NCBI RefSeq assembly: GCF_900291975.1 | Contig: NZ_OMPN01000001.1 | Coordinates: forward strand, 1,178,001 to 1,242,000 | Reading direction: 5' to 3' | Source: Agathobaculum massiliense | Lineage (GTDB): Bacteria; Bacillota; Clostridia; Oscillospirales; Butyricicoccaceae | Length of the DNA stretch: 64,000 nucleotides | Part shown: piece by piece, positions 1-64,000 of the stretch | Numbering within the stretch: the first letter of the stretch is position 1 | Layout: each line of letters begins with the position of its first letter | Notes under the pieces: generated by a model | Told to the model about the DNA's origin: nothing | Seen by the model: the letters and a program-made list of their open reading frames with translations, nothing else | The model's database searches: none | Position numbers and translations under genes: made by a program

Positions 1-297
1 CAGCCCTTTCCCCTGCATCCCGCGCGCCAGATATACGGACAGTTCGGCGGCCCAGTCGTATGCCGCCCGCTCGCGCAGGCGGTGCGCATAGGCATAGCCC
101 GCGATTTCCCCCGCCCGCTCGCACACCAGATAGGGGTACCAGGCGGATATCTCCCGTACCCGCGCGGCGAATTCCTCCGCCGTGGGTACGTCATATTCAA
201 AGGTTACGGCCGTATCCGTGATGTACGGCGTGTAAATATCCAGCAGCGCGGCCGCGTCCTGTGGCGCTGACAGCCGGATGGTCCATTGTTGTTCCAT
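1..297 (-). CDS. GNAT-family N-acetyltransferase (3' end outside window)
   Basis: The ATG at 297 opens a frame that runs off the left edge of the window (99 codons visible). The visible part begins MEQQWTIRL and contains an early DAAALLDIYTPYI segment and a later GEIAGYAYAHRL segment. This is the N-terminal layout of phosphinothricin/methionine-sulfoximine-type GNAT acetyltransferases, which move an acetyl group from acetyl-CoA to an amine. The acetyl-CoA loop is only reached at the window edge (RGMQGKGL). It lies 25 bp downstream of priA on the same strand and may be the tail of that operon. The substrate cannot be told from the sequence. Confidence 0.75.
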   Translation of the reverse strand, partial: MEQQWTIRLSAPQDAAALLDIYTPYITDTAVTFEYDVPTAEEFAARVREISAWYPYLVCERAGEIAGYAYAHRLRERAAYDWAAELSVYLARGMQGKGL

Positions 298-322
298 AAT
301 CGTTTCTCTCCTGCGCGGCGTG

Positions 323-2776
323 CTACAAGTCCGGATTTTCATCCGCAAACACGGTCACGCCGCGGTTTTTGCTGTCAAGCAGGAATTCGCGCAGCACGCC
401 CGCGATCAGCGAGCGCCACCGCGCGGTGTTCCTCGCGCGCATGGTCAGGTGATAGCGGTAGCGCCCCATCACCCGCACCACCTGCGCCGCCGCCGGCCCC
501 AGCACCGGTGCCTTTACATCTGCGTACTGCCCTTCCATCAGGCTTTGCAGGCGGGCCTTGAGGGCGAGCAGGCTTTTCAACACCTGCTGCTCGACCTCAC
601 CCGCCGCGGTCAGCACGGTCAGGTCGCATACCGGCGGACACCGCAGCGCCTGGCGGGTTTCCAGCTCGCGCTCGAAAAACGCCTCATAATCCTGCCGCGC
701 TGCAGCCAGGATGACCGGATGCGTGGGGCTGTAAGTCTGAATGACCGCCTTTCCGGTATCGAACCGCCGTCCCGCGCGCCCCACCACCTGCGTGATGAGC
801 GAAAACGTGCGCTCACGCGCGCGGTAATCCTGCGCATACAGGCTCTGGTCCGCGTCCAGCACGCCGACCAGCGTGACGTTTTCAAAATCCAGCCCCTTGG
901 TCACCATCTGGGTGCCGAGCAGGATATCCGCCTCGCCCTTGGCGAACTGCGCAAGCAGCTTTTCATGTGCGCCCTTGGTGTGCATGGTGTCCGCGTCCAT
1001 ACGCAGCACGCGCGCGGCTGGGAATTTCTCATGCAGCTCCTGCTCAACTTTCTGCGTGCCGGGCGTTTCGGTAAACAGGCTTTCCCCGCCGCAGGCCGGA
1101 CACCTTCCGGTGATCCTGACCGACGCCCCGCAGTAATGACACATCGCCCGTCCGGAGGCCGAATGATAGGTCATGCTGGTTGAACAGGACGGGCATTCCG
1201 GAACCCAGCCGCAGATCGCGCAGCCGATCACGCGGCTGTTGCCGCGCCGGTTGAGGAACAGGATCGCCTGCTTTCCCCGCCCGAGCGCGCCGATCAGCTC
1301 GCTTTCCAACTGCGGACCGATCACGCCCTCCCGTCCCTCTCGGGCCAGGCCGCGCATATCGGCGATCAGCACATCCGGCAGCCCCGCGCCGAGGAACCGC
1401 TCGCTGAGTGTAAACACCGGATATTTCCCCTGCTGGGAGCCGTAATAGGTCTCGACCGACGGGGTCGCGGAGCCGAATACGAGCAGCGCGTTCTCCTGCG
1501 CGGCGCGGTACTTGGCTACGTCCCGCGCGTGGTAGCGCGGGGACTGCTCGGACCGGTACGCCCCGTCCTGCTCCTCGTCGATAATCAGGATGCCGAGGTC
1601 TTTCACCGGCGCGAACACCGCCGACCGCGTGCCGATCACCACGCGCGCGCGGCCGGACTGTATCTTTTTGAAGCTGTCGTACCGCTCTCCGACCGAAAGC
1701 GCGGAATGCAGCACCGCAACCTCATCCCCGAACTGAGCCGCAAACTGGCGCAATACCTGCGGCGTCAGCCCGATTTCAGGCACCAGCACGATCGCGCCGC
1801 GTCCCTGCCCCAGCGCTCTGGCAATCAGCTTCAGGTAAACCTGCGTCTTGCCGCTCCCCGTTACGCCGAACAGCAGCGCGGCGCGCGGCGTCCTTTCGTC
1901 CAGAAGCGCGGCAAGCCCGTCGAACGCCTGCTGCTGCTGCGTGCTTAGCACCGGCGGCGCGGCTTTCGGCACCTCGGAAAAATCCGGCGCGCGCAGCCGC
2001 TCCTCGTGCCGCATACGCAGCAGCCCTTTTTTGACCATATCGCGCAGCGCGGCGTCGGATACGCCCGTCATGTAGCAAAGCTCTTTCCAGCTCATCCAGC
2101 CGCCATCCGCAAGGATGGACACCACATCCAGCCGCGCGGGGCTACGCCGGCCGATCCGAGCCGCCGCAGCGCCGGCCTCCACGTCCAGGGAAAGCATCCG
2201 TTCGGTCTTATCGCCCGACCGCTGGGCGGTATTGCTGCGATAGGTCAGCACGCCCTCGCCTGCCAGCGCGTCCAGCACACGGGTCATGCTTCTGCCGCCC
2301 AGCCGCTGCCGGATATCCGAGGCCGCAAGCGTCTGCCCCGGCCGGTCGAACAGCGCGAGCACCGCGCCCGCCTCGCCTTCGCGCGCCCGCAGCGCGGCAA
2401 GGTCGGCATCCGGCGCAAGCGTGTAGGTTTCGTTCCGCTTGAACCACAGCCCGGCGGGCAGCATGACGCGCACACAGTCGAAATAGGTGCAGTACAGCCG
2501 CTCACGCATCCACGCGGCCAGCTTGAGCTGCCGCGCGTCCAGCACCGGCGCGTCGTCCAGCACCTCCACCACGGGCTTGAGCGGATGCCCGCCGTCGTCC
2601 TTCCGGAACGCGAGTACGACCGCTTCCGCCCGTTTATTGCCAAAGCCGAACGGCACGAGAACACGGGTGCCAATCCGCACCTGTTCCCGCAGCTCGTCCG
2701 GCACACGGTAGGAATATAGCTTGTCGATCGCATAGGTCGCCGCATCCACGGCGACCGCGCAGATTTTTTCCGCCAA
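323..2776 (-). CDS. priA: Primosomal replication-restart helicase PriA
   Basis: About 817 aa. PriA is a 3'-5' DNA helicase that reloads the replisome at stalled forks. Visible are the N-terminal DNA-binding domain (AVAVDAATYAIDKLYSYRVP), Walker A GVTGSGKTQ, a DEEQ Walker B box, and the zinc-binding insert with paired cysteines (CAICGW, CPSC, CHYC, CPAC). I start it at a TTG (2776): AAGGAGG sits 8 nt upstream and translation then reads LAEKICAVAVD, the usual PriA start. The longer frame to 2830 lacks a ribosome-binding site. It follows coaBC, as in many Firmicutes, and is probably the distal gene of the yicC-remA-gmk-rpoZ-coaBC operon. Confidence 0.97.
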   Translation of the reverse strand: MAEKICAVAVDAATYAIDKLYSYRVPDELREQVRIGTRVLVPFGFGNKRAEAVVLAFRKDDGGHPLKPVVEVLDDAPVLDARQLKLAAWMRERLYCTYFDCVRVMLPAGLWFKRNETYTLAPDADLAALRAREGEAGAVLALFDRPGQTLAASDIRQRLGGRSMTRVLDALAGEGVLTYRSNTAQRSGDKTERMLSLDVEAGAAAARIGRRSPARLDVVSILADGGWMSWKELCYMTGVSDAALRDMVKKGLLRMRHEERLRAPDFSEVPKAAPPVLSTQQQQAFDGLAALLDERTPRAALLFGVTGSGKTQVYLKLIARALGQGRGAIVLVPEIGLTPQVLRQFAAQFGDEVAVLHSALSVGERYDSFKKIQSGRARVVIGTRSAVFAPVKDLGILIIDEEQDGAYRSEQSPRYHARDVAKYRAAQENALLVFGSATPSVETYYGSQQGKYPVFTLSERFLGAGLPDVLIADMRGLAREGREGVIGPQLESELIGALGRGKQAILFLNRRGNSRVIGCAICGWVPECPSCSTSMTYHSASGRAMCHYCGASVRITGRCPACGGESLFTETPGTQKVEQELHEKFPAARVLRMDADTMHTKGAHEKLLAQFAKGEADILLGTQMVTKGLDFENVTLVGVLDADQSLYAQDYRARERTFSLITQVVGRAGRRFDTGKAVIQTYSPTHPVILAAARQDYEAFFERELETRQALRCPPVCDLTVLTAAGEVEQQVLKSLLALKARLQSLMEGQYADVKAPVLGPAAAQVVRVMGRYRYHLTMRARNTARWRSLIAGVLREFLLDSKNRGVTVFADENPDL

Positions 2777-2845
2777 TGGATACGCCTCCTTATGCGCCTG
2801 ATATCCGCCATGCGGGGACACGCATCCCATCCCCGCGGCGGGCGA

Positions 2846-4051
2846 TCACGCCCGCGCCTGCCGCATCGCGAGCAGCCGGTCCAAAATCACGTCCGCGAGC
2901 GCTTCCTTGCTCATCAGAGGCGGGGTCTCGCGCCGCCCATCCGCAAACAGGAGCGTCGCGACGTTGGTATCCGTGCCGAAGCCCGCACCCGCGTCGCGCA
3001 GGGAGTTGGCCACCAACATATCGCAGTTTTTCCGCCGCAGCTTCTCCGCGGCGTTCTCCAACAGGCTCTGGGTTTCCATCGCGAAGCCGCAGAGCAACTG
3101 CCCGGGGCGCTTTTTACGCCCCAGCTCGGCCAGGATGTCCGGATTGCGCGCCAACGCGAGCGTCAGCTCCCCCTCGCCCTTCTTGAGCTTTTCCGCCGCG
3201 GTCTCCGCGGGGCGATAATCCCCCACCGCGGCCGCCTTGACGATCATATCCTGCTCCGCCGCGCGGGATACGACCGCGTCGTACATTTCGCACGCTGAAA
3301 CCACATCCACCCGCTGAACGCCCGCCGGCGTGTCAAGCGCGGTCGGTCCGGAAACCAGCGTTGTCTCCGCGCCGCGCAGCGCCGCGCGCGCCGCTACCGC
3401 GTAGCCCATCTTGCCCGTGGAGTGGTTGGACAGGAAACGAACCGGATCCATCGCCTCCTGCGTCGGTCCAGCGGTGACCAGCACGAGCCGCCCCGCGAGA
3501 TCCTGCGGGGTGAGCGCTTTTTCAATGCCCCAGAGCAGCGCGGGCGTGTCCGGCAGCTTGCCGCGGCCGGTGTCGCCACAGGCGAGATGGCCCGCCGCCG
3601 GATCGATGATATGGAAGCCCCGTTCGCGCAGCGTCCGCAGGTTCTGCTGCGTGACCGGATTATCGTACATGCCCGTATTCATTGCGGGCGCTACCACGAC
3701 CGGCGCGCGGGTCGCCAGAAGCGTCGTCGTCACCATATCATCCGCGATGCCGTGCGCGGCCTTGGCAATGACGTTTGCGGTCGCGGGCGCGATCACAAAC
3801 ACATCCGCCGCCTTGGCCAGCGAGATATGCTCGACCTCCCACGCGAAGCTGCGATCGAACGTATCCACGACCGTCCGGTAGCCGGACAGGGTTTCAAACG
3901 TCATGGGAGCGATAAACTGCGTGGCCGACTCGGTCATCAGCACGCGCACCTGCGCGCCGGCCTGCCGCAGCTTGCTGGTCAGGTCGGCGGCCTTATACGC
4001 CGCGATGCCGCCGGTCACGCACAGAACTACGGTCTTTCCGCTCACGCGCAT
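2846..4051 (-). CDS. coaBC: Bifunctional phosphopantothenoylcysteine decarboxylase/synthetase
   Basis: 401 aa, normal full length for Dfp. It catalyses two steps of coenzyme A synthesis: CTP-dependent joining of cysteine to 4'-phosphopantothenate (CoaB), then FMN-dependent decarboxylation (CoaC). CoaC marks are the catalytic His in WEVEHISLAK (about residue 74), PAMNTGMY, and the substrate-lid Cys in HLACGDTGRG (about residue 157). The CoaB part shows VTAGPTQEAMDPVRFLSNHS, the ADP-binding start of that domain, and KAAAVGDYRP with its catalytic lysine. Its start is 3 bp after the rpoZ stop, so the two are probably translationally coupled. Confidence 0.97.
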   Translation of the reverse strand: MRVSGKTVVLCVTGGIAAYKAADLTSKLRQAGAQVRVLMTESATQFIAPMTFETLSGYRTVVDTFDRSFAWEVEHISLAKAADVFVIAPATANVIAKAAHGIADDMVTTTLLATRAPVVVAPAMNTGMYDNPVTQQNLRTLRERGFHIIDPAAGHLACGDTGRGKLPDTPALLWGIEKALTPQDLAGRLVLVTAGPTQEAMDPVRFLSNHSTGKMGYAVAARAALRGAETTLVSGPTALDTPAGVQRVDVVSACEMYDAVVSRAAEQDMIVKAAAVGDYRPAETAAEKLKKGEGELTLALARNPDILAELGRKKRPGQLLCGFAMETQSLLENAAEKLRRKNCDMLVANSLRDAGAGFGTDTNVATLLFADGRRETPPLMSKEALADVILDRLLAMRQARA

Positions 4052-4054
4052 GGC

Positions 4055-4444
4055 TTACCGGTCCTCTTCCGGTACGTCGCCGTCGTCCAGCTCATGGTCG
4101 TCGAACTCGTCGAGGCGGCGGTCATCCTCCTCCTCGTCCTCCTCACGCTCGGCGCCTTCCTCGTCCTCGTCTTCGTCCAGATCGATCGAATCGTCCACAT
4201 CCACCATCGCAGCCGCGATCGCGTTGTTCTTGACGATGACCGGCGCAGTGCGCGGTCCTGGGCGGTACACTACTTCCCCTGCGGCGATCTCGTCCAGCGC
4301 CAGCTTGACCGCCTTATCGGAAAGCTGCTCGCCCGTTTCCTCTGCCTGGTCAGCGATATCGCGAGCGCGCTGCGCCGCGAGGTTGACCAGCAGATAGCGG
4401 TTGCCCACACGTTTCATCAATTCCTGCATCGAAGGTTTCAGCAT
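4055..4444 (-). CDS. rpoZ: RNA polymerase omega subunit with long acidic tail
   Basis: 129 aa. The first 75 or so residues are a standard omega core that helps assemble beta': MLKPSMQELMKRVGNRYLLV, then RARDIADQ, then KAVKLALDEIAAGEV. The remaining 50 or so residues are an unusual, extremely acidic tail of Asp/Glu runs (DLDEDEDEEGAEREEDEEED...), making the protein much longer than the usual 65-90 aa. The position between gmk and coaBC is the canonical Firmicute context for rpoZ. The tail has no recognisable fold and looks disordered. Confidence 0.93.
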   Translation of the reverse strand: MLKPSMQELMKRVGNRYLLVNLAAQRARDIADQAEETGEQLSDKAVKLALDEIAAGEVVYRPGPRTAPVIVKNNAIAAAMVDVDDSIDLDEDEDEEGAEREEDEEEDDRRLDEFDDHELDDGDVPEEDR

Positions 4445-4500
4445 TGTAATCCATTCTCCTTATATTACCCTTTGTATTATTTATGCTCATGATCTGCGCG

Positions 4501-5061
4501 TTATGTACGCCGCGCCGCCAGAATGCCCTGCAGCTCGCGCACCGCGCGGTCGATCTCGTCATTGACGACGACATAATCGAACCTGTCCCTGCTTTTCAGT
4601 TCCTCTTTCGCGGTTTCCAGGCGCTTTCGCACCTTTTCCTCGTCCTCTGTGCCGCGTCCGCGCAGCCGCGCGGCCAGCTCCTCGAACGACGGGGGCGCGA
4701 TAAACACCATCACCGCGTCCGGACGCTTCTGATGCACCTGCATCGCGCCCTGCACCTCGATCTCCAGAATCACATCGTACCCCTCGGCCAGCTTTTCGTT
4801 GACCGGCGCTTCGAGTGTGCCGTAATAATTATCCACATATCGGGCGTGCTCCAGAAAAGCGTTCTGCGCTATCTTCCGCTCAAAATCCGCGCGGGTCAGG
4901 AAGTAGTACTGCACCCCGTCCGTTTCGCCCGAGCGCGGCGCGCGCGTGGTCGCGGAGATCGAATAAAACAGGCGGTCATCCTCGGCCATCAGACGGGAAA
5001 GCAGCGTACCCTTTCCCGCTCCGGAAGGGCCGGTAAACACATACAGAGTACCCTTATTCAT
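4501..5061 (-). CDS. gmk: Guanylate kinase
   Basis: 186 aa from the ATG at 5061, preceded by a G-rich Shine-Dalgarno (AAGGGGGGAG). It phosphorylates GMP to GDP with ATP. The P-loop [11 protein letters not shown] is near residues 10-20. The GMP-binding section follows: [21 protein letters not shown], then [15 protein letters not shown], then [14 protein letters not shown]. The frame could be read from 5139, but that extension has no family similarity and overlaps remA extensively. With the chosen start it overlaps the end of remA by 8 bp, consistent with coupled translation. Confidence 0.97.
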
Positions 5062-5317
5062 CCTCGCTCCCCCCTTCCTCGCTGTCGCCCGCGAAGCGCG
5101 CGGCAACGGTTTCCGGCTGCAGGGCGGACAGGACCACATGGTCGCTGTCCATAATGAGCACGGCGCGGGTCCGGCGGCCGTAGGTGCCGTCGATCACCAT
5201 GCCGCGGTCGCGCGCCTCCTGTATAGTGCGCTTGACCGGCGCGGACTCCGGACTGACGATCGCGATCAGCCGCGAAGATGCGACCATATTTCCAAAACCG
5301 ATATTGATGAGCTTCAC
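5054..5317 (-). CDS. remA: RemA-family extracellular matrix regulator (DUF370)
   Basis: 87 aa. It begins [20 protein letters not shown] and contains [20 protein letters not shown], the diagnostic blocks of DUF370. In Bacillus subtilis RemA is an oligomeric DNA-binding activator of biofilm matrix and osmoprotection genes. The yicC-remA-gmk-rpoZ order is the standard Firmicute arrangement. A short acidic tail ([11 protein letters not shown]) follows the domain. Its target genes in this organism are unknown. Confidence 0.95.
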
Positions 5318-5342
5318 CCGCGCTGCCCCCTTTTATGACCTT

Positions 5343-6218
5343 TTACTCAATATTCTGTATCTGCTCGCGTATCTTCTCGATCTCGCTTTTGATATCCACC
5401 ACGATGCGCGCCATCTCTACATCGTTCGCCTTGGAACCGATCGTATTGGCCTCGCGGTTCATCTCCTGCACAAGGAAGTCCAGCTTGCGGCCCACCGGCT
5501 GCGTTTCGCGCAGCATGGCGTCAAGCTGGTGCAGATGGCTGCGCAGGCGGACGGTCTCCTCATCCACCGCGGTCTTGTCGGCATAGACCGCCGCCTCGGT
5601 CAGGATGCGCGTCTCGTCGATGCTGGTGTCCGCCAGCACCTCCTGCATGCGCGCGAGCAGCTTTTCCCGATATTCGCGCACGCGCTCCGGTGAGCGGGCC
5701 TCCACCTCGCCCACCATGCGCCCGATGGCCGCGCAACGGCCTTTGACATCCTCCGCGAGCTTTTCGCCCTCGCGCAGGCGCATCTCATCAAAGCCGGCGC
5801 AGGCCTTTTCAAACACGGCGGTCACGTCGCGGATCATGGCGTCCGCGTCCTGCTCGATGCGTTCGGAGCCTAAAACGTCGGGCATTTTGGCCAGACTCGT
5901 CACGGTCACGTCATCCCGCAGGCCGTATTTGTCCGCGATCTCATGCAGGGCTTCCAGATAACGCTCGGCCAGCGCATGATTGACCGTAACGGCCACATCG
6001 CCGCCCTCCTGCACCTCGACGCCCACAAACACCTCAACCTTGCCGCGCGAGATGCGCGACGCGGCTGCTTTTTTTACTGCTTCATCCAGAAAGCCGTACT
6101 GACGCGGCGCCTTGACCGTGCAGTCCAGATAGCGGTGATTGACCGCGCGCAGCTCGACCGTGATCGTTTTCCCGTCCAGTTGTTCCCTGGCACGGCCATA
6201 GCCGGTCATACTCTTCAT
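5343..6218 (-). CDS. yicC: YicC/YloC-family endoribonuclease
   Basis: 291 aa, the normal length. The start MKSMTGYGRA and the ELRAVNHRYLD block identify the family. So does the C-terminal stretch containing GRKLDFLVQEMNREANTIGSK, and the protein ends in a segment with EIEKIREQIQNIE. Members have been described as RNases linked to sRNA turnover in Escherichia coli and are conserved next to remA and gmk in Firmicutes. The start has a GAGGG ribosome-binding site. The function here is inferred from the family only. Confidence 0.93.
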   Translation of the reverse strand: MKSMTGYGRAREQLDGKTITVELRAVNHRYLDCTVKAPRQYGFLDEAVKKAAASRISRGKVEVFVGVEVQEGGDVAVTVNHALAERYLEALHEIADKYGLRDDVTVTSLAKMPDVLGSERIEQDADAMIRDVTAVFEKACAGFDEMRLREGEKLAEDVKGRCAAIGRMVGEVEARSPERVREYREKLLARMQEVLADTSIDETRILTEAAVYADKTAVDEETVRLRSHLHQLDAMLRETQPVGRKLDFLVQEMNREANTIGSKANDVEMARIVVDIKSEIEKIREQIQNIE

Positions 6219-6234
6219 GTTACGTTCCCTCTTT

Positions 6235-6741
6235 TCAGTCGGGCGGCAGGCTTCTGCGCAACAAGGCGATCAGCCGTGACAACGCCACATCATACATCAA
6301 AAATACAGCATTGGCCGCAAACCACAATGCCGCGACCCAACCCAGGCCAGTGACGGCAAGCTGTGGAACAAACACGAACACGGCCAGCGCGGCCGCCGCC
6401 AGCAGCATAAGGTTAAAATAAGCAAGCTTAATACCCATCTGCATGCGGCGAGGCGCATAGCACTCGACCCAGTATTTTATGATGGGGTACAGCCCACAGA
6501 ACAGTACATAAGCTGCCGCTACACTTTTTCGCGGCACCAGCAGCAAGCTGAGCACCGAAACCGCCAGATACAGCAGTACCGCGAGACGAACCCGCGCATG
6601 ACGGATCAGTGGAACCGCGCTCGTCACACCCGCGGCGATGCAGGCCGCAACCGCGGCATAGGGCGATACCCCGCCCAGATAAAGCAACACGAACGCGACC
6701 GCCGCGAGTAGGCCGCCCCGTGCAATATCCCGCGCTCCCAT
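6235..6741 (-). CDS. Small integral membrane protein of unknown function
   Basis: 168 aa with four to six hydrophobic segments: AAVAFVLLYLGGV near residues 12-25, AVAACIAAGVTSAVP, LAVLLYLAVSVLSLLLV, YVLFCGLYPIIKYW, FNLMLLAAAALAVFVFVP, and GWVAALWFAANAVFLMYDVALS. I do not recognise a family. It starts immediately after the stop of the J-domain gene and ends 17 bp before yicC, so it belongs to the same operon. The J-domain neighbour suggests a role in folding or envelope quality control, but that is only context. Confidence 0.7.
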   Translation of the reverse strand: MGARDIARGGLLAAVAFVLLYLGGVSPYAAVAACIAAGVTSAVPLIRHARVRLAVLLYLAVSVLSLLLVPRKSVAAAYVLFCGLYPIIKYWVECYAPRRMQMGIKLAYFNLMLLAAAALAVFVFVPQLAVTGLGWVAALWFAANAVFLMYDVALSRLIALLRRSLPPD

Positions 6742-6742
6742 A

Positions 6743-7354
6743 TCAGCAGCCCGCGTTGCAGCACATGTTCATACAGCAGTTGCAAATCGCCAGCTGCATA
6801 CACATATCGCACATGTTGGCCTCCTGCATGGGCCGGTAGCCGCCATAGCCGCCCGACATGTTCAGATTGTTGAGCGCCGTGCGGTACTCCATGTTAGAGG
6901 GGTCCATCTGGCAGGCCTGCGTATAGGCGCGCATCGCCTCGTCATACCAGCCCTTGCGGTAATAGACCGTACCCATCAGGTAGAACCACTCCGCGTCCCG
7001 CGCGCTCGACCGCTGCAGCAGCTGTTCGGCCAGGCCCAGGTTGCCCTGGTTGATCGCCTGCCGCACCTGGCTGTACAACGCCGCGTTCGCGCCGGAATAC
7101 GCGTGCTGCTGGCCGCCGCCATACTGTTGCCCGCCGTATTGCTGGCCGCCCGCGCCGCCGGCTTTGCCCGACCGCTCGTTCATAATCATGTCGTAGGCTT
7201 CGTTGATCTCTTTCATACGCGCCTCGGCAAGGTCGGCCAGCGGGTTATTGATATAATTGTCCGGGTGATATTTGCGCGCCAACTCCCGATATGCGCGCTT
7301 GACGTCGTCGTCGCTTGTCTGTGGCGTGACGCCCAGCACTTTATAGGGATCCAT
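6743..7354 (-). CDS. J-domain protein with TPR segment and cysteine-rich tail
   Basis: 203 aa. The N-terminal J-domain (MDPYKVLGVTPQTSDDDVKR, then YHPDN with the Hsp70-activating HPD at about residues 31-33) should stimulate a DnaK-type chaperone. A Gly/Gln/Tyr-rich linker (GGQQYGGQQYGGGQQ) follows. Then comes a TPR-like helical pair (NLGLAEQLLQRSSARDAEW, then GWYDEAMRAYTQACQMDPS). The last 25 residues hold nine cysteines (MCDMCMQLAICNCCMNMCCNAGC), a possible metal or lipid-anchoring module. Its start overlaps the end of the DUF5685 gene by 14 bp. Confidence 0.88.
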   Translation of the reverse strand: MDPYKVLGVTPQTSDDDVKRAYRELARKYHPDNYINNPLADLAEARMKEINEAYDMIMNERSGKAGGAGGQQYGGQQYGGGQQHAYSGANAALYSQVRQAINQGNLGLAEQLLQRSSARDAEWFYLMGTVYYRKGWYDEAMRAYTQACQMDPSNMEYRTALNNLNMSGGYGGYRPMQEANMCDMCMQLAICNCCMNMCCNAGC

Positions 7355-8225
7355 GTTTGCCCCATCCTCCGTTCGTTTGGTACGTTCCGTCGAGCACCTG
7401 TCGCGTGACGAGCGGCATACCGAGAAAAATAATATTGCGGATCAGCTCCGCGTCGCGCTGCGCGTCCAGCAGGTCGAACGCCATGCAGACGTCAGCGAGG
7501 GAGCGTTCGAGCGTCCGCTCGAGCGCATCCTTTATCTCTGTCAAATCCGGCGTGCGCAGGTCATAGCGCAGCACCACCGGATTGTAATTGCCCTGTTCCA
7601 GATCCTCCGCCACGTCCTGCGCGGCGTCGAGCAGGTATACCCACCGCCCGATATGGTAAAACATCTGCCGCAGCACGCGCTCGCGCGCGTCCCCCGTGCG
7701 GGGGACCACAGCCGCGGTCATGCGCGCCGAGGCGTCCGCCGCGCGATCCATGGACGGGCATTTTTCGCGCTCTATCGCCTGCAGGTCGTCCAGCGCCGCC
7801 ACGATCTCGCGGTCCGCGTCCGGCAGACGCGCGCGCGCCCTTTGATAGCCGCGCTTCCCCAGGCCGCACAGCAGCCATGCCAGCAGCCGCTTCGCGCCCT
7901 TTTCATCCGCCAAGCTGTCTCGGAATTTATGATAGGAGAGCAGCACGCTCACATCGGCCGCAAGCGCAAGCGCGTCGTCGGGTGCGGCGCAGGGGCGCTT
8001 GAGCAGCGGATGCGCGTCGCACCGCTTCCTGCAGGGCGGCGGCGTCCCCTCCCGCTCCGCTCCGGCAACAAGGACGAAGAACGTCATGTCGTAGCTCAGG
8101 AACAGCGTATAGAACCGGCCGTACCGCGCACGGATCGCATGGCATAGGCCGCAGTATACCTGCTGGAACCGGTCGGCCTCCCTGACCCGCAGCTCGGATT
8201 TGACCGGACGGATAAAGCCAAACAT
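7341..8225 (-). CDS. DUF5685 family protein
   Basis: 294 aa. The start MFGFIRPVKSELRVREADR followed by VYCGLCHAIRARYGR is typical of DUF5685 proteins, which are common next to J-domain genes in Clostridia. Several cysteines (YCGLC, CRKRCDAH, KRPC, EKCPSMD) could bind metal. The later QMFYHIGRWVYLLDAAQDVAED segment resembles the helical core of isoprenoid-type proteins, but I would not assign chemistry from that. AAAGGG lies 7 nt before the ATG at 8225; a GTG one codon earlier is less likely. It is the first gene of the long minus-strand operon. Confidence 0.8.
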   Translation of the reverse strand: MFGFIRPVKSELRVREADRFQQVYCGLCHAIRARYGRFYTLFLSYDMTFFVLVAGAEREGTPPPCRKRCDAHPLLKRPCAAPDDALALAADVSVLLSYHKFRDSLADEKGAKRLLAWLLCGLGKRGYQRARARLPDADREIVAALDDLQAIEREKCPSMDRAADASARMTAAVVPRTGDARERVLRQMFYHIGRWVYLLDAAQDVAEDLEQGNYNPVVLRYDLRTPDLTEIKDALERTLERSLADVCMAFDLLDAQRDAELIRNIIFLGMPLVTRQVLDGTYQTNGGWGKHGSL

Positions 8226-8277
8226 CACAAAACCCTTTCGCGCCGCGTGCTGCGCGCACGCTTTTCACATTCAATCT

Positions 8278-8306
8278 ATTTTACCGGACTTTTTCCGATA
8301 AGACAA
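8278..8306 (-). promoter_or_regulatory. Promoter of the DUF5685-to-priA operon
   Basis: On the minus strand TTGTCT, a 17-bp spacer and TAAAAT lie about 50 bp upstream of the DUF5685 start. This is a near-consensus housekeeping promoter and the only one I see for the ten-gene operon. Confidence 0.6.
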
Positions 8307-8345
8307 GAGATAAGCGCAGGAAAGCCGGAAAAATTCACAATTTAT

Positions 8346-8759
8346 TCAAAGCCGCTGGGTGATTGCGAACGGTACGTCGTTCTTTTTCTTCATTTGGCGG
8401 CTGTACCACATCGCGCCGAGTATACCCAGTGCGAACAGGAGTCCGCCGCAGATTGCGGCCTGCGCCGCGCCGCCTCCCAGCACGCTTCCCGCCCCGTAGC
8501 CGATGAAAAACAGCACGACCGGCAGCAGGTAGACCAGCACCGCGATGCCCAGCACGCGGCCGGTTTCGCCCTCCAGCAGCACGCGGTCGCCCACCTGCGC
8601 CGCCACGCCGTTGAACGCAGTCACATACAGGGTTTGTGTCTCCAGACCGCCGCAGCCGCCGCATTTGGCGCAGTCATGCCCGCACGCCGACCGGCGTGTC
8701 ACCTCCACCTCGGCCATACGGCCGGGCAATAGTTTTTTTATCGTTCCCTGTTGGGTCAA
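8346..8759 (-). CDS. RseC/MucC-type SoxR-reducing system protein
   Basis: 137 aa. The N-terminal part has the cysteine motif CGHDCAKCGGCG (about residues 26-37), then a short beta domain (VGDRVLLEGETGRVLG). Two membrane helices follow (GIAVLVYLLPVVLFFIGYG and AAICGGLLFALGILGAMW) and a basic tail. This is the RseC family, associated with Rnf-type electron transport and SoxR reduction in proteobacteria and found alone in Clostridia. The start is a TTG with GGAG 8 nt upstream. It is the last gene after cdaA-cdaR-FAD oxidoreductase; its electron partner is not visible here. Confidence 0.85.
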   Translation of the reverse strand: MTQQGTIKKLLPGRMAEVEVTRRSACGHDCAKCGGCGGLETQTLYVTAFNGVAAQVGDRVLLEGETGRVLGIAVLVYLLPVVLFFIGYGAGSVLGGGAAQAAICGGLLFALGILGAMWYSRQMKKKNDVPFAITQRL

Positions 8760-8810
8760 TGTTATCGCTCCGTTCTGAAAAATATTGCTCCTGCGCGCCG
8801 CGGCGCGCGC

Positions 8811-10394
8811 TCAATCCATAATTGGCCGAAATTCCTCCATGATGCGGTGCGCGGCCCGTATGCCGTCCACTGCGGCGGACATGATGCCGCCCGCGTAGCC
8901 CGCACCCTCGCCGCAGGGGATAAGCCCCGCACAGCCGCGGCCGAACAGGTCGTCCCCGCGCGTCATACGCACGGGAGATGAAGTCCGCGTCTCCGGTCCG
9001 GTCAGCAGCGCGTCCGGCGCGTCAAAGCCGCGCAGCTTCCCGCCAAAAAAAGGCAGGCTGTCGCGCAGCATATCCTGTGCAAACGCGGGCAGGCTTGCCG
9101 TAGCCGCGCTGTACTCTACCCCTATGGGATAGCTGGGCCGCACCGCGCCTGCGGCCTTGCTCGGCTTACCGGCAAGGAAGTCCCCCACGCGCTGGCAGGG
9201 CGCGCGGTACGAGCCGGTCTGCGCGAAAGCCGCGCGTTCGATCTGCCGCTGGAGCGACACGCCGCCGAATGGCGTGCCGTCATCATAGTCTTTGGGGTCG
9301 ACCGACACTGCGATTGCCGCATTAGCGTTCTTCCCGCTACGCTCATGATAGCTCATACCGTTGGTAACGACCGTATGTTCCTCGCTCTGCGCCGCGACGA
9401 CTACGCCGCCCGGACACATGCAGAACGTGTAGCAGGCCCGTCCGCCCGCCCGTCGGGAAAGGTTGTATTCCGCGGGCGGCAGCAGCGGATGCCCCGCATA
9501 TTTCCCGTACAGCGCGCGGTCGATCTCGCTTTGCAGATGCTCGATGCGCACGCCGACCGAAAACGCCTTTGGTTCAAAGTATACCCCGTTTTGATGCAGC
9601 GCAACAAACGTATCGCGCGCCGAGTGGCCGACCGCCAGCACCGCGCGCTCGCACGCGACCTCGCCGCCGGCCGCGCGGATGGCGCGCAGCGCGCCGTTCT
9701 GCACATCCACGCCAGTCAGCGGGGTCCGAAAGCGCACCTCCCCGCCGTTCCTCACGATCTCCCGCCGCATGGAGCGCACAACGTCTTTCAGGATGTCCGT
9801 ACCCACATGGGGCTTGGCCTTTTTGACAATATCCTCCGGCGCGCCGTGCGCGGCGAGCGTTTTCAGCACCTCGTCGCACAGTGGATCGCCGATGCGGGTG
9901 GTCAGCTTACCGTCCGAATAGGCGCCCGCGCCGCCCTCCCCGAACTGGATATTGCAGTCCAGATCGAGCGCGCCGCCCTTCCAGAACGCCTGCACCGCGC
10001 GGTCGCGCGCGTCCAGGTCGCCGCCGCGCTCCAGCACCAGCGGCTCGTAGCCGTGCCTGGACAGCGTATAGGCCGCGAACAGGCCCGCCGGCCCCAGGCC
10101 GACGACCACCGGCCGGTGCCGCAGCCGCTTCTTGCCGCGCGGAACGGCCGCTTTTTCATCGGGCTTATAACGCACGAAGGGCATTTGCAGCTTTTCTGCA
10201 AATGCCTTTTCGTCCACGGGCGCGTCTAGGCGCACCGTATATACGCGGAAGATCCGCCCGCGCCGCGCGTCGATGCTCACGCGGGACACCGCCGCCTGCG
10301 CCTCGTCCAAGCCGGTCAGCCGCCGCGCCTGCGCGAGCGCGAGCGCCTCCGGCTCGTCAAACGGCAGGCGGATATTGCTTACCAGAATGCTCAC
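8811..10394 (-). CDS. FAD-dependent oxidoreductase (NAD(P)/FAD-dependent family)
   Basis: 527 aa. An N-terminal helper domain of about 90 residues precedes the dinucleotide-binding loop GLGPAGLFAAYTLSRHGYEP. Next come LERGGDLDARDRAV, then FGEGGAGAYSDGKLTTR, then FSVGVRIEH and a closing GEGAGYAGGIMSAAVDG FAD contact. This is the widespread bacterial family often annotated as uncharacterised FAD-dependent dehydrogenases. The substrate is unknown. Its start overlaps the end of cdaR by 4 bp, tying it to the c-di-AMP operon. Confidence 0.85.
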   Translation of the reverse strand: MSILVSNIRLPFDEPEALALAQARRLTGLDEAQAAVSRVSIDARRGRIFRVYTVRLDAPVDEKAFAEKLQMPFVRYKPDEKAAVPRGKKRLRHRPVVVGLGPAGLFAAYTLSRHGYEPLVLERGGDLDARDRAVQAFWKGGALDLDCNIQFGEGGAGAYSDGKLTTRIGDPLCDEVLKTLAAHGAPEDIVKKAKPHVGTDILKDVVRSMRREIVRNGGEVRFRTPLTGVDVQNGALRAIRAAGGEVACERAVLAVGHSARDTFVALHQNGVYFEPKAFSVGVRIEHLQSEIDRALYGKYAGHPLLPPAEYNLSRRAGGRACYTFCMCPGGVVVAAQSEEHTVVTNGMSYHERSGKNANAAIAVSVDPKDYDDGTPFGGVSLQRQIERAAFAQTGSYRAPCQRVGDFLAGKPSKAAGAVRPSYPIGVEYSAATASLPAFAQDMLRDSLPFFGGKLRGFDAPDALLTGPETRTSSPVRMTRGDDLFGRGCAGLIPCGEGAGYAGGIMSAAVDGIRAAHRIMEEFRPIMD

Positions 10395-11737
10395 GCGCCG
10401 TCCCCGCTTTCCTCTGGGTAGACCGCATCCGACGGGGCGGCTCCCGCCGCGGCGTCCCCGTCCGTACCGCCGGAGCCGTTGTCCACAATCTCGATCTCAA
10501 CCTCCACGTCCTCTTCCACCACGGTCACGCCGGCCGGCAGGCTGGTCGCGGCGACCACGCCCTTGACCGTATGCCTGCCCGCGCCGAGCGAATCCGAATC
10601 AAAGGTCAAACCGATCGAAAAGCCGTCGGTATCCACCTGGTCGAGCGCGCTCTCCGTGCCGCGCAGCTCGATCTCCACCGATCCGGTCAGTACGTTGACC
10701 GTGTAAGGCGTCTGCTCCTGCGAGGTATCGTTCGGGGCGAACTGCGTGACTTGGACCTTGCGTGTCGCAATGCCGTCGGTTTCGTCCGCCACAGTGATGG
10801 TCACGCTGGCGGTAGAGGGCTGTCCCTCGTCCAGCCGGACGTTGTCCGGCAGCTTGATATCCATTTGGATGGGCACGTCTGTCCGGACGCTGTCCAGATC
10901 GATCTCGCCCAGGCTGATCTCGGTCAGCTCCGCAAGCGTGTTCTGGTCGCCGAGGACCTTGACGCTCTGCGGGCTGATGGACGCGCGCACCTGGCTGCCC
11001 TTGAGCGTCTCGCCGTCCTTGAGCGTAACGGTCAGCGGGATGGTCTCGATCGGGTAAAGCGGCACGCGCACATTGACCGTATCCGTCTGGCAGGTCACAT
11101 GCGTCCCCGTAATCGGGACGCCGGCGTCGTTATACAGGGCGATCGAGCACTCACCGGTGACGGTCAGGCTCTCGCCCTCCACGCTGATCGTCGCATAGGC
11201 GTAAGCGACCTCTTTCAGCTCGGCCTCCGGCCCCTCGACCGTTACCGACTCGGTCGTCGTGGGTACCGCCTTGCCCGCGCGGTACCCCTCCGCGGGCGTG
11301 CCGGTCACGTCGATGCGGACCGGCACGCTGACCGTGGTCACCTTATCAACCAGCACGCTCACGCTCACCGGATTGGCCCGCACCGGATCGATGTCCGCGC
11401 TGCTGACCGCAACCTGCACGGGCCGGTTATACTCGCCCGCCCCGTCGGTGATTGAGGATACGTCGACCGTGGCCGTGATCTTGCGCCGCAGCGTTGGGTC
11501 GGTTACCTCGTTGTTTCGCCCCTCCACGACCACATCCACGGTCGCGGTGCTTTCGATCACCGACAGGCCCTGGCTCGCCAGCAGTTCTTCCTCACCGGTA
11601 ATGGTAACCGGGATGTCCCGAAAGGTATTCTGCTTGACCGGATTATCCGCGTCGCGCACGATGATCCACAGGACGAACGCGAGCAGCAGGGACAGCAGGC
11701 GCAGCCAGACGTCATGCTTTTTCAGGAATTGCCTCAC
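10391..11737 (-). CDS. cdaR: CdaR, YbbR-domain regulator of diadenylate cyclase
   Basis: 448 aa. A single N-terminal membrane anchor (WLRLLSLLLAFVLWIIVRDA, about residues 11-30) is followed by repeated YbbR beta domains: the PVTITGEEELLASQGLSVI, VPVRIDVTGTPAEGYRAG and IPLTVTLKDGETLKG segments start successive copies. A Ser/Gly/Asp-rich tail closes the protein. CdaR is the extracellular partner that tunes CdaA. It overlaps both neighbours by 4 bp (ATGA type), so the cdaA-cdaR-oxidoreductase chain is one translational unit. Confidence 0.93.
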   Translation of the reverse strand: MRQFLKKHDVWLRLLSLLLAFVLWIIVRDADNPVKQNTFRDIPVTITGEEELLASQGLSVIESTATVDVVVEGRNNEVTDPTLRRKITATVDVSSITDGAGEYNRPVQVAVSSADIDPVRANPVSVSVLVDKVTTVSVPVRIDVTGTPAEGYRAGKAVPTTTESVTVEGPEAELKEVAYAYATISVEGESLTVTGECSIALYNDAGVPITGTHVTCQTDTVNVRVPLYPIETIPLTVTLKDGETLKGSQVRASISPQSVKVLGDQNTLAELTEISLGEIDLDSVRTDVPIQMDIKLPDNVRLDEGQPSTASVTITVADETDGIATRKVQVTQFAPNDTSQEQTPYTVNVLTGSVEIELRGTESALDQVDTDGFSIGLTFDSDSLGAGRHTVKGVVAATSLPAGVTVVEEDVEVEIEIVDNGSGGTDGDAAAGAAPSDAVYPEESGDGA

Positions 11738-12636
11738 TTGCCCGCGCCCCCCTTCCAGATGTTGCGGAGCGCTGTCAGCCGGTTCTTTTCCGGCTTTTCC
11801 TCAGTGAGCAGCTCGCTTTCCAGCACTTTTTTCAGCACCTCGGGTGACAGATGGCGCTTGAGCATGCCGCCGATCGCCACCGAGATCGCGCCCGTTTCCT
11901 CCGAAACGACGACCAGCACGCTGTCCGAGGACTCGCTCATGCCAACCGCCGCGCGGTGGCGCGTACCCAGGTCGCGGGACAGGTTCTGGCTGCCCGAAAG
12001 CGGCAGCACGCAGCCCGCGGCGCAGATGCGGCCGTCGCGCATGATCAGCGCGCCGTCATGCAGCGGGCTGTTCTTGAAAAAGATGTTTTTGAGCAGCTCG
12101 GGCGAGGGATCGGCGTCCAGCAGGGTGCCAGTCGCGACGATCTCGCCGAGGCGCTCCCGCCGTTCGAACACGATCAGCACGCCGGTCCGGCTTCTGGACA
12201 TATCCGCGCAGGCGGCGACCGTCGCGCCGATGGCCTCCTCGATCTCGTCCTTGTTGTCCGCCGGCGTGAGCAGGCGGCTCAGGTTGCCCTTGCCGAGCTG
12301 CTCGAGCAGACGCCGCAGCTCGGGCTGGAAAATCACGATCACGGCGAACACGCCGATGCCCAGCGAATTGCGCAGGATAAACGAAATCGTGGTCAGTCCC
12401 GCCACGCTGGCGAGCAACATGACCAGCAGCAGCACGATGATGCCCTTGACCAGCCGCGCCGCGCTTGTATCCTTGAGCAGCTTCATCACGCGGTAAATGA
12501 TATACGCGACGATCAAAACGTCGACCACGTCCATCAGGCCCGCTGTCTGAAGCGAGTTTACGCTGCTTCGCAGCGAGGACAGCAAATCGAAATTCTGGAA
12601 CGCCGCTGTATTGAAAATATTTTGGAAAGTCTCCAT
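11734..12636 (-). CDS. cdaA: Membrane diadenylate cyclase CdaA
   Basis: About 300 aa. Three N-terminal helices (VVDVLIVAYIIYRVMKLL; GIIVLLLVMLLASVAGL; ISFILRNSLGIGVFAVIVIF) precede the DisA_N cyclase domain. Catalytic motifs are SPLHDGALIM (DGA) and LGTRHRAAVGMSE (RHR). It makes c-di-AMP from two ATP; the product controls potassium, osmotic and cell-wall homeostasis. I start at METFQN (12636), which has AGGTGG a few bases upstream; the earlier ATG at 12663 abuts its GGAGGA with no spacing. The upstream gap to the desulfurase gene is 104 bp with no clear promoter. Confidence 0.95.
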   Translation of the reverse strand: METFQNIFNTAAFQNFDLLSSLRSSVNSLQTAGLMDVVDVLIVAYIIYRVMKLLKDTSAARLVKGIIVLLLVMLLASVAGLTTISFILRNSLGIGVFAVIVIFQPELRRLLEQLGKGNLSRLLTPADNKDEIEEAIGATVAACADMSRSRTGVLIVFERRERLGEIVATGTLLDADPSPELLKNIFFKNSPLHDGALIMRDGRICAAGCVLPLSGSQNLSRDLGTRHRAAVGMSESSDSVLVVVSEETGAISVAIGGMLKRHLSPEVLKKVLESELLTEEKPEKNRLTALRNIWKGGAGK

Positions 12637-12740
12637 AAAGCCACCTGTCCTGTGATTTTTCATTCCTCCGCACAGCAGGGGAGACGCGGGGTTTCAACAT
12701 TACCTATACTACCACAATTCGCTTCCCCTGTATAGCGTAT

Positions 12741-13868
12741 TCACAGATTTTTTACGGTTTTGCACAGCAAATCAGCCGCATGCTCCGCCGTGCGCGCGGT
12801 CGAATAAAAGGAGAAAGAGAAGCGCACGGTGCCGGTTTCCTCCGTGCCGGCCGTGCGGTGCGCGAGCGGCGCGCAGTGCAGGCCCGCGCGCACCGCGACC
12901 TGCCGCCGCGCCAGCTCCTCCGCCACGGTCTCGCAGGGCATCCCCCGCACCCGCAGCGACAGCACGCCGGTCTGCGGCGCGCCGGAAAAGCATTCGATCC
13001 GCTCCTCCCGCTCCAGCGCGCGCACAAACTCACGCCGGAGCGCCTGTTCATGCGCGAGGATGTTCTCTGGGCCGACCGCGCGCACAAACGCGATGCCCGC
13101 CGCAAGCCCCGCGATACCCGGCACATTGGGCGTGCCGCTCTCCAGCGCGTCCGGTAGGAAATCCGGCTGCCGCGGCTCTTCCGACAGGCTGCCCGTGCCG
13201 CCCGCCATCAGCGGCGCGGCCGTGATACGGTCGTCGAGCGCGAGCAGGATGCCCGTACCCTGCGGCCCGTACAGTCCCTTGTGGCCGGGCATGCACACTG
13301 CGGCAAGACAGGGATGGCGGCGCACGTCGATCCCGACCATACCGGCGGACTGGGACGCGTCGAGAATCAGCGGCACGCCCGCCGCATCCAGCAGCGCGGC
13401 GATCCCGTCGAGCGGCGCGGCAAAGCCAAACACATTGGACACATGGTTGAGGATGAACAGCTCCGTCCCCGCAGCCAGCGCTTCCCGCGCTTTCCGTTCC
13501 ATCCCCGCGGCGTCCCAGAGCGGGGCGTCGAGCACGGCCGGCTCGATCCCGCGCAGCGTGAGCGGCCGCATGACCGCGTTGTGCTCATATCCGCCGACTG
13601 CGATCCGCATGCCCGGCTTCGCCAGCGCGTGAATAGCCAGATTGAGCGCGTGCGTGGCGTTCATCGTGAACACGACGCGCGCCGGATCGCGCACGCCGAA
13701 CAGCGCCGCCGCCTGCTCGCGGCAGCCGTATACCAGCTCGCCCGCGCGCGCCGCCGCCGCGTAGCCGCCCCGCGCGTAGCCTGCCGCCGCGTGCATCGCG
13801 CGGCGCACCGCCTCATCCACCGCGCGCGGCTTATACAGCGTCGTCGCGGCGTTATCCAGATAGATCAT
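12741..13868 (-). CDS. Class V aminotransferase / cysteine desulfurase family protein
   Basis: 375 aa from MIYLDNAATTLYKPRAVD. PLP-site features are LILDASQSAGMVGIDV, then CLAAVCMPGHKGLYGPQGTG with the Schiff-base lysine (HKG), and the later RAGLHCAPLAHRTAG with the likely catalytic cysteine. This resembles the EF2568-type desulfurase subfamily that comparative genomics placed with selenium-dependent molybdenum hydroxylase genes. Overlap with the DUF3343 gene by ATGA supports a shared job in sulfur or selenium mobilisation. No selD is visible in this window, so selenium specificity is unproven. Confidence 0.88.
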   Translation of the reverse strand: MIYLDNAATTLYKPRAVDEAVRRAMHAAAGYARGGYAAAARAGELVYGCREQAAALFGVRDPARVVFTMNATHALNLAIHALAKPGMRIAVGGYEHNAVMRPLTLRGIEPAVLDAPLWDAAGMERKAREALAAGTELFILNHVSNVFGFAAPLDGIAALLDAAGVPLILDASQSAGMVGIDVRRHPCLAAVCMPGHKGLYGPQGTGILLALDDRITAAPLMAGGTGSLSEEPRQPDFLPDALESGTPNVPGIAGLAAGIAFVRAVGPENILAHEQALRREFVRALEREERIECFSGAPQTGVLSLRVRGMPCETVAEELARRQVAVRAGLHCAPLAHRTAGTEETGTVRFSFSFYSTARTAEHAADLLCKTVKNL

Positions 13869-14104
13869 GCGCCGCCCCCCTCGTCCGGCATGACGCGGCA
13901 CGGCGAAAGCCCTAGCTGCCGCAGGCGGCGCACCGCCTCGTCCGCCTGCGACGCCCCGACGCGCACCGCCCAGCCGCACGACTCAGTCCGCTCGTGCCGC
14001 GGCGGCCGCGCGACCTCGCCCGGCACGCCCATCTGACCCAGATGGCGCCGCAGCCCGATCGCTTCCGTTTGGCTGCGGCATATCAAAAGCGCATATTGGC
14101 TCAT
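13865..14104 (-). CDS. DUF3343 putative Se/S carrier-like protein
   Basis: 79 aa from MSQYALLICRSQTEAI. The conserved centre PPRHERTESCGWAVRV contains the single invariant cysteine (SCG) that is proposed to carry persulfide or selenide in this family. A frame extension to 14140 is possible, but GGAGG lies 11 nt before the ATG at 14104. It is fused by a 4-bp overlap to the desulfurase, a pairing seen in many Firmicutes, which suggests the desulfurase loads this protein. Confidence 0.85.
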   Translation of the reverse strand: MSQYALLICRSQTEAIGLRRHLGQMGVPGEVARPPRHERTESCGWAVRVGASQADEAVRRLRQLGLSPCRVMPDEGGGA

Positions 14105-14146
14105 TGTTTGTCTCTCCCTCCAAGCATAGTCTATTCTCATGCTATG

Positions 14147-14175
14147 TTGAAAAAGCCGCCGAAGTGTGTTATGCT
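14147..14175 (+). promoter_or_regulatory. Promoter for the DUF815 gene
   Basis: TTGAAA and TATGCT are separated by exactly 17 bp, ending 38 bp upstream of the ATG at 14214. Confidence 0.65.
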
Positions 14176-14213
14176 GGAACCGATCGAAAAAATACAGTTT
14201 GGAAGTGAAACAA

Positions 14214-15416
14214 ATGGAGCTTTCTATCCTTTCGCTGCGCGTGCGGGCGCTTTCCGTGCTGCGCGGCCTGCAGCGGCACCCGTTCGTCTCGTCCTACCTC
14301 GCGGTCTTTGACGCGCTCAAGACCGACGACGCGGATTTCGCGCGGGCCTACGGCGCGCTGTGCGCCCAGATCTTCGCCTGCGGCGACGTCAACCGCGCCA
14401 TGCTGGACGCGGTGCATTTTGATGTCAACACCATGACCGATACGCTGGCCGCGCCCTCCGCCACCCTGCTGGGCGCGGCCACGCACGATATCCAGGCGCT
14501 CAACGCCCTGCTCGCCCTGGACGGCAATACGCTCAAGTCCGCGGCCGCCGGCGTGTACCGCATGCCCGCGCTACGCGACCTGCCGGATTATCCGGCCGCC
14601 GCTCCCCTGCCGTTCCGCGACGGGGCGGCGCTGGCCAGCTTTTACCGCGCGCAGGGCTACGGCTTTTTCGCACAGGCCTCCGCTTTCGCTGTACAGGATG
14701 ACGGTACGGTGACGCCGATCGGGCATCCGGACGCCATCCGCCTGCGCGACCTGCCCGGCTATGAGCGCCAGAAGCAGCAGATCCTCAAAAATACCCGCGC
14801 GTTCCTGGATGGTCGCGAGGCCAACAACATCCTGCTCTACGGCGACAAGGGGACGGGCAAATCCTCTACCGTCAAGGCGGTGGTCAACGAATACGCCGAG
14901 CGCGGCCTGAAGATCATCGAGATGTCGCCGCGGCATATCGCCTGCTTCCCGCGCATCTTCGCGGACACGCTCCGTTCCCCGTTCCGCTTCATCGTATTCC
15001 TGGACGACCTCTCCTTCAGTCGGGAGGACGACAACTTCGCCGCGCTCAAGGCCTTTATCGAGGGCGGACTGGCGGGTAAGCCCTCCAATCTGGTCATCTA
15101 TGCGACCAGCAACCGCCGCCACCTGATCCGCGAGACCTTCGCGGACCGCGAGGGCGACGAGGTGCGCGTGCGCGACAGCCTGGAAACCGTGACCTCGCTC
15201 TCCGACCGCTTCGGGCTGGAGATCACGTTCTCCGTGCCGGACAAGGACGAGTACCTGTACATCGTCGATCAGCTCGCCGCGGAGAACGGCCTGGCGCTGT
15301 CCGGCGAGCAGCTTCACCTGCTGGCCGAGCGCTTCGCGCTGCGCCGGAACGGGCGCTCCCCCCGCACGGCGCGCCAGTTCATCAGCCAGCAGCTCGCGGA
15401 GCAATACGAAAAGTAA
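14214..15416 (+). CDS. DUF815-type AAA ATPase
   Basis: About 400 aa from MELSILSLRVRAL. The ATPase core carries Walker A GDKGTGKSSTV, Walker B FIVFLDDLSF and a sensor segment NLVIYATSNRRHL, then SDRFGLEITF and a helical lid with RTARQFISQQL. DUF815 proteins are small AAA enzymes related to helicase loaders and are widespread in Clostridia and proteobacteria without an assigned substrate. The upstream reading to 14166 has no ribosome-binding site. It stands alone, with its own promoter and two strong terminators after it. Confidence 0.85.
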   Translation: MELSILSLRVRALSVLRGLQRHPFVSSYLAVFDALKTDDADFARAYGALCAQIFACGDVNRAMLDAVHFDVNTMTDTLAAPSATLLGAATHDIQALNALLALDGNTLKSAAAGVYRMPALRDLPDYPAAAPLPFRDGAALASFYRAQGYGFFAQASAFAVQDDGTVTPIGHPDAIRLRDLPGYERQKQQILKNTRAFLDGREANNILLYGDKGTGKSSTVKAVVNEYAERGLKIIEMSPRHIACFPRIFADTLRSPFRFIVFLDDLSFSREDDNFAALKAFIEGGLAGKPSNLVIYATSNRRHLIRETFADREGDEVRVRDSLETVTSLSDRFGLEITFSVPDKDEYLYIVDQLAAENGLALSGEQLHLLAERFALRRNGRSPRTARQFISQQLAEQYEK

Positions 15417-15456
15417 CCGCACACAAAAAACGCACCGCAAGGCGCGCATCAAACAG

Positions 15457-15515
15457 AAAACAGGCCGCAGAAGCGGCCTGTTTTCATAAAAGCCGAGGAC
15501 AAGCGCCTCGGCTTT
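15457..15515. terminator. Two stacked bidirectional terminators
   Basis: Hairpin 1 (15457-15484) has stem AAAACAGGCCGC/GCGGCCTGTTTT. Hairpin 2 (15488-15515) has stem AAAGCCGAGG/CCTCGGCTTT. Both have A-runs on one side and T-runs on the other, so they can end the DUF815 transcript (+) and htrA (-). Confidence 0.85.
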
Positions 15516-15563
15516 TATACCAGTGTGGAGTAAGGCTTCGCGCGCTGCGCGCGCCGGAGCTTT

Positions 15564-15628
15564 GGACGCATCCGCGGCCGCGCCGCGGTGCGTCCCACCT
15601 CACTGAAATCCGTATGCGTTCAGTGAGG
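15564..15628. other. Two further inverted repeats downstream of htrA
   Basis: GGACGCA/TGCGTCC (15564-15595, enclosing an all-GC core) and CCTCACTGAA/TTCAGTGAGG (15598-15628) lie directly after the htrA stop. Neither has a T-run; they may be 3'-end stabilising structures. Confidence 0.5.
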
Positions 15629-15632
15629 TACG

Positions 15633-17102
15633 TTACCAGCCGAAGAACGGAAACGGGCTTTGGTAATACTGCGAACCATCATCCTGCTGGCTCTGCGCGT
15701 CCTGCGCAGCCGGATCCTCGCCCTCCAGGTCGTGCGCGTCCATCAGTGTGATCGTGACGTTGAGCCGTTTGCCGGTCGAAATGCGGTAAACCGTCAACGT
15801 GATCTTGTCGCCTGCCTTTTTGTCTTCCTTGACTTCATTCACGTCGTCCATGGTCGGGGTAGGCGTACCATCCACCGCTACAATGACGTCACCAACCTGC
15901 AGCCCCTCGTCGGCCGCCTTGGCGCGCGAGTCGATCGAGTCCACCTGCACGCCCGCGATGCTACCGTCCGCGGATTCCACATTATATCCCGAAATGCCGA
16001 TGGACGGACGCCCCGCGACATAGCCGTTGACAATCAGCTCATCGACGACCTCCTTGGCCATGTTGATCGGGATGGCGAAGCCCATGCCCTCGATCGACGC
16101 CTCGCTGAACGCATTGCTCGAAAGCTTGGCAGAGGTAATGCCGACCACCTGCCCGTATTTGTTAATCAGCGCGCCGCCCGAGTTGCCCGGGTTAATAGAA
16201 GCGTCGGTCTGGATCAGGGTCATCACGCGGTCGTTGATGGTCACGTCGCGGTTGATCGCGGAAATGCGGCCGCCCGTGATCGTGTTGGCAAACTGCACGC
16301 CGCCGGGCGAACCGAGCGCGTACGCATATTCGCCGGGCTGCAGCTCATCCGAATTGCCGAACTCGGCCGCCGTAAGCGTCCCGTCCGGCTCCACCTTGAG
16401 TACCGCCAGGTCGGTCTGCTCGTCCGTGCCGATGATCTCGGCCGGCATCTGCGTCCCGTCGCTGAGTTGGACCATCACCTGCTCCGCGTCCTCGACAACA
16501 TGGTTATTGGTGATGATGTACCCGTCCTCGCTCATGATAACGCCCGACCCGCTGCCACCGGTCGCAATGACCGATACGATCGACGGGCTTACTTTTTTGT
16601 AGATCTCCTCGCCCGCCAGACCGTTGACCACGTCGTAATTATCCGGATCGTATTCCGGCGTGTCGGATATCTGCACGGTGGGCATGCTGCCCGCCGTGGT
16701 GCCGCCTCCCGCAGGCGCGCCGCCGTTATTGGAAACGATATGCCCGATCACCGCACCGCCTGCAAACAGCAGGCAGGCCGCCGCGACGCTGCACAGGCCG
16801 ATGACAATGCCCTTCCCGCGCCCTTTCTTCTTTTTCGGCGGCTGCGGCTGGCCGGCCGGTTCGGCATGCGGCGCCTGGTATGGGGCCTGGTACGCTGGAT
16901 GCTGCACCGGCGTCTGGTACGGAGTGCGCGGTTCTTCGGCGCGCGGCGCGCCGGATGCCTGCGGCTCTTCCCGCGGCGTCTCCTGCGTTCCCTGAGCCGG
17001 CTGTGCTGGCGTTTCATTCTGCGGCTCCATAACGGGCTGCTGCGGTTCAGTATGGTCATCGCCGCCCGGGGCCGGCGTATAGTTGTTATTGAAGTCGTCC
17101 AT
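15633..17102 (-). CDS. htrA: HtrA/DegP-type membrane-anchored serine protease
   Basis: 489 aa. A Pro/Glu/Gln-rich cytoplasmic N-terminus (residues 1-89) and KKKKGRGKG lead into one membrane helix (about 98-122). The extracellular trypsin-like domain carries His201 (IITNNHVVEDA), Asp231 (QTDLAVLKV) and Ser308 (NPGNSGGALI). A C-terminal PDZ domain (about 375-470) includes PSIGISGYNV and VGDVIVAVDGTPTPTMDD. It degrades or refolds damaged exported proteins. The gene lies directly downstream of a two-component system on the same strand but behind its own promoter, whose triple 11-bp repeat matches the sRNA cluster at 31.4-32.0 kb exactly. Confidence 0.95.
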   Translation of the reverse strand: MDDFNNNYTPAPGGDDHTEPQQPVMEPQNETPAQPAQGTQETPREEPQASGAPRAEEPRTPYQTPVQHPAYQAPYQAPHAEPAGQPQPPKKKKGRGKGIVIGLCSVAAACLLFAGGAVIGHIVSNNGGAPAGGGTTAGSMPTVQISDTPEYDPDNYDVVNGLAGEEIYKKVSPSIVSVIATGGSGSGVIMSEDGYIITNNHVVEDAEQVMVQLSDGTQMPAEIIGTDEQTDLAVLKVEPDGTLTAAEFGNSDELQPGEYAYALGSPGGVQFANTITGGRISAINRDVTINDRVMTLIQTDASINPGNSGGALINKYGQVVGITSAKLSSNAFSEASIEGMGFAIPINMAKEVVDELIVNGYVAGRPSIGISGYNVESADGSIAGVQVDSIDSRAKAADEGLQVGDVIVAVDGTPTPTMDDVNEVKEDKKAGDKITLTVYRISTGKRLNVTITLMDAHDLEGEDPAAQDAQSQQDDGSQYYQSPFPFFGW

Positions 17103-17134
17103 TGTAATGGCCTCCCTATCGGTTTTGTGCTTTC

Positions 17135-17188
17135 ATTCTACCCCGCCATTGTGGCAGTTTGTTGAAAACAATATGAACAAATCATGAA
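17135..17188 (-). promoter_or_regulatory. htrA promoter with triple 11-bp TTCA repeat
   Basis: In plus-strand terms the -10 is ATTCTA (17135-17140; TAGAAT on the minus strand) and TGAA half-sites begin at 17163, 17174 and 17185. Half-site offsets from the -10 are 28, 39 and 50, the same three numbers as in each of the three sRNA promoters at 31.5-32.04 kb. There is no good -35 box, so activation by an OmpR-family regulator binding direct repeats is likely. Confidence 0.75.
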
Positions 17189-17202
17189 TTCGGCCCCGTG
17201 TG

Positions 17203-17236
17203 CAAAAAACGGCGGAGGACCGGCCGGTCCTCCGCC
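17203..17236 (-). terminator. Terminator of the two-component operon
   Basis: Stem GGCGGAGGACC/GGTCCTCCGCC (17211-17236) is followed on the minus strand by a T-run (the A-run at 17204-17209). It sits 16 bp after the kinase stop and separates the kinase transcript from htrA. Confidence 0.85.
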
Positions 17237-17251
17237 GCTGCGCGCAGCGCG

Positions 17252-18703
17252 TCATTGTTTGCTGCCCGGCAGCTGCGGCGGGGCCAGCGGCAGCGTAAAC
17301 GAGAACTCGGTTTCCCCGTCATCCGAACGGACGGAAATCTCCCCGCCGTGCAGGTTGATGATGTTTTTGACGATATACAGCCCCAGCCCCGCCCCTGTCT
17401 TGTCCAAGGAGCGCGAGCGGTCGGCCTTGTAAAAGCGGTCGAACACATGCGGCAGCTCCTCCGCCGAAATACCCGCGCCCGTGTTGCTGATGGAAAAGGC
17501 GCAGAACGTCCCCTCCGGATGGGCGCGCAGCGTGAGCCGGCCGCCCTCATTGATGAATTTGACCGCGTTGTCCACCAGGTTATATACCACGCGGTACAGA
17601 TGGTCGCGATCACCCATGACCATCAGCCGGTCGTCCAGCTCGCACGCTACGTCGAGCCGCTTCTTTTCAATCTTCTGCTCGAACGAAAGGATGATCTGGC
17701 TGGTCATCTCGGAAAAATCGAACGGCGCGGGCGCAAGCAGCAACTCTCCCGACTGTATCTTGGCCGCATCCAGCATGCGGTTCACCATGCGGGACAGGCG
17801 GCGCGTCTCCTCGGCAATGATGCGCAGGTATTTGTCATGCTGGTCGGGGGGGATGGTGCCGTCGATCATCCCATCCACAAATCCGCCGATCGTCGTCATC
17901 GGGGTCTTGAACTCGTGGCTGACGTTGGAGATGAAGCCGCGCGTCAGCTCCTCGAGCTGGTTCAGGTCGCGCGCCATGTTATTGAACGACACCGCCAGCT
18001 CGTCTATCTCATACGAACGGTTGTCCTCTGGCACGCGCACATCAAAATTGCCGGCCGCGAATTCCTTCGCCGCCGCCGCGATCACCTTGAGCGGGCGGGT
18101 GACATGCTGCGAAATGATAAACGAAATAATCAGCAGGACCACCAGCGTAATCAGCAGGATCAGCACCAGGGTCTGTGTGGAGTGGCGCACCACGCCCGCG
18201 GTCTCCGGGTCCTGCGCGGAGACAAACACCAGAGCGGTAATCTCACCCGTCTCATTGATCACCGTCGTACCGACCGTATAGCTCGACGCCGCGGTCAGCA
18301 CGCCGAGCGACCCGACCGCGGCATACGTGCCGGATGTGCGCACCTGGCTGGTGACCTCGGGCGGAATCATATAGCCTGGCATGGTGTAGGCCGTTCCATC
18401 CGGCGCGGCGGCCATCTGGATGATACCGTCCTCATCCGTGACCAGCACGGTGATGGCGTCCTCCTTGGCAACGCGCGCGATCGAAAGGATGTAAAACTGC
18501 TCGAACTCCTCCGAGGTGCTGCCGCGCAGCAGCTCGGTCTGCTCCGCGATGCTCTTCACGGTCGTGCGCAGCTCGGTCTGCTTGGCGGAAAGCGCGTAGT
18601 TGCTCATCTGATAGTAAAACACACCGCCCGCCATAGCAAACGCACATACGATCAGCACCAGGTGCGTCACATAGTTTTTAAAAAAAAAGCTGTGTCTGCC
18701 CAT
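17252..18703 (-). CDS. Sensor histidine kinase
   Basis: 483 aa. Membrane helix 1 is at about residues 12-32 and helix 2 at about 174-194 (TLVLILLITLVVLLIISFII), enclosing a 140-residue extracytoplasmic sensor. A HAMP linker follows, then the phospho-acceptor motif FISNVSHEFKTPMTTIGG, then the ATPase boxes N (VVYNLVDNAVKFI), G1 (ISNTGAGIS), F (FDRFYKADRS) and G2 (TGAGLGLYIVKNI). It should autophosphorylate and pass phosphate to the regulator encoded 3 bp upstream. The signal is unknown; the htrA neighbour argues for envelope stress. Confidence 0.95.
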   Translation of the reverse strand: MGRHSFFFKNYVTHLVLIVCAFAMAGGVFYYQMSNYALSAKQTELRTTVKSIAEQTELLRGSTSEEFEQFYILSIARVAKEDAITVLVTDEDGIIQMAAAPDGTAYTMPGYMIPPEVTSQVRTSGTYAAVGSLGVLTAASSYTVGTTVINETGEITALVFVSAQDPETAGVVRHSTQTLVLILLITLVVLLIISFIISQHVTRPLKVIAAAAKEFAAGNFDVRVPEDNRSYEIDELAVSFNNMARDLNQLEELTRGFISNVSHEFKTPMTTIGGFVDGMIDGTIPPDQHDKYLRIIAEETRRLSRMVNRMLDAAKIQSGELLLAPAPFDFSEMTSQIILSFEQKIEKKRLDVACELDDRLMVMGDRDHLYRVVYNLVDNAVKFINEGGRLTLRAHPEGTFCAFSISNTGAGISAEELPHVFDRFYKADRSRSLDKTGAGLGLYIVKNIINLHGGEISVRSDDGETEFSFTLPLAPPQLPGSKQ

Positions 18704-18706
18704 CGC

Positions 18707-19387
18707 TTACTCCTTAGTCTCGAACTTGTATCCCACGCCCCAGACCGTTTTCAGCTCCCATTTATCCGAAACGCCCTCCAGCTTTTCGCGCAGGCGCTTG
18801 ACATGTACATCCACCGTGCGGGTATCGCCGAAGTAATCGAAGCCCCACACATCGTCAAGCAGCTGCGCACGCGTAAACACGCGGTTGGGGCTGGACGCGA
18901 GGTAGTACAGCAGCTCGATCTCCTTGGGCGGCGCGTCCACACGCTTGCCGCGGATGACCAGGTCATAGGCCTGCTTGTCGATCACCAGGTTGTCGAAAGA
19001 CAGCTTCTCCGGCGCGTCATCCGGCGCCATGCGGCGGAACACCGCGCGCACGCGCGCGATGACCTCGGGCATTTCAAGCGGCTTTACGATATAGTCGTCC
19101 GCCCCCATCTCCAGACCGGAAACGCGGTCCGCGGTCTCGCCCTTCGCGGTCAGCATGATGATCGGCACATCGCTTTCCGCGCGGATCTCCTTGCAGACGG
19201 CCCAGCCGTCCATCACAGGCATCATCACGTCGAGCAGCAGCATGTCCGGCTTTTCGGACTTCCACTTTTTGATCCCCTCAACGCCGTTTTCCGCTTCTAT
19301 CACGGTATAGCCCTCCCGCTCCAGATAAAGACGGAGCAGCTCGCGGATATTCGCTTCATCTTCAACAATCAATATCTTTTTGGGCAT
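18707..19387 (-). CDS. OmpR/PhoB-family response regulator
   Basis: 226 aa. The receiver domain has ILIVEDEANIRELLRLYLE with the acidic pair, the phosphorylation Asp in MLLLDVMMPVMDG, MLTAKGE, and the switch Lys in DDYIVKPLEM. The winged helix has RVFTRAQLLDDVWGFDY, TVDVHVKRLREKLE and TVWGVGYKFE. Such regulators bind direct repeats with 10-11 bp period. I infer, but cannot prove, that the TTCA-N7-TTCA-N7-TTCA sites before htrA and the three sRNAs are its targets. Orthology to PhoP, WalR, ResD or CiaR cannot be decided by eye. Confidence 0.95.
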   Translation of the reverse strand: MPKKILIVEDEANIRELLRLYLEREGYTVIEAENGVEGIKKWKSEKPDMLLLDVMMPVMDGWAVCKEIRAESDVPIIMLTAKGETADRVSGLEMGADDYIVKPLEMPEVIARVRAVFRRMAPDDAPEKLSFDNLVIDKQAYDLVIRGKRVDAPPKEIELLYYLASSPNRVFTRAQLLDDVWGFDYFGDTRTVDVHVKRLREKLEGVSDKWELKTVWGVGYKFETKE

Positions 19388-19419
19388 TGTTCTCCCCTGC
19401 TTTCCGATAGTATGCTTCC

Positions 19420-19462
19420 ATTATACTGCTTTCCATTCGAAAAAGCATTAACAATCTGTAAA
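19420..19462 (-). promoter_or_regulatory. Two-component operon promoter with partial TTCA-type repeats
   Basis: The minus-strand -10 is TATAAT (19420-19425). In plus-strand terms TTAA and TAAA start at 19448 and 19459, which are offsets 28 and 39 from the -10, the spacing of the half-sites at htrA and the sRNAs. The third position does not match. This could be a weak autoregulatory site. Confidence 0.4.
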
Positions 19463-19489
19463 AGACTGCGCGGACCCTCCGCCGCCGGA

Positions 19490-19518
19490 TTGCGCCGGCG
19501 CCGCGGGCATGCTATACT
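19490..19518 (+). promoter_or_regulatory. trmO promoter
   Basis: TTGCGC, 17 bp and TATACT end 32 bp before the ATG at 19551. Confidence 0.65.
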
Positions 19519-19550
19519 GGACACAACCCCAAAGCAGAGGAGCCACCCCC

Positions 19551-20231
19551 ATGTCACATCTCATCCCCATGCACATCATCGCGCGCATCCGCAGCGACTT
19601 CCCCACCAAGTTCGGCATCCCGCGCCAGAGCGGGCTGGCGGACACGCCGGCCCGCATCGTATTCGAGCCCCCCTACCGCAACGCCGACGCGCTGCGCGGG
19701 ATCGACGGTTTTTCCCACCTGTGGCTGATCTGGCAGTTTTCCGAAGCCATGCGGGAGGGCTGGTCGCCTACCGTGCGCCCGCCCAAGCTCGGTGGCAACC
19801 GGCGCGTCGGCGTATTCGCGACGCGCTCGCCGTTCCGGCCGAACGCCATCGGCCTTTCCTCGGTTCGGCTGGAGCGCGTCGAGCCGTGGACGCCGGACGG
19901 GCCGGTACTCCATGTGTCGGGCGCCGACCTGATGGACGGCACGCCCCTGTTGGATATCAAGCCCTACCTCGCCTACACGGACGCGCATCCTGAGGCTTCG
20001 AGCGGCTTCGCCTTGCCCACGGACGCCGTGCAGGTTTCCTGCCCGCCCCGCCTGCTCGACAGCCTGCCCGCCGGCCGGCGGCAGTCCCTGCTTGCGGTGC
20101 TCGCGCAGGACCCGCGCCCCGGCTATCAGGACGAACCTGGCCGCGTCTACGGGTTCCCGTTCGCCGGCTTCGAGGTGCACTTCACCGTGGAGGGCGGCGT
20201 GCTGACCGTGCTTTCCATCACACCCACTTAA
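19551..20231 (+). CDS. trmO: tRNA (N6-threonylcarbamoyladenosine37-N6)-methyltransferase TrmO
   Basis: 226 aa from MSHLIPMHIIARIRSDF, with GAGGAG upstream. Family blocks are FPTKFGIPRQSGL, then FSHLWLIWQF, then NRRVGVFATRSPFRPNAIGLS and DLMDGTPLLDIKPYLAYTD. TrmO uses S-adenosylmethionine to methylate t6A37 of certain tRNAs, fine-tuning decoding. It is a single-gene unit with its own promoter and terminator, convergent with the DUF4914 gene. Confidence 0.93.
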   Translation: MSHLIPMHIIARIRSDFPTKFGIPRQSGLADTPARIVFEPPYRNADALRGIDGFSHLWLIWQFSEAMREGWSPTVRPPKLGGNRRVGVFATRSPFRPNAIGLSSVRLERVEPWTPDGPVLHVSGADLMDGTPLLDIKPYLAYTDAHPEASSGFALPTDAVQVSCPPRLLDSLPAGRRQSLLAVLAQDPRPGYQDEPGRVYGFPFAGFEVHFTVEGGVLTVLSITPT

Positions 20232-20264
20232 AAAACCGCTCAGGGAATCCCCCTGAGCGGTTTT
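20231..20264. terminator. Bidirectional terminator between trmO and DUF4914 gene
   Basis: Stem AAACCGCTCAGGG/CCCTGAGCGGTTT with 5-nt loop, A-run before and T-run after. Confidence 0.9.
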
Positions 20265-20288
20265 GCGTTATTCTTTCCGCCGCGCGGA

Positions 20289-22163
20289 TCAAAGATTGGT
20301 CGGGGTGATCGCTTCGTAGTCCGCGAGCGTGCCGCCGTTCATGAAGCAGTCGATGATCTGCTTGCCGCGCGGATCGAGATCCGGCGTATCAAACTTGGCA
20401 ACCTCCTTGCGGAAGAAGTCGGTCAGGATCTTCGCGCCGGCATCGTAGCCATCCTCGCCCACACGGTCCTGGGTATCGACGCGCAGGTACTTGGAGCGGA
20501 TGCGCTGGCCGTCGATGGTCATATCCTTCATCGCGTAGCCAAGCAGCGGGCAACGCGCCGGCTCGAGATGCTCGCGGCGGATCTTCGCGCCGCCGTGGCG
20601 CGCCAGGTACTCGCGGCTGATCCACTCGGCCGCGAAGCCGACCTTGTACACGCCGATATGCTGGTTCGGGATCAGCACATAGCGGGTGTTCGGGCTCTTG
20701 AGGATCTGGTCGAGCAGCAGATTGGCCTGCTTGACGCGCAGACCGGTGGCAAACGGCCAGTAGGAGCCGACGCCCTCGCTCTTCAGCTCGTTGCCGGTCA
20801 CAATGGACGGGTTGTTGAAGCCGCGCGGCGCGACCAGGCGCCACAGCCAGGCGAGTGCGGGCGGGATGATATGCATCATGCCCATGATGCCGTAGTTCGG
20901 GTTCTCGCGGGTGGAGGGGGGCATGCGCACACCGAACGAGCGCACGTCAACCTCTACCGGCTCCTTGACGATATGAGGGATATCCCAGCGCGGCACGATC
21001 GCGCGCGGGTTGGAGCAGGGCTTGCCGTTGGAATCGAGCGTATGCTCCCATATCAGCAGGGTCGCGCCCGCGTGGCCCTCCATGTTGAAGAAGCAGAGCG
21101 GCTCCTTCGGCTCGGTGCAGATGCGCTCGTATACCGGATCGCAGCCGTAATGGGTCACGCCGTCCATGCGGAGGAACCAGCCGTCCTCGCCGTCCACCAG
21201 GACGAGCTTGCCGGAGTTGTTCTGGACCGCCGGATAGCAGGTCGCCATATCGTCGCACACCGGCTCGATGGCACAGGTCTGTCCCATGTTGAGGTAGGTT
21301 TCCTCGCCGGTCACAGTGTTCTTGGAAAGCAGCACACGGTTGTCCGGCTCGCGGGCAATGTCCTGCAGCATCTCGCTCTTGCCGCCGCCGGACGCGCCCT
21401 CGTGCATAATAACCATTTCGTTCTCATACGGCGTAACCAGACGGCCGCAGGAGGTGTGGCAGGTAGTCCAGCCCTCCTGCTCGCCGATATCGAGCAGCAC
21501 GGAGTACACGCCCTTTTTCGCGGACGGGCCGGGATACAGGTTGTAGGAGAACACCTCGTGGCAGTCGTCCAGACGGTTGTGTACAACGACCTGCTTGCCC
21601 TCGAAGTGGGTGTGGCGGAACGGGGGCGCGACGTAAACGATCGCGCGCGGCTTATAGCCCTCGGTCTCCTCAGCGTTAACAAAGCCCTGCAGATGTGCCA
21701 ACGCGAACGCGAAGAACGCGCACGGCTTGGGGCAGACCAGCATGGAGCCGTAGCCGTAGATATTGCCGCCCGAGTTAAACGGCATGAGGATAAGCTCCTG
21801 CGTCTTGAACCACTCCATGGTTTCTTTCCGCAGGTCGCTGAAGGGATAGCCGTAAACGTCGGCGAAACGCTTTTTATCGGTCGGCTTATCGTCGGCGATG
21901 CGCATGCAGTCCGGCTCGCGGCGGCGCATGTAGTCCTCCACAAAGTTGACCGAAGCGCCGTTCTTGCAGCGGGTCACGTCCGCTTCCTTCACCGGACCCT
22001 TGCCCGGAACGTCGAACACAACGTCATATACATCGGCTTTGTCCGGACCGAACACCATGTCGTACAGCTCCGCCTTGCTGGTTGGCACGGATACGCCCTT
22101 ACAGTTTTCGATGACATCGGTCAGTTCGTCTGTAAAAGTAAATTTTTTCAGCAACTGGTTCAT
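20289..22163 (-). CDS. DUF4914 protein with PEP-carboxykinase-like P-loop
   Basis: 624 aa from MNQLLKKFTFTDELTDVIEN, with AAAGGAGG about 10 nt upstream. I recognise it as DUF4914, a family of about 630 aa in Clostridia and Bacteroidetes. A kinase-type P-loop is visible in MHEGASGGGKSEMLQDIARE (about residue 255), preceded by TCHTSCGRLV and followed by VDGEDGWFLRMDG and CFFNMEGHAGATLLIWEHT, a layout reminiscent of PEP carboxykinase/HPr kinase folds. No substrate is known. It has a single-gene promoter and a roughly 100-nt leader. Confidence 0.75.
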   Translation of the reverse strand: MNQLLKKFTFTDELTDVIENCKGVSVPTSKAELYDMVFGPDKADVYDVVFDVPGKGPVKEADVTRCKNGASVNFVEDYMRRREPDCMRIADDKPTDKKRFADVYGYPFSDLRKETMEWFKTQELILMPFNSGGNIYGYGSMLVCPKPCAFFAFALAHLQGFVNAEETEGYKPRAIVYVAPPFRHTHFEGKQVVVHNRLDDCHEVFSYNLYPGPSAKKGVYSVLLDIGEQEGWTTCHTSCGRLVTPYENEMVIMHEGASGGGKSEMLQDIAREPDNRVLLSKNTVTGEETYLNMGQTCAIEPVCDDMATCYPAVQNNSGKLVLVDGEDGWFLRMDGVTHYGCDPVYERICTEPKEPLCFFNMEGHAGATLLIWEHTLDSNGKPCSNPRAIVPRWDIPHIVKEPVEVDVRSFGVRMPPSTRENPNYGIMGMMHIIPPALAWLWRLVAPRGFNNPSIVTGNELKSEGVGSYWPFATGLRVKQANLLLDQILKSPNTRYVLIPNQHIGVYKVGFAAEWISREYLARHGGAKIRREHLEPARCPLLGYAMKDMTIDGQRIRSKYLRVDTQDRVGEDGYDAGAKILTDFFRKEVAKFDTPDLDPRGKQIIDCFMNGGTLADYEAITPTNL

Positions 22164-22268
22164 CTGTTCTTTTCCTCCTTTCACACCGTTTTCCGGCGGT
22201 TTCCCACGCGCTCGATCGGTGTGCCATACACGGCTTCGACAATTTTTTCACATAATTTGCCAAGGCCT

Positions 22269-22296
22269 ATTGTAGTTCATTTATAGCATACATCAA
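22269..22296 (-). promoter_or_regulatory. Promoter of the DUF4914 gene
   Basis: On the minus strand TTGATG, 16 bp and TACAAT lie about 105 bp upstream of the start codon; the leader between them shows no obvious riboswitch fold. Confidence 0.5.
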
Positions 22297-22421
22297 AACC
22301 TGGGGCGCCGTCAATAAATTTTCGAATTTTTGCAAGCTTTCTCTCAAGTTCTTGCACTATGTACAAATTCAGCGTTCCATTTTCGTGTGTTTCCCTCATA
22401 TGGACACCTGTATTCCGTGCA

Positions 22422-23603
22422 TTATCCCCCAAAATGCACACTGATTTTTACGACCTCGCTTGCCGTACCGACCCGCATATCCGGTCCCCACACCCCTAAA
22501 CCGGACGTGACAATCGAAAACATGTCCTTTATTTGCACCATTCCGCAGGGATTTTCCCACAAAAAACCCATGATCAGGTTGCTGGGAAACACCTGTCCGT
22601 CATGCGTATGTCCGGACAAATCCAGATCAAAGCCCGCCTCGGCCAGCGCCTCCAGCTCCTTCGGCTGATGGTCGATCACGAAAGCGGGCTTTTCTGGTTC
22701 GAGCAGGCCAGCCCATTCTGCAGGACTGAGCCGTTCATCCCCCAATTTCCTGTCCCGCGAAGGGTCCTTGCGGCCGACGAGCTGGACGCCGTTTTTTAAT
22801 GTAACTTTTTCATCTTCCAGCAGATTTATCCCCGCGCGTCGCAGGAAACCGGCCATTTGGGGGTCGTTTTTCTCCTCATCCTCGGTGTCCCAGGTAAAGC
22901 CCGCCAGGATCGGCTCAGACAGGTCGTGGTTGCCCCAGCATGCATAAGCGCCGTATGTGCTATGCATGGAAGCCAGCGCCGCCGCGATGCGGTCAGGCTC
23001 CGGCACGGCTTCGTATTCATTGTCAAAGATATCCCCCGCGACCACGATCAGGTCGGGCTGCATATCGTTCACCGCCTGCGCTGCCCGCTCGATATAGGCA
23101 GGGTCGGTGCTGTAGCCGAGATGCAGGTCGGCCAGCAGCGCGACGGTCATGTCTTCCCCCGCGCCCTCCAGCGTGACCGCATACTCCGTCACGCGCAGCG
23201 TACGGGCGTTGGCCATGCCGTACAGGCACACCGCGCACACCAGCGCCAGGGCGGCGCCGCCCTGCACCTGCCGCACGCGCTGCATTTGCGCGAAGTCCCT
23301 GCGCTGGATGCGGCGCAGGCAGGCCAGGAGCGCCTCCACCGCCAGCACGGCAAGGAGGAGGTACAGCATCCAGCCCAGCCAGTAATTGCTTACCTGCTTG
23401 AGCAGCCGCCGCAGCGCGGGCGGGGACTGCACCAGAAAGCCAGTCAGCGGGGTCAAGGCGGCAAAGCTGTAAACGGCCAGGAACAACACGCGGAACGCCC
23501 GCGTGCCGAACACCCGATGGCACGCACCCGTCCATCGCAGCACCCAGCGCGCCAAAAATACATTGACGAAACTATAAAAAGGTGCGAGAATAAAGGCAAG
23601 CAT
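22422..23603 (-). CDS. Membrane-anchored metallophosphoesterase
   Basis: 393 aa from MLAFILAPFYSFVNVFLARW. Four N-terminal helices end near residue 140 (ALALVCAVCLYGMANA). The calcineurin-like domain then shows ALLADLHLGYSTDP, DLIVVAGDIFDNEYE, YACWGNHDLSEP, FVIDHQPKELEALAE and LDLSGHTHDGQVFPSN: all metal ligands are present. This is the YkuE/YpbG-like arrangement found in Firmicutes, with activity on phosphodiester or pyrophosphate bonds of unknown envelope substrates. The longer reading through the start of the divergent gene is a coincidental open frame; GGAG lies 8 nt before the chosen ATG. Confidence 0.9.
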   Translation of the reverse strand: MLAFILAPFYSFVNVFLARWVLRWTGACHRVFGTRAFRVLFLAVYSFAALTPLTGFLVQSPPALRRLLKQVSNYWLGWMLYLLLAVLAVEALLACLRRIQRRDFAQMQRVRQVQGGAALALVCAVCLYGMANARTLRVTEYAVTLEGAGEDMTVALLADLHLGYSTDPAYIERAAQAVNDMQPDLIVVAGDIFDNEYEAVPEPDRIAAALASMHSTYGAYACWGNHDLSEPILAGFTWDTEDEEKNDPQMAGFLRRAGINLLEDEKVTLKNGVQLVGRKDPSRDRKLGDERLSPAEWAGLLEPEKPAFVIDHQPKELEALAEAGFDLDLSGHTHDGQVFPSNLIMGFLWENPCGMVQIKDMFSIVTSGLGVWGPDMRVGTASEVVKISVHFGG

Positions 23604-23663
23604 TGTCAAAACTCCATCATAATTTGTCAAATTCACAAAAAACAAAAAGGGAAAGCAATTTTT

Positions 23664-25358
23664 ATGTGGCAACGAAAAGAACTCAAGCGGCGCGGTAAGC
23701 GGCAGTTTTTGCGGAACTGGGCCGCTACGGTCGCAGTATGCTTTATCCTCGCCTTCACGGGCGCGGAATTTGCGGGGTCGGCGGATTTCATCGGCCAGTT
23801 TGACCCATCCGCCATGCTGCCGGACGACCAGGTCGCGATCCAGGCGGCCAGCCTGTCCAACTGGGAGCTGCTGCTCGAATGGCTGCGCATCGACCCGATG
23901 GACGGCACGCACCCCATGTGGGCCGCGGCTGACCAGAGCCTCGCGCCGGCCTTTGATACACTTACCGCGCCGTTCTCCGCGTTTTTTGCGCTGCTCGAGC
24001 GCTCGCGGTTCGCAGGCTGGCTGGATATCGCGCTGGCCGCGCTTGGCATCGCAGGCGGGCTGTGGTTCTCCATCTGGGTACTGAGCGCAGTCAGCGTGGG
24101 CGCGCGGCGCTTCCTGCTGGAAAGCCGCGTGCGCGACAATATCAGCATCGCTGCGATGTTCACGCCTTTCCAGCACGGCTGCTGGCGGAACGTGGCAAAG
24201 GGCATGTTCCTGCGCTCGCTGTTCCTGCTGCTGTGGGCGTGTACCATCGTCGGCTTTCCGGTCAAGCTGTACTCCTACCGCATGGTGCCGTATATCCTGG
24301 CGGAAAACCCGCAGGCCAGGCCCGCCGAGACGCTCCGTCTGTCCCGCCAGATGATGCGGGGCAATAAATGGCGCTGCTTCGTGCTTGACCTGACGTTCTA
24401 CCTGCACTGGACCTTTTTACCTCTGCTGGCCTCCACCGTGCTCGGAACGGCCATCGGCCTGGCGACCGGCGATGTCGCGCTGTGCCAGTCGCTCGCGGCG
24501 GCAGCGGCCGGACTGCTGTCCCTGCTGTTCGTCAACGGCTACCGCTCCGCCACCGACGCAGGCCTGTACGCCGCACTTCGGCAGGCGCAGCTTGACGCGG
24601 GCACGCCACTTTCCGCCCTGTTTGTGGTCCCCGCTTTCGGCGAGACGGCGCCGGCGGGCGAAAAGCCCCGCCTGCCCGACGCGGACGTGCGCCTACCGGA
24701 GGATCCGGTGTTCCACTACGCCCAGCGTCACAAGCTGGACTATAACCGGCATTACGGCCTGCGCACGCTTATCCTGCTGTTCTTCACTTTCGCGTTCATC
24801 GGCTGGGTCTGGGAGGTCGCGCTGCACATCGTCACCAAGGGCATGTTCGTCAACCGCGGCACGATGCTCGGCCCTTGGCTACCCATCTACGGCGCGGGCG
24901 GCGCGCTCGTGCTCCTGCTGCTGAAAAAGCTGTTCATCCGTCCGGTGGCGACCTTCCTGGTCTCCATGGTGCTTTGCTCGGTCATCGAGTATTTCTCCAG
25001 TTGGTATCTGGAGGTCACCAAGGGCATCCGCTGGTGGGATTACAGCGGCTACTTCATGAACCTGAATGGCCGTATCTGCCTGGAGGGCGCGGTGATCTTC
25101 GGCCTGGGCTGCTGCGCGGTCGTATATTTCGCCGGTCCGTTGCTCGGCGGGCTGCTCGACCGGCTCTCCCCTGCCCGGCAGAACACGCTGTGCGCCGTGC
25201 TGCTTACGCTGTTCGTGGCCGACCTGGCGTACTCGCACTTCCACCCGAACGCGGGCGAGGGCATCACGGACTATAACGACTGGCAGCAGGACGCCGCCAG
25301 GGACGCCCTGCTGCCCGAAGCTGCAAACGATTCTGTAACCGCCATCCTGTCCGAATAG
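23664..25358 (+). CDS. DUF975 / CmpB-type (ABC_trans_CmpB) fusion membrane protein
   Basis: 564 aa. The N-terminal half resembles DUF975: MWQRKELKRRGKRQFLRNW, a helix, then GARRFLLESRVRDNISIAAM, VPYILAENPQARPAETLRLS and LTFYLHWTFLPLLA. The C-terminal half is the putative ABC_trans_CmpB domain: FIGWVWEVALHIVTKGMFVN, then RGTMLGPWLPIYGAGG, then IRWWDYSGYFMNLNGRICL. About eight membrane helices in total. Both halves are often separate proteins in Clostridia; transport has been proposed but not shown. Start at 23664 with a modest AAGGGAAAG site. It diverges from the phosphoesterase across a 60-bp gap. Confidence 0.8.
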   Translation: MWQRKELKRRGKRQFLRNWAATVAVCFILAFTGAEFAGSADFIGQFDPSAMLPDDQVAIQAASLSNWELLLEWLRIDPMDGTHPMWAAADQSLAPAFDTLTAPFSAFFALLERSRFAGWLDIALAALGIAGGLWFSIWVLSAVSVGARRFLLESRVRDNISIAAMFTPFQHGCWRNVAKGMFLRSLFLLLWACTIVGFPVKLYSYRMVPYILAENPQARPAETLRLSRQMMRGNKWRCFVLDLTFYLHWTFLPLLASTVLGTAIGLATGDVALCQSLAAAAAGLLSLLFVNGYRSATDAGLYAALRQAQLDAGTPLSALFVVPAFGETAPAGEKPRLPDADVRLPEDPVFHYAQRHKLDYNRHYGLRTLILLFFTFAFIGWVWEVALHIVTKGMFVNRGTMLGPWLPIYGAGGALVLLLLKKLFIRPVATFLVSMVLCSVIEYFSSWYLEVTKGIRWWDYSGYFMNLNGRICLEGAVIFGLGCCAVVYFAGPLLGGLLDRLSPARQNTLCAVLLTLFVADLAYSHFHPNAGEGITDYNDWQQDAARDALLPEAANDSVTAILSE

Positions 25359-25361
25359 CCC

Positions 25362-26147
25362 TTAGCGGACGGCCCACCGTTCCCATACGCGGGCGACGGA
25401 CGCGCATCTGCCGTCCCGTCCGATCGTAAAGACCGCTCCCGAAAGCGCACAGTCGCCGGGGGCGGTTTTGAAATATTCAGTCAGGTCGCCGCGGAACATG
25501 GCGACCGACTGCTCCACGCACACCCCCAGCACGGACACGACCGGACCGGTCATGCCGATATCCGTGATATAGCCCGCGCCCTTGGGGTTGACGCGGTTGT
25601 CCGCGGTCTGCACATGGGTGTGCGTCCCCCAGACCGCGGCCGCGCGCCCATCCAGATAATAGCCCATGGCGAGCTTTTCGCTGGTGGCGTTTGCATGGAT
25701 CTCGGCGAGCGCGATATCGTACTGTCCCGCCGCCTCGCGCAGGATTTTATCCGCGCACAGGAACGGGTTGTCCGGCCCGTAGTGCATATCGCAGCGGCCG
25801 ATCAGGTTCATCACGAGCAGGCGCAAGCCCCGCGGCCCGTCGAAAACGCCCCAGCCTCGCCCCGGGCTCTGCGGGGCGAGGTTGGCCGGACGCAGCACGT
25901 CCGGATGCTCATCCAGATAGGGCGCGATCTGTTGCTTGGAAAACGCATGGTTGCCCAGCGTGATGATATCCGCGCCCGCGGAAAAAATATCGTCCGCCTG
26001 CTTTGGCATGATGCCGCGCCCTGCGGCGTTTTCACCGTTGACAATGACAAAATCCGCCCCGTGTTCCCGTTTGACGCGGCGCAGCAGGCCGTGCAGGGTA
26101 TCGATCCCCGCCTCGCCGACCACGTCGCCAACCGCCAATACTTTCAT
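25362..26147 (-). CDS. ymdB: YmdB-family metallophosphoesterase
   Basis: 261 aa from MKVLAVGDVVGEAGIDTLHG. Metal-binding motifs are GDVVGEAG, FVIVNGENAAGRGIM, ITLGNHAFSKQQI, EIHANATSEKLAMGYYLDGR and AVWGTHTHVQTADNRV. YmdB hydrolyses cyclic nucleotides or RNA-linked substrates in vitro and affects biofilm switching in Bacillus. It converges with the CmpB fusion gene (3 bp apart) and starts 4 bp after the stop of a possible 47-codon reading frame. Confidence 0.92.
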   Translation of the reverse strand: MKVLAVGDVVGEAGIDTLHGLLRRVKREHGADFVIVNGENAAGRGIMPKQADDIFSAGADIITLGNHAFSKQQIAPYLDEHPDVLRPANLAPQSPGRGWGVFDGPRGLRLLVMNLIGRCDMHYGPDNPFLCADKILREAAGQYDIALAEIHANATSEKLAMGYYLDGRAAAVWGTHTHVQTADNRVNPKGAGYITDIGMTGPVVSVLGVCVEQSVAMFRGDLTEYFKTAPGDCALSGAVFTIGRDGRCASVARVWERWAVR

Positions 26148-26151
26148 TGCT

Positions 26152-26295
26152 TCACCTCTTGTTTGTTTTTCGCAGCTGCGCCACAATATCATACAGAGAA
26201 ATGTCCCAGCAGCGGCTCCCTCCGGTTGTTTCCGTCTCCTCCTGCGAGCATTCCGCTTGGATGCGAATTGCTTTGAGCTTTTCTCCGAATGTCAT
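26152..26295 (-). CDS. Possible small protein resembling the start of an XRE-type HTH
   Basis: A 47-codon frame from the ATG at 26295. The first 20 residues (MTFGEKLKAIRIQAECSQEE) match the opening helix pair of XRE/Cro regulators. The expected recognition helix is then replaced by TETTGGSRCWDISLYDIVAQ and a basic end. It ends 4 bp before ymdB, within typical operon spacing. A GAGGTG directly abuts the ATG, which is poor spacing, and a GC hairpin lies just upstream. Either a genuine micro-ORF or the remnant of a deleted regulator. Confidence 0.4.
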   Translation of the reverse strand: MTFGEKLKAIRIQAECSQEETETTGGSRCWDISLYDIVAQLRKTNKR

Positions 26296-26301
26296 CACCT
26301 C

Positions 26302-26325
26302 GCGTCCGGCATACCAGCCGGACGC
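26302..26325. other. Strong inverted repeat before the small HTH-like frame
   Basis: GCGTCCGGC/GCCGGACGC with a 6-nt loop. In plus orientation it is followed by TTTTG; in minus orientation it touches the GAGGTG of the small frame, so it could act as a weak terminator or mask translation. Confidence 0.5.
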
Positions 26326-26357
26326 TTTTGTCCACTACGGTGCGTTGCACCGGTATT

Positions 26358-26885
26358 TTACCCCATCGCCGGCTCATAGATCAGCTCTGCGGCACCGCCC
26401 ACCTGCCGCACGGAAACCAGACGCAGGCGCTGCGCCCGCCCCTCGGGAAACAGCCGGATGCCACCGCCCAGCAGGACGGGCAGCACGGTCAGGTGCCAGC
26501 GGTCGACCTCGCCCGCGTCCGATGCCGCCGCGATCAGCGCCGCGCCGCCGCACAGCCAGATCCCCCTGCCAGCCTTTTGCTTTTCCGCATGCAGCCAGGC
26601 CGCCAGCCCGCCCTCAATACGGCGCGCGTGAGGCAGCGGGCCGTTTTGCTGCGTCCAGACCCAGCAATCCAGCCCCTCGTACGGCCACGCGCCGGGCGAG
26701 AGTTCTTCCGCGACCTGGCGGTAGGTCCGCCCGCCCATCACGACCGTGTCCACGCTCTGCACAAACGCCTCGTAACCTCTGTCCTCCTGCTCGTCTGCAA
26801 ACGCGCCCAGCCAGCCCACGCCGCCGTCTGCGTCCGCGATATATCCATCCAGGCTGACCGCCAGATAGGCAACCGCTTTCCGCAT
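26358..26885 (-). CDS. Dihydrofolate reductase-like (RibD C-terminal domain) protein
   Basis: 175 aa with AAAGGAG 5 nt before the ATG. MRKAVAYLAVSLDGYIADAD, VDTVVMGGRTYRQV, GIWLCGGAALI and LTVLPVLLGGGIRLFPEG are the characteristic blocks of the RibD-C/YyaP-YwjB family of single-domain NADPH-dependent reductases. The natural substrate is usually unknown. It follows prs after a terminator, so it is probably expressed separately; TAAAAT overlaps its 3' end region but no full promoter is clear. Confidence 0.85.
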   Translation of the reverse strand: MRKAVAYLAVSLDGYIADADGGVGWLGAFADEQEDRGYEAFVQSVDTVVMGGRTYRQVAEELSPGAWPYEGLDCWVWTQQNGPLPHARRIEGGLAAWLHAEKQKAGRGIWLCGGAALIAAASDAGEVDRWHLTVLPVLLGGGIRLFPEGRAQRLRLVSVRQVGGAAELIYEPAMG

Positions 26886-26900
26886 ATACGCTCCTTTCTT

Positions 26901-26933
26901 AAAAAGGAGGCGGACAACCGACTGTCCGCCTCC
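26901..26933 (-). terminator. prs terminator
   Basis: Stem GGAGGCGGACA/TGTCCGCCTCC, with TTTTT on the minus strand after it, about 60 bp past the prs stop. Confidence 0.9.
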
Positions 26934-26993
26934 CCCATTCTCATTTCAAGCCGCAGCCTGCGCGGCATTTTTAACAAAGGGCCGCCCCGCTGC

Positions 26994-27953
26994 TCAGTCG
27001 AAGAGCGTCGATACCGATACTTCCTCGTAAATACGCGCGATCGCCTCAGTAAACACTGGCGCCACGGACAGGACGTTAATCTTGTCCAGCTTTTTCTCGC
27101 TCGCCAGCGGGATGGTATCCAGGATCGCCAGCTCCTTGATCGGGCTGTCCTTGATGCGCTCGATCGCGGGGCCGGAGAGCACGCCGTGCGTGGCGCAGGC
27201 GTACACCTCGGTCGCGCCACCCTTTTCCACCAGCGCGTCCGCCGCATGGCACAGCGTGCCGGCGGTGTCGATCAGGTCGTCCACCAGGATACATTTCTTC
27301 CCCTCGACGTTGCCGATGATGTTCATGACCTCGGACACGTTCGCCTTGGGGCGGCGCTTGTCGATAATCGCAAGCGGCATGTCCAGCTTTTCGGTGAATT
27401 TCCGCGCGCGCGTGACCGAGCCGAGGTCGGGCGAGACGATAACCGTATCGTCCGTGCCGACGCCGAACTTGCCCGCGATATACGGGATGAGTACGGAGGA
27501 GCCGAGCATATTGTCCACCGGTATGTCGAAAAAGCCCTGGATCTGCGCCGCATGCAGGTCCATGGTCAGCACGCGGTCCGCACCCGCGGCCGTGATCAGG
27601 TTGGCCACCAGCTTGGCGGAGATCGGGTCGCGTGCCTTGCTCTTACGGTCCTGCCGCGCATAGCCGAAATACGGGATGACCGCCGTGATGCGGCCCGCGG
27701 ACGCGCGCTTGCAGGAATCGATCATGATGAGCAGCTCCATCAGGTTGTTGTTCACCGGACCGCAGGTGGACTGCACCAGGAACACATCCGAGCCGCGCAC
27801 CGATTCCATAATGGACACCGAAATCTCCCCATCCGCAAAGGTGGAGATCAGGGATTTGCCGATCGGCAGGCCGAGCGCCGACGCGATCTGCATGGCGAGC
27901 GCCGGATGCGAGTTGCCGGACAGGATTTTAATGTTTTTTCCGTGAGAAATCAT
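26994..27953 (-). CDS. prs: Ribose-phosphate pyrophosphokinase
   Basis: 319 aa. It converts ribose-5-phosphate and ATP to PRPP for nucleotide, His and Trp synthesis. Motifs: ISVSIMESVRGSDVFLVQST, the ATP loop YFGYARQDRKSKARDPISAK, VLTMDLHAAQIQGFFDIPVD, and the PRPP-binding loop KKCILVDDLIDTAGTL. GGAGG precedes the start. It lies 36 bp after glmU, the standard Firmicute pair. Confidence 0.97.
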   Translation of the reverse strand: MISHGKNIKILSGNSHPALAMQIASALGLPIGKSLISTFADGEISVSIMESVRGSDVFLVQSTCGPVNNNLMELLIMIDSCKRASAGRITAVIPYFGYARQDRKSKARDPISAKLVANLITAAGADRVLTMDLHAAQIQGFFDIPVDNMLGSSVLIPYIAGKFGVGTDDTVIVSPDLGSVTRARKFTEKLDMPLAIIDKRRPKANVSEVMNIIGNVEGKKCILVDDLIDTAGTLCHAADALVEKGGATEVYACATHGVLSGPAIERIKDSPIKELAILDTIPLASEKKLDKINVLSVAPVFTEAIARIYEEVSVSTLFD

Positions 27954-27989
27954 TCGATTTGCCCCTCCGTCATATTTTTTATGTCTGTT

Positions 27990-29240
27990 TTATTGGTCCT
28001 TTTCTTTTTCGTGCGCCGCGCGGCGGCGGTCGTTCCATCCCTCGAGCGTAGTCTGCCGCGCGCGCGCGACCGCCAGCGCGCCATCCGGCACGTTTTTCGT
28101 CACCGTGGTGCCGGCCGCGGTGAACACGCGGTCGCCCAGCGTGACAGGCGAAACCAAGTTGGTATTGCAGCCGATAAAACAGTCGTCCCCGATCACGGTC
28201 TGGTTTTTGTGATATCCGTCGTAATTGACAACCACCGTGCCGCAGCCGAAGTTGACCCGCTCGCCGACGGTCGCGTCGCCGATATAGGTCAGGTGCGACA
28301 CCTTGGTGCCGTTGCCGATGGAGGATTTTTTCAGCTCAACAAAATCCCCGATGCGGCAATGGTCGCCCACCACGCACTGCGGGCGGATATAGGCGAACGG
28401 GCCGACCGTGGCGTGCGCGCCGACCGTGGACTCGTACACCTGGGAATTGTTGACCGTGGTACCCGCGCCGATCTCCGCTTTTTCCAGAATGGAATTCGGT
28501 CCGATGACCGCACCCGCACCCACCTTGCAGCCCGAACGGATATGGCAGCCGGGCAGGATGGTGGCGCCCGGGGCGATCTCAGCGTCCGGCGCGATATAGG
28601 TGTTCGCGGGGTCGAAAATCTGCACGCCCTGTTCGATCAGGCCGAAGTTGACCTGATTGACCATGGCTCGGAACGCGATAAACGCCGAGCCCCCGTCGCG
28701 GATCTCAACAATCTCGTTTGTGACCGCAACGCCTTTCTGCGCGCCCGCGGCGACCGCCGCGGCGACCAGGCTGTCCAGCGAATCCGAACCCGCCGCCAGC
28801 GCCTTCTGCAGCACCTCATAGGCAAATACCGCCACAACGCAGCGCTCGTCGTGCGGGAGGGGCTGCCCCTCCGCGTCAAAGCCCTGCTGCTCGGCGGCCA
28901 GCACGCTCACGCCATAGCCGGCGGCCGTATGCGTCTGCACCAGATGGTACAGCGCATCCTGTTCAGTCAGGGCAAACGGCGCCGCGATCACCAGCACATG
29001 CCCGCATGCGGGCAGCGCTTTTAGCGCGGCAAAACGGCCGTCCTCCTGCGCCGCGACGCACACTGTCCCCGCAACCTGCGGCTCGCCTTCTCCCTGCACG
29101 AAAAAGCGCGCACCCACCGCGTCGGGCAGATAGGCGCTTACCGCATCCCCCGCCGTGCCGAACAGCACCGGACGGGCGTAGGCCGGAACGCCATCCTCGT
29201 CAAACAGACCGCCAACCAGGGCGGCGGAAATATCCATCAT
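27990..29240 (-). CDS. glmU: GlmU-type acetyltransferase with degenerate uridylyltransferase domain
   Basis: 416 aa from MMDISAALVGG. The C-terminal left-handed beta-helix acetyltransferase is intact: ILPGCHIRSGCKVGAGAVIG, then GPFAYIRPQCVVGDHCRIGD, KVSHLTYIGDATVGERVNFG (catalytic His), NYDGYHKNQTVIGDDCFIGC. The N-terminal 230 residues align in layout with the sugar-nucleotide domain (VLVIAAPFALTEQDALYHLV, AVFAYEVLQKAL) but lack the LAAGxGTRM nucleotide loop and the PKxLxPV segment at the start. So it probably acetylates GlcN-1-P but may not form UDP-GlcNAc. Context upstream of prs supports glmU. Confidence 0.88.
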   Translation of the reverse strand: MMDISAALVGGLFDEDGVPAYARPVLFGTAGDAVSAYLPDAVGARFFVQGEGEPQVAGTVCVAAQEDGRFAALKALPACGHVLVIAAPFALTEQDALYHLVQTHTAAGYGVSVLAAEQQGFDAEGQPLPHDERCVVAVFAYEVLQKALAAGSDSLDSLVAAAVAAGAQKGVAVTNEIVEIRDGGSAFIAFRAMVNQVNFGLIEQGVQIFDPANTYIAPDAEIAPGATILPGCHIRSGCKVGAGAVIGPNSILEKAEIGAGTTVNNSQVYESTVGAHATVGPFAYIRPQCVVGDHCRIGDFVELKKSSIGNGTKVSHLTYIGDATVGERVNFGCGTVVVNYDGYHKNQTVIGDDCFIGCNTNLVSPVTLGDRVFTAAGTTVTKNVPDGALAVARARQTTLEGWNDRRRAAHEKEKDQ

Positions 29241-29447
29241 CCTGAAAATCCTTTCGTTCTGGGCGCAATCGCCCATTTTTCAGTTACACGAGTATTATAC
29301 AACACTCCCGTGCAAATTGCATCGGTATTTTTGGAGAAAAATACGATTTCCCCCGTCCGTTTTTGCATCCCTATGCCCGATGCACGCCCATGCCGATGCC
29401 AAACCCTCGCACCGGGCGGACCAGCAGCGCGAACTCTTTTTCATCTG

Positions 29448-29479
29448 AAAAAACGACGCGCCCCAAGGAACACGCCGTT
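29448..29479 (-). terminator. Terminator of the mrp-nifX operon
   Basis: Stem AACGACGCG/CACGCCGTT with G-U pairs, followed on the minus strand by a T6 run, 7 bp after the NifX-like stop. Confidence 0.75.
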
Positions 29480-29485
29480 TATGCC

Positions 29486-29929
29486 TTATTCCCCCGCTTC
29501 CTCCGCGGGTATCTGGCGGAGGATCTCGATCGGGCCGCAGCCCGCGCACTTCGCACAGTCGTGCATGCACGCCATCGGATCGTCCGGATCCTCCTCACGG
29601 CCGATCTCCAGCAGGGTCGGGTCGCCCTGTTTTTCGCCCACCAGGAACTTGGCGACCGCTTCTTCCGCCGCTCCCTCGCAGCCCGGCACAAGCAGCACGC
29701 CGATCATCTCCAGCGCGTTGCGCAGCGCAAGGCCGAGCGCGCCGCAGATCAGCACGTCCACCTTTTCCATGCTCACCATTTTGATCAGGTCGGTCGTATT
29801 CCCGCCTTCCACCGCGGCAAGGCGCTTGCCTGTCGGGTTCCCGTCCTCCGCAGAAACAATCAGGAACGTGCGGCAATCACCCAGATTGCCCGCGATCCGC
29901 CCGTTTTCATATGCTACGCCGATGTTCAT
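29486..29929 (-). CDS. NifX/NifB-type dinitrogenase cofactor-domain protein with Cys-rich tail
   Basis: 147 aa. MNIGVAYENGRIAGNLGDCR, FLIVSAEDG, DVLICGALGLALRNALEMIG and PGCEGAAEEAVAKFL are the RNase-H-like fold motifs of the FeMo-cofactor-binding family. The tail CMHDCAKCAGCG (about residues 121-132) could hold an Fe-S cluster. Such proteins co-occur with Mrp in anaerobes that lack nitrogenase and likely act in Fe-S handling. It overlaps the Mrp gene by 4 bp. Confidence 0.88.
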   Translation of the reverse strand: MNIGVAYENGRIAGNLGDCRTFLIVSAEDGNPTGKRLAAVEGGNTTDLIKMVSMEKVDVLICGALGLALRNALEMIGVLLVPGCEGAAEEAVAKFLVGEKQGDPTLLEIGREEDPDDPMACMHDCAKCAGCGPIEILRQIPAEEAGE

Positions 29930-30744
29930 CGGATATCCTCCACCGCTTTCAGCGCGCCGGCCAGCTCGTCCGGCAGCTTAGCGTCCTCTATCCTGCCCGC
30001 GTCGACCGCTGCGGCGAGCTTCGGGTCGATAGGCAGCTTGGCCAGCACGGGCAGCCCGTACTCCGCCGCAACCGCGTCCACACGGCTCTCCCCAAACACC
30101 GGAATATGCTTGCCGCAGTCCGGACAGGCGAGATAGCTGTAATTCTCGACCACACCGATCAGCGGAATATTCATCATCTTTGCCATTTTGACCGCCTTGC
30201 CCACAATCATCGAAACCAGGTCCTGCGGCGAGGTGACGACCAGAATGCCGTCCACCGGCAGGGACTGGAACACGGTTAGCGGCACATCGCCCGTGCCGGG
30301 CGGCATATCGACGAACAGGAAATCCACGTCGTCCCAAATCACATCTGACCAGAACTGCTTGACCGTTTCCGCGATGATCGGCCCACGATAGATGACCGGA
30401 TCATCCTCGTTCGGCAGCACCAGATTAATCGAGATCATCTGCACGCCGCCTTCGCTGCGCGCGGGCAGGATGCCCTCCTCGCAGCCCTCCAGTTTGTCAT
30501 GCACACCGAACGTCTTGGGAATGGACGGCCCCGTAATGTCGGCGTCCAGAATTCCACAGGTATAGCCCCTGCGCGTCATGCCGACCGACAGCATCGAGGT
30601 CAGCAGGCTTTTGCCTACGCCGCCCTTGCCGGAAACGACGCCGATCACCTTTCTGACCGTTGCCGCGGGATTGGCCGCGACTTTGAGGCTCTTTTCGCCG
30701 CCGCAGCCCGCGGAGCAGGAATCGCAGTTATGCGAACAACCCAT
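29926..30744 (-). CDS. Mrp/NBP35-type Fe-S cluster carrier ATPase
   Basis: 272 aa from MGCSHNCDSCSAGCGGEKSL, whose N-terminal cysteines resemble the NBP35 cluster site. The deviant Walker A is GVVSGKGGVGKSLLTSML. It is followed by LDADITGPSIPK, IYRGPIIAETVKQFWSDV, FLFVDMPPGTGDVPLT, and the bridging-cluster CPDC in YLACPDCGKHIPVF. It binds and transfers Fe-S clusters in an ATP-dependent way. AGGAG lies 9 nt before the ATG. Confidence 0.93.
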   Translation of the reverse strand: MGCSHNCDSCSAGCGGEKSLKVAANPAATVRKVIGVVSGKGGVGKSLLTSMLSVGMTRRGYTCGILDADITGPSIPKTFGVHDKLEGCEEGILPARSEGGVQMISINLVLPNEDDPVIYRGPIIAETVKQFWSDVIWDDVDFLFVDMPPGTGDVPLTVFQSLPVDGILVVTSPQDLVSMIVGKAVKMAKMMNIPLIGVVENYSYLACPDCGKHIPVFGESRVDAVAAEYGLPVLAKLPIDPKLAAAVDAGRIEDAKLPDELAGALKAVEDIR

Positions 30745-30784
30745 AGTTAACAACTCCTAACATATCTTTTCTTGCCTGATTTTT

Positions 30785-30813
30785 AGTATACCGCATCCCC
30801 GCGTCTTTCGCAA
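30785..30813 (-). promoter_or_regulatory. Promoter of the mrp-nifX operon
   Basis: On the minus strand TTGCGA, 17 bp and TATACT, about 40 bp before the mrp start. Confidence 0.7.
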
Positions 30814-30857
30814 GGGCAATCGCAGCCGCATAGGATGATTTACGGAGGGAATCAACC

Positions 30858-31361
30858 ATGAAACAAACCAATTCACAATATTTTGCCTCGGTCATCCAAA
30901 ACCGGCTTCCGGACGCGGCCGCCGTGCTGCAGGCCGCGCCGGACGGGAGACGCATCGAAGGCACCGTTTCGTTTTACCAGACGCCGCAGGGCGTGCTGGT
31001 CACAGCCGCCGTACGCGGCCTGCCGGTCACGCGCATGGCCTGTGCGCAGCCCATTTTTGCGCTGCACATCCACGAGGGCTCGTCCTGCACCGGCAACGCT
31101 AGCGACCCGTTTGTCGGCGCGGGAACACACTACAATCCCGCCGGATGCCCGCACCCCTATCACGCGGGCGACCTGCCGCCGCTGTTTGCGGACCTGACCG
31201 GCTTCGCATGGATGGCTGTGCTGACCGACCGCTTCCGCGTGCCGGATATTCTCGGCCGGACCGTTATCGTACACAGCCAGTCGGACGATTTCACGACCCA
31301 GCCTTCCGGCAACGCTGGCGCTAAAATCGCGTGTGGTGTAATCACGCCGACCAGGCGTTAG
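30858..31361 (+). CDS. Cu/Zn superoxide dismutase family protein without signal peptide
   Basis: 167 aa with GGAGGG upstream. Copper/zinc ligand motifs are FALHIHEGSSC, THYNPAGCPHPYHAGDLPPL and the closing VIVHSQSDDFTTQPSGNAGA, then KIACGVI. Cysteines in GSSC and IACG could form the conserved disulfide. Unlike most bacterial SodC, no export signal is present, so it would act in the cytoplasm, as in several anaerobic Clostridia. Transcription is divergent from mrp and convergent with the sRNA cluster. Confidence 0.9.
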   Translation: MKQTNSQYFASVIQNRLPDAAAVLQAAPDGRRIEGTVSFYQTPQGVLVTAAVRGLPVTRMACAQPIFALHIHEGSSCTGNASDPFVGAGTHYNPAGCPHPYHAGDLPPLFADLTGFAWMAVLTDRFRVPDILGRTVIVHSQSDDFTTQPSGNAGAKIACGVITPTRR

Positions 31362-31373
31362 CCCTGCAAATGG

Positions 31374-31512
31374 AAAGCGCCGCTGCCTCGTTGGGGGAAA
31401 CGAGACAACGGCGCTTTGCCAGTTCACTACACAGATTCAAAAAAAGGGGGTAAAAGAGAAATAAAAAGATCGGTAGGCTGTCAGCTTCGGGATTGCGGCT
31501 TCCCTTGCTGAC
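31374..31512 (-). ncRNA. Candidate tandem sRNA A (C-rich, promoter-proximal hairpin)
   Basis: Predicted transcript of about 139 nt running from 31512 down to the terminator at 31374-31417. Near the 5' end GTCAGC pairs with GCTGAC around an inner GGGA/TCCC. A pyrimidine-rich linker with TTTTACCCCC follows. The terminator stem is AAAGCGCCG/CGGCGCTTT-like, with TTTCCCCC in its loop. Copy C has the same 5' core, but its outer stem is GTCGAT/ATCGAC: paired changes that preserve pairing, good evidence for RNA rather than protein. No start codon with a ribosome-binding site lies inside. Confidence 0.7.
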
Positions 31513-31518
31513 GTATTC

Positions 31519-31572
31519 AGTATACCGCGCTTTGCCGCGGAATGTGTGAATAGATTTTGAACAGGCTGTGAA
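31519..31572 (-). promoter_or_regulatory. sRNA A promoter: three 11-bp TTCA repeats plus TATACT
   Basis: Plus-strand coordinates: AGTATA (TATACT on minus) at 31519, and TGAA half-sites at 31547, 31558 and 31569, offsets 28, 39 and 50. On the minus strand these read TTCACA, TTCAAA, TTCACA. Confidence 0.75.
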
Positions 31573-31615
31573 AGATTTTTGGCCGTCCGTTCCAGCGCTT
31601 CCAGTAAACGGGAAA

Positions 31616-31751
31616 CGCCCGGCCTCCATGGGGGAAATGGAAGCCGGGCGCAGCCGTTGCTCTCAAAAAGAGGATAAAAGAAAAGATGAAAGAAAGGGGA
31701 AATAGGTGTAATAAGAGGTTGTCTTCCAGGAACGTTCCAATTCCTTTCGAC
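31616..31751 (-). ncRNA. Candidate tandem sRNA B
   Basis: Predicted transcript of about 136 nt from 31751. The 5' hairpin (AGGAA/TTCCT inside GTC/GAC) differs in sequence from copies A and C but keeps the position. The linker is pyrimidine-rich with TTTCCCC. The terminator (31616-31650) has stem CGCCCGGC/GCCGGGCG and the shared TTTCCCCC loop. The T-run after it is short (TTT), so termination may be less efficient and read-through toward copy A is possible. Confidence 0.6.
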
Positions 31752-31757
31752 GGTTAT

Positions 31758-31811
31758 AGTATACCGCAGCCCGCGCCCGAATATGTGAATAACTTTTGAA
31801 CAGACTTTAAA
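31758..31811 (-). promoter_or_regulatory. sRNA B promoter: 11-bp TTCA repeats plus TATACT
   Basis: AGTATA at 31758; TGAA at 31786 and 31797, and a degenerate TAAA at 31808, again offsets 28, 39 and 50. Confidence 0.7.
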
Positions 31812-31846
31812 AGGTTTTTTACAAAGCGCTTCCTCTGCGGAACGGG

Positions 31847-31979
31847 AAAAAGCCCCGGTTCCATGGGGGAAACGGAACCAGGGCTTTTTCGGTCATTTCA
31901 CAAAATAAAGGGGGGTAAAAGAGAAATAAAAGATCGGTAGGCTGCTTGTCGATTCGGGATTGCGGCTTCCCTTATCGAC
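31847..31979 (-). ncRNA. Candidate tandem sRNA C
   Basis: Predicted transcript of about 133 nt from 31979. The 5' hairpin is TGTCGAT/ATCGACA around GGGA/TCCC. The next stretch, AGCCTACCGATCTTTT, is shared with copy A, then TTTTACCCCCC. The terminator (31847-31889) has a 5'-AAAAAGCCC type stem, loop TTTCCCCC and a long T-run. It is the first copy downstream of dnaI, 69 bp past its stop. Confidence 0.7.
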
Positions 31980-31985
31980 ATGCTT

Positions 31986-32039
31986 AGTATACCCCATTTC
32001 CCCCGCGAATATATGAACAGAATTTGAACGTCCTGTGAA
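31986..32039 (-). promoter_or_regulatory. sRNA C promoter: three 11-bp TTCA repeats plus TATACT
   Basis: AGTATA at 31986; TGAA at 32014, 32025 and 32036 (offsets 28, 39 and 50). All three half-sites are intact. Confidence 0.75.
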
Positions 32040-32047
32040 AGAATTGT

Positions 32048-33040
32048 TTACATTTTCTTTTTCAGCAGGCGGATGTCGTCCCCAAAAAAGCGCAACGCCA
32101 TAAATTCCCCCAGCAGGCGGGAGGCTACGGCGGGCGAATACTTCTCGCCCAGCGTTTCCGGCAGAAGGTTGGTGTTGACGATCATCGGCCGCTTAGCCAT
32201 CAGGCGGTTATTGATCAGGTTGTACAGCGCGGAAACCGTGAACGCCGTCCCCATTTCGGTCCCCATGTCATCGATAATCAGCAGGTCCGCGCGCTCATAT
32301 CGCGCCGCGCGCTCTGCGGCGGCCTCCCCGTCGCCGTTGCCGAATTTGATCGTTTCATAGGCCGCGACAATGTTGATCGCCGTGTCATACGCCACAGAAA
32401 AGCCGCGCGCGGACACGGCCTCCGCAATGCAGGTGGATAAAAACGTCTTGCCCAGGCCGGTCGAGCCGTACAGCAGCAGGTTGGGGGAATCCTTTCCGAA
32501 CCGCGCCGCGTATGCCTTACATTCGTCCAGGTTATATTCCATATTTTCGCGCGGGGACAGGCCAAGCCGCGCATCCGGACGGGTGGAATAATACGCCATA
32601 TTGAATTTTGCAAAATTCTGGTCCTGGATCGGCAGGATATCGGACAGCCGCTCTTTGAGGAGACGGGCGTACCGCTCCCGCACGCAGGCGCAGACCGCGC
32701 TGCCCGCGTAGCCCGTGTCCCCGCAGGCCGCGCACATCGGCTTGTCCGTCAGGTAATCAGCCGGCAGGCCGAGTTGTTGCAGCAGCGCAGCCCGTTCCTC
32801 CTGCAGGGCAAGGTTTCGGACGCGCAACTGTTCAATCGCGGCAGAGGGATCGCCGCCGGATTCGAGCGCGGCCCTGAGTACGGCCGCGGCGGTCGTACCC
32901 AGCTCGCGGTCGATCGCGCGGACGCGCGGCTCGCGGGCGTATATCTCGCGCCGACGCGCCTCTAGCTCGCCCGCACGGGCGGCGCGGTCGCGCTCCAGCT
33001 CGCGGCGGGCGGCGGCGAGGACCTTTTTATCATATGCCAT
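32048..33040 (-). CDS. DnaI/DnaC-like helicase loader ATPase
   Basis: 330 aa. The N-terminal helical region ends in a zinc-finger-like CAACGDTGYAGSAVCACVRE (about residues 103-122). The AAA core has NLLLYGSTGLGKTFLSTCIA, Walker B ADLLIIDDMGTEMG, and the sensor MIVNTNLLPETLGEKYSPAV, then ASRLLGEFMALRF. It should load the replicative helicase with the DnaD protein encoded just upstream (3 bp gap). GGAGG precedes the ATG by 8 nt. Confidence 0.92.
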   Translation of the reverse strand: MAYDKKVLAAARRELERDRAARAGELEARRREIYAREPRVRAIDRELGTTAAAVLRAALESGGDPSAAIEQLRVRNLALQEERAALLQQLGLPADYLTDKPMCAACGDTGYAGSAVCACVRERYARLLKERLSDILPIQDQNFAKFNMAYYSTRPDARLGLSPRENMEYNLDECKAYAARFGKDSPNLLLYGSTGLGKTFLSTCIAEAVSARGFSVAYDTAINIVAAYETIKFGNGDGEAAAERAARYERADLLIIDDMGTEMGTAFTVSALYNLINNRLMAKRPMIVNTNLLPETLGEKYSPAVASRLLGEFMALRFFGDDIRLLKKKM

Positions 33041-33043
33041 AGA

Positions 33044-33973
33044 TTATTCCTCCGTTTTGCGGCGGTGGCTGCGCACGCGCGCGGCCCAATCCTGCTCCCA
33101 CGCGGCCAGTGTGGCGCTATCGGTCGGCTGGGCGGTGGTCTGGCCGACCACCGCGCGCGCTTCCGGTTCGAGCGCGGTGATCTCGCTGACCGTATGTACC
33201 CCGCCCGCGTCCCACTTGCGCAGGATGCCGAGCGTATAATCCAAACTCCTGCGGCCCTGGTGCCTGTCCGTGCGGCGCACGGCCAACTCGACCGCCTCCG
33301 GCGGGAAGCCGTGCGCCAGCGCGAACCGGCAGACGCGCTGCTCCTTGGGCGCGGGCTGCGCGGGGTCGGCGCCAAGCGCCCGATAGACCGCGTCGCTGAG
33401 CGGCTTTTCGTTCACCCTACGCGCCAGGTATTGCTGCGCGTCCGGCGCGGTCACGATCCCCATATCCGCCCACTGGTAAGCCTCGCGCTTGATATCGGCC
33501 AGGCGCACCGTGCCTTTCTCCTTTTTCAGATAGGACAGCAGTTCAATGATCGCCCCCGCGTCCAGCCCCAAATGATCGTATGCGGTCAACAGGCAGCGGA
33601 GCTGCCCCTCGGTCAGCGTCCGGCCGAGCGTGGCCTCCGCGCTCTCGCAGACGGCCGCGAAGCGGTGGTCGTCCATGCGCGCGCGGCGCAACTCGTCCGT
33701 CGTATACTGCGGCGCATCCGCAGGCTTGTCCGTCTCCGACACCTGCACCGGCGCGGTGAGCTGGTTCAAAGTGAACGCCGCGCGTTCATACCGCTCTCCG
33801 GATAGGTGCAGCACCCGCGCGGCCACTTTCGCGTCCGCCGCGCCTCCGTGCCGCAGAATATAAAGATAAAGGAGCGCCGCGTCTCCATCGCCGACCGCGA
33901 TCAGCTTGTCCAGCATATCGCAGCGCGCGACGCGCAGCTCGCCCTCGGGGAGCAGTACAGAGGTGGGGGCCAT
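33044..33973 (-). CDS. DnaD-family primosome protein
   Basis: 309 aa. The N-terminal winged-helix part (LDKLIAVGDGDAALLYLYIL, VAARVLHLSGERYERAAFTL) precedes a DnaD/DnaB2 helical domain (AEATLGRTLTEGQLRCLLTA, YDHLGLDAGAIIELLSYLKK). A second DnaB2-like segment with LDYTLGILRKWDAGGVHTV follows, and the C-terminus is basic. DnaD remodels DNA during initiation and restart and recruits the loader. It forms the dnaD-dnaI operon with the next gene. Confidence 0.9.
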   Translation of the reverse strand: MAPTSVLLPEGELRVARCDMLDKLIAVGDGDAALLYLYILRHGGAADAKVAARVLHLSGERYERAAFTLNQLTAPVQVSETDKPADAPQYTTDELRRARMDDHRFAAVCESAEATLGRTLTEGQLRCLLTAYDHLGLDAGAIIELLSYLKKEKGTVRLADIKREAYQWADMGIVTAPDAQQYLARRVNEKPLSDAVYRALGADPAQPAPKEQRVCRFALAHGFPPEAVELAVRRTDRHQGRRSLDYTLGILRKWDAGGVHTVSEITALEPEARAVVGQTTAQPTDSATLAAWEQDWAARVRSHRRKTEE

Positions 33974-34007
33974 GGCTCATTTCCTTTCCAGATCGGGATT
34001 GTCTTTT

Positions 34008-34036
34008 ATTATAACACACCCGATGCGTTGGGGCAA
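34008..34036 (-). promoter_or_regulatory. Promoter of the dnaD-dnaI operon
   Basis: On the minus strand TTGCCC, 17 bp and TATAAT, 35 bp before the dnaD start. Confidence 0.7.
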
Positions 34037-34041
34037 ACACA

Positions 34042-34069
34042 AAAGGGGCCGCATCAATGCAGCCCCTTT
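34042..34069 (-). terminator. Terminator of the sigma/anti-sigma operon
   Basis: Stem AAAGGGGC/GCCCCTTT with an inner GCAT/ATGC pairing, 15 bp after the DUF4179 stop; the T-run is short (TTTTGTG). Confidence 0.7.
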
Positions 34070-34083
34070 CCGGCGGTATCCTG

Positions 34084-35187
34084 TTACTGCACCGGTATCT
34101 CCATACCGGCGACCGTGAGCGACGCGATCTCCTCAATCGGGATGATCTCGGTGAAAATATCACCCTTCTGGCAGACGGTCTTGCCGCCCTCGGGACGGAT
34201 GCTGCCGCCCGCATTGGACAGGTCGATGCTGGCGCCATCCTTCCTGTTCACCAGGATCTGCACGCTTTCAAAATATTTGTGCATCTGCGCGCTATCATGC
34301 TCGCTCTGCCGGCCGGACTGCGCGTTTTCATCCCACTGCACCGTGCTGTCCACCGTGTAGTCCACGCGCAGCGCCAGCGGGGACAGCGTGATCTCGTCGA
34401 TCACGGCGTTCATGCCGTTCAGCTCGAATGTCTGCCCCGCGGGCAGGCTGACCGAGGTATCCTCAAAATCCAGGTTGAACTTGAGCGACCAGTCGCCCTC
34501 GGCAATGACGCGGCGCTCAAGCTCGCCCGTATCGTTCTCCGCATACACGCACAGATCGCTGAACTTCGCCCGCACCGCGTGGCCGCGCACCTCGCCGTCG
34601 CTGATCTCGCGCGTTTCTACATACTGGATCGCGTTGTCTGCCGGATCGGCGTCGTAAAAGTACGAGCTGCCGTGCGCGCCGCCGAAATAGCCCATCAGCG
34701 AGGTATCCCCGTCGGCAAAGCCCATCGGCAGCAGGCCCTCGCCCACAGTATCGGTCAGGTCAATATCAAAGACGGCGCCGTCCTTCTTTTCGATCGAATA
34801 GGTGACCGCGTAGTGGTACTTGTCGCCGATAATGGCGTCCGCGGTGACGGTCACGCCATTATCCGTGTCGCTCGCGCCGACCGGCCGGCCGATCTTGTCG
34901 ATAATCTCGGTATCCGCCGTGGGACCGAACACGCCCGCGAACGCCTCGCCCGCGGTTTTGAGTACGCCGGTCGCGCTCGCGCCCACACCCAGCGCCAGCG
35001 CCGCCGCCACGCCGATCACAGCGATGCGCGGCATGCGGCGGACGCGCCGCCGCGTCTCAGGCGCCTGTTCCGGCCGCTCCATGGTATCCATCAGTCTCTT
35101 TGCCATCCTTGCCTTTGCCTCCTCGGAAAAACGCAGCCCGTCGAGCGCGTTTTTATACTCTCTGTTATCATTATACTCCGTGTTCAC
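34084..35187 (-). CDS. DUF4179 putative anti-sigma factor
   Basis: 367 aa from a GTG at 35187 with GGAGG 8 nt upstream. The short cytoplasmic N-terminus (ALDGLRFSEEAKARMAKRLM) ends in a basic RRRVRRM, one helix follows (IAVIGVAAALALGVGASATG, about residues 54-73), then an extracellular DUF4179 region and a C-terminal beta domain. It overlaps the ECF sigma gene by 17 bp. This pairing means it most likely holds the sigma factor inactive until an envelope signal arrives. Confidence 0.88.
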   Translation of the reverse strand: MNTEYNDNREYKNALDGLRFSEEAKARMAKRLMDTMERPEQAPETRRRVRRMPRIAVIGVAAALALGVGASATGVLKTAGEAFAGVFGPTADTEIIDKIGRPVGASDTDNGVTVTADAIIGDKYHYAVTYSIEKKDGAVFDIDLTDTVGEGLLPMGFADGDTSLMGYFGGAHGSSYFYDADPADNAIQYVETREISDGEVRGHAVRAKFSDLCVYAENDTGELERRVIAEGDWSLKFNLDFEDTSVSLPAGQTFELNGMNAVIDEITLSPLALRVDYTVDSTVQWDENAQSGRQSEHDSAQMHKYFESVQILVNRKDGASIDLSNAGGSIRPEGGKTVCQKGDIFTEIIPIEEIASLTVAGMEIPVQ

Positions 35188-35665
35188 AACATTCGCCTCC
35201 CAACATGGTACGCAGCCTGTTCCGGCCGCGGCTCAGGTGCGCGTTCACCGCCGCTTCGCTGCGGCCGAGCAGCGCGCCGATCTCTCTCGCGGAATAGCCC
35301 TCGTAATAATACAGATACACCGCCTCGCGGTATTTATCCGGCAGCGCCATCACCGCGTCCAGCACGCAGGATTCCGGCGATTCTGGCGCCGGCGCCTCCG
35401 CCACGGCCTCCAGCCCCACCGTGCGCCGCCGCCCTGCGCTGCGCAGCAGGTCCTTGCAGGCGTTAGCGGCTGCCCGAATGATCCACGCCTTTTCGTGCGC
35501 GGGGCTGTCGAAGGCCTGCCCGCCCGTCAGCAGCTTGAGGAATACGGTCTGGCTGATGTCCTCCGCGTCGTGCGTGGATTTCAGGTAGGTATAAGAAAGC
35601 CGCAGGATCAGGTCGGAATAGGCGTTCACCAGCCGTTCGGCCTCTTCCTGATCGAATTGTCTCAT
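35171..35665 (-). CDS. ECF-type RNA polymerase sigma factor
   Basis: 164 aa. Region 2 shows YSDLILRLSYTYLKSTHDAE, then DISQTVFLKLLTG and EKAWIIRAAANACKDLLRS. Region 4 shows LPDKYREAVYLYYYEGYSAR, then EIGALLGRSEAAVNAHLSRG. It probably recognises its own promoter. Its start has AAAGGAG 11 nt upstream. The overlapping anti-sigma gene defines the regulatory pair; target genes are not identifiable here. Confidence 0.95.
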   Translation of the reverse strand: MRQFDQEEAERLVNAYSDLILRLSYTYLKSTHDAEDISQTVFLKLLTGGQAFDSPAHEKAWIIRAAANACKDLLRSAGRRRTVGLEAVAEAPAPESPESCVLDAVMALPDKYREAVYLYYYEGYSAREIGALLGRSEAAVNAHLSRGRNRLRTMLGGECCEHGV

Positions 35666-35731
35666 GGATTTATCAACTCCTTTGGGAACAGCCGACCGGC
35701 TGTGTCAGCAACGTCGCTTCACCTACAATAC

Positions 35732-35817
35732 GAATGGTGTGCGCCATTCCTGACAGCGGGAGAAAATTTTTTTGGGCAAAGAAAAGGGCAGCCTGGTTGC
35801 AGGCTGTCCCTATTATA
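35732..35817 (-). promoter_or_regulatory. Leader of the ECF operon: palindrome and possible attenuator
   Basis: A 6-bp palindrome GAATGG/CCATTC lies at 35732-35749. Further upstream, minus-strand TATAAT (35812-35817) is followed at once by hairpin GGGACAGCCTG/CAGGCTGCCC (35786-35810) and TTTTCTTT. This could be a terminator-attenuator placed before the sigma gene, or a leftover terminator at the edge of the AT-rich island. Confidence 0.35.
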
Positions 35818-35928
35818 CCACAGCGGCCGGCAGGATGAAGCGATATGGACCGGCTCATAATCTTGTGCTATACCTTTTCTAAAAAACAGAGCGGCAAATC
35901 CGAATTTGATAAAGAGGTCCGAGCGAAT

Positions 35929-36337
35929 ATGAAAAAGGAAGTATCCATATCTTTAGCAGGCGTACTCATTCTGATTTTAGGGGTTGCCGCGTGGTATAAT
36001 ACTCCAAATGACTTGATGAATTTAGACCCTAAAGAAGTTATGGAAATTGTTGTTTTTAATGGTAATAGCGGAAACGGGACACATATTGAAGATAAAGGGC
36101 AATTTCAATATAGTATTGATGACTTGAATGATATTGAAGTAAAGAGAACAAAACCCCCCTGTTGGCTATACAGGATATGGTTTTAAGATGACAATTTACT
36201 TATCTAATGGCAATGAAGCAGATGGTTGGAACAACTTTATCATCAATTCCGTTGACACTATTCGGAAAGACCTATTTTTCTATTCTGTCATAAAGGGAAG
36301 AATTGATTATAGCTATATAGAGAACATTATAGAATAA
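35929..36337 (+). pseudogene. AT-rich small secreted/lipid-anchored protein gene, frameshifted
   Basis: The ATG at 35929 (GAGG 11 nt upstream) reads MKKEVSISLAGVLILILGVA, a membrane anchor or signal sequence, then a soluble domain to KRTKPP. The frame closes at 36186, but the -1 frame continues sensibly as GYTGYGFKMTIYLSNGNEAD ... IDYSYIENIIE to a stop at 36337. The switch is at a C6 run near 36157: one C fewer would give a continuous protein of about 135 residues. Base composition is about 35-40% GC, far below its neighbours, suggesting recent transfer. The function is not recognised. Confidence 0.7.
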
Positions 36338-36556
36338 TGCAACTCCCTATTTTTCGAACAATATACAACAAAACTAAATAATCCAGCCACAAGGACAGCC
36401 GAAAAAATCGACTGCCATTTTCCATGCCTGCAAGCAGAGAGAAGCGGCCGGTCAGGAAAATAAAACACCGTGAGAAATTGACCGCCGAAGCAATGGCGAA
36501 AATATATGAATCCTTATTCTGCTTTGGGAACACAAACGGGAATCGGAAGTAAAATA
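36338..36556 (+). other. AT-rich remnant stretch without an intact gene
   Basis: Two short gene-like readings occur on the plus strand: TRTAEKIDCHFPCLQAERSG, and then in another frame REKLTAEAMAKIYESLFCFG ending at 36552. Neither has a start. They look like debris of a mobile-element ORF; the base composition matches the preceding frameshifted gene rather than the chromosome. Confidence 0.35.
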
Positions 36557-36560
36557 AACG

Positions 36561-36587
36561 TAAAATAGCCGCTTTGCGGCTATTTTA
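36561..36587. terminator. Bidirectional terminator
   Basis: Stem TAAAATAGCCGC/GCGGCTATTTTA with a 3-nt loop, closing the AT-rich island and the FtsW-like gene from the other side. Confidence 0.85.
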
Positions 36588-36604
36588 CTATAATCGCGCA
36601 GACT

Positions 36605-38068
36605 TTACCGCACGGAACCGGCCGTTTTCCGCAGCGCGGGCCGCTGTTGTTCCGCGCGTTCCAGCCCGCCCGACCGCTGTGCGGAGAGCAGTAGGCCGAG
36701 CAGCAGCATGGTCTGGCACAGATATATGCCGCCGTAAGACAGCAGCGGCAGGCCGTGGGACGCGAACACGATGATGCCGCAGTTTTGCAGCACATACAGC
36801 GCGGCCTGCAGCGCAAAAGTGAACATCACGCCCATGCACACGCTGCGCGCGAGCAGACCGTTCTGCCGCCGCGCAATGCGGAAGCCCCATGCAAGCAGCA
36901 GCAAAACCGCTGCTAAAAGCAGGAAAACGGCCGTCCAACCCCAAAGGTATTTGACCGACAGCAGCATCCAATCGCCCGCGCCGTCCAGCTTGATCCACTG
37001 TGCGCCGTCAATCGTTCCGCTGCCCGCAAACGGGATGCCGAACATGATGTACTGGATCGCGGAGCCCTGATAGCCTGCTGCTGACGCATCCGCCTGCGGA
37101 TGGAACACCAACGCCAAGCGCTCCCGCACATGCGGTACGGCATACAGCAGAAACAGGAAATATCCCAGCAGGGCCAGCAGCGGCGATACCGCCAATACGA
37201 GCCTGCCCCTGGTACACCTGCCGAACGCGCCGCGCCGCACCGCCATCACCAGCATCCCGCAGCAGACCACGGTCAATATGCCAAGGGCCGACATATACGG
37301 CGTGATATACGCCAGAAACCACATACCGAGCAGGCTCAGCAGGCAGTTGCGGACGCCCTCCGCCCCCCTGCCGCGCTGGCTGTACAGCACGCCCGCGAAC
37401 AGCACCGGAAAAAACCATATCCACTGTGCCGTGTAGAAAAGCCGTCCGTTATATTCCACGCGCCACGGGCTGAACGCCAAAAACAGTCCGACCGCCAGCC
37501 ACAGCGCATACAGCAGACGGATATGCCGCCCCAGTATGGTGTAATCCATAAAATACCCCAAAAACAGCAGCCCAGTGCCGATCGCAAAATAAAAGAACTG
37601 GTTTGCCAGGCTGTTCTCCGGTGGTATCCCCATCCATGCGCAAAACGGCTGCCGCAGGATGTACTGGAGCGCCAGCCCCGCCGCCGTTGTTGCCAGCACG
37701 ATCACCAGCATCACCCAGTCCGGCCGCGGCCGCCACGCGCTATCCAGCCGTGTGCCGGCCTCCACCGCGTCGCCCATTTCGCGGATGGTTGCCTGCGCGG
37801 CTTCGTCCTCTCCCATGCCTTCGGACCGGAAGGCTTCGTACTGGTCTCTCAGGTGGTCGGTCAGCTCCTCTGCCGCAACCGGACGCGCCCGCTTCCAACG
37901 CATCTGTCCAGTCGCATCGTTCAGCCAGTCATGCAAGGCTTCAGGCAGCGGCGGCTCGTCATAATCCGCGGACAGCGAGTCCAGCTCTGCGGAGGTCTGC
38001 GCGCGCTCAGCCGCGTCGCACTCCAGCAGACGGATCATCTGCCGCCGCATGCATTCAGGCAAACGCAT
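36605..38068 (-). CDS. FtsW/RodA/SpoVE-family protein with permease prefix domain
   Basis: 487 aa. The first 110 residues are a soluble permease-prefix segment (ELTDHLRDQYEAFRSEGMGE, then AQATIREMGDAVEAGTRLDS). About ten membrane helices follow, with SEDS-like features late in the protein (PFAGSGTIDGAQW; IIVFASHGLPLLSYGGIYLC, the pattern of FtsW/RodA ends). SEDS proteins polymerise peptidoglycan glycan strands. Coupling to a PadR regulator by a 14-bp overlap is a recurrent Clostridia arrangement and suggests inducible, not core, wall synthesis. Confidence 0.8.
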   Translation of the reverse strand: MRLPECMRRQMIRLLECDAAERAQTSAELDSLSADYDEPPLPEALHDWLNDATGQMRWKRARPVAAEELTDHLRDQYEAFRSEGMGEDEAAQATIREMGDAVEAGTRLDSAWRPRPDWVMLVIVLATTAAGLALQYILRQPFCAWMGIPPENSLANQFFYFAIGTGLLFLGYFMDYTILGRHIRLLYALWLAVGLFLAFSPWRVEYNGRLFYTAQWIWFFPVLFAGVLYSQRGRGAEGVRNCLLSLLGMWFLAYITPYMSALGILTVVCCGMLVMAVRRGAFGRCTRGRLVLAVSPLLALLGYFLFLLYAVPHVRERLALVFHPQADASAAGYQGSAIQYIMFGIPFAGSGTIDGAQWIKLDGAGDWMLLSVKYLWGWTAVFLLLAAVLLLLAWGFRIARRQNGLLARSVCMGVMFTFALQAALYVLQNCGIIVFASHGLPLLSYGGIYLCQTMLLLGLLLSAQRSGGLERAEQQRPALRKTAGSVR

Positions 38069-38402
38069 GGCTTTCTCCCCCCTTCAGCACACGCTCGACC
38101 GCGCCGGAAAACCGCCGCCACTCCTCGGTCTTTTCCGCCAGACGGGTATGCCCCAGGTCGGTCAGGCGGTAATACTTACGCACGCGCGCACCGTCCGCTG
38201 CCCGCTCGTAGGAGCGCACCAGCCCCTGCACCTCCAATGTGTGCAACAGCGGGTACAGCGTACCCGCCTTGAGGGAAAAGGTGTCGTCCGACCGCTCGCG
38301 CAGGCGCTCGATCATCTGGTAGCCGTACAGGTCGCCCTCCTCCAGCAGACGCAGGATCAGAAGCCCCGTACTGCCTGCCAGCAGGCTTTTGTCGATTGCC
38401 AT
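38055..38402 (-). CDS. PadR-family transcriptional regulator
   Basis: 115 aa from MAIDKSLLAGSTGLLILRLL, with GGGAGG 8 nt before the ATG. The wing motif GDLYGYQMIERLRE and AGTLYPLLHTLEVQGLVRSY, then RKYYRLTDLGHTRL, define PadR. It probably represses its own promoter, where AT-rich inverted ATCGAT repeats overlap the -35/-10 boxes, and thereby the FtsW-like gene that follows in the operon. Confidence 0.93.
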   Translation of the reverse strand: MAIDKSLLAGSTGLLILRLLEEGDLYGYQMIERLRERSDDTFSLKAGTLYPLLHTLEVQGLVRSYERAADGARVRKYYRLTDLGHTRLAEKTEEWRRFSGAVERVLKGGESHAFA

Positions 38403-38439
38403 GATTCCATCCTCCCATATATCGATATTCGATATGTTT

Positions 38440-38468
38440 ATTATATGTAGACAATCGATATATGTCAA
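38440..38468 (-). promoter_or_regulatory. Consensus promoter of the padR operon
   Basis: TTGACA, 17 bp and TATAAT on the minus strand, a perfect sigma-A promoter. ATATCGAT-type inverted repeats (38421-38435 and 38453-38462) flank it and are candidate PadR operators. Confidence 0.85.
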
Positions 38469-38492
38469 GCCTTTTTCCTCCCTCGCGCATGC

Positions 38493-38551
38493 TTGACAAA
38501 CGCATCCCTTTCGGTTATGCTGAAGATATAGAAAACTAACGCCGTTAGTTT
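38493..38551 (+). promoter_or_regulatory. tetR-MATE promoter and palindromic operator
   Basis: TTGACA (38493), 17 bp, TATGCT (38516). A 19-bp palindrome AAACTAACG-C-CGTTAGTTT (38533-38551) sits just after the expected start of transcription and ends 12 bp before the tetR ATG: a classic autorepression layout. Confidence 0.85.
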
Positions 38552-38563
38552 GGAGGAATGTAT

Positions 38564-39160
38564 ATGCCGCGAAAAGGACTCAGTCGGGAGGCGATCATCG
38601 ACACAGCCGCCGCACTCGCCGAGCAAAAAGGGGCGGAAAATCTCACCCTGCGCGAGCTGGCGGAGACGCTTGGCGTCAAGACCGCCTCATTGTACAACCA
38701 CCTACAAGGCCTGCCCGAGCTGAACGCCCGGCTGGCCGAATGCGCGCTCGACCGCCTGATGGACACGCTCGAAACCGCTATGGCAGGCAGAACCGGCGCG
38801 GAGGGGCTGCGCGCCCTTGCCACCGCCTATCGTACTTTCGCCCGCGAACAGCCGCAGCTTTACCGCGCCATGGTTTCGCTGCCGCGCTTTTCCGACCCCA
38901 GCTTGGTCGAACGCAAGCATGCCTTTATGGACCTGTTCAACCGCGTGCTGGCGCCCTGCCGCCTGCCGGATGACCGGCGCATCCATCTCTCGCGCACAAT
39001 TCGCAGCGCGCTGCATGGCTACTGCGCGCTCGCCGCAGCGGGCTTTTTCCAATCCCCACTCGCGTCGCCGGTAGAAAGCTATGAGCAGATAATTGAATGG
39101 CTTTGCCAAATAGTTAAAGAAATGGAGGAGCAGGATCATGACAAAGCATTCTACCAATGA
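38564..39160 (+). CDS. TetR-family regulator (WHG-type C-terminal domain)
   Basis: 198 aa from MPRKGLSREAIIDTAAALAE; the second ATG is chosen because GGAGG is 7 nt upstream of it. The HTH reads LTLRELAETLGVKTASLYNH. The ligand domain has LRALATAYRTFAREQPQLYR and a helix ending SALHGYCALAAAGFFQSP, typical of the WHG subgroup. It overlaps the efflux pump gene by 23 bp and should control it through the palindrome upstream. Confidence 0.93.
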   Translation: MPRKGLSREAIIDTAAALAEQKGAENLTLRELAETLGVKTASLYNHLQGLPELNARLAECALDRLMDTLETAMAGRTGAEGLRALATAYRTFAREQPQLYRAMVSLPRFSDPSLVERKHAFMDLFNRVLAPCRLPDDRRIHLSRTIRSALHGYCALAAAGFFQSPLASPVESYEQIIEWLCQIVKEMEEQDHDKAFYQ

Positions 39161-40517
39161 AGCACAGGAGCGCCGCTTTCACGAAATGACTGAAGCGCCA
39201 CTCGAACCGTTGATCTGTAAGCTGGCTGTTCCAACCATTATAAGCATGTTGATTACCTCGATCTATAACATGGCGGACACGTTTTTTGTCGGCCAATTAG
39301 GTACGAGTGCGACCGGCGCGGTCGGTGTAGTGTTCCCGCTGATGGCACTGATCCAGTCAATCGGCTTCTTCTATGGCCAAGGCTCTGGCACCTATATTTC
39401 TCGGCAACTTGGTGCACAACAGCAGGAAGAAGCTGAACGCATGGCCGCGACCGGTTTCTTCCTCTCGATCTTCACTGGTTTTGTGATTCTTATGCTTGGT
39501 CTGTTACTGCGCAGCCCTCTTTGCCATCTGCTCGGTGCTACTGACACCATTTATCCCTATGCACTTGACTACATGCAGATTATTCTGTTTGGGGCGCCGT
39601 ACATGATGGCCGCACTAGTACTCAATAACCAACTGCGTCAGCAAGGGAATGCAACCTATGCCATGATCGGCCTCGTATCAGGCGGCATCCTTAATATCGC
39701 TCTTGACCCCCTATTCATCTTTGTTTTTGATTTAGGCATCAGCGGCGCAGCTTATGCGACCATCTTGAGTCAGTTAATCAGCTTTTTTCTTCTATTGCTC
39801 GGCATCCGTCAGTCGCGCGGCGTACAAATCCGGCTACGCCAGTTTGCACCCAGTATTGACCGTTTTGTTGCCCTGATGGGCGGCGGCCTGCCCAGTCTGT
39901 GCCGCCAAGGGCTGGCATCCATCGCGGTCACCTGCCTGAACACGGCGGCCCGTCCCTACGGCGACGCAGCTATCGCCGCTATGAGCATCGTCACGCGCGT
40001 TTCCCAGTTTGCGGGCTCGGCTATGATCGGCTTCGGCCAGGGCTTTCAGCCGGTCTGCGGCTATAACTATGGCGCGCGTAAATACGACCGTGTCACACGC
40101 GGGTTCTGGTTCTGCGTCAAGTCGTCTTTCCTCGTATTACTCGGGTTAGCCGTGGCTGGCTGGGTATGCGCACCGCAGATCATCGCCATTTTCCGCTCGG
40201 ACGACCCCGAGGTCATCCGCATCGGCGCGCTCACGTTACGGCTGCAATGTATCTCTTTCCCTCTGGTCGGGTGGGTGACCATGTGCAACATGCTGTTGCA
40301 GAACATCGCCATGACCATGCGGGCCAGTATCGTCGCCGCGGCGCGTCAGGGCCTGTTCTTCATCCCGTTCGCACTGGTGCTGCCCCTGTTCTGGGAGCTG
40401 TTCGGCGTGCAGCTCTGCCAGCCGGCCAGCGATATCTGCTCTTTTGTGCTTTCCATCTTTTTGACCGTCCCCGTGCTCCGCATCCTTTCGCACGGCGGAA
40501 GCCCTGATAAGCGCTGA
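39138..40517 (+). CDS. MATE-family multidrug efflux pump
   Basis: 459 aa, twelve helices. Marks are PLEPLICKLAVPTIISMLIT, SIYNMADTFFVGQLGTSATG, FFYGQGSGTYISRQLGAQQQ, and in the second half AMSIVTRVSQFAGSAMIGFG, then QGFQPVCGYNYGARKYDR. It exports cationic drugs in exchange for Na+ or H+. The 5' half (to about 39.86 kb) is noticeably less GC-rich than the 3' half, which may record recombination between alleles. It is co-transcribed with the TetR regulator. Confidence 0.93.
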   Translation: MTKHSTNEAQERRFHEMTEAPLEPLICKLAVPTIISMLITSIYNMADTFFVGQLGTSATGAVGVVFPLMALIQSIGFFYGQGSGTYISRQLGAQQQEEAERMAATGFFLSIFTGFVILMLGLLLRSPLCHLLGATDTIYPYALDYMQIILFGAPYMMAALVLNNQLRQQGNATYAMIGLVSGGILNIALDPLFIFVFDLGISGAAYATILSQLISFFLLLLGIRQSRGVQIRLRQFAPSIDRFVALMGGGLPSLCRQGLASIAVTCLNTAARPYGDAAIAAMSIVTRVSQFAGSAMIGFGQGFQPVCGYNYGARKYDRVTRGFWFCVKSSFLVLLGLAVAGWVCAPQIIAIFRSDDPEVIRIGALTLRLQCISFPLVGWVTMCNMLLQNIAMTMRASIVAAARQGLFFIPFALVLPLFWELFGVQLCQPASDICSFVLSIFLTVPVLRILSHGGSPDKR

Positions 40518-40566
40518 ATTCAAAAAGTAATACTTTTATCTAATAATACTAATAGGAGTCTTTGAT

Positions 40567-41121
40567 ATGAACGAATTCACCCTTGACCCTACCCTGTATG
40601 ACGGACGTCCATCCGACTGCTCCAGCCGAAGCGCGGCTGAAGCCGCCTGTTATGATTTCCTTGACGGGCTGGGTGTACCCTACCGCCGCGCCGACCACAG
40701 CGAAACGCCCTCCATCGAGGCCTGCGCCGCGGTTGAAGCGCTGCTTGGCGCGGAAATCTGCAAAAACCTGTTTTTGTGCAACCGCCAAAAGACCCAGTTC
40801 TACCTGCTGCTGATGCCTGGGAACAAGCCGTTCCATACCAAGGACCTGACCGGCCAGCTCGGCTGCTCCCGCCTTTCCTTCGCGGGGGAGGAACCCCTGC
40901 ACGAGCTGCTCGGCGTGACGCCCGGCTCGGTTTCGGTTCTCGGCCTGCTGAACGACACGGAAAACCGTGTCCGTCTGGTAATCGACCGCGATGTCCTGCA
41001 GCCGGAATTCTTCGCCTGCCATCCCTGCCGGAACACATCTTCCCTGCGCATCGCGACCGCCGACCTGACAGGCCGCATCCTGCCCGCCCTGCGGCACGAG
41101 CCGGACTATGTTTCCCTGTAA
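40567..41121 (+). CDS. YbaK/ProX-type aminoacyl-tRNA deacylase
   Basis: 184 aa with AGGAG upstream. YDFLDGLGVPYRRADHSETP, GAEICKNLFLCNRQKTQFYL, GNKPFHTKDLTGQLGCSRLS and VTPGSVSVLGLLNDTENRVR are the family blocks (ProX, prolyl-tRNA deacylase domain). It hydrolyses mischarged Ala-tRNA(Pro) or a similar substrate in trans. It lies 49 bp after the MATE gene with no obvious separate promoter. Confidence 0.92.
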   Translation: MNEFTLDPTLYDGRPSDCSSRSAAEAACYDFLDGLGVPYRRADHSETPSIEACAAVEALLGAEICKNLFLCNRQKTQFYLLLMPGNKPFHTKDLTGQLGCSRLSFAGEEPLHELLGVTPGSVSVLGLLNDTENRVRLVIDRDVLQPEFFACHPCRNTSSLRIATADLTGRILPALRHEPDYVSL

Positions 41122-41132
41122 GCAAAAGGGGA

Positions 41133-41160
41133 TTGTTTTTAGCCGAGCCTGTGTTATACT
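41133..41160 (+). promoter_or_regulatory. ndk promoter
   Basis: TTGTTT, 16 bp and TATACT, 44 bp upstream of the ndk ATG. Confidence 0.7.
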
Positions 41161-41204
41161 AAGGGCAGCGGCACGAAATAAAAAACAGGAAAGCAGGCGG
41201 TTTT

Positions 41205-41609
41205 ATGGAACGGACCTATATTATGCTCAAGCCGGACGCACTGCAGCGCGGCATTGCCGGTGAAATCCTTGCGCGCATCGAACGCAAGGGCTACCGCATC
41301 ACCCGCATGAAGACCATGCAGCTGGACGAACCGATTCTTCGGGAGCATTACGCGCACATTGCTGACAAGCCCTTTTTCCCATCTACGGTGGACTATATGA
41401 CAAACGGGCCGGTTCTGGCTATGATCGTGGAGGGCGAAAACGTCATCCAGGGGATGCGCACCCTGATGGGTCCCACCCGAAACGAGGATGCCCTGCCCGG
41501 CACCATCCGCGGCGACTTCGCCAGCTCGACCACCTATAACGTGATCCACGGCTCGGACGCTCCGGAAAGCGCCGAGGCCGAAATCCGCCGTTTCTTCGGG
41601 GAGGTATGA
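41205..41609 (+). CDS. ndk: Nucleoside diphosphate kinase
   Basis: 134 aa. TYIMLKPDALQRGIAGEILA, REHYAHIADKPFFPSTVDYM, NGPVLAMIVEGENVIQGMRT, GPTRNEDALPGTIRGDFA and the phospho-histidine motif NVIHGSDAPESAEAEIRRFF are all present. It equilibrates nucleoside di- and triphosphates by a ping-pong mechanism. It has its own promoter and a complete domain. Confidence 0.97.
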   Translation: MERTYIMLKPDALQRGIAGEILARIERKGYRITRMKTMQLDEPILREHYAHIADKPFFPSTVDYMTNGPVLAMIVEGENVIQGMRTLMGPTRNEDALPGTIRGDFASSTTYNVIHGSDAPESAEAEIRRFFGEV

Positions 41610-41698
41610 CACCGCGGGGTGTCCCCGTACCCGCATCTCCGTGACCGCAGAGGCGGCCACCAGCCGGGCGACAGCTTTGATTTTGACGCCGAACGTGG

Positions 41699-41969
41699 GT
41701 GCATCGCCCGCTGGCCATGCATGCTGCGTTTCTGTACGCCGATATCCTGCGCTACGGCGGCGCGCTTCCATGCGAGCCGTCCGGCACTGCACGCTTCTGT
41801 TGTCCGGATGCGGATACCGCCAATGTGTTCCTTCTCGAACGGCTCGAGGATGGGGGCGGGCGACCGCGCCGCGCCCATCCACGCCATCCGGCAGGCGAAA
41901 CGGGAATGCGGCTCCTGCGGCTGCGCGCTCGATCGGCTGTATCCCCTCGCACGCGCGCTGCTTGGATAA
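41699..41969 (+). pseudogene. Probable degraded gene after ndk
   Basis: From 41699 or 41717 the frame reads MHAAFLYADILRYGGALPCE, then ARFCCPDADTANVFLLERLE, with the GC-rich third positions of real genes. At a G5 run (41852-41856) the sensible reading shifts to GDRAAPIHAIRQAKRECGSC, then GCALDRLYPLARALLG and a TAA at 41969. One base fewer would join the two. No ribosome-binding site precedes it and the upstream part (about 41640-41700) also seems shifted. The family is not recognised; a CGSCGC motif is near the end. Confidence 0.4.
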
Positions 41970-41979
41970 AACGGCATAC

Positions 41980-42021
41980 AAAAAAGGGCTTCGGAACCCA
42001 ATGGTTCCAAAGCCCTTTTTT
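41980..42021. terminator. Bidirectional terminator between the ndk side and pnp
   Basis: Stem AAAAAAGGGCTT-GGAACC / GGTTCC-AAGCCCTTTTTT, 22 bp past the pnp stop. Confidence 0.9.
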
Positions 42022-42042
42022 CACAGGATGCGGGAAGCAGGC

Positions 42043-44166
42043 TTACTTAATCTTTTCCTCTTCCTTAACATCCTTCATCGACAGGTTGACACGGCCCTTG
42101 TCGTCGATCTCCATAACCTTGACCCAGACCATATCGCCTTCCTTGACCGCGTCCTCCACCTTTTCAATGCGGTGGTCGGCCATCTTGGAGATATGCACCA
42201 TACCGTCCTTGCCTGGCAGCAGATTGACGAACGCGCCGAAGTTCATCAGGCGCACAACCTTGCCGTAGTAGATTTCGCCCGGCTCCGGCTCCTTGACGAT
42301 GGCTTCGATCATCTTTCTGGCCTTTTCCGCGTCAGCCGCCTTGACCGCCGCGATAGTGACCGTGCCGTCGTCCTCGATATCGACCTTGGCTCCCGACTCG
42401 GCAACGATGTTCTGGATCACGCTGCCGCCCTTGCCGATAACCTCTCGGATCTTATCCGGATGGATGTGCATAGTGGTCATCTTGGGTGCCCAGTCGGATA
42501 CGTCCGCGCGCGGCTTGTCGATCGCCTTGAGCATGATTTCATCCAAAATGCCGTAACGGGCAACGCGGCACTTCTCGAACGCCTGCTTGATGATGTTCGG
42601 AGTCAGGCCGTCCACCTTGATATCTACCTGAATCGCGGTGATGCCCTTCTTGGTGCCGGCAACCTTAAAGTCCATATCGCCGTAGAAGTCCTCCACGCCC
42701 TGAATATCGGTAAAAGTGGTCTCCTGGCCGCCGTCGGTGATGAGGCCGCAGGAAATACCTGCAACCGGCGCGGTGATCGGCACGCCCGCGTCCATCAGCG
42801 CGAGGGTAGAGCCGCACACCGAGCCCTGCGAGGTCGAGCCGTTGGACGAAATGACCTCGGATACCAAGCGCAGCGCGTACGGAAACTCGCTCACGGGTGG
42901 AATGACCGGCAGCAGCGCACGCTCTGCGAGCGCGCCGTGGCCGATCTCGCGGCGGCCCGGGCCGCGGGACGGGCGGGTTTCGCCGACCGAGAAGGACGGG
43001 AAATTGTAGTGGTGGATATAGCGCTTTTCAGTCTCTTCAAAGATGGTGTCCAGCTCCTGCGCGTCGCCCAGCGTACCCAGCGTGCAAAGCGTCAGCACCT
43101 GGGTCTGGCCGCGGGTGAACATGCCCGAGCCGTGTACGCGCGGCAGAACGTGTACCTCGGCCGCCAGCGGACGGACTTCCTCCATACCTCGGCCATCCAC
43201 GCGCTTGCCGTTCGCCAACCAGCGGCGCACGATCTTCTTCTGCAGCTTGTCCACACACTCCGCAAGGTTGGCGCCGTGCTCCTCCTTGTACTCATCGGAA
43301 AGGCCGGCCTCGAACTCGTCTACGATCGCGCGTACGCCCGCGTCGCGGACGGTCTTGTCGTCCGTGTCCATCGCGACCTCGAACTTGTCGCTTACCGCGG
43401 CCTCGAGCTTGTCAAACAGGTCGTGGTCAATATCGTGATGCTCGTACTCGAACTTGGGCTTACCGATTTCGTCCTTGATCCCCTGGATGAATGCGCAGAT
43501 CTTTTTCAGTTCCTCGTGCGCTTCCATCAGGGCGTTGAACATGTCGTCCTCGGGTACTTCCTTCGCGCCCGCCTCGATCATAACGATCTTATCCTTGGTG
43601 GCGCACAGGGTCACGTCCATCTCGGAAACCTTGCGCTGCTCGCTGGTCGGGTTGATGACCGTCCGGCCGTCCACGATGCCGACCTGGCAGCCCGCTACAA
43701 CATAATCGAACGGGATGTCCGAAATGGACACCGCGATGGACGCGCCCAGCAGGGCGACGACCTCGGGGGAGTTGTCATAGTCGTTTTCCAGCACGGTGCA
43801 GACGATGGACACATCGTTTCTGAGATCCTTGGGGAATAGCGGGCGCATCGGGCGGTCGATCTGGCGGGAGGCGAGAATCGCCTTTTCGCTCGGACGGCCC
43901 TCGCGGCGCATGAAGCTGCCCGGGATGCGGCCGACTGCGTACAGGCGCTCCTCAAAGTCCACGGAAAGCGGGAAGAAGTCGATGCCGTCGCGCGGCTTGG
44001 CCGACGCGGTCGCGGTGACGAGCACCGCGGTTTCGCCGTAGCGCACCAGGCAAGAGCCGTTGGCGAGCTGCGCCATCTTACCGGTTTCGACGGTCAGCTT
44101 GCGGCCGGCGATCTCGGTTTCGAAAACGCGGTAATTCTTAAACTCAAAGGGATTGATATTTGCCAT
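42043..44166 (-). CDS. pnp: Polyribonucleotide nucleotidyltransferase (PNPase)
   Basis: 707 aa. Two RNase PH domains (residues 10-215 with RYGETAVLVTATASAKPRDG, and about 305-545 with SRGPGRREIGHGALAERALL and SNGSTSQGSVCGSTLALMDA), a KH domain (MHIHPDKIREVIGKGGSVIQ) and a C-terminal S1 domain (GEIYYGKVVRLMNFGAFVNL). It degrades RNA 3'-5' with phosphate and influences sRNA stability. AAGGAGG precedes the ATG. It follows rpsO, the universal order, with a long leader hairpin between them. Confidence 0.98.
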   Translation of the reverse strand: MANINPFEFKNYRVFETEIAGRKLTVETGKMAQLANGSCLVRYGETAVLVTATASAKPRDGIDFFPLSVDFEERLYAVGRIPGSFMRREGRPSEKAILASRQIDRPMRPLFPKDLRNDVSIVCTVLENDYDNSPEVVALLGASIAVSISDIPFDYVVAGCQVGIVDGRTVINPTSEQRKVSEMDVTLCATKDKIVMIEAGAKEVPEDDMFNALMEAHEELKKICAFIQGIKDEIGKPKFEYEHHDIDHDLFDKLEAAVSDKFEVAMDTDDKTVRDAGVRAIVDEFEAGLSDEYKEEHGANLAECVDKLQKKIVRRWLANGKRVDGRGMEEVRPLAAEVHVLPRVHGSGMFTRGQTQVLTLCTLGTLGDAQELDTIFEETEKRYIHHYNFPSFSVGETRPSRGPGRREIGHGALAERALLPVIPPVSEFPYALRLVSEVISSNGSTSQGSVCGSTLALMDAGVPITAPVAGISCGLITDGGQETTFTDIQGVEDFYGDMDFKVAGTKKGITAIQVDIKVDGLTPNIIKQAFEKCRVARYGILDEIMLKAIDKPRADVSDWAPKMTTMHIHPDKIREVIGKGGSVIQNIVAESGAKVDIEDDGTVTIAAVKAADAEKARKMIEAIVKEPEPGEIYYGKVVRLMNFGAFVNLLPGKDGMVHISKMADHRIEKVEDAVKEGDMVWVKVMEIDDKGRVNLSMKDVKEEEKIK

Positions 44167-44190
44167 TATTTTTCCTCCTTTTTGTTTGAC

Positions 44191-44287
44191 GGAGGGCGGC
44201 TTTTTGCTTTGTTAGCACTTGAAGCAGGGGCGAAGCACGTGCTTCGGCGCTCCTTCAACTGCTAAAAAGCGGATTGGCCGCCTTCCT
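44191..44287 (-). promoter_or_regulatory. Long stem-loop in the pnp leader
   Basis: Nested pairings GGAGGGCGGC/GCCGCCTTCC, GCTTTTT/AAAAAGC, TTAGCA/TGCTAA, TTGAAG/CTTCAA and GCGAAGCA/TGCTTCGG form a near-continuous stem of about 97 nt ending roughly 11 nt before the pnp Shine-Dalgarno. In Escherichia coli a comparable rpsO-pnp hairpin is cut by RNase III and used for PNPase autoregulation; the same use here is inference. Confidence 0.65.
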
Positions 44288-44302
44288 ATAAAATACAGAA
44301 AC

Positions 44303-44323
44303 AGGGGAGCAGACTGCTCCCCT
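44303..44323 (-). terminator. rpsO-pnp intergenic hairpin (weak terminator)
   Basis: Stem AGGGGAGC/GCTCCCCT, 16 bp after the rpsO stop, followed on the minus strand by TGTTTCTG only, so read-through into pnp is expected. Confidence 0.55.
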
Positions 44324-44338
44324 ATTTCCTTGTTTCAC

Positions 44339-44605
44339 TTACTTACGAATGCCGAGCTTGGCGATCAGCGCACGGTAGCGGTTGATGTCCTTCTTCTGCA
44401 GGTATGCAAGCATGGAGCGGCGCTGGCCGACCATCTTGAGCAGGCCGCGGCGGGAATGGTTGTCCTTCTTGTGGACCTTCAGATGCTCGGTAAGCTCCTG
44501 AATGCGCGCGGTCAGAATCGCGATCTGGACTTCCGGAGAACCGGTGTCGGTCGCGTGCGTGCGGTTTGCCTCGATAACGGCAGTCTTGTCTTCCTTGCGG
44601 ATCAT
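44339..44605 (-). CDS. rpsO: 30S ribosomal protein S15
   Basis: 88 aa from [80 protein letters not shown] are all classic S15. S15 nucleates assembly of the 16S central domain. An upstream in-frame GTG adds four residues but the ATG at 44605 gives the family start. Confidence 0.98.
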
Positions 44606-44671
44606 GTGACGTTTCACCTTTCGTTGATAGATTTTTACTTACCCACAGGCCGGGCCGCGGCATGGTGAAAT

Positions 44672-44692
44672 GGACACGGTAGGAACGTGTCC
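44672..44692 (-). promoter_or_regulatory. Hairpin in the rpsO leader
   Basis: GGACACG/CGTGTCC with a 7-nt loop, about 70 nt upstream of the S15 start. S15 commonly represses its own mRNA through leader structures; this is a candidate site only. Confidence 0.4.
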
Positions 44693-44730
44693 GGTTGTCC
44701 GTCGGCTAAGCGCGGGGCGAAAGTACAATT

Positions 44731-44759
44731 ATCATATCATGCGTTTGCGGTTTTGTAAA
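44731..44759 (-). promoter_or_regulatory. Promoter of rpsO-pnp
   Basis: On the minus strand TTTACA, 17 bp and TATGAT, giving a leader of about 120 nt. Confidence 0.65.
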
Positions 44760-44872
44760 GTATTTTCTATCTTTTTATTCACCTTACCGCATTTTTACAC
44801 TTTTCTTTGTAAGTTTTGTCGAAATGAACAATTATGAATAAATTGTAAACGCGTTTTTGTCAGTTTTTCATC

Positions 44873-44901
44873 TTGCTTTCAAAATTTCCTGGCGCTATAA
44901 T
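44873..44901 (+). promoter_or_regulatory. Promoter of an orphan small RNA
   Basis: TTGCTT (44873), 17 bp, TATAAT (44896) on the plus strand; no plus-strand gene follows for 2.5 kb. Confidence 0.65.
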
Positions 44902-44907
44902 TTTAAC

Positions 44908-45020
44908 ATCTTCGGTGGACAGCTTTTTTGAGACGTTCTCGCTCGAAGCCGTTTTTTATTTATTGCTAAGACACGCGACGGGGCGGTGCAATAGCGCGGC
45001 CTGAAGTCGCGTTCTTTTTT
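44908..45020 (+). ncRNA. Candidate orphan small RNA (about 113 nt)
   Basis: Starts about 7 nt after a good TATAAT. The 5' part can fold CTTCG/CGAAG around GAGACGTTCTC. The 3' end is a terminator-like stem CGCGAC/GTCGCG (44974-45011) followed by TTCTTTTTT. No open frame with a ribosome-binding site is present. It does not match SRP RNA, tmRNA or RNase P RNA by eye, and it is too short for 6S RNA. It lies divergent from rpsO and converges on the MATE gene. Confidence 0.5.
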
Positions 45021-45032
45021 GCGCAGAACCAG

Positions 45033-45064
45033 AAAAAGAGACAGGCCGGCGCCTGTCTCTTTTT
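45033..45064. terminator. Bidirectional terminator near the MATE gene end
   Basis: Stem AAAAAGAGACAGGC/GCCTGTCTCTTTTT. A second GC stem (GCCGGC/GCCGGC, about 45071-45099) with C3T5 lies between it and the MATE stop. Confidence 0.85.
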
Positions 45065-45109
45065 CGTATGCCGGCCGGATGGTCCCCTTACGCGCCGGCC
45101 CCTTTTTGT

Positions 45110-46459
45110 TTAGCACAAGGCGGGGCGCAGGTCAAGTCGGAACTGCCGCACAGTGTACGCGATGGTGTACACCGCCATCACGCCCGAAACCAGCGGCGCG
45201 ACGCAGCCGAGCAGGAACAGGCTGTCGGGGCGGTAGGTCTGCACCAGGTACAGCAGCGGGATGCGCACGCACAGTGCGCCGAAGCAGCAGGAGAACATGG
45301 TGAACAGCGTTTTGGAGCGGCCGTTCAGATACCCGTTCAGACAGAACACAAACGTCACCATCAGGTAGTCGAACGAGCAGGCGCGGAAGAACGGCACACC
45401 CACTGCGATGGTCGCCGCGTCGCGGGTGAACAGGCCAATCATGCTTTGCGGCGAAAGCTGCGCCCATAGGAAAAAGCACGCCGCCGCAGCCAGCGCAAAC
45501 CCCAGCCCCGCGCCCACCGCGGTCCGCACGCGCGCCGGCCGCTGCGCGCCGTAATTCTGCGCCGTGAACGCGGCAAGCGCCGAGGCGACCGAGGTCGCGG
45601 GCAGCATGGCGAATACGTCGTACTTGCTCGCCACGCCGACCGCGGAGGCCGCGTCCACCCCGAGCGCGTTGACGACCGCGGTCAGGTACAGGAAGGAGAT
45701 ACGCACCATCAGCTCCTGGAACGAGATCGGGATGCCTACGCGCGCCAGCTCGCGGGCGCGCGCGCCGTCGATGCGCAGGTTGCGCACCGTAAACTTGAAA
45801 ATGAAATGCCCGCGGTTAAGGTACACGATTGCGCATACCATGCTGACCGCCTGCGCCGCGATCGTGGCCACCGCCACGCCGCGTACGCCCCAGCCGAACA
45901 CGCCGGTCAGCAGCAGATCGCCTGCGATGTTGAGCATGCACGCCAGTGCGATGAACAGCATCGGCCGCTGAGAGTCGCCATAGCCGCGCAGGATGGCGCT
46001 GATGGCGTTATACCCGCAGATGAACGGGATGCCCCAGCCGCAAGTCACCACATACTGGCGCGCCAGCACAAACGCCTCCTCCGGCGTTTGCAGCGCAGTC
46101 AGGATAGGCGAGGCCAGACCAATCACCAGGATCATCAGAACCACGGAAAACGCCGCGAACACGGTCAGCGTAGTGCCGATGGACTTGCAGGTCTGCTTCT
46201 CGTCGCGCATGCCGGTGTATTTGCCGACCAGGATGGTGCCGCCCAGCGTCAGGCCGGTGATCAGGCTGGTGACAATCTGCGTCACCTGCGTGCCGGTCGA
46301 TACCGCGGCCACGCTCGCGGGATCGCAAAACCAGCCGATCACCGCCAGATCGACCGCGCCGTACAGCGCCTGGATGATATTAGCGATCAGGAACGGCACG
46401 GTGAAACGCATCAGCACGGGCAGCACGCGCCCCTCGGTCAATAGGTTTTTCTCTGTCAT
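45110..46459 (-). CDS. MATE-family efflux pump (MerR-controlled)
   Basis: 449 aa, about twelve helices. LPVLMRFTVPFLIANIIQAL, YGAVDLAVIGWFCDPASVAA, VSTGTQVTQIVTSLITGLTL and GGTILVGKYTGMRDEKQTCK, and in the second half VGVASKYDVFAMLPATSVAS and FTAQNYGAQRPARVRTAV. It exports drugs or metabolites across the cytoplasmic membrane. GGGAGG precedes the ATG. The promoter has the distorted 19-bp spacer of MerR targets, so the adjacent MerR protein should activate it. Confidence 0.92.
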   Translation of the reverse strand: MTEKNLLTEGRVLPVLMRFTVPFLIANIIQALYGAVDLAVIGWFCDPASVAAVSTGTQVTQIVTSLITGLTLGGTILVGKYTGMRDEKQTCKSIGTTLTVFAAFSVVLMILVIGLASPILTALQTPEEAFVLARQYVVTCGWGIPFICGYNAISAILRGYGDSQRPMLFIALACMLNIAGDLLLTGVFGWGVRGVAVATIAAQAVSMVCAIVYLNRGHFIFKFTVRNLRIDGARARELARVGIPISFQELMVRISFLYLTAVVNALGVDAASAVGVASKYDVFAMLPATSVASALAAFTAQNYGAQRPARVRTAVGAGLGFALAAAACFFLWAQLSPQSMIGLFTRDAATIAVGVPFFRACSFDYLMVTFVFCLNGYLNGRSKTLFTMFSCCFGALCVRIPLLYLVQTYRPDSLFLLGCVAPLVSGVMAVYTIAYTVRQFRLDLRPALC

Positions 46460-46489
46460 GGATATGCCTCCCTTGTTGTCTGCAAGAAA

Positions 46490-46520
46490 AGCATAAACCC
46501 TCCAGCAACCAGAGGGTCAA
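46490..46520 (-). promoter_or_regulatory. MerR-type promoter of the MATE gene
   Basis: On the minus strand TTGACC, a 19-bp spacer and TATGCT. The spacer holds the palindrome ACCCTC/GAGGGT (46497-46517), the operator style of drug-sensing MerR proteins such as BmrR. The -35 box overlaps the merR stop codon. Confidence 0.9.
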
Positions 46521-47347
46521 GAGGTATTTTCACTTTTTTTCACCGGCACCTGCAGCTCGGTCAAATACTGGGTCTCATCGCTGGTGAAGCCCGCATCGAT
46601 ATGCGTCACCTCAACCGAGTCCTCGGCCAGCTCGAACCCGCGCCGCGCGGCCTCGTCCAGCAGCAGCTCATAGGAGGGCGCGCTGTGCGCATGCGTGCCG
46701 CGGTAGCACACGGTCAACCATTCGCCCGCAGGCAGGTGGAGTACGGGACCGCCGTACTGCTCCTCCGGCTCGACGAACAGGAATATCCCTGTGTAGCGGT
46801 CGAACTGCCGCGCGTACAGTCGCTCGCGCGCGATTGACACGCCCACCTTGCCCAGGAACACCGCCGCATCCTGCCGGATATGGCTTTGCAGCTCAGCCAG
46901 CGGCGTTTCCAGATCGCCGCCCTGCGGGATCTCCTGCCGCAGGAATGCGATCGCGCGGGCGGGCAGCGCCTTTTGCAGCACAACGCCGGTCTTGGCCGTC
47001 CTCGCGTGCCGCAGGTCATCCAGCCGCCGGCCAATCCGCCGCTCGATGCGCTGCAGCTCGTCCAGCCGCCGCCGCGTGTCCGCCAGCTGCTCCTGCAGGA
47101 GCAGTTCCACCACGTCGGTATCGCGGTTTTCAAAAAAACCGCGAATGCGCTCGAGCGACACGCCCAGCGCGCGCAGGTATTTGATGGTGTTGAGCCGTTC
47201 AAACTGTCCCGCGGAATAATAGCGGTAACCGGTGCGCGGGTCCACCCGCTCGGGCCGGAGCAGGCCGATCTCGTCATAGAACCGCAGCGTGCGCACCGGC
47301 ACTGCGAACAGCTTATGCATCTCCCCGATCGTGAACAAGTCCTTCAT
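46517..47347 (-). CDS. MerR-family regulator with GyrI-like ligand domain
   Basis: 276 aa. The HTH and wings (LFTIGEMHKLFAVPVRTLRF, YDEIGLLRPERVDPRTGYRY, YSAGQFERLNTIKYLRALGV) are followed by a coiled dimerisation helix (EQLADTRRRLDELQRIERRI). The C-terminal GyrI-like effector domain ends with VEVTHIDAGFTSDETQYLTE. Such proteins bind bulky drugs and untwist 19-bp-spaced promoters. AAAGGA precedes the ATG. Its own promoter region shares the 123-bp gap with the divergent SPL-type gene. Confidence 0.93.
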   Translation of the reverse strand: MKDLFTIGEMHKLFAVPVRTLRFYDEIGLLRPERVDPRTGYRYYSAGQFERLNTIKYLRALGVSLERIRGFFENRDTDVVELLLQEQLADTRRRLDELQRIERRIGRRLDDLRHARTAKTGVVLQKALPARAIAFLRQEIPQGGDLETPLAELQSHIRQDAAVFLGKVGVSIARERLYARQFDRYTGIFLFVEPEEQYGGPVLHLPAGEWLTVCYRGTHAHSAPSYELLLDEAARRGFELAEDSVEVTHIDAGFTSDETQYLTELQVPVKKSENTS

Positions 47348-47470
47348 CCCTACCGTCCTTTCCGAGTTTGCCTGGGCATTCTCCTCCGGCTATTATAGCA
47401 TATCCGGACACGCATTGCCCGCTTTTTCTGGTATAATGGTAGCGGAATCCTCAGGAAAGGCGGTGCGGCC

Positions 47471-48355
47471 ATGCAGACCATACCGGCAAAGACCATCGTC
47501 ACCAGCACCCAAAACGGCGCGGGCTGGTTCGGCGCGCGCTACAATATGAATATCTACCGCGGCTGCTCCCACGGCTGCATCTACTGCGACAGCCGCTCGG
47601 AATGCTATCGCAACGACGATTTCGACACCGTCTGCGCCAAGCAGGACGCGCTGCGCATCATTCGCGACGACCTGCGGCGCAAAACGCAGCCGGGCGTAGT
47701 CTCCACCGGCGCGATGAGCGACCCGTACAACCCGTTCGAGCGCACCGAGCAGCTCACGCGGCACGCGCTCGAACTGCTCGCGGCCTATGGCTTCGGCGCG
47801 GCCATTGCCACCAAAAGCGACCTGATCTGCCGCGACATCGACGTGCTGCACGAGATCCATGCGACCGCGCCCGTGCTGTGCAAGCTGACCGTGACCACCG
47901 CGGACGATGCGCTCGCACGCGCGATCGAGCCGCACGCGCCCCCGCCCTCCGCGCGGCTGGACGCGCTCGCACGCCTGTCGGACGCTGGCCTTCCCACCTG
48001 CATCCTGCTCATGCCTGTGCTGCCATGGCTGACGGATACCGAGGAAAACATCCGCACGCTGGTGCGGCGGGCCGGAGAGGCGGGCGTACCGTATATCTAT
48101 CCCGCGCTCGGCCTGACCCTGCGCGACCGTCAGCGCGCCTACTTCTACCAGCAGCTAGACCGCTCCTTCCCCGGCCTGAAGCAGAAATACATCGCGCGTT
48201 ACGGTACACGCTACCAGTGCGCCAGCCCGCACGCGCGGCAGCTTTGGACGGTTTTCACCCGCGCCTGCGACGAAGTGGGCATCTTTTACCGGATGCGCGA
48301 CATCACCCGCCGCTACCAGCGCGGCTTCGGCTGCGGACAGCTTTCGTTTTTCTGA
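47471..48355 (+). CDS. SPL-family radical SAM protein
   Basis: 294 aa. The radical-SAM cluster motif is YRGCSHGCIYCDSR (CX3CX2C, about residues 32-39). Then GVVSTGAMSDPYNPFERTEQ, AAIATKSDLICRDIDVLHEI, CKLTVTTADDALARAIEPHA and PTCILLMPVLPWLTDTEENI follow. Related to spore photoproduct lyase but in the shorter group whose substrate is not established. A TG-extended TATAAT (47429-47437) lies 33 bp upstream. Divergent from merR. Confidence 0.9.
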   Translation: MQTIPAKTIVTSTQNGAGWFGARYNMNIYRGCSHGCIYCDSRSECYRNDDFDTVCAKQDALRIIRDDLRRKTQPGVVSTGAMSDPYNPFERTEQLTRHALELLAAYGFGAAIATKSDLICRDIDVLHEIHATAPVLCKLTVTTADDALARAIEPHAPPPSARLDALARLSDAGLPTCILLMPVLPWLTDTEENIRTLVRRAGEAGVPYIYPALGLTLRDRQRAYFYQQLDRSFPGLKQKYIARYGTRYQCASPHARQLWTVFTRACDEVGIFYRMRDITRRYQRGFGCGQLSFF

Positions 48356-48429
48356 CATGCGCAAAGCGCATAAAAATCCCCTGCTTCAATTTGTTCAAAA
48401 CCGCCTTTGCGGTTTCGGCCTTCCCGCCG

Positions 48430-48681
48430 TCACTCCTCCGACAGCAGCTCCTCCGCAGGGACTTTGAAGATCGCGGCCAGCGCGCGCAGCTCTATATCCG
48501 TGACAAACCGCTTGCCGCACTCGATCCGCTGTATCGCATTCTTATCCAGATCAACGCCCTCCAACTGCATGCGTTCGGCCAACGCGCGCTGGGACACTTT
48601 CGGAGAAAGGCCAGAACGCAGCCGCGCGACCTTTCTTCCGCAGATATTGCAGCTTCCATCTGCTAAACGGTTCTTGTACAT
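48430..48681 (-). CDS. XRE-family small HTH protein
   Basis: 83 aa with AGGAGG upstream. CNICGRKVARLRSGLSPKVS, then QRALAERMQLEGVDLDKNAI, QRIECGKRFVTDIELRALAA and IFKVPAEELLSEE form a Cro/C1-type HTH; the CNIC near the N-terminus could bind metal. Two operator-like palindromes in the divergent gap suggest it represses itself and the 55-codon gene on the other strand. Confidence 0.88.
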   Translation of the reverse strand: MYKNRLADGSCNICGRKVARLRSGLSPKVSQRALAERMQLEGVDLDKNAIQRIECGKRFVTDIELRALAAIFKVPAEELLSEE

Positions 48682-48695
48682 TCTTTTCCTCCTAT

Positions 48696-48767
48696 TGACA
48701 TTTAGTAATTGTCATCAGCCTTATTATGTGCTATACTGCAAGCAACGATGACATTCAGTAAATGTCA
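48696..48767. promoter_or_regulatory. Divergent promoter with twin TGACA-N9-TGTCA operators
   Basis: O1 (48696-48714) and O2 (48749-48767) share TGACATT-type arms; O2 is a perfect palindrome TGACATT-CAGTA-AATGTCA. The plus promoter TTGTCA (48709), 17 bp, TATACT (48732) has its -35 inside O1, and O2 covers the early transcript. Confidence 0.85.
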
Positions 48768-48782
48768 AATGGAGGTGGCACG

Positions 48783-48950
48783 ATGTCTTTTTACGAACAG
48801 GCCCTGCAGCGCTTCCTCAGGGAATCCGGCGCCGCTGCGGACAGCGACGCCCGCCGCGCCCTGGCGGAGCAGGCTTTCCTTGCGGGCTGGCGCGCCGCCG
48901 GCGGAGAGCTGCTTCTGGTCGACCGTATCCCGATGGAAGACGAAAAATGA
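48783..48950 (+). CDS. Small protein (55 aa) controlled by XRE operators
   Basis: ATG at 48783 with GGAGG upstream. MSFYEQALQRFLRESGAAAD, then SDARRALAEQAFLAGWRAAG and ELLLVDRIPMEDEK: acidic-amphipathic helices, no signal or membrane segment. Unknown function. It is divergent from the XRE gene with shared operators, a layout used by toxin-antitoxin and phage-type switches, though nothing else supports a toxin. Its stop codon lies inside the terminator stem. Confidence 0.7.
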   Translation: MSFYEQALQRFLRESGAAADSDARRALAEQAFLAGWRAAGGELLLVDRIPMEDEK

Positions 48951-48980
48951 TCCCCCAGACTCGTCTGGGGGATCATTTTT
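48943..48980. terminator. Bidirectional terminator
   Basis: Perfect 18-bp stem AAAAATGATCCCCCAGAC/GTCTGGGGGATCATTTTT with a 2-nt centre; includes the stop of the 55-codon gene and lies 13 bp past the S41-type stop. Confidence 0.9.
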
Positions 48981-48993
48981 ATTGCTTTCTTTT

Positions 48994-50721
48994 TCAAATA
49001 TACGGCTTCGTTGTATCGATGCGGATGGTCTGCGCGGCGTCGTCCCATTCCACGCGCACGCCCAGCATGAAGCACAGGTCGCGTAGCTTGAAATAGTGAT
49101 TGCCGTCGATCTCATACGCCTTGCCGACCAGCGGCATCCCCATATCCTGCAGATACACCTCCGCGGTGGCGCGGGTCGCGGTCTGCCCGCCGCCACTGAG
49201 CGGCTCCAGCTCGCCGCCGACCGGCGTATAAACGCCCGCGTCGATCGTCACTTGGTTCGCTTCCCCGTCCCAGGATACGCTGAACGCTGTATTCGTCCCC
49301 GCAAAGGCCATCGCCAGGTCGCGCAGCTTGAAATAGTTGCTGCCCTCGATCTCATACGCCGCAGCCGCGACCGGCGTGCCGTTCACCTCTATTTTCGCGC
49401 CGGAAACCACGGCGGGCTTGCGCAGCTCCGGCTTCACCGCGTCATGCGTCAGAATATACTGCACCGCGGTATCTATGCCGTTGAGGTAATCCGAGAAGGT
49501 CTGTCCGACCGTGATATCGGGCGGGAGACTTTCTACGCCGTAGGGCTTGGCCGCCTCATAATAGCTGCCCAGATCGATGAATTTGTTGGAATACTGGCCG
49601 CGGAACTTGGAGTTGGGCAGCTCGAACGCGGTCACGGCACCGAAATGATCCACGCTGCCGCCGGTCGGCGTACCGACCACAGCAGCGCCGATATCCTTGA
49701 GCTGCACCGTATTAATCAGCGCGGAGGAGAAAGTATTCTCTCCCGCGAGCGCGTACACAGCGTTCCCCTTGGCCAGGAATTGCTGTGCCAGATAGGTGAT
49801 CGGGTACAGCACGCCGTCCGACCCGCCGCCGTTGCTGCGCAGGTCGATGATGAACTTTGTGTATTTGCCGGAGGCGAGCTTTCCTTCGACCTCGGCGGCA
49901 AACTGCTCCATCGGCAGGTTCGGATCCTCAAAGCATTTATTATACTGCATATACAGCGTGCCACCGCCCAGGTCGAGCAGCTTGTAGTAAACGCTCCGGT
50001 CCGGCTCGGTCACAGGCACGTCCTTCCGCAGCATGTCGCGGGTGATCCATTCCCCTGCTTTCAGCGCCGCCGTCGCTTCGGCCTGCGTCATGCAGGGGAT
50101 ATGCAGCACGGTTTCTTTTCCCGCCGCATCCCGCACGCCGACCGTAACCATATCGGAATCCGCATCAATGACACCGTAATGTTCCAACACATCGGCCACA
50201 TAAAGCAGCTGCCCTACCCGTATGCGCTGCTCGACCGCGTTGTCGTAGCTTATCATGGGCGAAAGGCGCTCGGTCACCTCATCGATTGGCATGCCGTTGA
50301 TCGACGTGATCTCCTGCCCGATATACGACCGGCAATCGGCCACGCCGCCGGTCAGCGTCCAGCGGCCGCCGTACCATTTCGGCACCATGCCAAGCTGTCT
50401 GAGCTGGCCGGAAAGCGCGCTGCCGACCGACAGCATCGTATGCGAATCATGCGCCAGCGCCGCCAGCTCGGCAAGCCCAATCGCAAAATCCAGATCGGAC
50501 GCGGTATCCAGCTCGGCTTCGATCTCCGCCTTTTTGTCCGCGACCGCCTGCTCGGTCGTATTGGCGTAAAAATCCGGATGCTTTGTGGTCAGCGTCTCCA
50601 CCAAATAGTCCAGATCCTCCTGTCGCCGCTGCGCCGCATCGTCCGCCGCGCCCGCCAGAGGCAGGCAGCCCAGTATGACCGCCGCGCCCAGGCAGCCTGC
50701 CAGCCAGCGTTTCATGTTCAT
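48994..50721 (-). CDS. Exported S41-peptidase-like protein with two stalk (copper amine oxidase-N) domains
   Basis: 575 aa. Signal peptide MKRWLAGCLGAAVILGCLPL-AGA. The S41-type core has ITSINGMPIDEVTERLSPMI, IIDLRSNGGGSDGVLYPITY, the serine region ALAGENTFSSALINTVQL, and VVGTPTGGSVDHFGAVTAFE. The C-terminus holds two copies of the stalk-domain repeat (YEIEGSNYFKLRDLAMAFAG and YEIDGNHYFKLRDLCFMLGV). Probably a cell-wall-associated protease-like enzyme of Clostridia. AAAGGAG precedes the ATG. Confidence 0.88.
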   Translation of the reverse strand: MNMKRWLAGCLGAAVILGCLPLAGAADDAAQRRQEDLDYLVETLTTKHPDFYANTTEQAVADKKAEIEAELDTASDLDFAIGLAELAALAHDSHTMLSVGSALSGQLRQLGMVPKWYGGRWTLTGGVADCRSYIGQEITSINGMPIDEVTERLSPMISYDNAVEQRIRVGQLLYVADVLEHYGVIDADSDMVTVGVRDAAGKETVLHIPCMTQAEATAALKAGEWITRDMLRKDVPVTEPDRSVYYKLLDLGGGTLYMQYNKCFEDPNLPMEQFAAEVEGKLASGKYTKFIIDLRSNGGGSDGVLYPITYLAQQFLAKGNAVYALAGENTFSSALINTVQLKDIGAAVVGTPTGGSVDHFGAVTAFELPNSKFRGQYSNKFIDLGSYYEAAKPYGVESLPPDITVGQTFSDYLNGIDTAVQYILTHDAVKPELRKPAVVSGAKIEVNGTPVAAAAYEIEGSNYFKLRDLAMAFAGTNTAFSVSWDGEANQVTIDAGVYTPVGGELEPLSGGGQTATRATAEVYLQDMGMPLVGKAYEIDGNHYFKLRDLCFMLGVRVEWDDAAQTIRIDTTKPYI

Positions 50722-50757
50722 GTTTCACCGCTCCTTTTGTATTATTTTAATAGCACA

Positions 50758-50787
50758 ATTATATATCCTCCTCTCGGTATTTGTCAA
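50758..50787 (-). promoter_or_regulatory. Promoter of the S41-like gene
   Basis: On the minus strand TTGACA, 18 bp and TATAAT, 37 bp before the start codon. Confidence 0.7.
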
Positions 50788-50803
50788 TCCCTTTTCGCAC
50801 AGC

Positions 50804-51121
50804 CTAAGAGAAGCTCTGATTGCGCAGCTCCAGGTTATATGCCAGCAGCCGCCGCAGCCGCGTCTTTCCGCGCGTCAGGTGCCGAGACACCGCCGACTGG
50901 CTGATACCCAGTTTGTACGCGATCTCCTTTCCAGAAAGCCCTTCCACCTCGTTGAGCCACAGCACCTCATACTGTCTGCCGGTCAGTTGCTCCTTCAGGG
51001 CGCGGAAAAACGCCTCCCGAAACGCCGCGCGGAACGCGCTGTCGTCCCCGGCCAGCGCGGCGATATAGTCCTCGTATGCCGCGCGGTCGGCCTCGCGTTC
51101 AAACAGCCCGCTTGTCCTCAT
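50804..51121 (-). CDS. Short sigma-70 region-4-like protein
   Basis: 105 aa with GGAGG upstream. The C-terminal half is a sigma region 4 HTH: LTGRQYEVLWLNEVEGLSGK, then EIAYKLGISQSAVSRHLTRG, then KTRLRRLLAYN. The first 45 residues are acidic helix (DYIAALAGDDSAFRAAFREA), without a region 2 that could melt a promoter. It could be a group-5-like minimal sigma factor or a DNA-binding accessory. It overlaps the preceding 78-codon gene by 23 bp. Confidence 0.85.
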   Translation of the reverse strand: MRTSGLFEREADRAAYEDYIAALAGDDSAFRAAFREAFFRALKEQLTGRQYEVLWLNEVEGLSGKEIAYKLGISQSAVSRHLTRGKTRLRRLLAYNLELRNQSFS

Positions 51122-51335
51122 TCTGCCTGCCTCCTTTTTGATAATAATGCTCCAGCACGAACGCTGTCTTGCGGCTCTCGTTGATCAGCACGCGCAGACA
51201 GCCGATACGCTGCTTTAACCGGTATTTGACCTCTTTCTGGCGCGCGCGCCGCTGTGCCACCTGAAGCTGGCGCAGACGCAGCTCCAGCAGCGCGGTATTC
51301 GACCTGTATTCCCGCGCCATCTCGTGAAGCGTCAT
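51099..51335 (-). CDS. Small basic helical protein co-encoded with the sigma-like protein
   Basis: 78 aa from MTLHEMAREYRSNTALLELR, with AGGAGG upstream. The sequence is almost entirely Arg/Lys/Gln/Leu helix (RLRQLQVAQRRARQKEVKYR), suggesting a coiled coil or nucleic-acid contact. No recognised family. It is the first gene of a two-gene operon behind a consensus promoter with a LexA-like box, so it may be DNA-damage inducible. Confidence 0.7.
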   Translation of the reverse strand: MTLHEMAREYRSNTALLELRLRQLQVAQRRARQKEVKYRLKQRIGCLRVLINESRKTAFVLEHYYQKGGRQNEDKRAV

Positions 51336-51354
51336 AACAGCCCTCCTATCAAAT

Positions 51355-51412
51355 CGAACATTTGTTCGTATTCTATGGTTCAAATAATACTACATATTGG
51401 AAGTTCTGTCAA
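51355..51412 (-). promoter_or_regulatory. Promoter with LexA-type operator
   Basis: On the minus strand TTGACA (51407-51412), 17 bp, TATTAT (51384-51389). The palindrome CGAACATTTGTTCG (51355-51368) lies just downstream of the start point and agrees closely with the Gram-positive SOS box CGAAC-N4-GTTCG. Confidence 0.75.
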
Positions 51413-51452
51413 CAACAACCTATATTTGGTGTTCTATCAATTAATTGCTTTG

Positions 51453-51460
51453 CATATAGT
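51453..51460 (+). promoter_or_regulatory. Possible sigma-E -10 element before spoIID
   Basis: CATATAGT resembles the sigma-E -10 (CATACANT), 24 bp before the spoIID ATG; the -35 side is weak, so this is tentative. Confidence 0.3.
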
Positions 51461-51483
51461 TCCAGAGAAAGGAGGCGTCGGAC

Positions 51484-52467
51484 ATGCGCAAGCTGTTACT
51501 GGCCGGCTGCGGCCTGGTTTCCGTCCTGTACCTGCTGCCTATGGTATGGTCGTTTGGCGGGATTGCGGACGGGCAGGCGCCGGAGACGCTCTTGATCCCC
51601 GACGCCGCGCCGGTGGACGCGGCCGCGGACGCCGGAGCGGCAGATTATTCAACCGTCACGGTGGAAATCGACGGGACTCCGACCGCGCTCCCGCTGGAAA
51701 CCTATGTGGAGGGCGTTGTCGCCGCGGAGATATCCAACGATTTCCCGCTCGAGGCAATCCGCGCGCAGGCGGTCGCGGCGCGCACCTACGCGGTTTATAA
51801 GCTCTCCCGCGGCCGGCCCGACGTCCATCCGGACGCCGACCTTTGCGACGATTATCACCACTGTGCAGCCTACCGCGACGTTGCGGTGGAAACCGCCGCC
51901 GGCAGCGACCTGTCCCGCGTGCGGCAGGCGGTTCGGGATACCGAGGGGGAGATCCTCACCTACGACGGGGCTCCGATCGCCGCCGTCTTCCACTGTGTCA
52001 GCGGGCCGCGCACCGAAGCGGCAGCCGACGTCTGGGGCGAGGATATCCCCTACCTACAGAGCGAGGTCAGCCCCGGCGGCTCGGCCTGCAGTGAATACGA
52101 GTCGTCCGTCACCGTACCGGCGGAGGATTTCCGTCAAACTGTTCAGGAAAGCTTTCCTTCCGCCGAGGTGTCCGGCGCGCCGGACACCTGGTTCAAGGCC
52201 TCCGTCCGGTCGGACGCGGGCGGCGTCATCACGGTAAAGCTCGGCGGCCTGACGGTAGAAGGCACGGCGGTGCGCGAGCTGTTCGGCCTGAACTCCACCA
52301 ATTTCACCATCACCACCACCGAGGACAGCATCACCTTCCACACGATCGGCTATGGACACGGCGTGGGCCTTTCCCAATACGGTGCGAAATACCTCGCGGA
52401 GCAGGGCGCGACGTACCAGGATATCCTGTCCAACTATTACCAGGATACGGTCCTGACGCGGATATGA
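51484..52467 (+). CDS. spoIID: Stage II sporulation protein D
   Basis: 327 aa with AAGGAGG upstream. An N-terminal helix (KLLLAGCGLVSVLYLLPMVW) anchors the protein. The SpoIID domain shows LPLETYVEGVVAAEISNDFP, LEAIRAQAVAARTYAVYKLS, a disulfide-type CDDYHHCAAY, AVFHCVSGPRTEAAADVWGE and GYGHGVGLSQYGAKYLAEQG. It is the lytic transglycosylase of the engulfment machine and works with SpoIIQ-dependent complexes. Followed by spoIIQ, the clostridial order. Confidence 0.95.
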   Translation: MRKLLLAGCGLVSVLYLLPMVWSFGGIADGQAPETLLIPDAAPVDAAADAGAADYSTVTVEIDGTPTALPLETYVEGVVAAEISNDFPLEAIRAQAVAARTYAVYKLSRGRPDVHPDADLCDDYHHCAAYRDVAVETAAGSDLSRVRQAVRDTEGEILTYDGAPIAAVFHCVSGPRTEAAADVWGEDIPYLQSEVSPGGSACSEYESSVTVPAEDFRQTVQESFPSAEVSGAPDTWFKASVRSDAGGVITVKLGGLTVEGTAVRELFGLNSTNFTITTTEDSITFHTIGYGHGVGLSQYGAKYLAEQGATYQDILSNYYQDTVLTRI

Positions 52468-52520
52468 CTCTTCCCAAGGCGCGCCGGAGCGGTGCATCTC
52501 GCAGATAAATCAAATTTTTT

Positions 52521-52550
52521 GTATATTTTTTTATCTCCACGGCCATACTT
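52521..52550 (+). promoter_or_regulatory. Sigma-F promoter of spoIIQ
   Basis: GTATA (52521-52525), exactly 15 bp, then GGCCATACTT (52541-52550), matching the sigma-F consensus GYATA-N15-GGNNANANT. It ends 22 bp before the spoIIQ ATG, as expected for a forespore-specific gene. Confidence 0.85.
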
Positions 52551-52572
52551 GGGTCAACGGAGGTAAAGGGAT

Positions 52573-53295
52573 ATGAAACAATATAATTCCAAACACACCG
52601 CTGCCCTTTCTACGCGCGGCTTTTACACCATCCTGACCGTGTGCGGCCTGATCATTGCCGTATCCGCATGGGTGCTCTGGTCGGACTCCACCGCACCGGA
52701 GCAGGCAGCCTCGGCGCCAAGCACGCCGATCATCTCTCCGACAGAAGCCCTCCCCGACCTGTCCGACGATACGCCGGTCATGTCGGAGGAAGCGCCTGCG
52801 GACGAGGCGACCGAGCCGGTGGACGCGCCGGCCGAACCGGAGCCGGCTCCGGCCGAGCCTGCAGTCACCGTGTCCGCGCCGGTCTATGTGCGGCCGACCT
52901 CGGGCGCCGTCATTACGCCGTTCTCTGGCGACGAGCTGCTGTTCCAGCCCACGTTCGGCGACTGGCGCGTCCATTCCGGCACGGACTTTGGCGCGGAGGC
53001 CGGCGAAACCGTGCTGGCCCTGACCGACGGCACCGTGCAGGAGGTCTTTGAGGACGGGCTGTACGGCACCTGCGTCACGCTTTCGCACGACGCGGATCTG
53101 ATCACCACCTACCGCGGCCTGACCGACGTGCGCGTCGTTGACGGCCAGGCGGTCACGGCGGGCGAGGCGCTCGGCGCATGCGCGGAAAGCATCGACGCGG
53201 AAGCGGCGCTCGACCCCCACGTCCATGTGGAGGCATCCCGCGCCGGCACGGCGATTGACGTGCTCGAGCTGCTGGGAGAAAGCGGCACGGAATAA
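52573..53295 (+). CDS. spoIIQ: SpoIIQ-like M23 peptidase-domain protein
   Basis: 240 aa with GGAGG upstream. One helix (FYTILTVCGLIIAVSAWVLW, about residues 17-36), a Pro/Glu/Ala-rich stalk, then the LytM domain FGDWRVHSGTDFGAEAGETV with HXXXD and the closing HVHVEA. Both metal motifs are complete, as in clostridial SpoIIQ and unlike Bacillus SpoIIQ. It should sit in the forespore membrane and meet SpoIIIAH. The sigma-F promoter supports the assignment. Confidence 0.92.
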   Translation: MKQYNSKHTAALSTRGFYTILTVCGLIIAVSAWVLWSDSTAPEQAASAPSTPIISPTEALPDLSDDTPVMSEEAPADEATEPVDAPAEPEPAPAEPAVTVSAPVYVRPTSGAVITPFSGDELLFQPTFGDWRVHSGTDFGAEAGETVLALTDGTVQEVFEDGLYGTCVTLSHDADLITTYRGLTDVRVVDGQAVTAGEALGACAESIDAEAALDPHVHVEASRAGTAIDVLELLGESGTE

Positions 53296-53338
53296 CAGAA
53301 AAGCCGCGGGACGGTCGTCCCGCGGCTTTTCTGTTATT
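53291..53338. terminator. Long bidirectional terminator between spoIIQ and the lipoprotein gene
   Basis: Near-perfect 22-bp stem AATAACAGAAAAGCCGCGGG/CCCGCGGCTTTTCTGTTATT that contains the stop codons of both convergent genes. Confidence 0.9.
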
Positions 53339-54023
53339 CCGTTACCGCAGGCTGGGCCGTGTAGTTGCCTGTCAGCCCGCCGCCCGCAACGGTCACGATA
53401 TTCTCCGCAAGCAGGAAATTGATCTCCCCGTCCGCGGATTTGGCGGTCTCGCCCGTTATATCGGCGACGCCCTCGGTGCCGTCTGAAAAGCAGTAGGTCA
53501 GCCGGCCTTCCTCCTCCTGCACGATCTCCAGCCCGACCGAAGCAGGCCCCGCATAGGAGCCCGCCCAACCGTATGTATGCACCGCCGCCGGATCATACAG
53601 CGGGAAAGTGGCGTAATCATCGAGCACACCGTCCCCCAGGTAATGGTACGTCTCTCCAGTTTCACGGTCGACCGCGAGCTTTCCGACCGACTCGCCCATC
53701 TCATCTCTGACCTCCACCACCAGGTATTCATGCGTCCGTCCGGCCTCGGCACCGACCGAAAGGGTTTCACCGGTCGCAGCGGCCATATAGCGCGCCGTAT
53801 CAAACAGTTCACCCATCTGGCGAAGCACCTCTTCCTCGGACAGCGTCCCGCCGCTCACGGCGTCTCCGTCCAGCAGGCCGGCCTGCTCCGCCTGCTCCAG
53901 GGCCTGCATCTGGGGATTGACCTTACCGGCCTCCTCCGCCGCCGGCCCCACCGTATCAGTCTGTCCGGCGCAGCCGGACAGCACTAATACGCAAAGTGCG
54001 GTAACCGCGATCGATCGTTTCAC
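53334..54023 (-). CDS. Putative lipoprotein of unknown function
   Basis: 229 aa from a GTG at 54023 with AAGGAGG 8 nt upstream. The signal VKRSIAVTALCVLVLSGCAG ends in a lipobox (LSGC). The mature part has EEEVLRQMGELFDTARYMAA, EYLVVEVRDEMGESVGKLAV, DRETGETYHYLGDGVLDDYA, and a C-terminal beta region. No family recognised. It follows the RND pump on the same strand with a 93-bp gap, so its link to efflux is only positional. Confidence 0.75.
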   Translation of the reverse strand: MKRSIAVTALCVLVLSGCAGQTDTVGPAAEEAGKVNPQMQALEQAEQAGLLDGDAVSGGTLSEEEVLRQMGELFDTARYMAAATGETLSVGAEAGRTHEYLVVEVRDEMGESVGKLAVDRETGETYHYLGDGVLDDYATFPLYDPAAVHTYGWAGSYAGPASVGLEIVQEEEGRLTYCFSDGTEGVADITGETAKSADGEINFLLAENIVTVAGGGLTGNYTAQPAVTE

Positions 54024-54116
54024 CTTGCCCGCCTCCTTTTTCGCTGTTTCCATACGTTTTATTATGATACCGTATCCACGCGAAAAAAGCAATGGCCAGT
54101 TATCCGGCAAACGCGG

Positions 54117-57100
54117 TTATTCCTCGCCTTTTTTCCATTTCTTCCGCCAGCCATGCTCTTTTTTCGGCCGGTTCACCCATTTTTTGATCCGCTCAACCAC
54201 GCTGTCCGTCAACGAATAGTATACCGGCGTGATGAACAGGGTCGCGACGGTGGAAATGACCATGCCGGTCATCATTACCACACCCATCGGCGCCATCATC
54301 TCCGAGCCTTCGCCGCCCGCAAACACCATCGGCACCAGGCCGAGGATCGTGGTCAGCGCGGTCATCAGTACCGGACGCACGCGGCGCGGGCAGGCGTTCA
54401 GGATCGCGGTGTTCTTATCCTCGCCGCGCTCCCGCCGCTGCAGGATATAGTCGACCAGCACGATCGAGGAGTTGACCACCGTACCGGCCAGGATAATAAC
54501 CGCCAGGATCGCTACCATGGACACCTTGTTGCCCGTCGGCCACAGCAGCATCAGCGAACCGAGCAGGCCGATCGGCAGGATCAGCATGATCGCCACCGGC
54601 AGGGCGAACGAATTGAACTGGCTTGCCAGGATGAAATACACCAGCAGGATGGCGACCGCCAGCGCGGTCAACAGGGCTCCTGTCGTTTCCGCGATGCTGG
54701 AGGCCGATGTATCCCCGTCCTCAATCTGTACCCCTTCTGGGAACTGGTAGCCCGCTACGATCTCATTGACCTTTTGCATGATACCGACGCTGTCGCCCGA
54801 TTCGCTTTCACCCGTGATCGTGACCGTTTCATCCTGATCGATACGGGTGATCGACTGCGGTGACAGCTCGGTGTAGACGTCCGCTACCATGGAGAGCGGC
54901 ACCGTGCCGCCGGTCGCGGCCGGAAGCTGCAGCGACTTGAGCGCGTCGATATCCTGTGAGAGCGTCTCGTCGCCCGAAATGGTCACATCGTATTCCTCGC
55001 CGCCCATACGCAGCGTGGTCGCGGTCGAACCGGTCAACTCACCGCGCACCAGCGTGCCGATCGTGGCCGCGGTCAAGCCAAAGCGGGATGCGTTCTCGCG
55101 GTTGACCTTGACCGCCACACGCGGCACCTCGTCGCCGGAAGAGGACTCGACATTGATCGCGTCCGGTAGCGCGCTGATTTCCTGCACCAGGTCGTCAGCC
55201 ACTTCCGCGAGCTGGTCATAATCCTTGCCGGAAAGCTGAACGCTGATATCCGAACCTTCGCCCATCGACGTGCTGCTGGCCGAGACAGTGATCTCGCAGC
55301 CCGCGATATCCGCCAGGTCGCGGCGAAGCTGGTTGGCGACCTCAGTGGATGAGCGGTCGCGATCCTCCAGATCGACCAGCGAAATCGTGACGCTCGAGCC
55401 GGACGCGCTCGACATGACCGAGGCCGAGCTGCCCGTGCTGTAGTATACCTGCTCCATTTCCGGTATGGTTTTTTCCGCGATCGCCACAATGCGGTCCTGA
55501 ATCACCGCTGTCTCCTCCATCGTGGAGCCGCTCGGCATGCCGACCGATACGCTGATCGAGCCCTGATCCATCTCCGGAATCAACTCCATGCCGGCCATGC
55601 CCATGCTGAATACCGAAACGACGCAGATCACCACCGTAAGCAGGATGCCCACCGCGCGGCGGGTGATGAACAGCTTGAGTACTTTCTTATACATCCGTGC
55701 AAACGGGCGGTCGCCCATCAACTCTTCCCGCATGCCGGGCTTGCCACCGGCAATACGGTGTATGCCGCCGCGGTCGAGCAGGATATAACACAGCAACGGC
55801 ACCAGCGTCAGCGAAATAATCAGGGACGAAGAAAGCAGCGCCACAATCGTGATGCAGAATTCCTTGAACATCATGCCGGTCATGCCGCCCGACAGGCCGA
55901 TGGGCAGGAATACGGCGACCGTCGTCAGGGTCGAGGCGGTGACCGAGGTCACGACCTCCTTTGTACCCTTGGTGCAGGATTCCCAGCGGTCGTACCCGTC
56001 CGTCCGGTAATGGAAGATGTTTTCCAGCACGACGATGGAGTTATCCACGATCATGCCGACGCCGAGCGCGATACCGCCCAGCGACATCATGTTCAGCGTG
56101 ATATCCAGCGCGAACATAATCAGGAAGGTGAACAGGATGCAACACGGCATCGCCACGGAAATGGCGACCGTCGCGCCCAGGTCGCGCAGGAACAGCAGCA
56201 GCACGACCGCCGCGAACAGCACGCCCATCCAGATGTTTGACACGGTGTTATCCACCGTCATGTTAATGTAATCCGACTGGTCCATGACCAGGCTCCAGTC
56301 AAGCGCCTCGTAGTCCGCGGTCAGGATATCCAGCTCGCTTTTCGCCAGTTCGGCAATCTCCACCGTGTTCGAACCGGATTGCTTGTTGACCGACAGCAGC
56401 AGGCATTCCTTGCCGTCCACTTTTGCCAGCGCGTCCTGGTCCTTGGGCCGCATGGATACGTCCGCGATCTGGCTCAGGCGCACTGTGCCGCCCGTGGGAA
56501 GCGAAATCAGGGCGTTTTTCACATCGTCCACTGACTGATACTCGCCGTCCGTGCGCACGGACAGCGTCTGCGAGCCGCTGTCCAGCTCGCCGCCCGGCAC
56601 GGCCATGTTGTCCGCGCCGATCTGCTGCGCGACCGAGGACACGGTCAGGTTAAAGCCCTTGAGACGGGCCGCATCGGTTTTGACCGCGACCTCATTCTCA
56701 TAGCCGCCCATGACGTCCACCGACGCCACGCCCTCCAGGCGTTCGAGCGCCGGCTCCAGCTCATCCTCCGCGATCGACTGCAGCGTGGCCAGATCGCTGC
56801 CCGTGAGTGCCACCATGATAACCGGCATGGAGTCGATGTCAATGGACATGACTGTCGGGTCGGAGGCATCCTCCGGCAGCTGGGATTTCACCATATCGAC
56901 CTTGTCGCGCATATCGGTCAGCGTCTCATCCAGGTCGGTGCCGTAATCGAACTGCACAATGACCATGGACATGTTCTCCGCCGAGGTCGACGTCAGCGTA
57001 TCCAGGCCCGCCAGACCCGCGCACGCGGACTCCAGCGGCTTTGTGACCTGCTGCTCGATATCCTCCGGACCCGCGCCCGCGTAGGTCGAATATACGATCG

Positions 57101-57233
57101 CCACCGGCAGCTCCATCTCAGGCATGAGCGCGAGCGGCAGCGATTGGAAGCAGTAAAAACCAAACACGACGATCAGGATGTACGTCAGTATGGTCATTAC
57201 ATTATGCTTGATACAGGTTTCCGCGATTTTCAT
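54117..57233 (-). CDS. RND-superfamily efflux transporter (HAE1/MMPL-like)
   Basis: 1038 aa, full length for an AcrB-like pump. MKIAETCIKHNVMTILTYIL begins TM1. Porter domains contain YSTYAGAGPEDIEQQVTKPL and DGKECLLLSVNKQSGSNTVE. The TM4 charge-relay region carries DITLNMMSLGGIALGVGMIV, then DNSIVVLENIF. The second half repeats the pattern (LILPIGLLGSLMLLWPTGNK; VNSSIVLVDYILQRRERGED). It uses the ion gradient to export substrates. It starts 6 bp after the adaptor gene. Confidence 0.95.
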   Translation of the reverse strand: MKIAETCIKHNVMTILTYILIVVFGFYCFQSLPLALMPEMELPVAIVYSTYAGAGPEDIEQQVTKPLESACAGLAGLDTLTSTSAENMSMVIVQFDYGTDLDETLTDMRDKVDMVKSQLPEDASDPTVMSIDIDSMPVIMVALTGSDLATLQSIAEDELEPALERLEGVASVDVMGGYENEVAVKTDAARLKGFNLTVSSVAQQIGADNMAVPGGELDSGSQTLSVRTDGEYQSVDDVKNALISLPTGGTVRLSQIADVSMRPKDQDALAKVDGKECLLLSVNKQSGSNTVEIAELAKSELDILTADYEALDWSLVMDQSDYINMTVDNTVSNIWMGVLFAAVVLLLFLRDLGATVAISVAMPCCILFTFLIMFALDITLNMMSLGGIALGVGMIVDNSIVVLENIFHYRTDGYDRWESCTKGTKEVVTSVTASTLTTVAVFLPIGLSGGMTGMMFKEFCITIVALLSSSLIISLTLVPLLCYILLDRGGIHRIAGGKPGMREELMGDRPFARMYKKVLKLFITRRAVGILLTVVICVVSVFSMGMAGMELIPEMDQGSISVSVGMPSGSTMEETAVIQDRIVAIAEKTIPEMEQVYYSTGSSASVMSSASGSSVTISLVDLEDRDRSSTEVANQLRRDLADIAGCEITVSASSTSMGEGSDISVQLSGKDYDQLAEVADDLVQEISALPDAINVESSSGDEVPRVAVKVNRENASRFGLTAATIGTLVRGELTGSTATTLRMGGEEYDVTISGDETLSQDIDALKSLQLPAATGGTVPLSMVADVYTELSPQSITRIDQDETVTITGESESGDSVGIMQKVNEIVAGYQFPEGVQIEDGDTSASSIAETTGALLTALAVAILLVYFILASQFNSFALPVAIMLILPIGLLGSLMLLWPTGNKVSMVAILAVIILAGTVVNSSIVLVDYILQRRERGEDKNTAILNACPRRVRPVLMTALTTILGLVPMVFAGGEGSEMMAPMGVVMMTGMVISTVATLFITPVYYSLTDSVVERIKKWVNRPKKEHGWRKKWKKGEE

Positions 57234-57239
57234 AAGGAG

Positions 57240-58466
57240 TTAGCCCTCCCCATCCGCGGCGGCCGGCGCATCGTCCGGCCCTTCGGTCTCGTTCAGGACA
57301 CTGTCCTCACCGGTCACGACGCGCACCATCGCGCCGTCCGACAGGTAGGACTGCCCTTTCACGACCACCACATCCCCCTCGGCCAGGCCGGAAAGGATCT
57401 CGGTATCCATTTTGCTGACCAAACCGGTCTCCACAGCAACGCGCGTCACGGTGTCCCCGCTGCCGAAGTCATCCACCACAAAAACATACTGCTCCTCATT
57501 CGCGCCGGTCAGGATCGCCTCGGTCGGCACGGAGAGTGTGTTTTCCCTGCGGTTGGTATAGAAAGTGACCGTCGCAAACGCGCCGATCGGCGGATTGACG
57601 TTGGACGGGAGCGTGATCGAGATATCATACAGACTGGTCTGTACATTGGCCGCCGCGGGCAGGGATGCAATCGTACCCCGCACCATATCGTCCGACAGGA
57701 CCGAAATGACAACGCCCGCTTCGTCCCCCGCCTTGATGTTGGTGTACACATCCTCCGCGACCGAGGTCTGCACCTCGACCTTGCCGTCCTCCGCGATGAC
57801 CACGCCCGGCTGAGCGGACGAGGCCATGCCACCGCGCACCAGGTTGACCGTGGTCACCGTGCCGCTGCAGGGCGCGGTAACCGTCCCCAGCTCGGCCTGC
57901 GAGGTGATCTGATCCAGCGAGGCCTGTATCTGGGCGAGCGAGGCCGCCTGCTGCGCCTGCGCCTGCGCAACCGCCGCCTGCGCCTGCACCAGCGCCTGCT
58001 TGGCATTGGTAACATCCTGCTCGGCGGCCGCGCCCGCCTCAAACAGCGCCTGCGTGTTATCCACCGTCCTCTGCGCCTGCTCCACGCCGATCTGCGCGGA
58101 TTCGATCGCCCGGTCGGTCGCGGTCTTGGTAGCGCTGTAGGACTGCTGCAGCGCGCCCATCGTCGAGGTGACGGTAGTGGTATCCACGGTGAACAGGGTC
58201 TGTCCCTTGCTCACCTTATCCCCTTCCTTGACGGGGAGCGTCATCACCTGTCCCGCCAAAAGTGGGAACACCTGCACCTCATTGACCGCCGCGACCTTGC
58301 CGGTCACCGCGTATTCGGCGCTCATCTCGCCCGCCTGTACCTCCATCACCTCGACGGCAGTACCGGCCGGCGCCGCCTCCTCTTCCACCGTTTCCTCCTT
58401 GCCGCAGCCCGCGCTGAACAGCATCGCGCCCGCGAGCACCGCGGCAAAAATACGTTTACGTCTCAT
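57240..58466 (-). CDS. RND adaptor (membrane fusion) lipoprotein
   Basis: 408 aa from MRRKRIFAAVLAGAMLFSAG with GGAGG 5-6 nt upstream and a lipobox (FSAGC). The lipoyl half-motifs are NEVQVFPLLAGQVMTLPVKE and LGTVTAPCSGTVTTVNLVRG, flanking a long Ala/Gln-rich coiled hairpin (AAVAQAQAQQAASLAQIQAS). Beta-barrel and MP domains follow. It would link the pump to whatever lies outside the membrane. It is a lipoprotein, as expected for a monoderm. Confidence 0.93.
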   Translation of the reverse strand: MRRKRIFAAVLAGAMLFSAGCGKEETVEEEAAPAGTAVEVMEVQAGEMSAEYAVTGKVAAVNEVQVFPLLAGQVMTLPVKEGDKVSKGQTLFTVDTTTVTSTMGALQQSYSATKTATDRAIESAQIGVEQAQRTVDNTQALFEAGAAAEQDVTNAKQALVQAQAAVAQAQAQQAASLAQIQASLDQITSQAELGTVTAPCSGTVTTVNLVRGGMASSAQPGVVIAEDGKVEVQTSVAEDVYTNIKAGDEAGVVISVLSDDMVRGTIASLPAAANVQTSLYDISITLPSNVNPPIGAFATVTFYTNRRENTLSVPTEAILTGANEEQYVFVVDDFGSGDTVTRVAVETGLVSKMDTEILSGLAEGDVVVVKGQSYLSDGAMVRVVTGEDSVLNETEGPDDAPAAADGEG

Positions 58467-58504
58467 TTGGTCCTCCATTGTGGTCTGATTTTCCGGCTGT
58501 TCTG

Positions 58505-59755
58505 TCAGGCTGCGCTGTCCATCACGCCGCGCTTCGCCCACTCGTATGTATTATACGAGGTGAACAAATTGATCTCGGCCTCAGCCGCCGCCTCCTGCGC
58601 CGCCTCCAGGGTATCCTGCGCGTCCGCAAAGGCCATCTGCGAGATCATGCCGCGCTGGTACTGGACCTGCTGCACGGCAAACGTTTTTTCCGCCTGCTCC
58701 AGATCGGCGCTGGCCGCGCGCAGCGCGTCCCCTTTCTCCTGCACATCCTTGTACAGCTTGCGGAACGACGCGGTCACGTTCTCTTTCTCCGCGTCCAGCG
58801 CGATCTTGGCCGCCTCATATGCGTACAGGTTGTTGGTCACGTTGTCCTCATAGTCATCCGAAGCCTTATCCGCCGCGTCCTGCTTGGCCCAGATCGAATA
58901 GCTGTTCTTCACCGCTTCTTTCAGGTCGGTCTCATAGTCCATGGCGTCGAGCTGCTCCTGCGTCACGGCCGGCAGCGCCGCAGTCCTGAGCACAGTACCC
59001 GTATGGTAGCCACACTGGATGGCCAGGGTGTTGCTCAGGCTCTCATACTGGGTGTTCAGGGTGGTCCGGCTGGCCAGCAGGGTCTCCCGCTGGCTCTGCA
59101 GGCTCTTGAGTTCGTTCGATCCCGCCATGCCAAGCGATACCTGCTTCTCCATGGCCGCGATATTGCGGTCAAGCTGGGCCAAGCTGCGTTCGGTCTCGTT
59201 CAGGGAATACTGCAGGGCTTCCAGCGAGATATAATTATTTTCCGCATCCATGCAGATCTGATCCGCGGCGTTCTGCATCTCACGCCTTGTGCTGACCACG
59301 GTTTTCTGCTGATCCTCTTTGGCGTCGTCCTCCTTATCGTCTAGGTCGTTGTACGAGCCGTAGGCTGCCTGCAGGCTTCTTTCCAATGTGTTGAGCTGGG
59401 CCTGCAGCGTGCTTTTGAGCGCCGCCTGGTCTTTGCCCAGGTCATTGATCGCTTTTTCGAGATCTGCAATCTGCTGCCTGTATGAGGAGATCTGGTTGAC
59501 GATTGTTATGTAATCCATATCATAATCGACGCTCACATCGGCTTCTTCCTCGCTCTTGACCGTATTGTCATACGACTTGATGGACACGTTGTTTTCTCGC
59601 ACGGTCTGCTCCAACGTGTCAAAGGTCAGGCTGACCGGCGCGCTTTCCTCCGCTTCCGCAGCCTGCTCCCCGCTTCCGGCATCCGCCGCATACGCGGGCG
59701 CGCACATGCTGCACAGGAGCAGCGCGGAAAGCCCGGCGGCAATATATCTTTTCAT
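58505..59755 (-). CDS. TolC-like coiled-coil protein, copy 2
   Basis: 416 aa. Signal peptide MKRYIAAGLSALLLCSMCAP-AYA. Long helices in two repeats: QQIADLEKAINDLGKDQAAL, NTLERSLQAAYGSYNDLDDK, YISLEALQYSLNETERSLAQ and KTFAVQQVQYQRGMISQMAF, then ADAQDTLEAAQ, ending NTYEWAKRGVMDSAA. This is the outer-membrane-efflux-protein helical fold in a bacterium expected to have one membrane. It may form a periplasm-like wall-spanning tube with the adaptor. Confidence 0.85.
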   Translation of the reverse strand: MKRYIAAGLSALLLCSMCAPAYAADAGSGEQAAEAEESAPVSLTFDTLEQTVRENNVSIKSYDNTVKSEEEADVSVDYDMDYITIVNQISSYRQQIADLEKAINDLGKDQAALKSTLQAQLNTLERSLQAAYGSYNDLDDKEDDAKEDQQKTVVSTRREMQNAADQICMDAENNYISLEALQYSLNETERSLAQLDRNIAAMEKQVSLGMAGSNELKSLQSQRETLLASRTTLNTQYESLSNTLAIQCGYHTGTVLRTAALPAVTQEQLDAMDYETDLKEAVKNSYSIWAKQDAADKASDDYEDNVTNNLYAYEAAKIALDAEKENVTASFRKLYKDVQEKGDALRAASADLEQAEKTFAVQQVQYQRGMISQMAFADAQDTLEAAQEAAAEAEINLFTSYNTYEWAKRGVMDSAA

Positions 59756-59771
59756 CCTGTTCTCCTTTCTC

Positions 59772-61037
59772 TCACGCGATGGCAGTGGTCAGCCCGCGCT
59801 TCGCCCATTCATACTGATTAAAAGCGGACACCAGACCAAGCTCCGCGGTCTGCACATCCAGCTTTGCGTTTTCCAGCGTATCCTGCGCCTGCAGATAGTC
59901 CAGACGGGAAAGCATGCCGCGCTCATACTGCAGTTGGCTGGTTTTGAAATCCAGCTCCGCCTGCTGTTCGGCGGCCTGCGCGGCCTGCAGGGTGCCGCGG
60001 CAGTCCTGCACCGACTGGAACATGCTGGCGAAGGCCGCTTCCACGCTTTCCTGCTCGATGGCCAGCGCTTCGCGCGCGGACTGCACGGCATACACGCTGC
60101 TGTCATAGCTGTCGTCATACACGTTCTGCGCCTGCCGCAGCGTATTGCGCTTCTGCCAGATGGAAAAGCTGTTCTTCAGCGTTTCTTCCAAATCCGCTTC
60201 GTAGGACATCGCTTTCAGATCCTTTTCCGTCACCGCCGCGAAAGCCGCCGGCATCACCAGCGTTCCGGCGTCATAGCCACACATCAGCGCAAGGCTGCTT
60301 GCCAGGTTGTTGCACTGTGTCTGTAGGTTTGTGATGCCAAGCGCAAGGTTATCCCGCTGATTGCGCACGGTATCCATCTGGTACTGGCTGACCAGTCCAA
60401 GGGAAAGCTGCGTTTCCATTACATCCAGGCTGCGGTCAAGCGAGGCAAGCTGCCGTTCGAGCTTCTGCTGCGAATACTGCAGGTTTTGAATGGAGATCAA
60501 CAGCGTCTGCGCGGCCATTGTAAGCTGGTCGGCCACGTTATCCGCCTGCTTCCTGAGCTGGTATACCGCATCCTCGATCTGCATGACCGCCGCCGCGCCC
60601 TGAACCGGCAGGCTGTCCGCGCTTTGCTGCAGGCTGTCCCGCTGGTTTTCCAGCAGCTTTTTCTGCGCCTCGTAGGTCTTATACAGGTCGCTCTCCTTAT
60701 CAGCTATCTGCTCCATCGCCTCTTCCATTTTGCCGATCATCTCCTGGTACTGCTTGATCTGCAGTTCCAGCGCGCCGCCCTGTGCCTCAAACTGCTCGGA
60801 CAGGCTCGAGCCGGTATCCATACCGGCCGCGGTCTTCCGCAGCGACTGCACGCTCGCGTTGTTTTCCGATACCGCGCGCTCGACCGCCCGCAGTCCCATC
60901 TGCTTGACGGTAAGCGTTTCCGGCGGCGCCTCCTCCTGAACGGCGACGCTCCCACCGCCGTTCACGGCGCCGGCCGGCGCGACCGTTGCCATACACAGCG
61001 CGCCGGCCAGCAGCGCGCCGATTACTCTTCGATTCAT
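59772..61037 (-). CDS. TolC-like coiled-coil protein, copy 1
   Basis: 421 aa from MNRRVIGALLAGALCMATVA-PAGA (signal peptide). It shares with copy 2 the motifs VSENNASVQSLRK, LQYSQQKLERQLASLDRSLD, VMETQLSLGLVSQYQMDTVR, SLALMCGYDAGTLV, FKTSQLQYERGMLSRLDYLQ and the ending NQYEWAKRGLTTAIA: a clear tandem duplication. It ends 16 bp before copy 2. The longer frame to 61307 runs through the upstream regulator and is not used. Confidence 0.85.
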   Translation of the reverse strand: MNRRVIGALLAGALCMATVAPAGAVNGGGSVAVQEEAPPETLTVKQMGLRAVERAVSENNASVQSLRKTAAGMDTGSSLSEQFEAQGGALELQIKQYQEMIGKMEEAMEQIADKESDLYKTYEAQKKLLENQRDSLQQSADSLPVQGAAAVMQIEDAVYQLRKQADNVADQLTMAAQTLLISIQNLQYSQQKLERQLASLDRSLDVMETQLSLGLVSQYQMDTVRNQRDNLALGITNLQTQCNNLASSLALMCGYDAGTLVMPAAFAAVTEKDLKAMSYEADLEETLKNSFSIWQKRNTLRQAQNVYDDSYDSSVYAVQSAREALAIEQESVEAAFASMFQSVQDCRGTLQAAQAAEQQAELDFKTSQLQYERGMLSRLDYLQAQDTLENAKLDVQTAELGLVSAFNQYEWAKRGLTTAIA

Positions 61038-61063
61038 GGTCTTTCCGTTTGTCTCCTCTCCTG

Positions 61064-62074
61064 TCACAGCAGCTCGCGTGTGATAATGCGTATGTCCATA
61101 TATTCTTCTGTTTGACGCGGCGACTCCCCCGTCCGCAGCGCCCGCACCAGTATCTCGACCGCGCGCGCGGCCTGCAAAAGCGGGTTCTGGTCTATTGCGA
61201 AGTCCAGCCGCCCCCGCTCCAGATATTGCTGCACGGCCGCGGTCATCCCATGGCACACGGTCCGTATCGTGCCTGCCCGACGCAAATAGGCGGGGTCCTC
61301 CAGACATATCCCCGCCAGTTCGCTAGGCATATAAATGGCGCGGACATGCGGATGCCGCTGCAGCAGCCCTTCGCACGAGCGGTCGTATGCGCCCTCGCTT
61401 TCCACCAGCTCAACGTGAAACCGCCCGTCGGCCAGCTCGCGCATCCGTTCCAGAAAGCCCCGCATGCGCGCCTCCCGTCCGGCGAATTCCCGCTGATCGG
61501 ACAGCGCGAGCACCGTGCCACCGGCGACGAACGGGGCGATCAGCCCTGCCGCGACGCGGCCGGACTTTTCCATATCCGCGCCGACATAGCACAGCCGCCC
61601 GCTGCGCCGTACATCCGCGCAGCAGGCGACCACCGGCACACCATGCCCTGCTAGGCGGTCGATCTCCTCAGCCATGGCGACCGTATCGGGCGCCGCCACG
61701 ATCAGGCCGCCGACGCCTTTTTCCTCCATCCGGCCGATCGCTTCAAAATACGAGCGGTGCGACCGGCTTTTCAGCTCTTCCACCCAAAGGTTCACATCGG
61801 CAGCGCCGCACTGCCGCACCGCCAGCCGAAGCCCTTCGCGCATTTTCCGGATCAGCAGCGTATCAAGGCACGGCAGCAGCACGCCGATGCGGCAGTCTCC
61901 CTCCGCGCGCAGCGCATGCCGCTGCGCCGGCGTGGTGTACCCATATTCCCGAATGACTTTCTGCACCCGTTCGCGCACCGCCGGCGCGACGTTCGGCCGA
62001 CCGTTGACCACTCGGTCGACCGTGCCGCGCGACACGCCGCACTGCTCCGCGATCCACTGTGCAGTTATTTTCAT
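61064..62074 (-). CDS. LacI-family regulator of the RND operon
   Basis: 336 aa from MKITAQWIAEQCGVSRGTVD with GAGGG 9 nt upstream. The HTH and hinge (RVVNGRPNVAPAVRERVQKV) precede a periplasmic-binding-protein-like sensor (CRIGVLLPCLDTLLIRKMRE, GVGGLIVAAPDTVAMAEEID, GVPVVACCADVRRSGRLCYV, GADMEKSGRVAAGLIAPFVA). The sensor may bind a small sugar- or peptide-like ligand. It heads the operon lacI-tolC-tolC-mfp-rnd, so it likely represses itself and the pump. Confidence 0.93.
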   Translation of the reverse strand: MKITAQWIAEQCGVSRGTVDRVVNGRPNVAPAVRERVQKVIREYGYTTPAQRHALRAEGDCRIGVLLPCLDTLLIRKMREGLRLAVRQCGAADVNLWVEELKSRSHRSYFEAIGRMEEKGVGGLIVAAPDTVAMAEEIDRLAGHGVPVVACCADVRRSGRLCYVGADMEKSGRVAAGLIAPFVAGGTVLALSDQREFAGREARMRGFLERMRELADGRFHVELVESEGAYDRSCEGLLQRHPHVRAIYMPSELAGICLEDPAYLRRAGTIRTVCHGMTAAVQQYLERGRLDFAIDQNPLLQAARAVEILVRALRTGESPRQTEEYMDIRIITRELL

Positions 62075-62127
62075 AGCGGATTCCCTCTCTTTTGTGACCA
62101 TGACCATCTTTTTCACAAGATGAATTC

Positions 62128-62161
62128 ATTTTAGCACAGGCAAACTGCCCATACAAGCGCT
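62128..62161 (-). promoter_or_regulatory. Promoter and LacI-type operator of the RND operon
   Basis: On the minus strand TTGTAT (62151-62156), 17 bp, TAAAAT (62128-62133). The palindrome AAGCGCTT (about 62155-62162) overlaps the -35 and is the core of LacI/CcpA operators. Confidence 0.7.
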
Positions 62162-62205
62162 TTTCCCCATTTTAGACATCTGTCTTCGATGTGTTGTATT
62201 CTCAT

Positions 62206-62307
62206 TGTGCATTTTATTTTTGCACAGTTTTATCGTTTTTTGCACAGTATTCTCTGGCTTTTCCACGGTGAAATCATGCTTTTTGCACTTTGATTAGCAA
62301 AAGCTAA
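62206..62307. repeat. TTTTTGCACAGT direct repeats and TTAGC palindrome
   Basis: TTTTTGCACAGT occurs at 62217-62228 and 62237-62248 (20-bp period), with a partial copy TTTTTGCAC at 62280-62288. The first copy also pairs with TGTGCA at 62206-62211. A palindrome TTAGC-AAAA-GCTAA lies at 62294-62307, echoed by TTTTGCTAA at 62325-62333 next to the cobW promoter. These look like regulator sites in the 311-bp divergent gap. Confidence 0.5.
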
Positions 62308-62335
62308 CTCTAAAACTTTTCTTTTTTGCTAAAAC

Positions 62336-62345
62336 GTGGTATACT
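62336..62345 (+). promoter_or_regulatory. Extended -10 promoter of the CobW-type genes
   Basis: TG-G-TATACT (62340-62345 for the hexamer), 40 bp before the ATG; -35 is poor, consistent with control by the nearby inverted repeats. Confidence 0.5.
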
Positions 62346-62385
62346 AGGTTCATCCTATAAATTTTACATTGGTGAGGCGAAAGCT

Positions 62386-63483
62386 ATGACAAAAATTGAT
62401 ATCGTTTCCGGCTTCCTCGGCGCGGGGAAGACCACGCTCATCAAGCGCCTGCTGGCGGACGCCCTGCAGGGCGAGCAGGTCGTGCTGATTGAAAACGAGT
62501 TCGGGGAGATCGGCATCGACGGGGGATTCCTCAAGGAAGCCGGCATCGTGGTGAACGAAATGAACGCCGGCTGCATTTGCTGCTCGCTCGTCGGCGACTT
62601 CGGCAAAGCGCTGCATGAGGTGGTCGACCAGTACCATCCGGACCGCATCCTGATCGAGCCTTCGGGCGTCGGTAAGCTGTCTGATGTAATCGCCGCCGTG
62701 CAGAACGCGCATCTGGATGTGACGCTCAACTCGTTCGTCACGGTTGTCGACGCGCTCAAGGCGAAAATGTACCTGAAAAACTTCGGCGAATTTTTTGAAA
62801 ACCAGGTCGCGCATGCCGGCGCGATCCTGCTTTCCCGCACGGCGGAGTGTACGGCGCGGCGTCTGGACGAAACCGTTGCCCTGCTGCGCGGCCTGAACGA
62901 GCACGCCCGTTTCGTCACCACGCCGTGGAAAGAGCTGACCGGCGCACAGCTTCTCGCAACTATGGAGGGCAGCCGCGACCTGGTGCAGGAGGTGCTCGAC
63001 GAGATCGCACGCGAACCGCATCATGCGCATCACCACCACGAGCATGCACACGAACACCATCATGACCACGAACACGAGCATGACCATGAACACCACCACG
63101 AACATGGTCCGGACTGCACCTGCGGCTGCCACGACCATGAGCACGGTCACGCGCATCATCACCACGAGCACGACCACTGCAGCTGCGGCCACGACCACGA
63201 CGCGGACGAGGTGTTCACCTCCTGGGGCGTGGAGACCCCGCATCTGTACACAGAGGAGGACCTGCAGAATGCGCTGACCGGCCTGGGCGACCTGTCGCTC
63301 GGCACCGTGCTGCGCGCCAAGGGCATCGTACCCGCGGCCGACGGCGGCCAGTGGCTGCATTTTGATTATGTTCCGGGCGCGCCCGATATCCGCCGCGGCG
63401 CCGCCGACTATACCGGCCGCCTGTGTGTGATCGGCGCCGAGCTGGACGAGGAGCGCATTGCTTCCCTGTTCGGCCTTGCCTGA
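62386..63483 (+). CDS. COG0523 (CobW-type) GTPase with histidine-rich metal arm
   Basis: 365 aa from MTKIDIVSGFLGAGKTTLIK with GAGG 9 nt upstream. Walker A is GFLGAGKTT, the metal motif is NAGCICCSLV (CXCC), then ILIEPSGVGKLSDVI. A long His/Glu/Asp-rich insertion (about residues 210-275) with two CXC-type pairs (CTCGC, CSCGH) precedes the CobW C-terminal domain (LHFDYVPGAPDIRRG). The enzyme probably inserts or buffers Zn, Co or Ni in a GTP-dependent way. It is translated 12 bp before a second COG0523 gene. Confidence 0.92.
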   Translation: MTKIDIVSGFLGAGKTTLIKRLLADALQGEQVVLIENEFGEIGIDGGFLKEAGIVVNEMNAGCICCSLVGDFGKALHEVVDQYHPDRILIEPSGVGKLSDVIAAVQNAHLDVTLNSFVTVVDALKAKMYLKNFGEFFENQVAHAGAILLSRTAECTARRLDETVALLRGLNEHARFVTTPWKELTGAQLLATMEGSRDLVQEVLDEIAREPHHAHHHHEHAHEHHHDHEHEHDHEHHHEHGPDCTCGCHDHEHGHAHHHHEHDHCSCGHDHDADEVFTSWGVETPHLYTEEDLQNALTGLGDLSLGTVLRAKGIVPAADGGQWLHFDYVPGAPDIRRGAADYTGRLCVIGAELDEERIASLFGLA

Positions 63484-63495
63484 GGAGGAAGCCTT

Positions 63496-64000
63496 ATGCC
63501 CAAAAAGGACCCGATACCGGTTTATATATTTACCGGCTTTCTGGAAAGTGGCAAAACCCGTTTTATCAAAGAGATTCTCGCCGACCCCGGCTTCACGGAG
63601 AACGAGCGCACCGCGCTCCTGCTCTGTGAGGAGGGCATCGAGGAGTATGACGAGCAGGAGCTGCTGCGCTATGGCACAGCGCTCGTCCCCATCGAATCGG
63701 CCAGCCGGCTGACGCCCAATATCCTCAAGCGCGTCGAGCAGAAATACGACCCCGACCGCATCCTGATCGAATACAACGGTATGTGGAAGCTGGACGACCT
63801 GACCTCCGTTTTCCCCGCCCGCTGGGAGCTGTACCAGATCGTCACAACGGTGGACGCTTCCACCTTTGCGCTGTACTCGGCGAATATGGGGCCGATGATG
63901 TTCGAGCATATCACCACCGCCGACCTAGTGGTGTTCAACCGCTGCACCGATGCGCTCAAGGAGATGCTCTATCAGAAGAACATCCGCGCCATGAACCCGC
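63496..64000 (+). CDS. Second CobW-like GTPase without CXCC motif (3' end outside window)
   Basis: 168 codons visible from MPKKDPIPVYIFTGFLESGK, with GAGGAGG upstream. The P-loop is GFLESGKT. Where CXCC is expected it reads LLLCEEGIEEYDEQELLRYG, so the metal-transfer cysteines are missing. ILIEYNGMWKLDDLTSVFPA matches the switch region and TVDASTFALYSANMGPMMFE follows. Paired, divergent COG0523 genes of this type are common in Clostridia; this one may be a partner subunit or act on another ligand. Confidence 0.85.
   Translation, partial: MPKKDPIPVYIFTGFLESGKTRFIKEILADPGFTENERTALLLCEEGIEEYDEQELLRYGTALVPIESASRLTPNILKRVEQKYDPDRILIEYNGMWKLDDLTSVFPARWELYQIVTTVDASTFALYSANMGPMMFEHITTADLVVFNRCTDALKEMLYQKNIRAMNP

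Follow-up and report, generated by a model that had tools for sequence, protein, structure and literature searches.

A two-component system with HtrA as the candidate activator of three predicted tandem C-rich small RNA genes in Agathobaculum

The sodC-dnaI gap and its cassettes

The window, the whole stretch of 64,000 nt analyzed here, belongs to an Agathobaculum genome of 3.2 Mb in two contigs. A gap of 686 bp separates the end of sodC (31361, plus strand) from the stop codon of dnaI (32048, minus strand), and bears three cassettes on the minus strand, as a preliminary description of this DNA had stated (Table 1). SodC was identified from Pfam, and dnaI is named by inference, from matches to IstB/DnaA-type ATPases and from a neighboring gene with a DnaB_2 domain. 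Each cassette opens with a phased promoter box and continues with a 5′ hairpin, which is weak in copy B, then a linker rich in pyrimidines and lastly a terminator. The terminator of copy A also sits where sodC ends. With the starts placed from the position of the −10 element, the predicted RNAs are about 136-143 nt long, overlapping with, but slightly exceeding, the 130-140 nt or so of the preliminary description.

Table 1. Features of the small RNA (sRNA) array and of the regulator-kinase-HtrA module, in window positions
Feature	Position	Strand	Basis
Copy C regulator box, TTCA-N7-TTCA-N7-TTCA	32012..32039	-	pattern search, own genome and genus
Copy C -10 element TATACT	31986..31991	-	sequence, genus-wide box search
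Copy C predicted sRNA, ~136 nt	31846..31981	-	fold z -6.6; kept in relatives
Copy C 5′ hairpin, GTCGAT/ATCGAC enclosing GGGA-AGCCGCAA-TCCC	31948..31979	-	covariation
Copy C terminator, loop GTTTCCCCCAT	31846..31890	-	cassette collection, fold
Copy B regulator box, with TTTA as its degenerate first half-site	31784..31811	-	pattern search
Copy B -10 element TATACT	31758..31763	-	sequence
Copy B predicted sRNA, ~143 nt, 5′ half diverged, 5′ hairpin weak	31612..31754	-	type B alignment, fold
Copy A regulator box	31545..31572	-	pattern search
Copy A -10 element TATACT	31519..31524	-	sequence
Copy A predicted sRNA, ~141 nt	31374..31514	-	fold z -5.0; kept in relatives
Copy A 5′ hairpin	31512-31480	-	fold
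Copy A terminator, loop TTTCCCCC	31417-31374	-	fold
Regulator-operon promoter, TTTACAGATTGTTAA-N22-TATAAT, half-sites 2 and 3 in register	19420..19462	-	box search
OmpR/PhoB-type response regulator, proposed sRNA activator	18707..19387	-	similarity, orthologs, shared box
Sensor histidine kinase (HAMP, HisKA, HATPase)	17252..18703	-	domain matches
htrA promoter, three TTCA half-sites and TAGAAT, same register	17135..17188	-	box search
HtrA/DegP-type serine protease (trypsin-like and PDZ)	15633..17102	-	domain matches

The promoter geometry was found as first described. The TTCA half-sites follow one another with an exact period of 11 bp, at 32039/32028/32017 in copy C, 31572/31561/31550 in copy A and 31800/31789 in copy B, where the remaining half-site is the degenerate TTTA at 31811. 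In all three copies, TATACT begins 26 nt past the start of the third half-site. When one mismatch was allowed, the three-half-site pattern occurred three times in the 3.2-Mb genome, only at the three sRNA cassettes, and the reversed pattern did not occur anywhere in it. The unit from the box to the −10 element measured exactly 54 nt in all 80 cassettes of the collection described below, for which the search pattern (TTCA-like half-sites and a TATANT −10 element) had allowed 50-57 nt in all. Their consensus is TTCAcAg.ctgTTcAaaa.ctgTTCAcA, followed by 20 nt to TATACT.

The full-length folds scored z values of −5.0, −3.9 and −6.6 for copies A, B and C, respectively. Copies A and C form two stem-loops with a linker that is unpaired apart from short weak pairings, and copy B does so weakly. 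The 5′ hairpin, proposed earlier for every copy, is therefore seen in A and C; in B it is weak (z −1.1), is missing from the full-length minimum-energy fold and finds support only in B-type relatives. A 35-nt hairpin fragment of copy C, folded alone without its outer pairs, was unremarkable (z −1.4), and the full-length fold of this copy holds the complete hairpin. The outer stems of A and C covary as reported, with GTCAGC/GCTGAC in the former and GTCGAT/ATCGAC in the latter. The terminator loop TTTCCCCC is shared by all three copies; the terminator stems, which had been called unrelated, are instead diverged, agreeing at 80% of 40 nt in B and C and at 77% of 26 nt in A and C.

Conservation within and beyond the genus

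A DNA search of 40 genomes returned matching DNA in all 24 other genomes of the genus and in none of the 15 genomes from other families of the order. We collected 80 distinct cassettes from 28 loci (the own genome, named contigs and relatives), a lower bound because cassettes sharing all of their first 80 nt were counted once and because the pattern misses boxes with other letters. The number of sRNA promoters per genome ranges from two to five (25 genomes, as read from the table), with some of the low counts near contig ends. The conservation in relatives that the preliminary description had anticipated extends genus-wide to the promoter box, the 5′ hairpin, the linker and the C-loop terminator. 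In A. butyriciproducens (L032), the region after dnaI has no array and three model matches lie elsewhere in the genome, indicating that the array is independent of dnaI.

The cassettes fall into type A/C (56 aligned) and type B (22 aligned), with two of the 80, in L106 and L047, in neither alignment. In type A/C, the hairpin core GGGA-AGCCGCAA-nCCC and the linker CTACCGATCTTTTATTTCTCTTTTACCCCC are both nearly invariant. Type B has another linker, often with CACCTTTT-like pieces. Among the 56 type A/C rows, the pairs in the outer stem are GC in 40 and AU in 12 (columns 11-38), AU in 34, GC in 15 and GU in 3 (columns 12-37), and UA in 27, UG in 13 and CG in 11 (columns 13-36). At these three pairs, both partners have changed in 11-15 rows, and 4-5 rows are broken or gapped. 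On average, 5.74 of the 6 pairs of the 5′ stem form, and the highest mean reached when the arms were shuffled 2000 times among cassettes was 5.46; this test comprises the 57 of 80 cassettes that the script could parse and leaves sequence relatedness in place. In the type B stem, seven of eight pairs show changes on both sides. The C-runs are widespread. The terminator ends within 110-160 nt in 73 cassettes (the other 7 of the 80 were dropped); among these 73, the terminator loop region contains CCCC in 64 and CCCCC in 59, and the linker contains CCCC in 62.

A model search of the kind proposed in the preliminary description, built on the 5′ part of the type A/C RNAs with the promoter excluded, gave five weak matches (E 1.6e-4 to 4.8e-3; 62 genomes) in other genera of the family. 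Phased half-sites and a correctly placed TATACT were found at all five, the first half-site being variable. Because the model contains no promoter, the boxes confirm these matches independently. When the model was run across the order, two matches outside the family (G224 and G269) had neither box nor hairpin and were judged to be false. An order-wide search for the box found it in 24 of 245 genomes, namely 6/6 of the genus, 10/14 of other genera of the family and 8/225 outside the family, with no match of the reversed pattern. The RNA adjoins a dnaI-like gene in eight of the ten family loci fetched, as judged by eye. The sRNA, its box included, thus recurs in other genera of the family.

Outside the family, a transcript-like region in G145 and G184, which belong to one genus and are not independent, combines a C-rich linker with a hairpin whose loop is AGCCGCA, and the sRNA is perhaps present in one other family. 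The regions at seven further box matches outside the family (G104 twice, G172, G186, G191, G242 and G311) contained no sRNA-like sequence by eye.

The neighbors of the box were also noted at some of these loci. Near position 1501 of L158 and L157, two genomes of one genus in another family, the box and a hairpin with an AGCCGCA loop adjoin a lexA-like gene (named by eye). Near position 1501 of L171 and L174, within the family, the box precedes C-rich sRNA-like regions that adjoin not dnaI but genes whose protein products have signal-peptide-like starts.

Possible modes of action of the RNAs

The preliminary description had suggested target prediction with the C-runs as seeds. We computed pairing energies for 305 genes called crudely in the window and in 400 kb of the own genome, a biased set in that only genes with a Shine-Dalgarno-like site were kept. 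The type A/C linker scored −12.4 kcal/mol at starts, as compared to −8.6 kcal/mol inside genes and −13.9 (better) for shuffled seeds; the corresponding values for the type B linker were −12.4, −6.7 and −12.8. Both the linker and the terminator-loop seeds favor start regions over coding sequence, but no more than shuffled seeds do. Since shuffled seeds pair equally well or better, the preference supports an effect of base composition only. The 5′ loop piece showed no preference for start regions (−6.2 at starts versus −7.4 kcal/mol inside genes). We claim no target from this comparison.

Pairing of the C-runs with Shine-Dalgarno regions is plausible. In such a mechanism, the synthesis of selected proteins would fall because G-rich translation start regions would be bound by the pyrimidine-rich linker and by the CCCCC loop of the terminator, with the 5′ hairpin serving to protect the RNA and to present it.

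We give a minor, though appreciable, chance to the RNAs acting through a protein and without start pairing, for example by sequestering, as a sponge, an RNA-binding protein that contacts the AGCCGCAA loop or the linker. The near-invariance of both elements, the recurrence of the AGCCGCA loop in two genomes of another family and the lack of a sequence-specific excess of the seeds at start regions would all fit such a role. On the other hand, the C-runs of the linker and terminator loop fit the pairing design reported for LhrC (PMC4132741), and the unpaired linker resembles that of the csRNAs (PMC3091779).

A candidate regulator and its known counterparts

The preliminary description had read the cassettes as regulated by an OmpR-type protein, which it left unnamed. 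Consistent with this reading, the phased box also occurs at the promoters of an OmpR-family regulator operon and of the neighboring htrA gene. This module lies about 14 kb from the sRNA array in the window, and roughly 11-22 kb from it on those contigs of relatives that hold both. The promoter of the regulator operon has the sequence CTTTTACAGATTGTTAATGC, in which half-sites 2 and 3 keep the register of the sRNA promoters.

With up to three mismatches, the box was found at the htrA promoter in 23 of 25 genus genomes, with one match of the reversed control; G011 and G024 gave no match there. Across the 25 genomes, this search also returned the sRNA promoters, one more recurrent site and isolated matches. 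When half-sites 2 and 3 plus the −10 element were searched with up to one mismatch, the regulator's promoter was matched in 21 of 25 genomes, along with the sRNA promoters, ten other places and one reversed-control match; in three more genomes its box has a spacing longer by 1 nt. The regulator and kinase genes adjoin the htrA box in all 22 relatives fetched, and the HtrA start follows the box in 21, the contig ending there in the remaining one. The gene order is co-linear with the window in 20 relatives. The regulator has an ortholog with 91-99% identity in 23 of the 24 other genus genomes; in G024, which carries two sRNA promoters, none was found at the threshold used. A regulator of this kind is encoded in 194 of 245 genomes of the order (E ≤ 1e-75). 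Of 15 loci chosen by hand in other genera and families, 12 have the box before the regulator gene, and 12 have similarity to htrA nearby.

The two exceptions to this order are G022 (L085) and G010 (L094), where htrA is oriented divergently to the regulator operon and each promoter retains its box.

On the basis of the shared sequence elements, we propose this regulator as the candidate, and consider it probable that the regulator-kinase-HtrA envelope-stress system also drives the three tandem, C-rich sRNA genes. Each sRNA gene would have its own activator-dependent promoter, at which an OmpR-family regulator would bind two or three TTCA half-sites on one face of the DNA. These half-sites lie just upstream of, and overlap, the −35 position, and the bound regulator would recruit the polymerase to TATACT. 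The regulator is most likely the product of 18707-19387, acting with its kinase, and the shared, phased and conserved boxes suggest that it switches on its own operon and the neighboring htrA as well. HtrA systems elsewhere (PMC12826053) point to envelope or secretion stress as the possible signal. The boxes common to the sRNA genes, htrA and the regulator operon would then mean that stress leads to the joint synthesis of the HtrA protease and several C-rich sRNAs.

It is improbable, though deserving of consideration, that the sRNA genes are real and another OmpR-family regulator drives them, the boxes at htrA and the regulator operon being merely similar. The genome encodes 19 OmpR-type regulators, another of which could bind the same box. 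Control by PhoB, in response to phosphate, was considered because the TTCA box resembles Pho boxes. The repeat TTNANA-N5-TTNANA (N not G) is, however, absent from the 11.5-kb stretch around pstS, where phoU- and phoB-like genes were named partly by eye. Moreover, the promoter of 18707-19387 carries the box in register in most genus genomes, as do the majority of the hand-picked outside loci.

There is little to recommend the notion that the cassettes form a degenerate repeat, or serve as successive terminators for dnaI and sodC, and have no regulatory RNA function: the copies are tandem and one of their terminators lies at the end of sodC, but the promoter geometry is kept in 80 cassettes, the stems covary, the linkers are near-invariant, other genera have them and, in A. 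butyriciproducens, model matches lie away from dnaI. We rejected small peptides as the product, a most improbable reading, since despite frames of 27 codons in copy C and 25 codons in copy B, an open reading frame of at least 8 aa is absent in 36 of the 73 cassettes, a Shine-Dalgarno-like site precedes one in 0/73, and the linkers differ by single-base indels. The cassettes have no conserved coding frame; this, together with conservation, phasing, covariation and the shared box, was computed. We take them to form a real and new family of sRNAs, of a type already known, for which the candidate regulator is well supported.

A wider reading, which we hold only tentatively and judge doubtful at present, is that this system, widespread in the order, has its own ancient RNA arm, with AGCCGCA(A)-loop sRNAs across families that became arrayed in Agathobaculum. 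If so, the design would be general, and the conserved loop would have a further, undescribed function.

Another conserved ncRNA candidate, which is unannotated, was seen outside the window, at G000:C2:552886 downwards (L082, about 3387-3150, minus strand), between leuS-like and gyrB/parE-like genes (named by eye). Its promoter has elements resembling the half-sites, spaced in the same 11-bp register, and is followed by about 50 nt of nearly invariant sequence and by a terminator. This candidate is the second recurrent site of the box search at the three-mismatch threshold, seen in 12 of 25 genus genomes; its sequences are those of L082 and L107-L114. It had no Rfam family at E ≤ 0.1 in L107, L108 and L112, and may belong to the same regulon. 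In addition, a promoter containing GTTCACA, partly an inverted repeat, lies just upstream of a different OmpR-type regulator in G012 (C26:7202) and G017 (C5:39845, minus strand), and may mark another autoregulated system.

The preliminary description knew of no family with this combination of features, and we likewise found no plausible Rfam match and no description in the open-licence literature, as searched by titles and abstract starts. The window has no gathering match in Rfam. Permissive scans (L001, L082, L033, L106, L107, L108, L112, L165 and L182) gave weak matches below the gathering scores, to animal or plant miRNAs and other unrelated models, and none to LhrC. The same titles and abstract starts contained no description of small RNAs in Agathobaculum, or of a multicopy sRNA/two-component system in this order.

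The regulatory logic has counterparts in other bacteria, among them Streptococcus, which belongs to a different bacterial order from the present host. The streptococcal csRNAs are several similar sRNAs under one response regulator, CiaR, which uses an 11-bp direct repeat; they have two stem-loops and an unpaired linker, for which start regions have been proposed as pairing partners (PMC3091779). CiaRH controls htrA as well in the pneumococcus (PMC12826053). The present system shares with the csRNAs the several sRNAs under one, here proposed, regulator, the 11-bp repeat, the two stem-loops with a linker and an htrA gene with the same box. It differs in the box, which is TTCAnA-N5 three times with 20 nt to the −10 element, in contrast to NTTAAG-N5-TTTAAG with 10 nt in the csRNAs (PMC3091779), in the loop AGCCGCAA and the linker sequence, and in the recognition helix, which is TVDVHVKRLREKL in the proposed regulator and VVEVYVSKVRKKL in CiaR (PMC3091779).

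In Listeria, LhrC1-5 are multicopy sRNAs under the envelope-stress system LisRK, with redundant CU-rich UCCC motifs in loop A, the linker and the terminator loop (PMC4132741), and htrA is reported under LisRK (PMC12826053). The present RNAs resemble LhrC in being multicopy, in their C-rich motifs in a single-stranded stretch and the terminator loop, and in their proposed control by a two-component system of the envelope-stress type. Unlike loop A of LhrC, the A/C-type 5′ loop is AGCCGCAA and not a CU-rich motif. CssRS of Bacillus subtilis lies directly upstream of the htrA gene that it induces (PMC12826053), and the adjacency of regulator, kinase and htrA is similar in the window and in 21 of the 22 fetched relatives; the available part of that account mentions no sRNAs for CssRS-htrA.

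If the wider, doubtful reading given above holds, this would be a third lineage, after CiaRH/csRNA and LisRK/LhrC, with a kinase for envelope stress that links a protease to anti-Shine-Dalgarno RNAs present in several copies. The locus, the proposed activator and the genus-wide alignment are open to direct tests. The present system would follow the same logic as CiaRH/csRNAs and LisRK/LhrC, and by the features tested its RNAs are members of neither RNA family. Our analysis also suggests that Streptococcus and Listeria are not alone in having the triad of an envelope-stress two-component system, HtrA and C-rich sRNAs in several copies, raising the question of whether it was inherited or evolved repeatedly.
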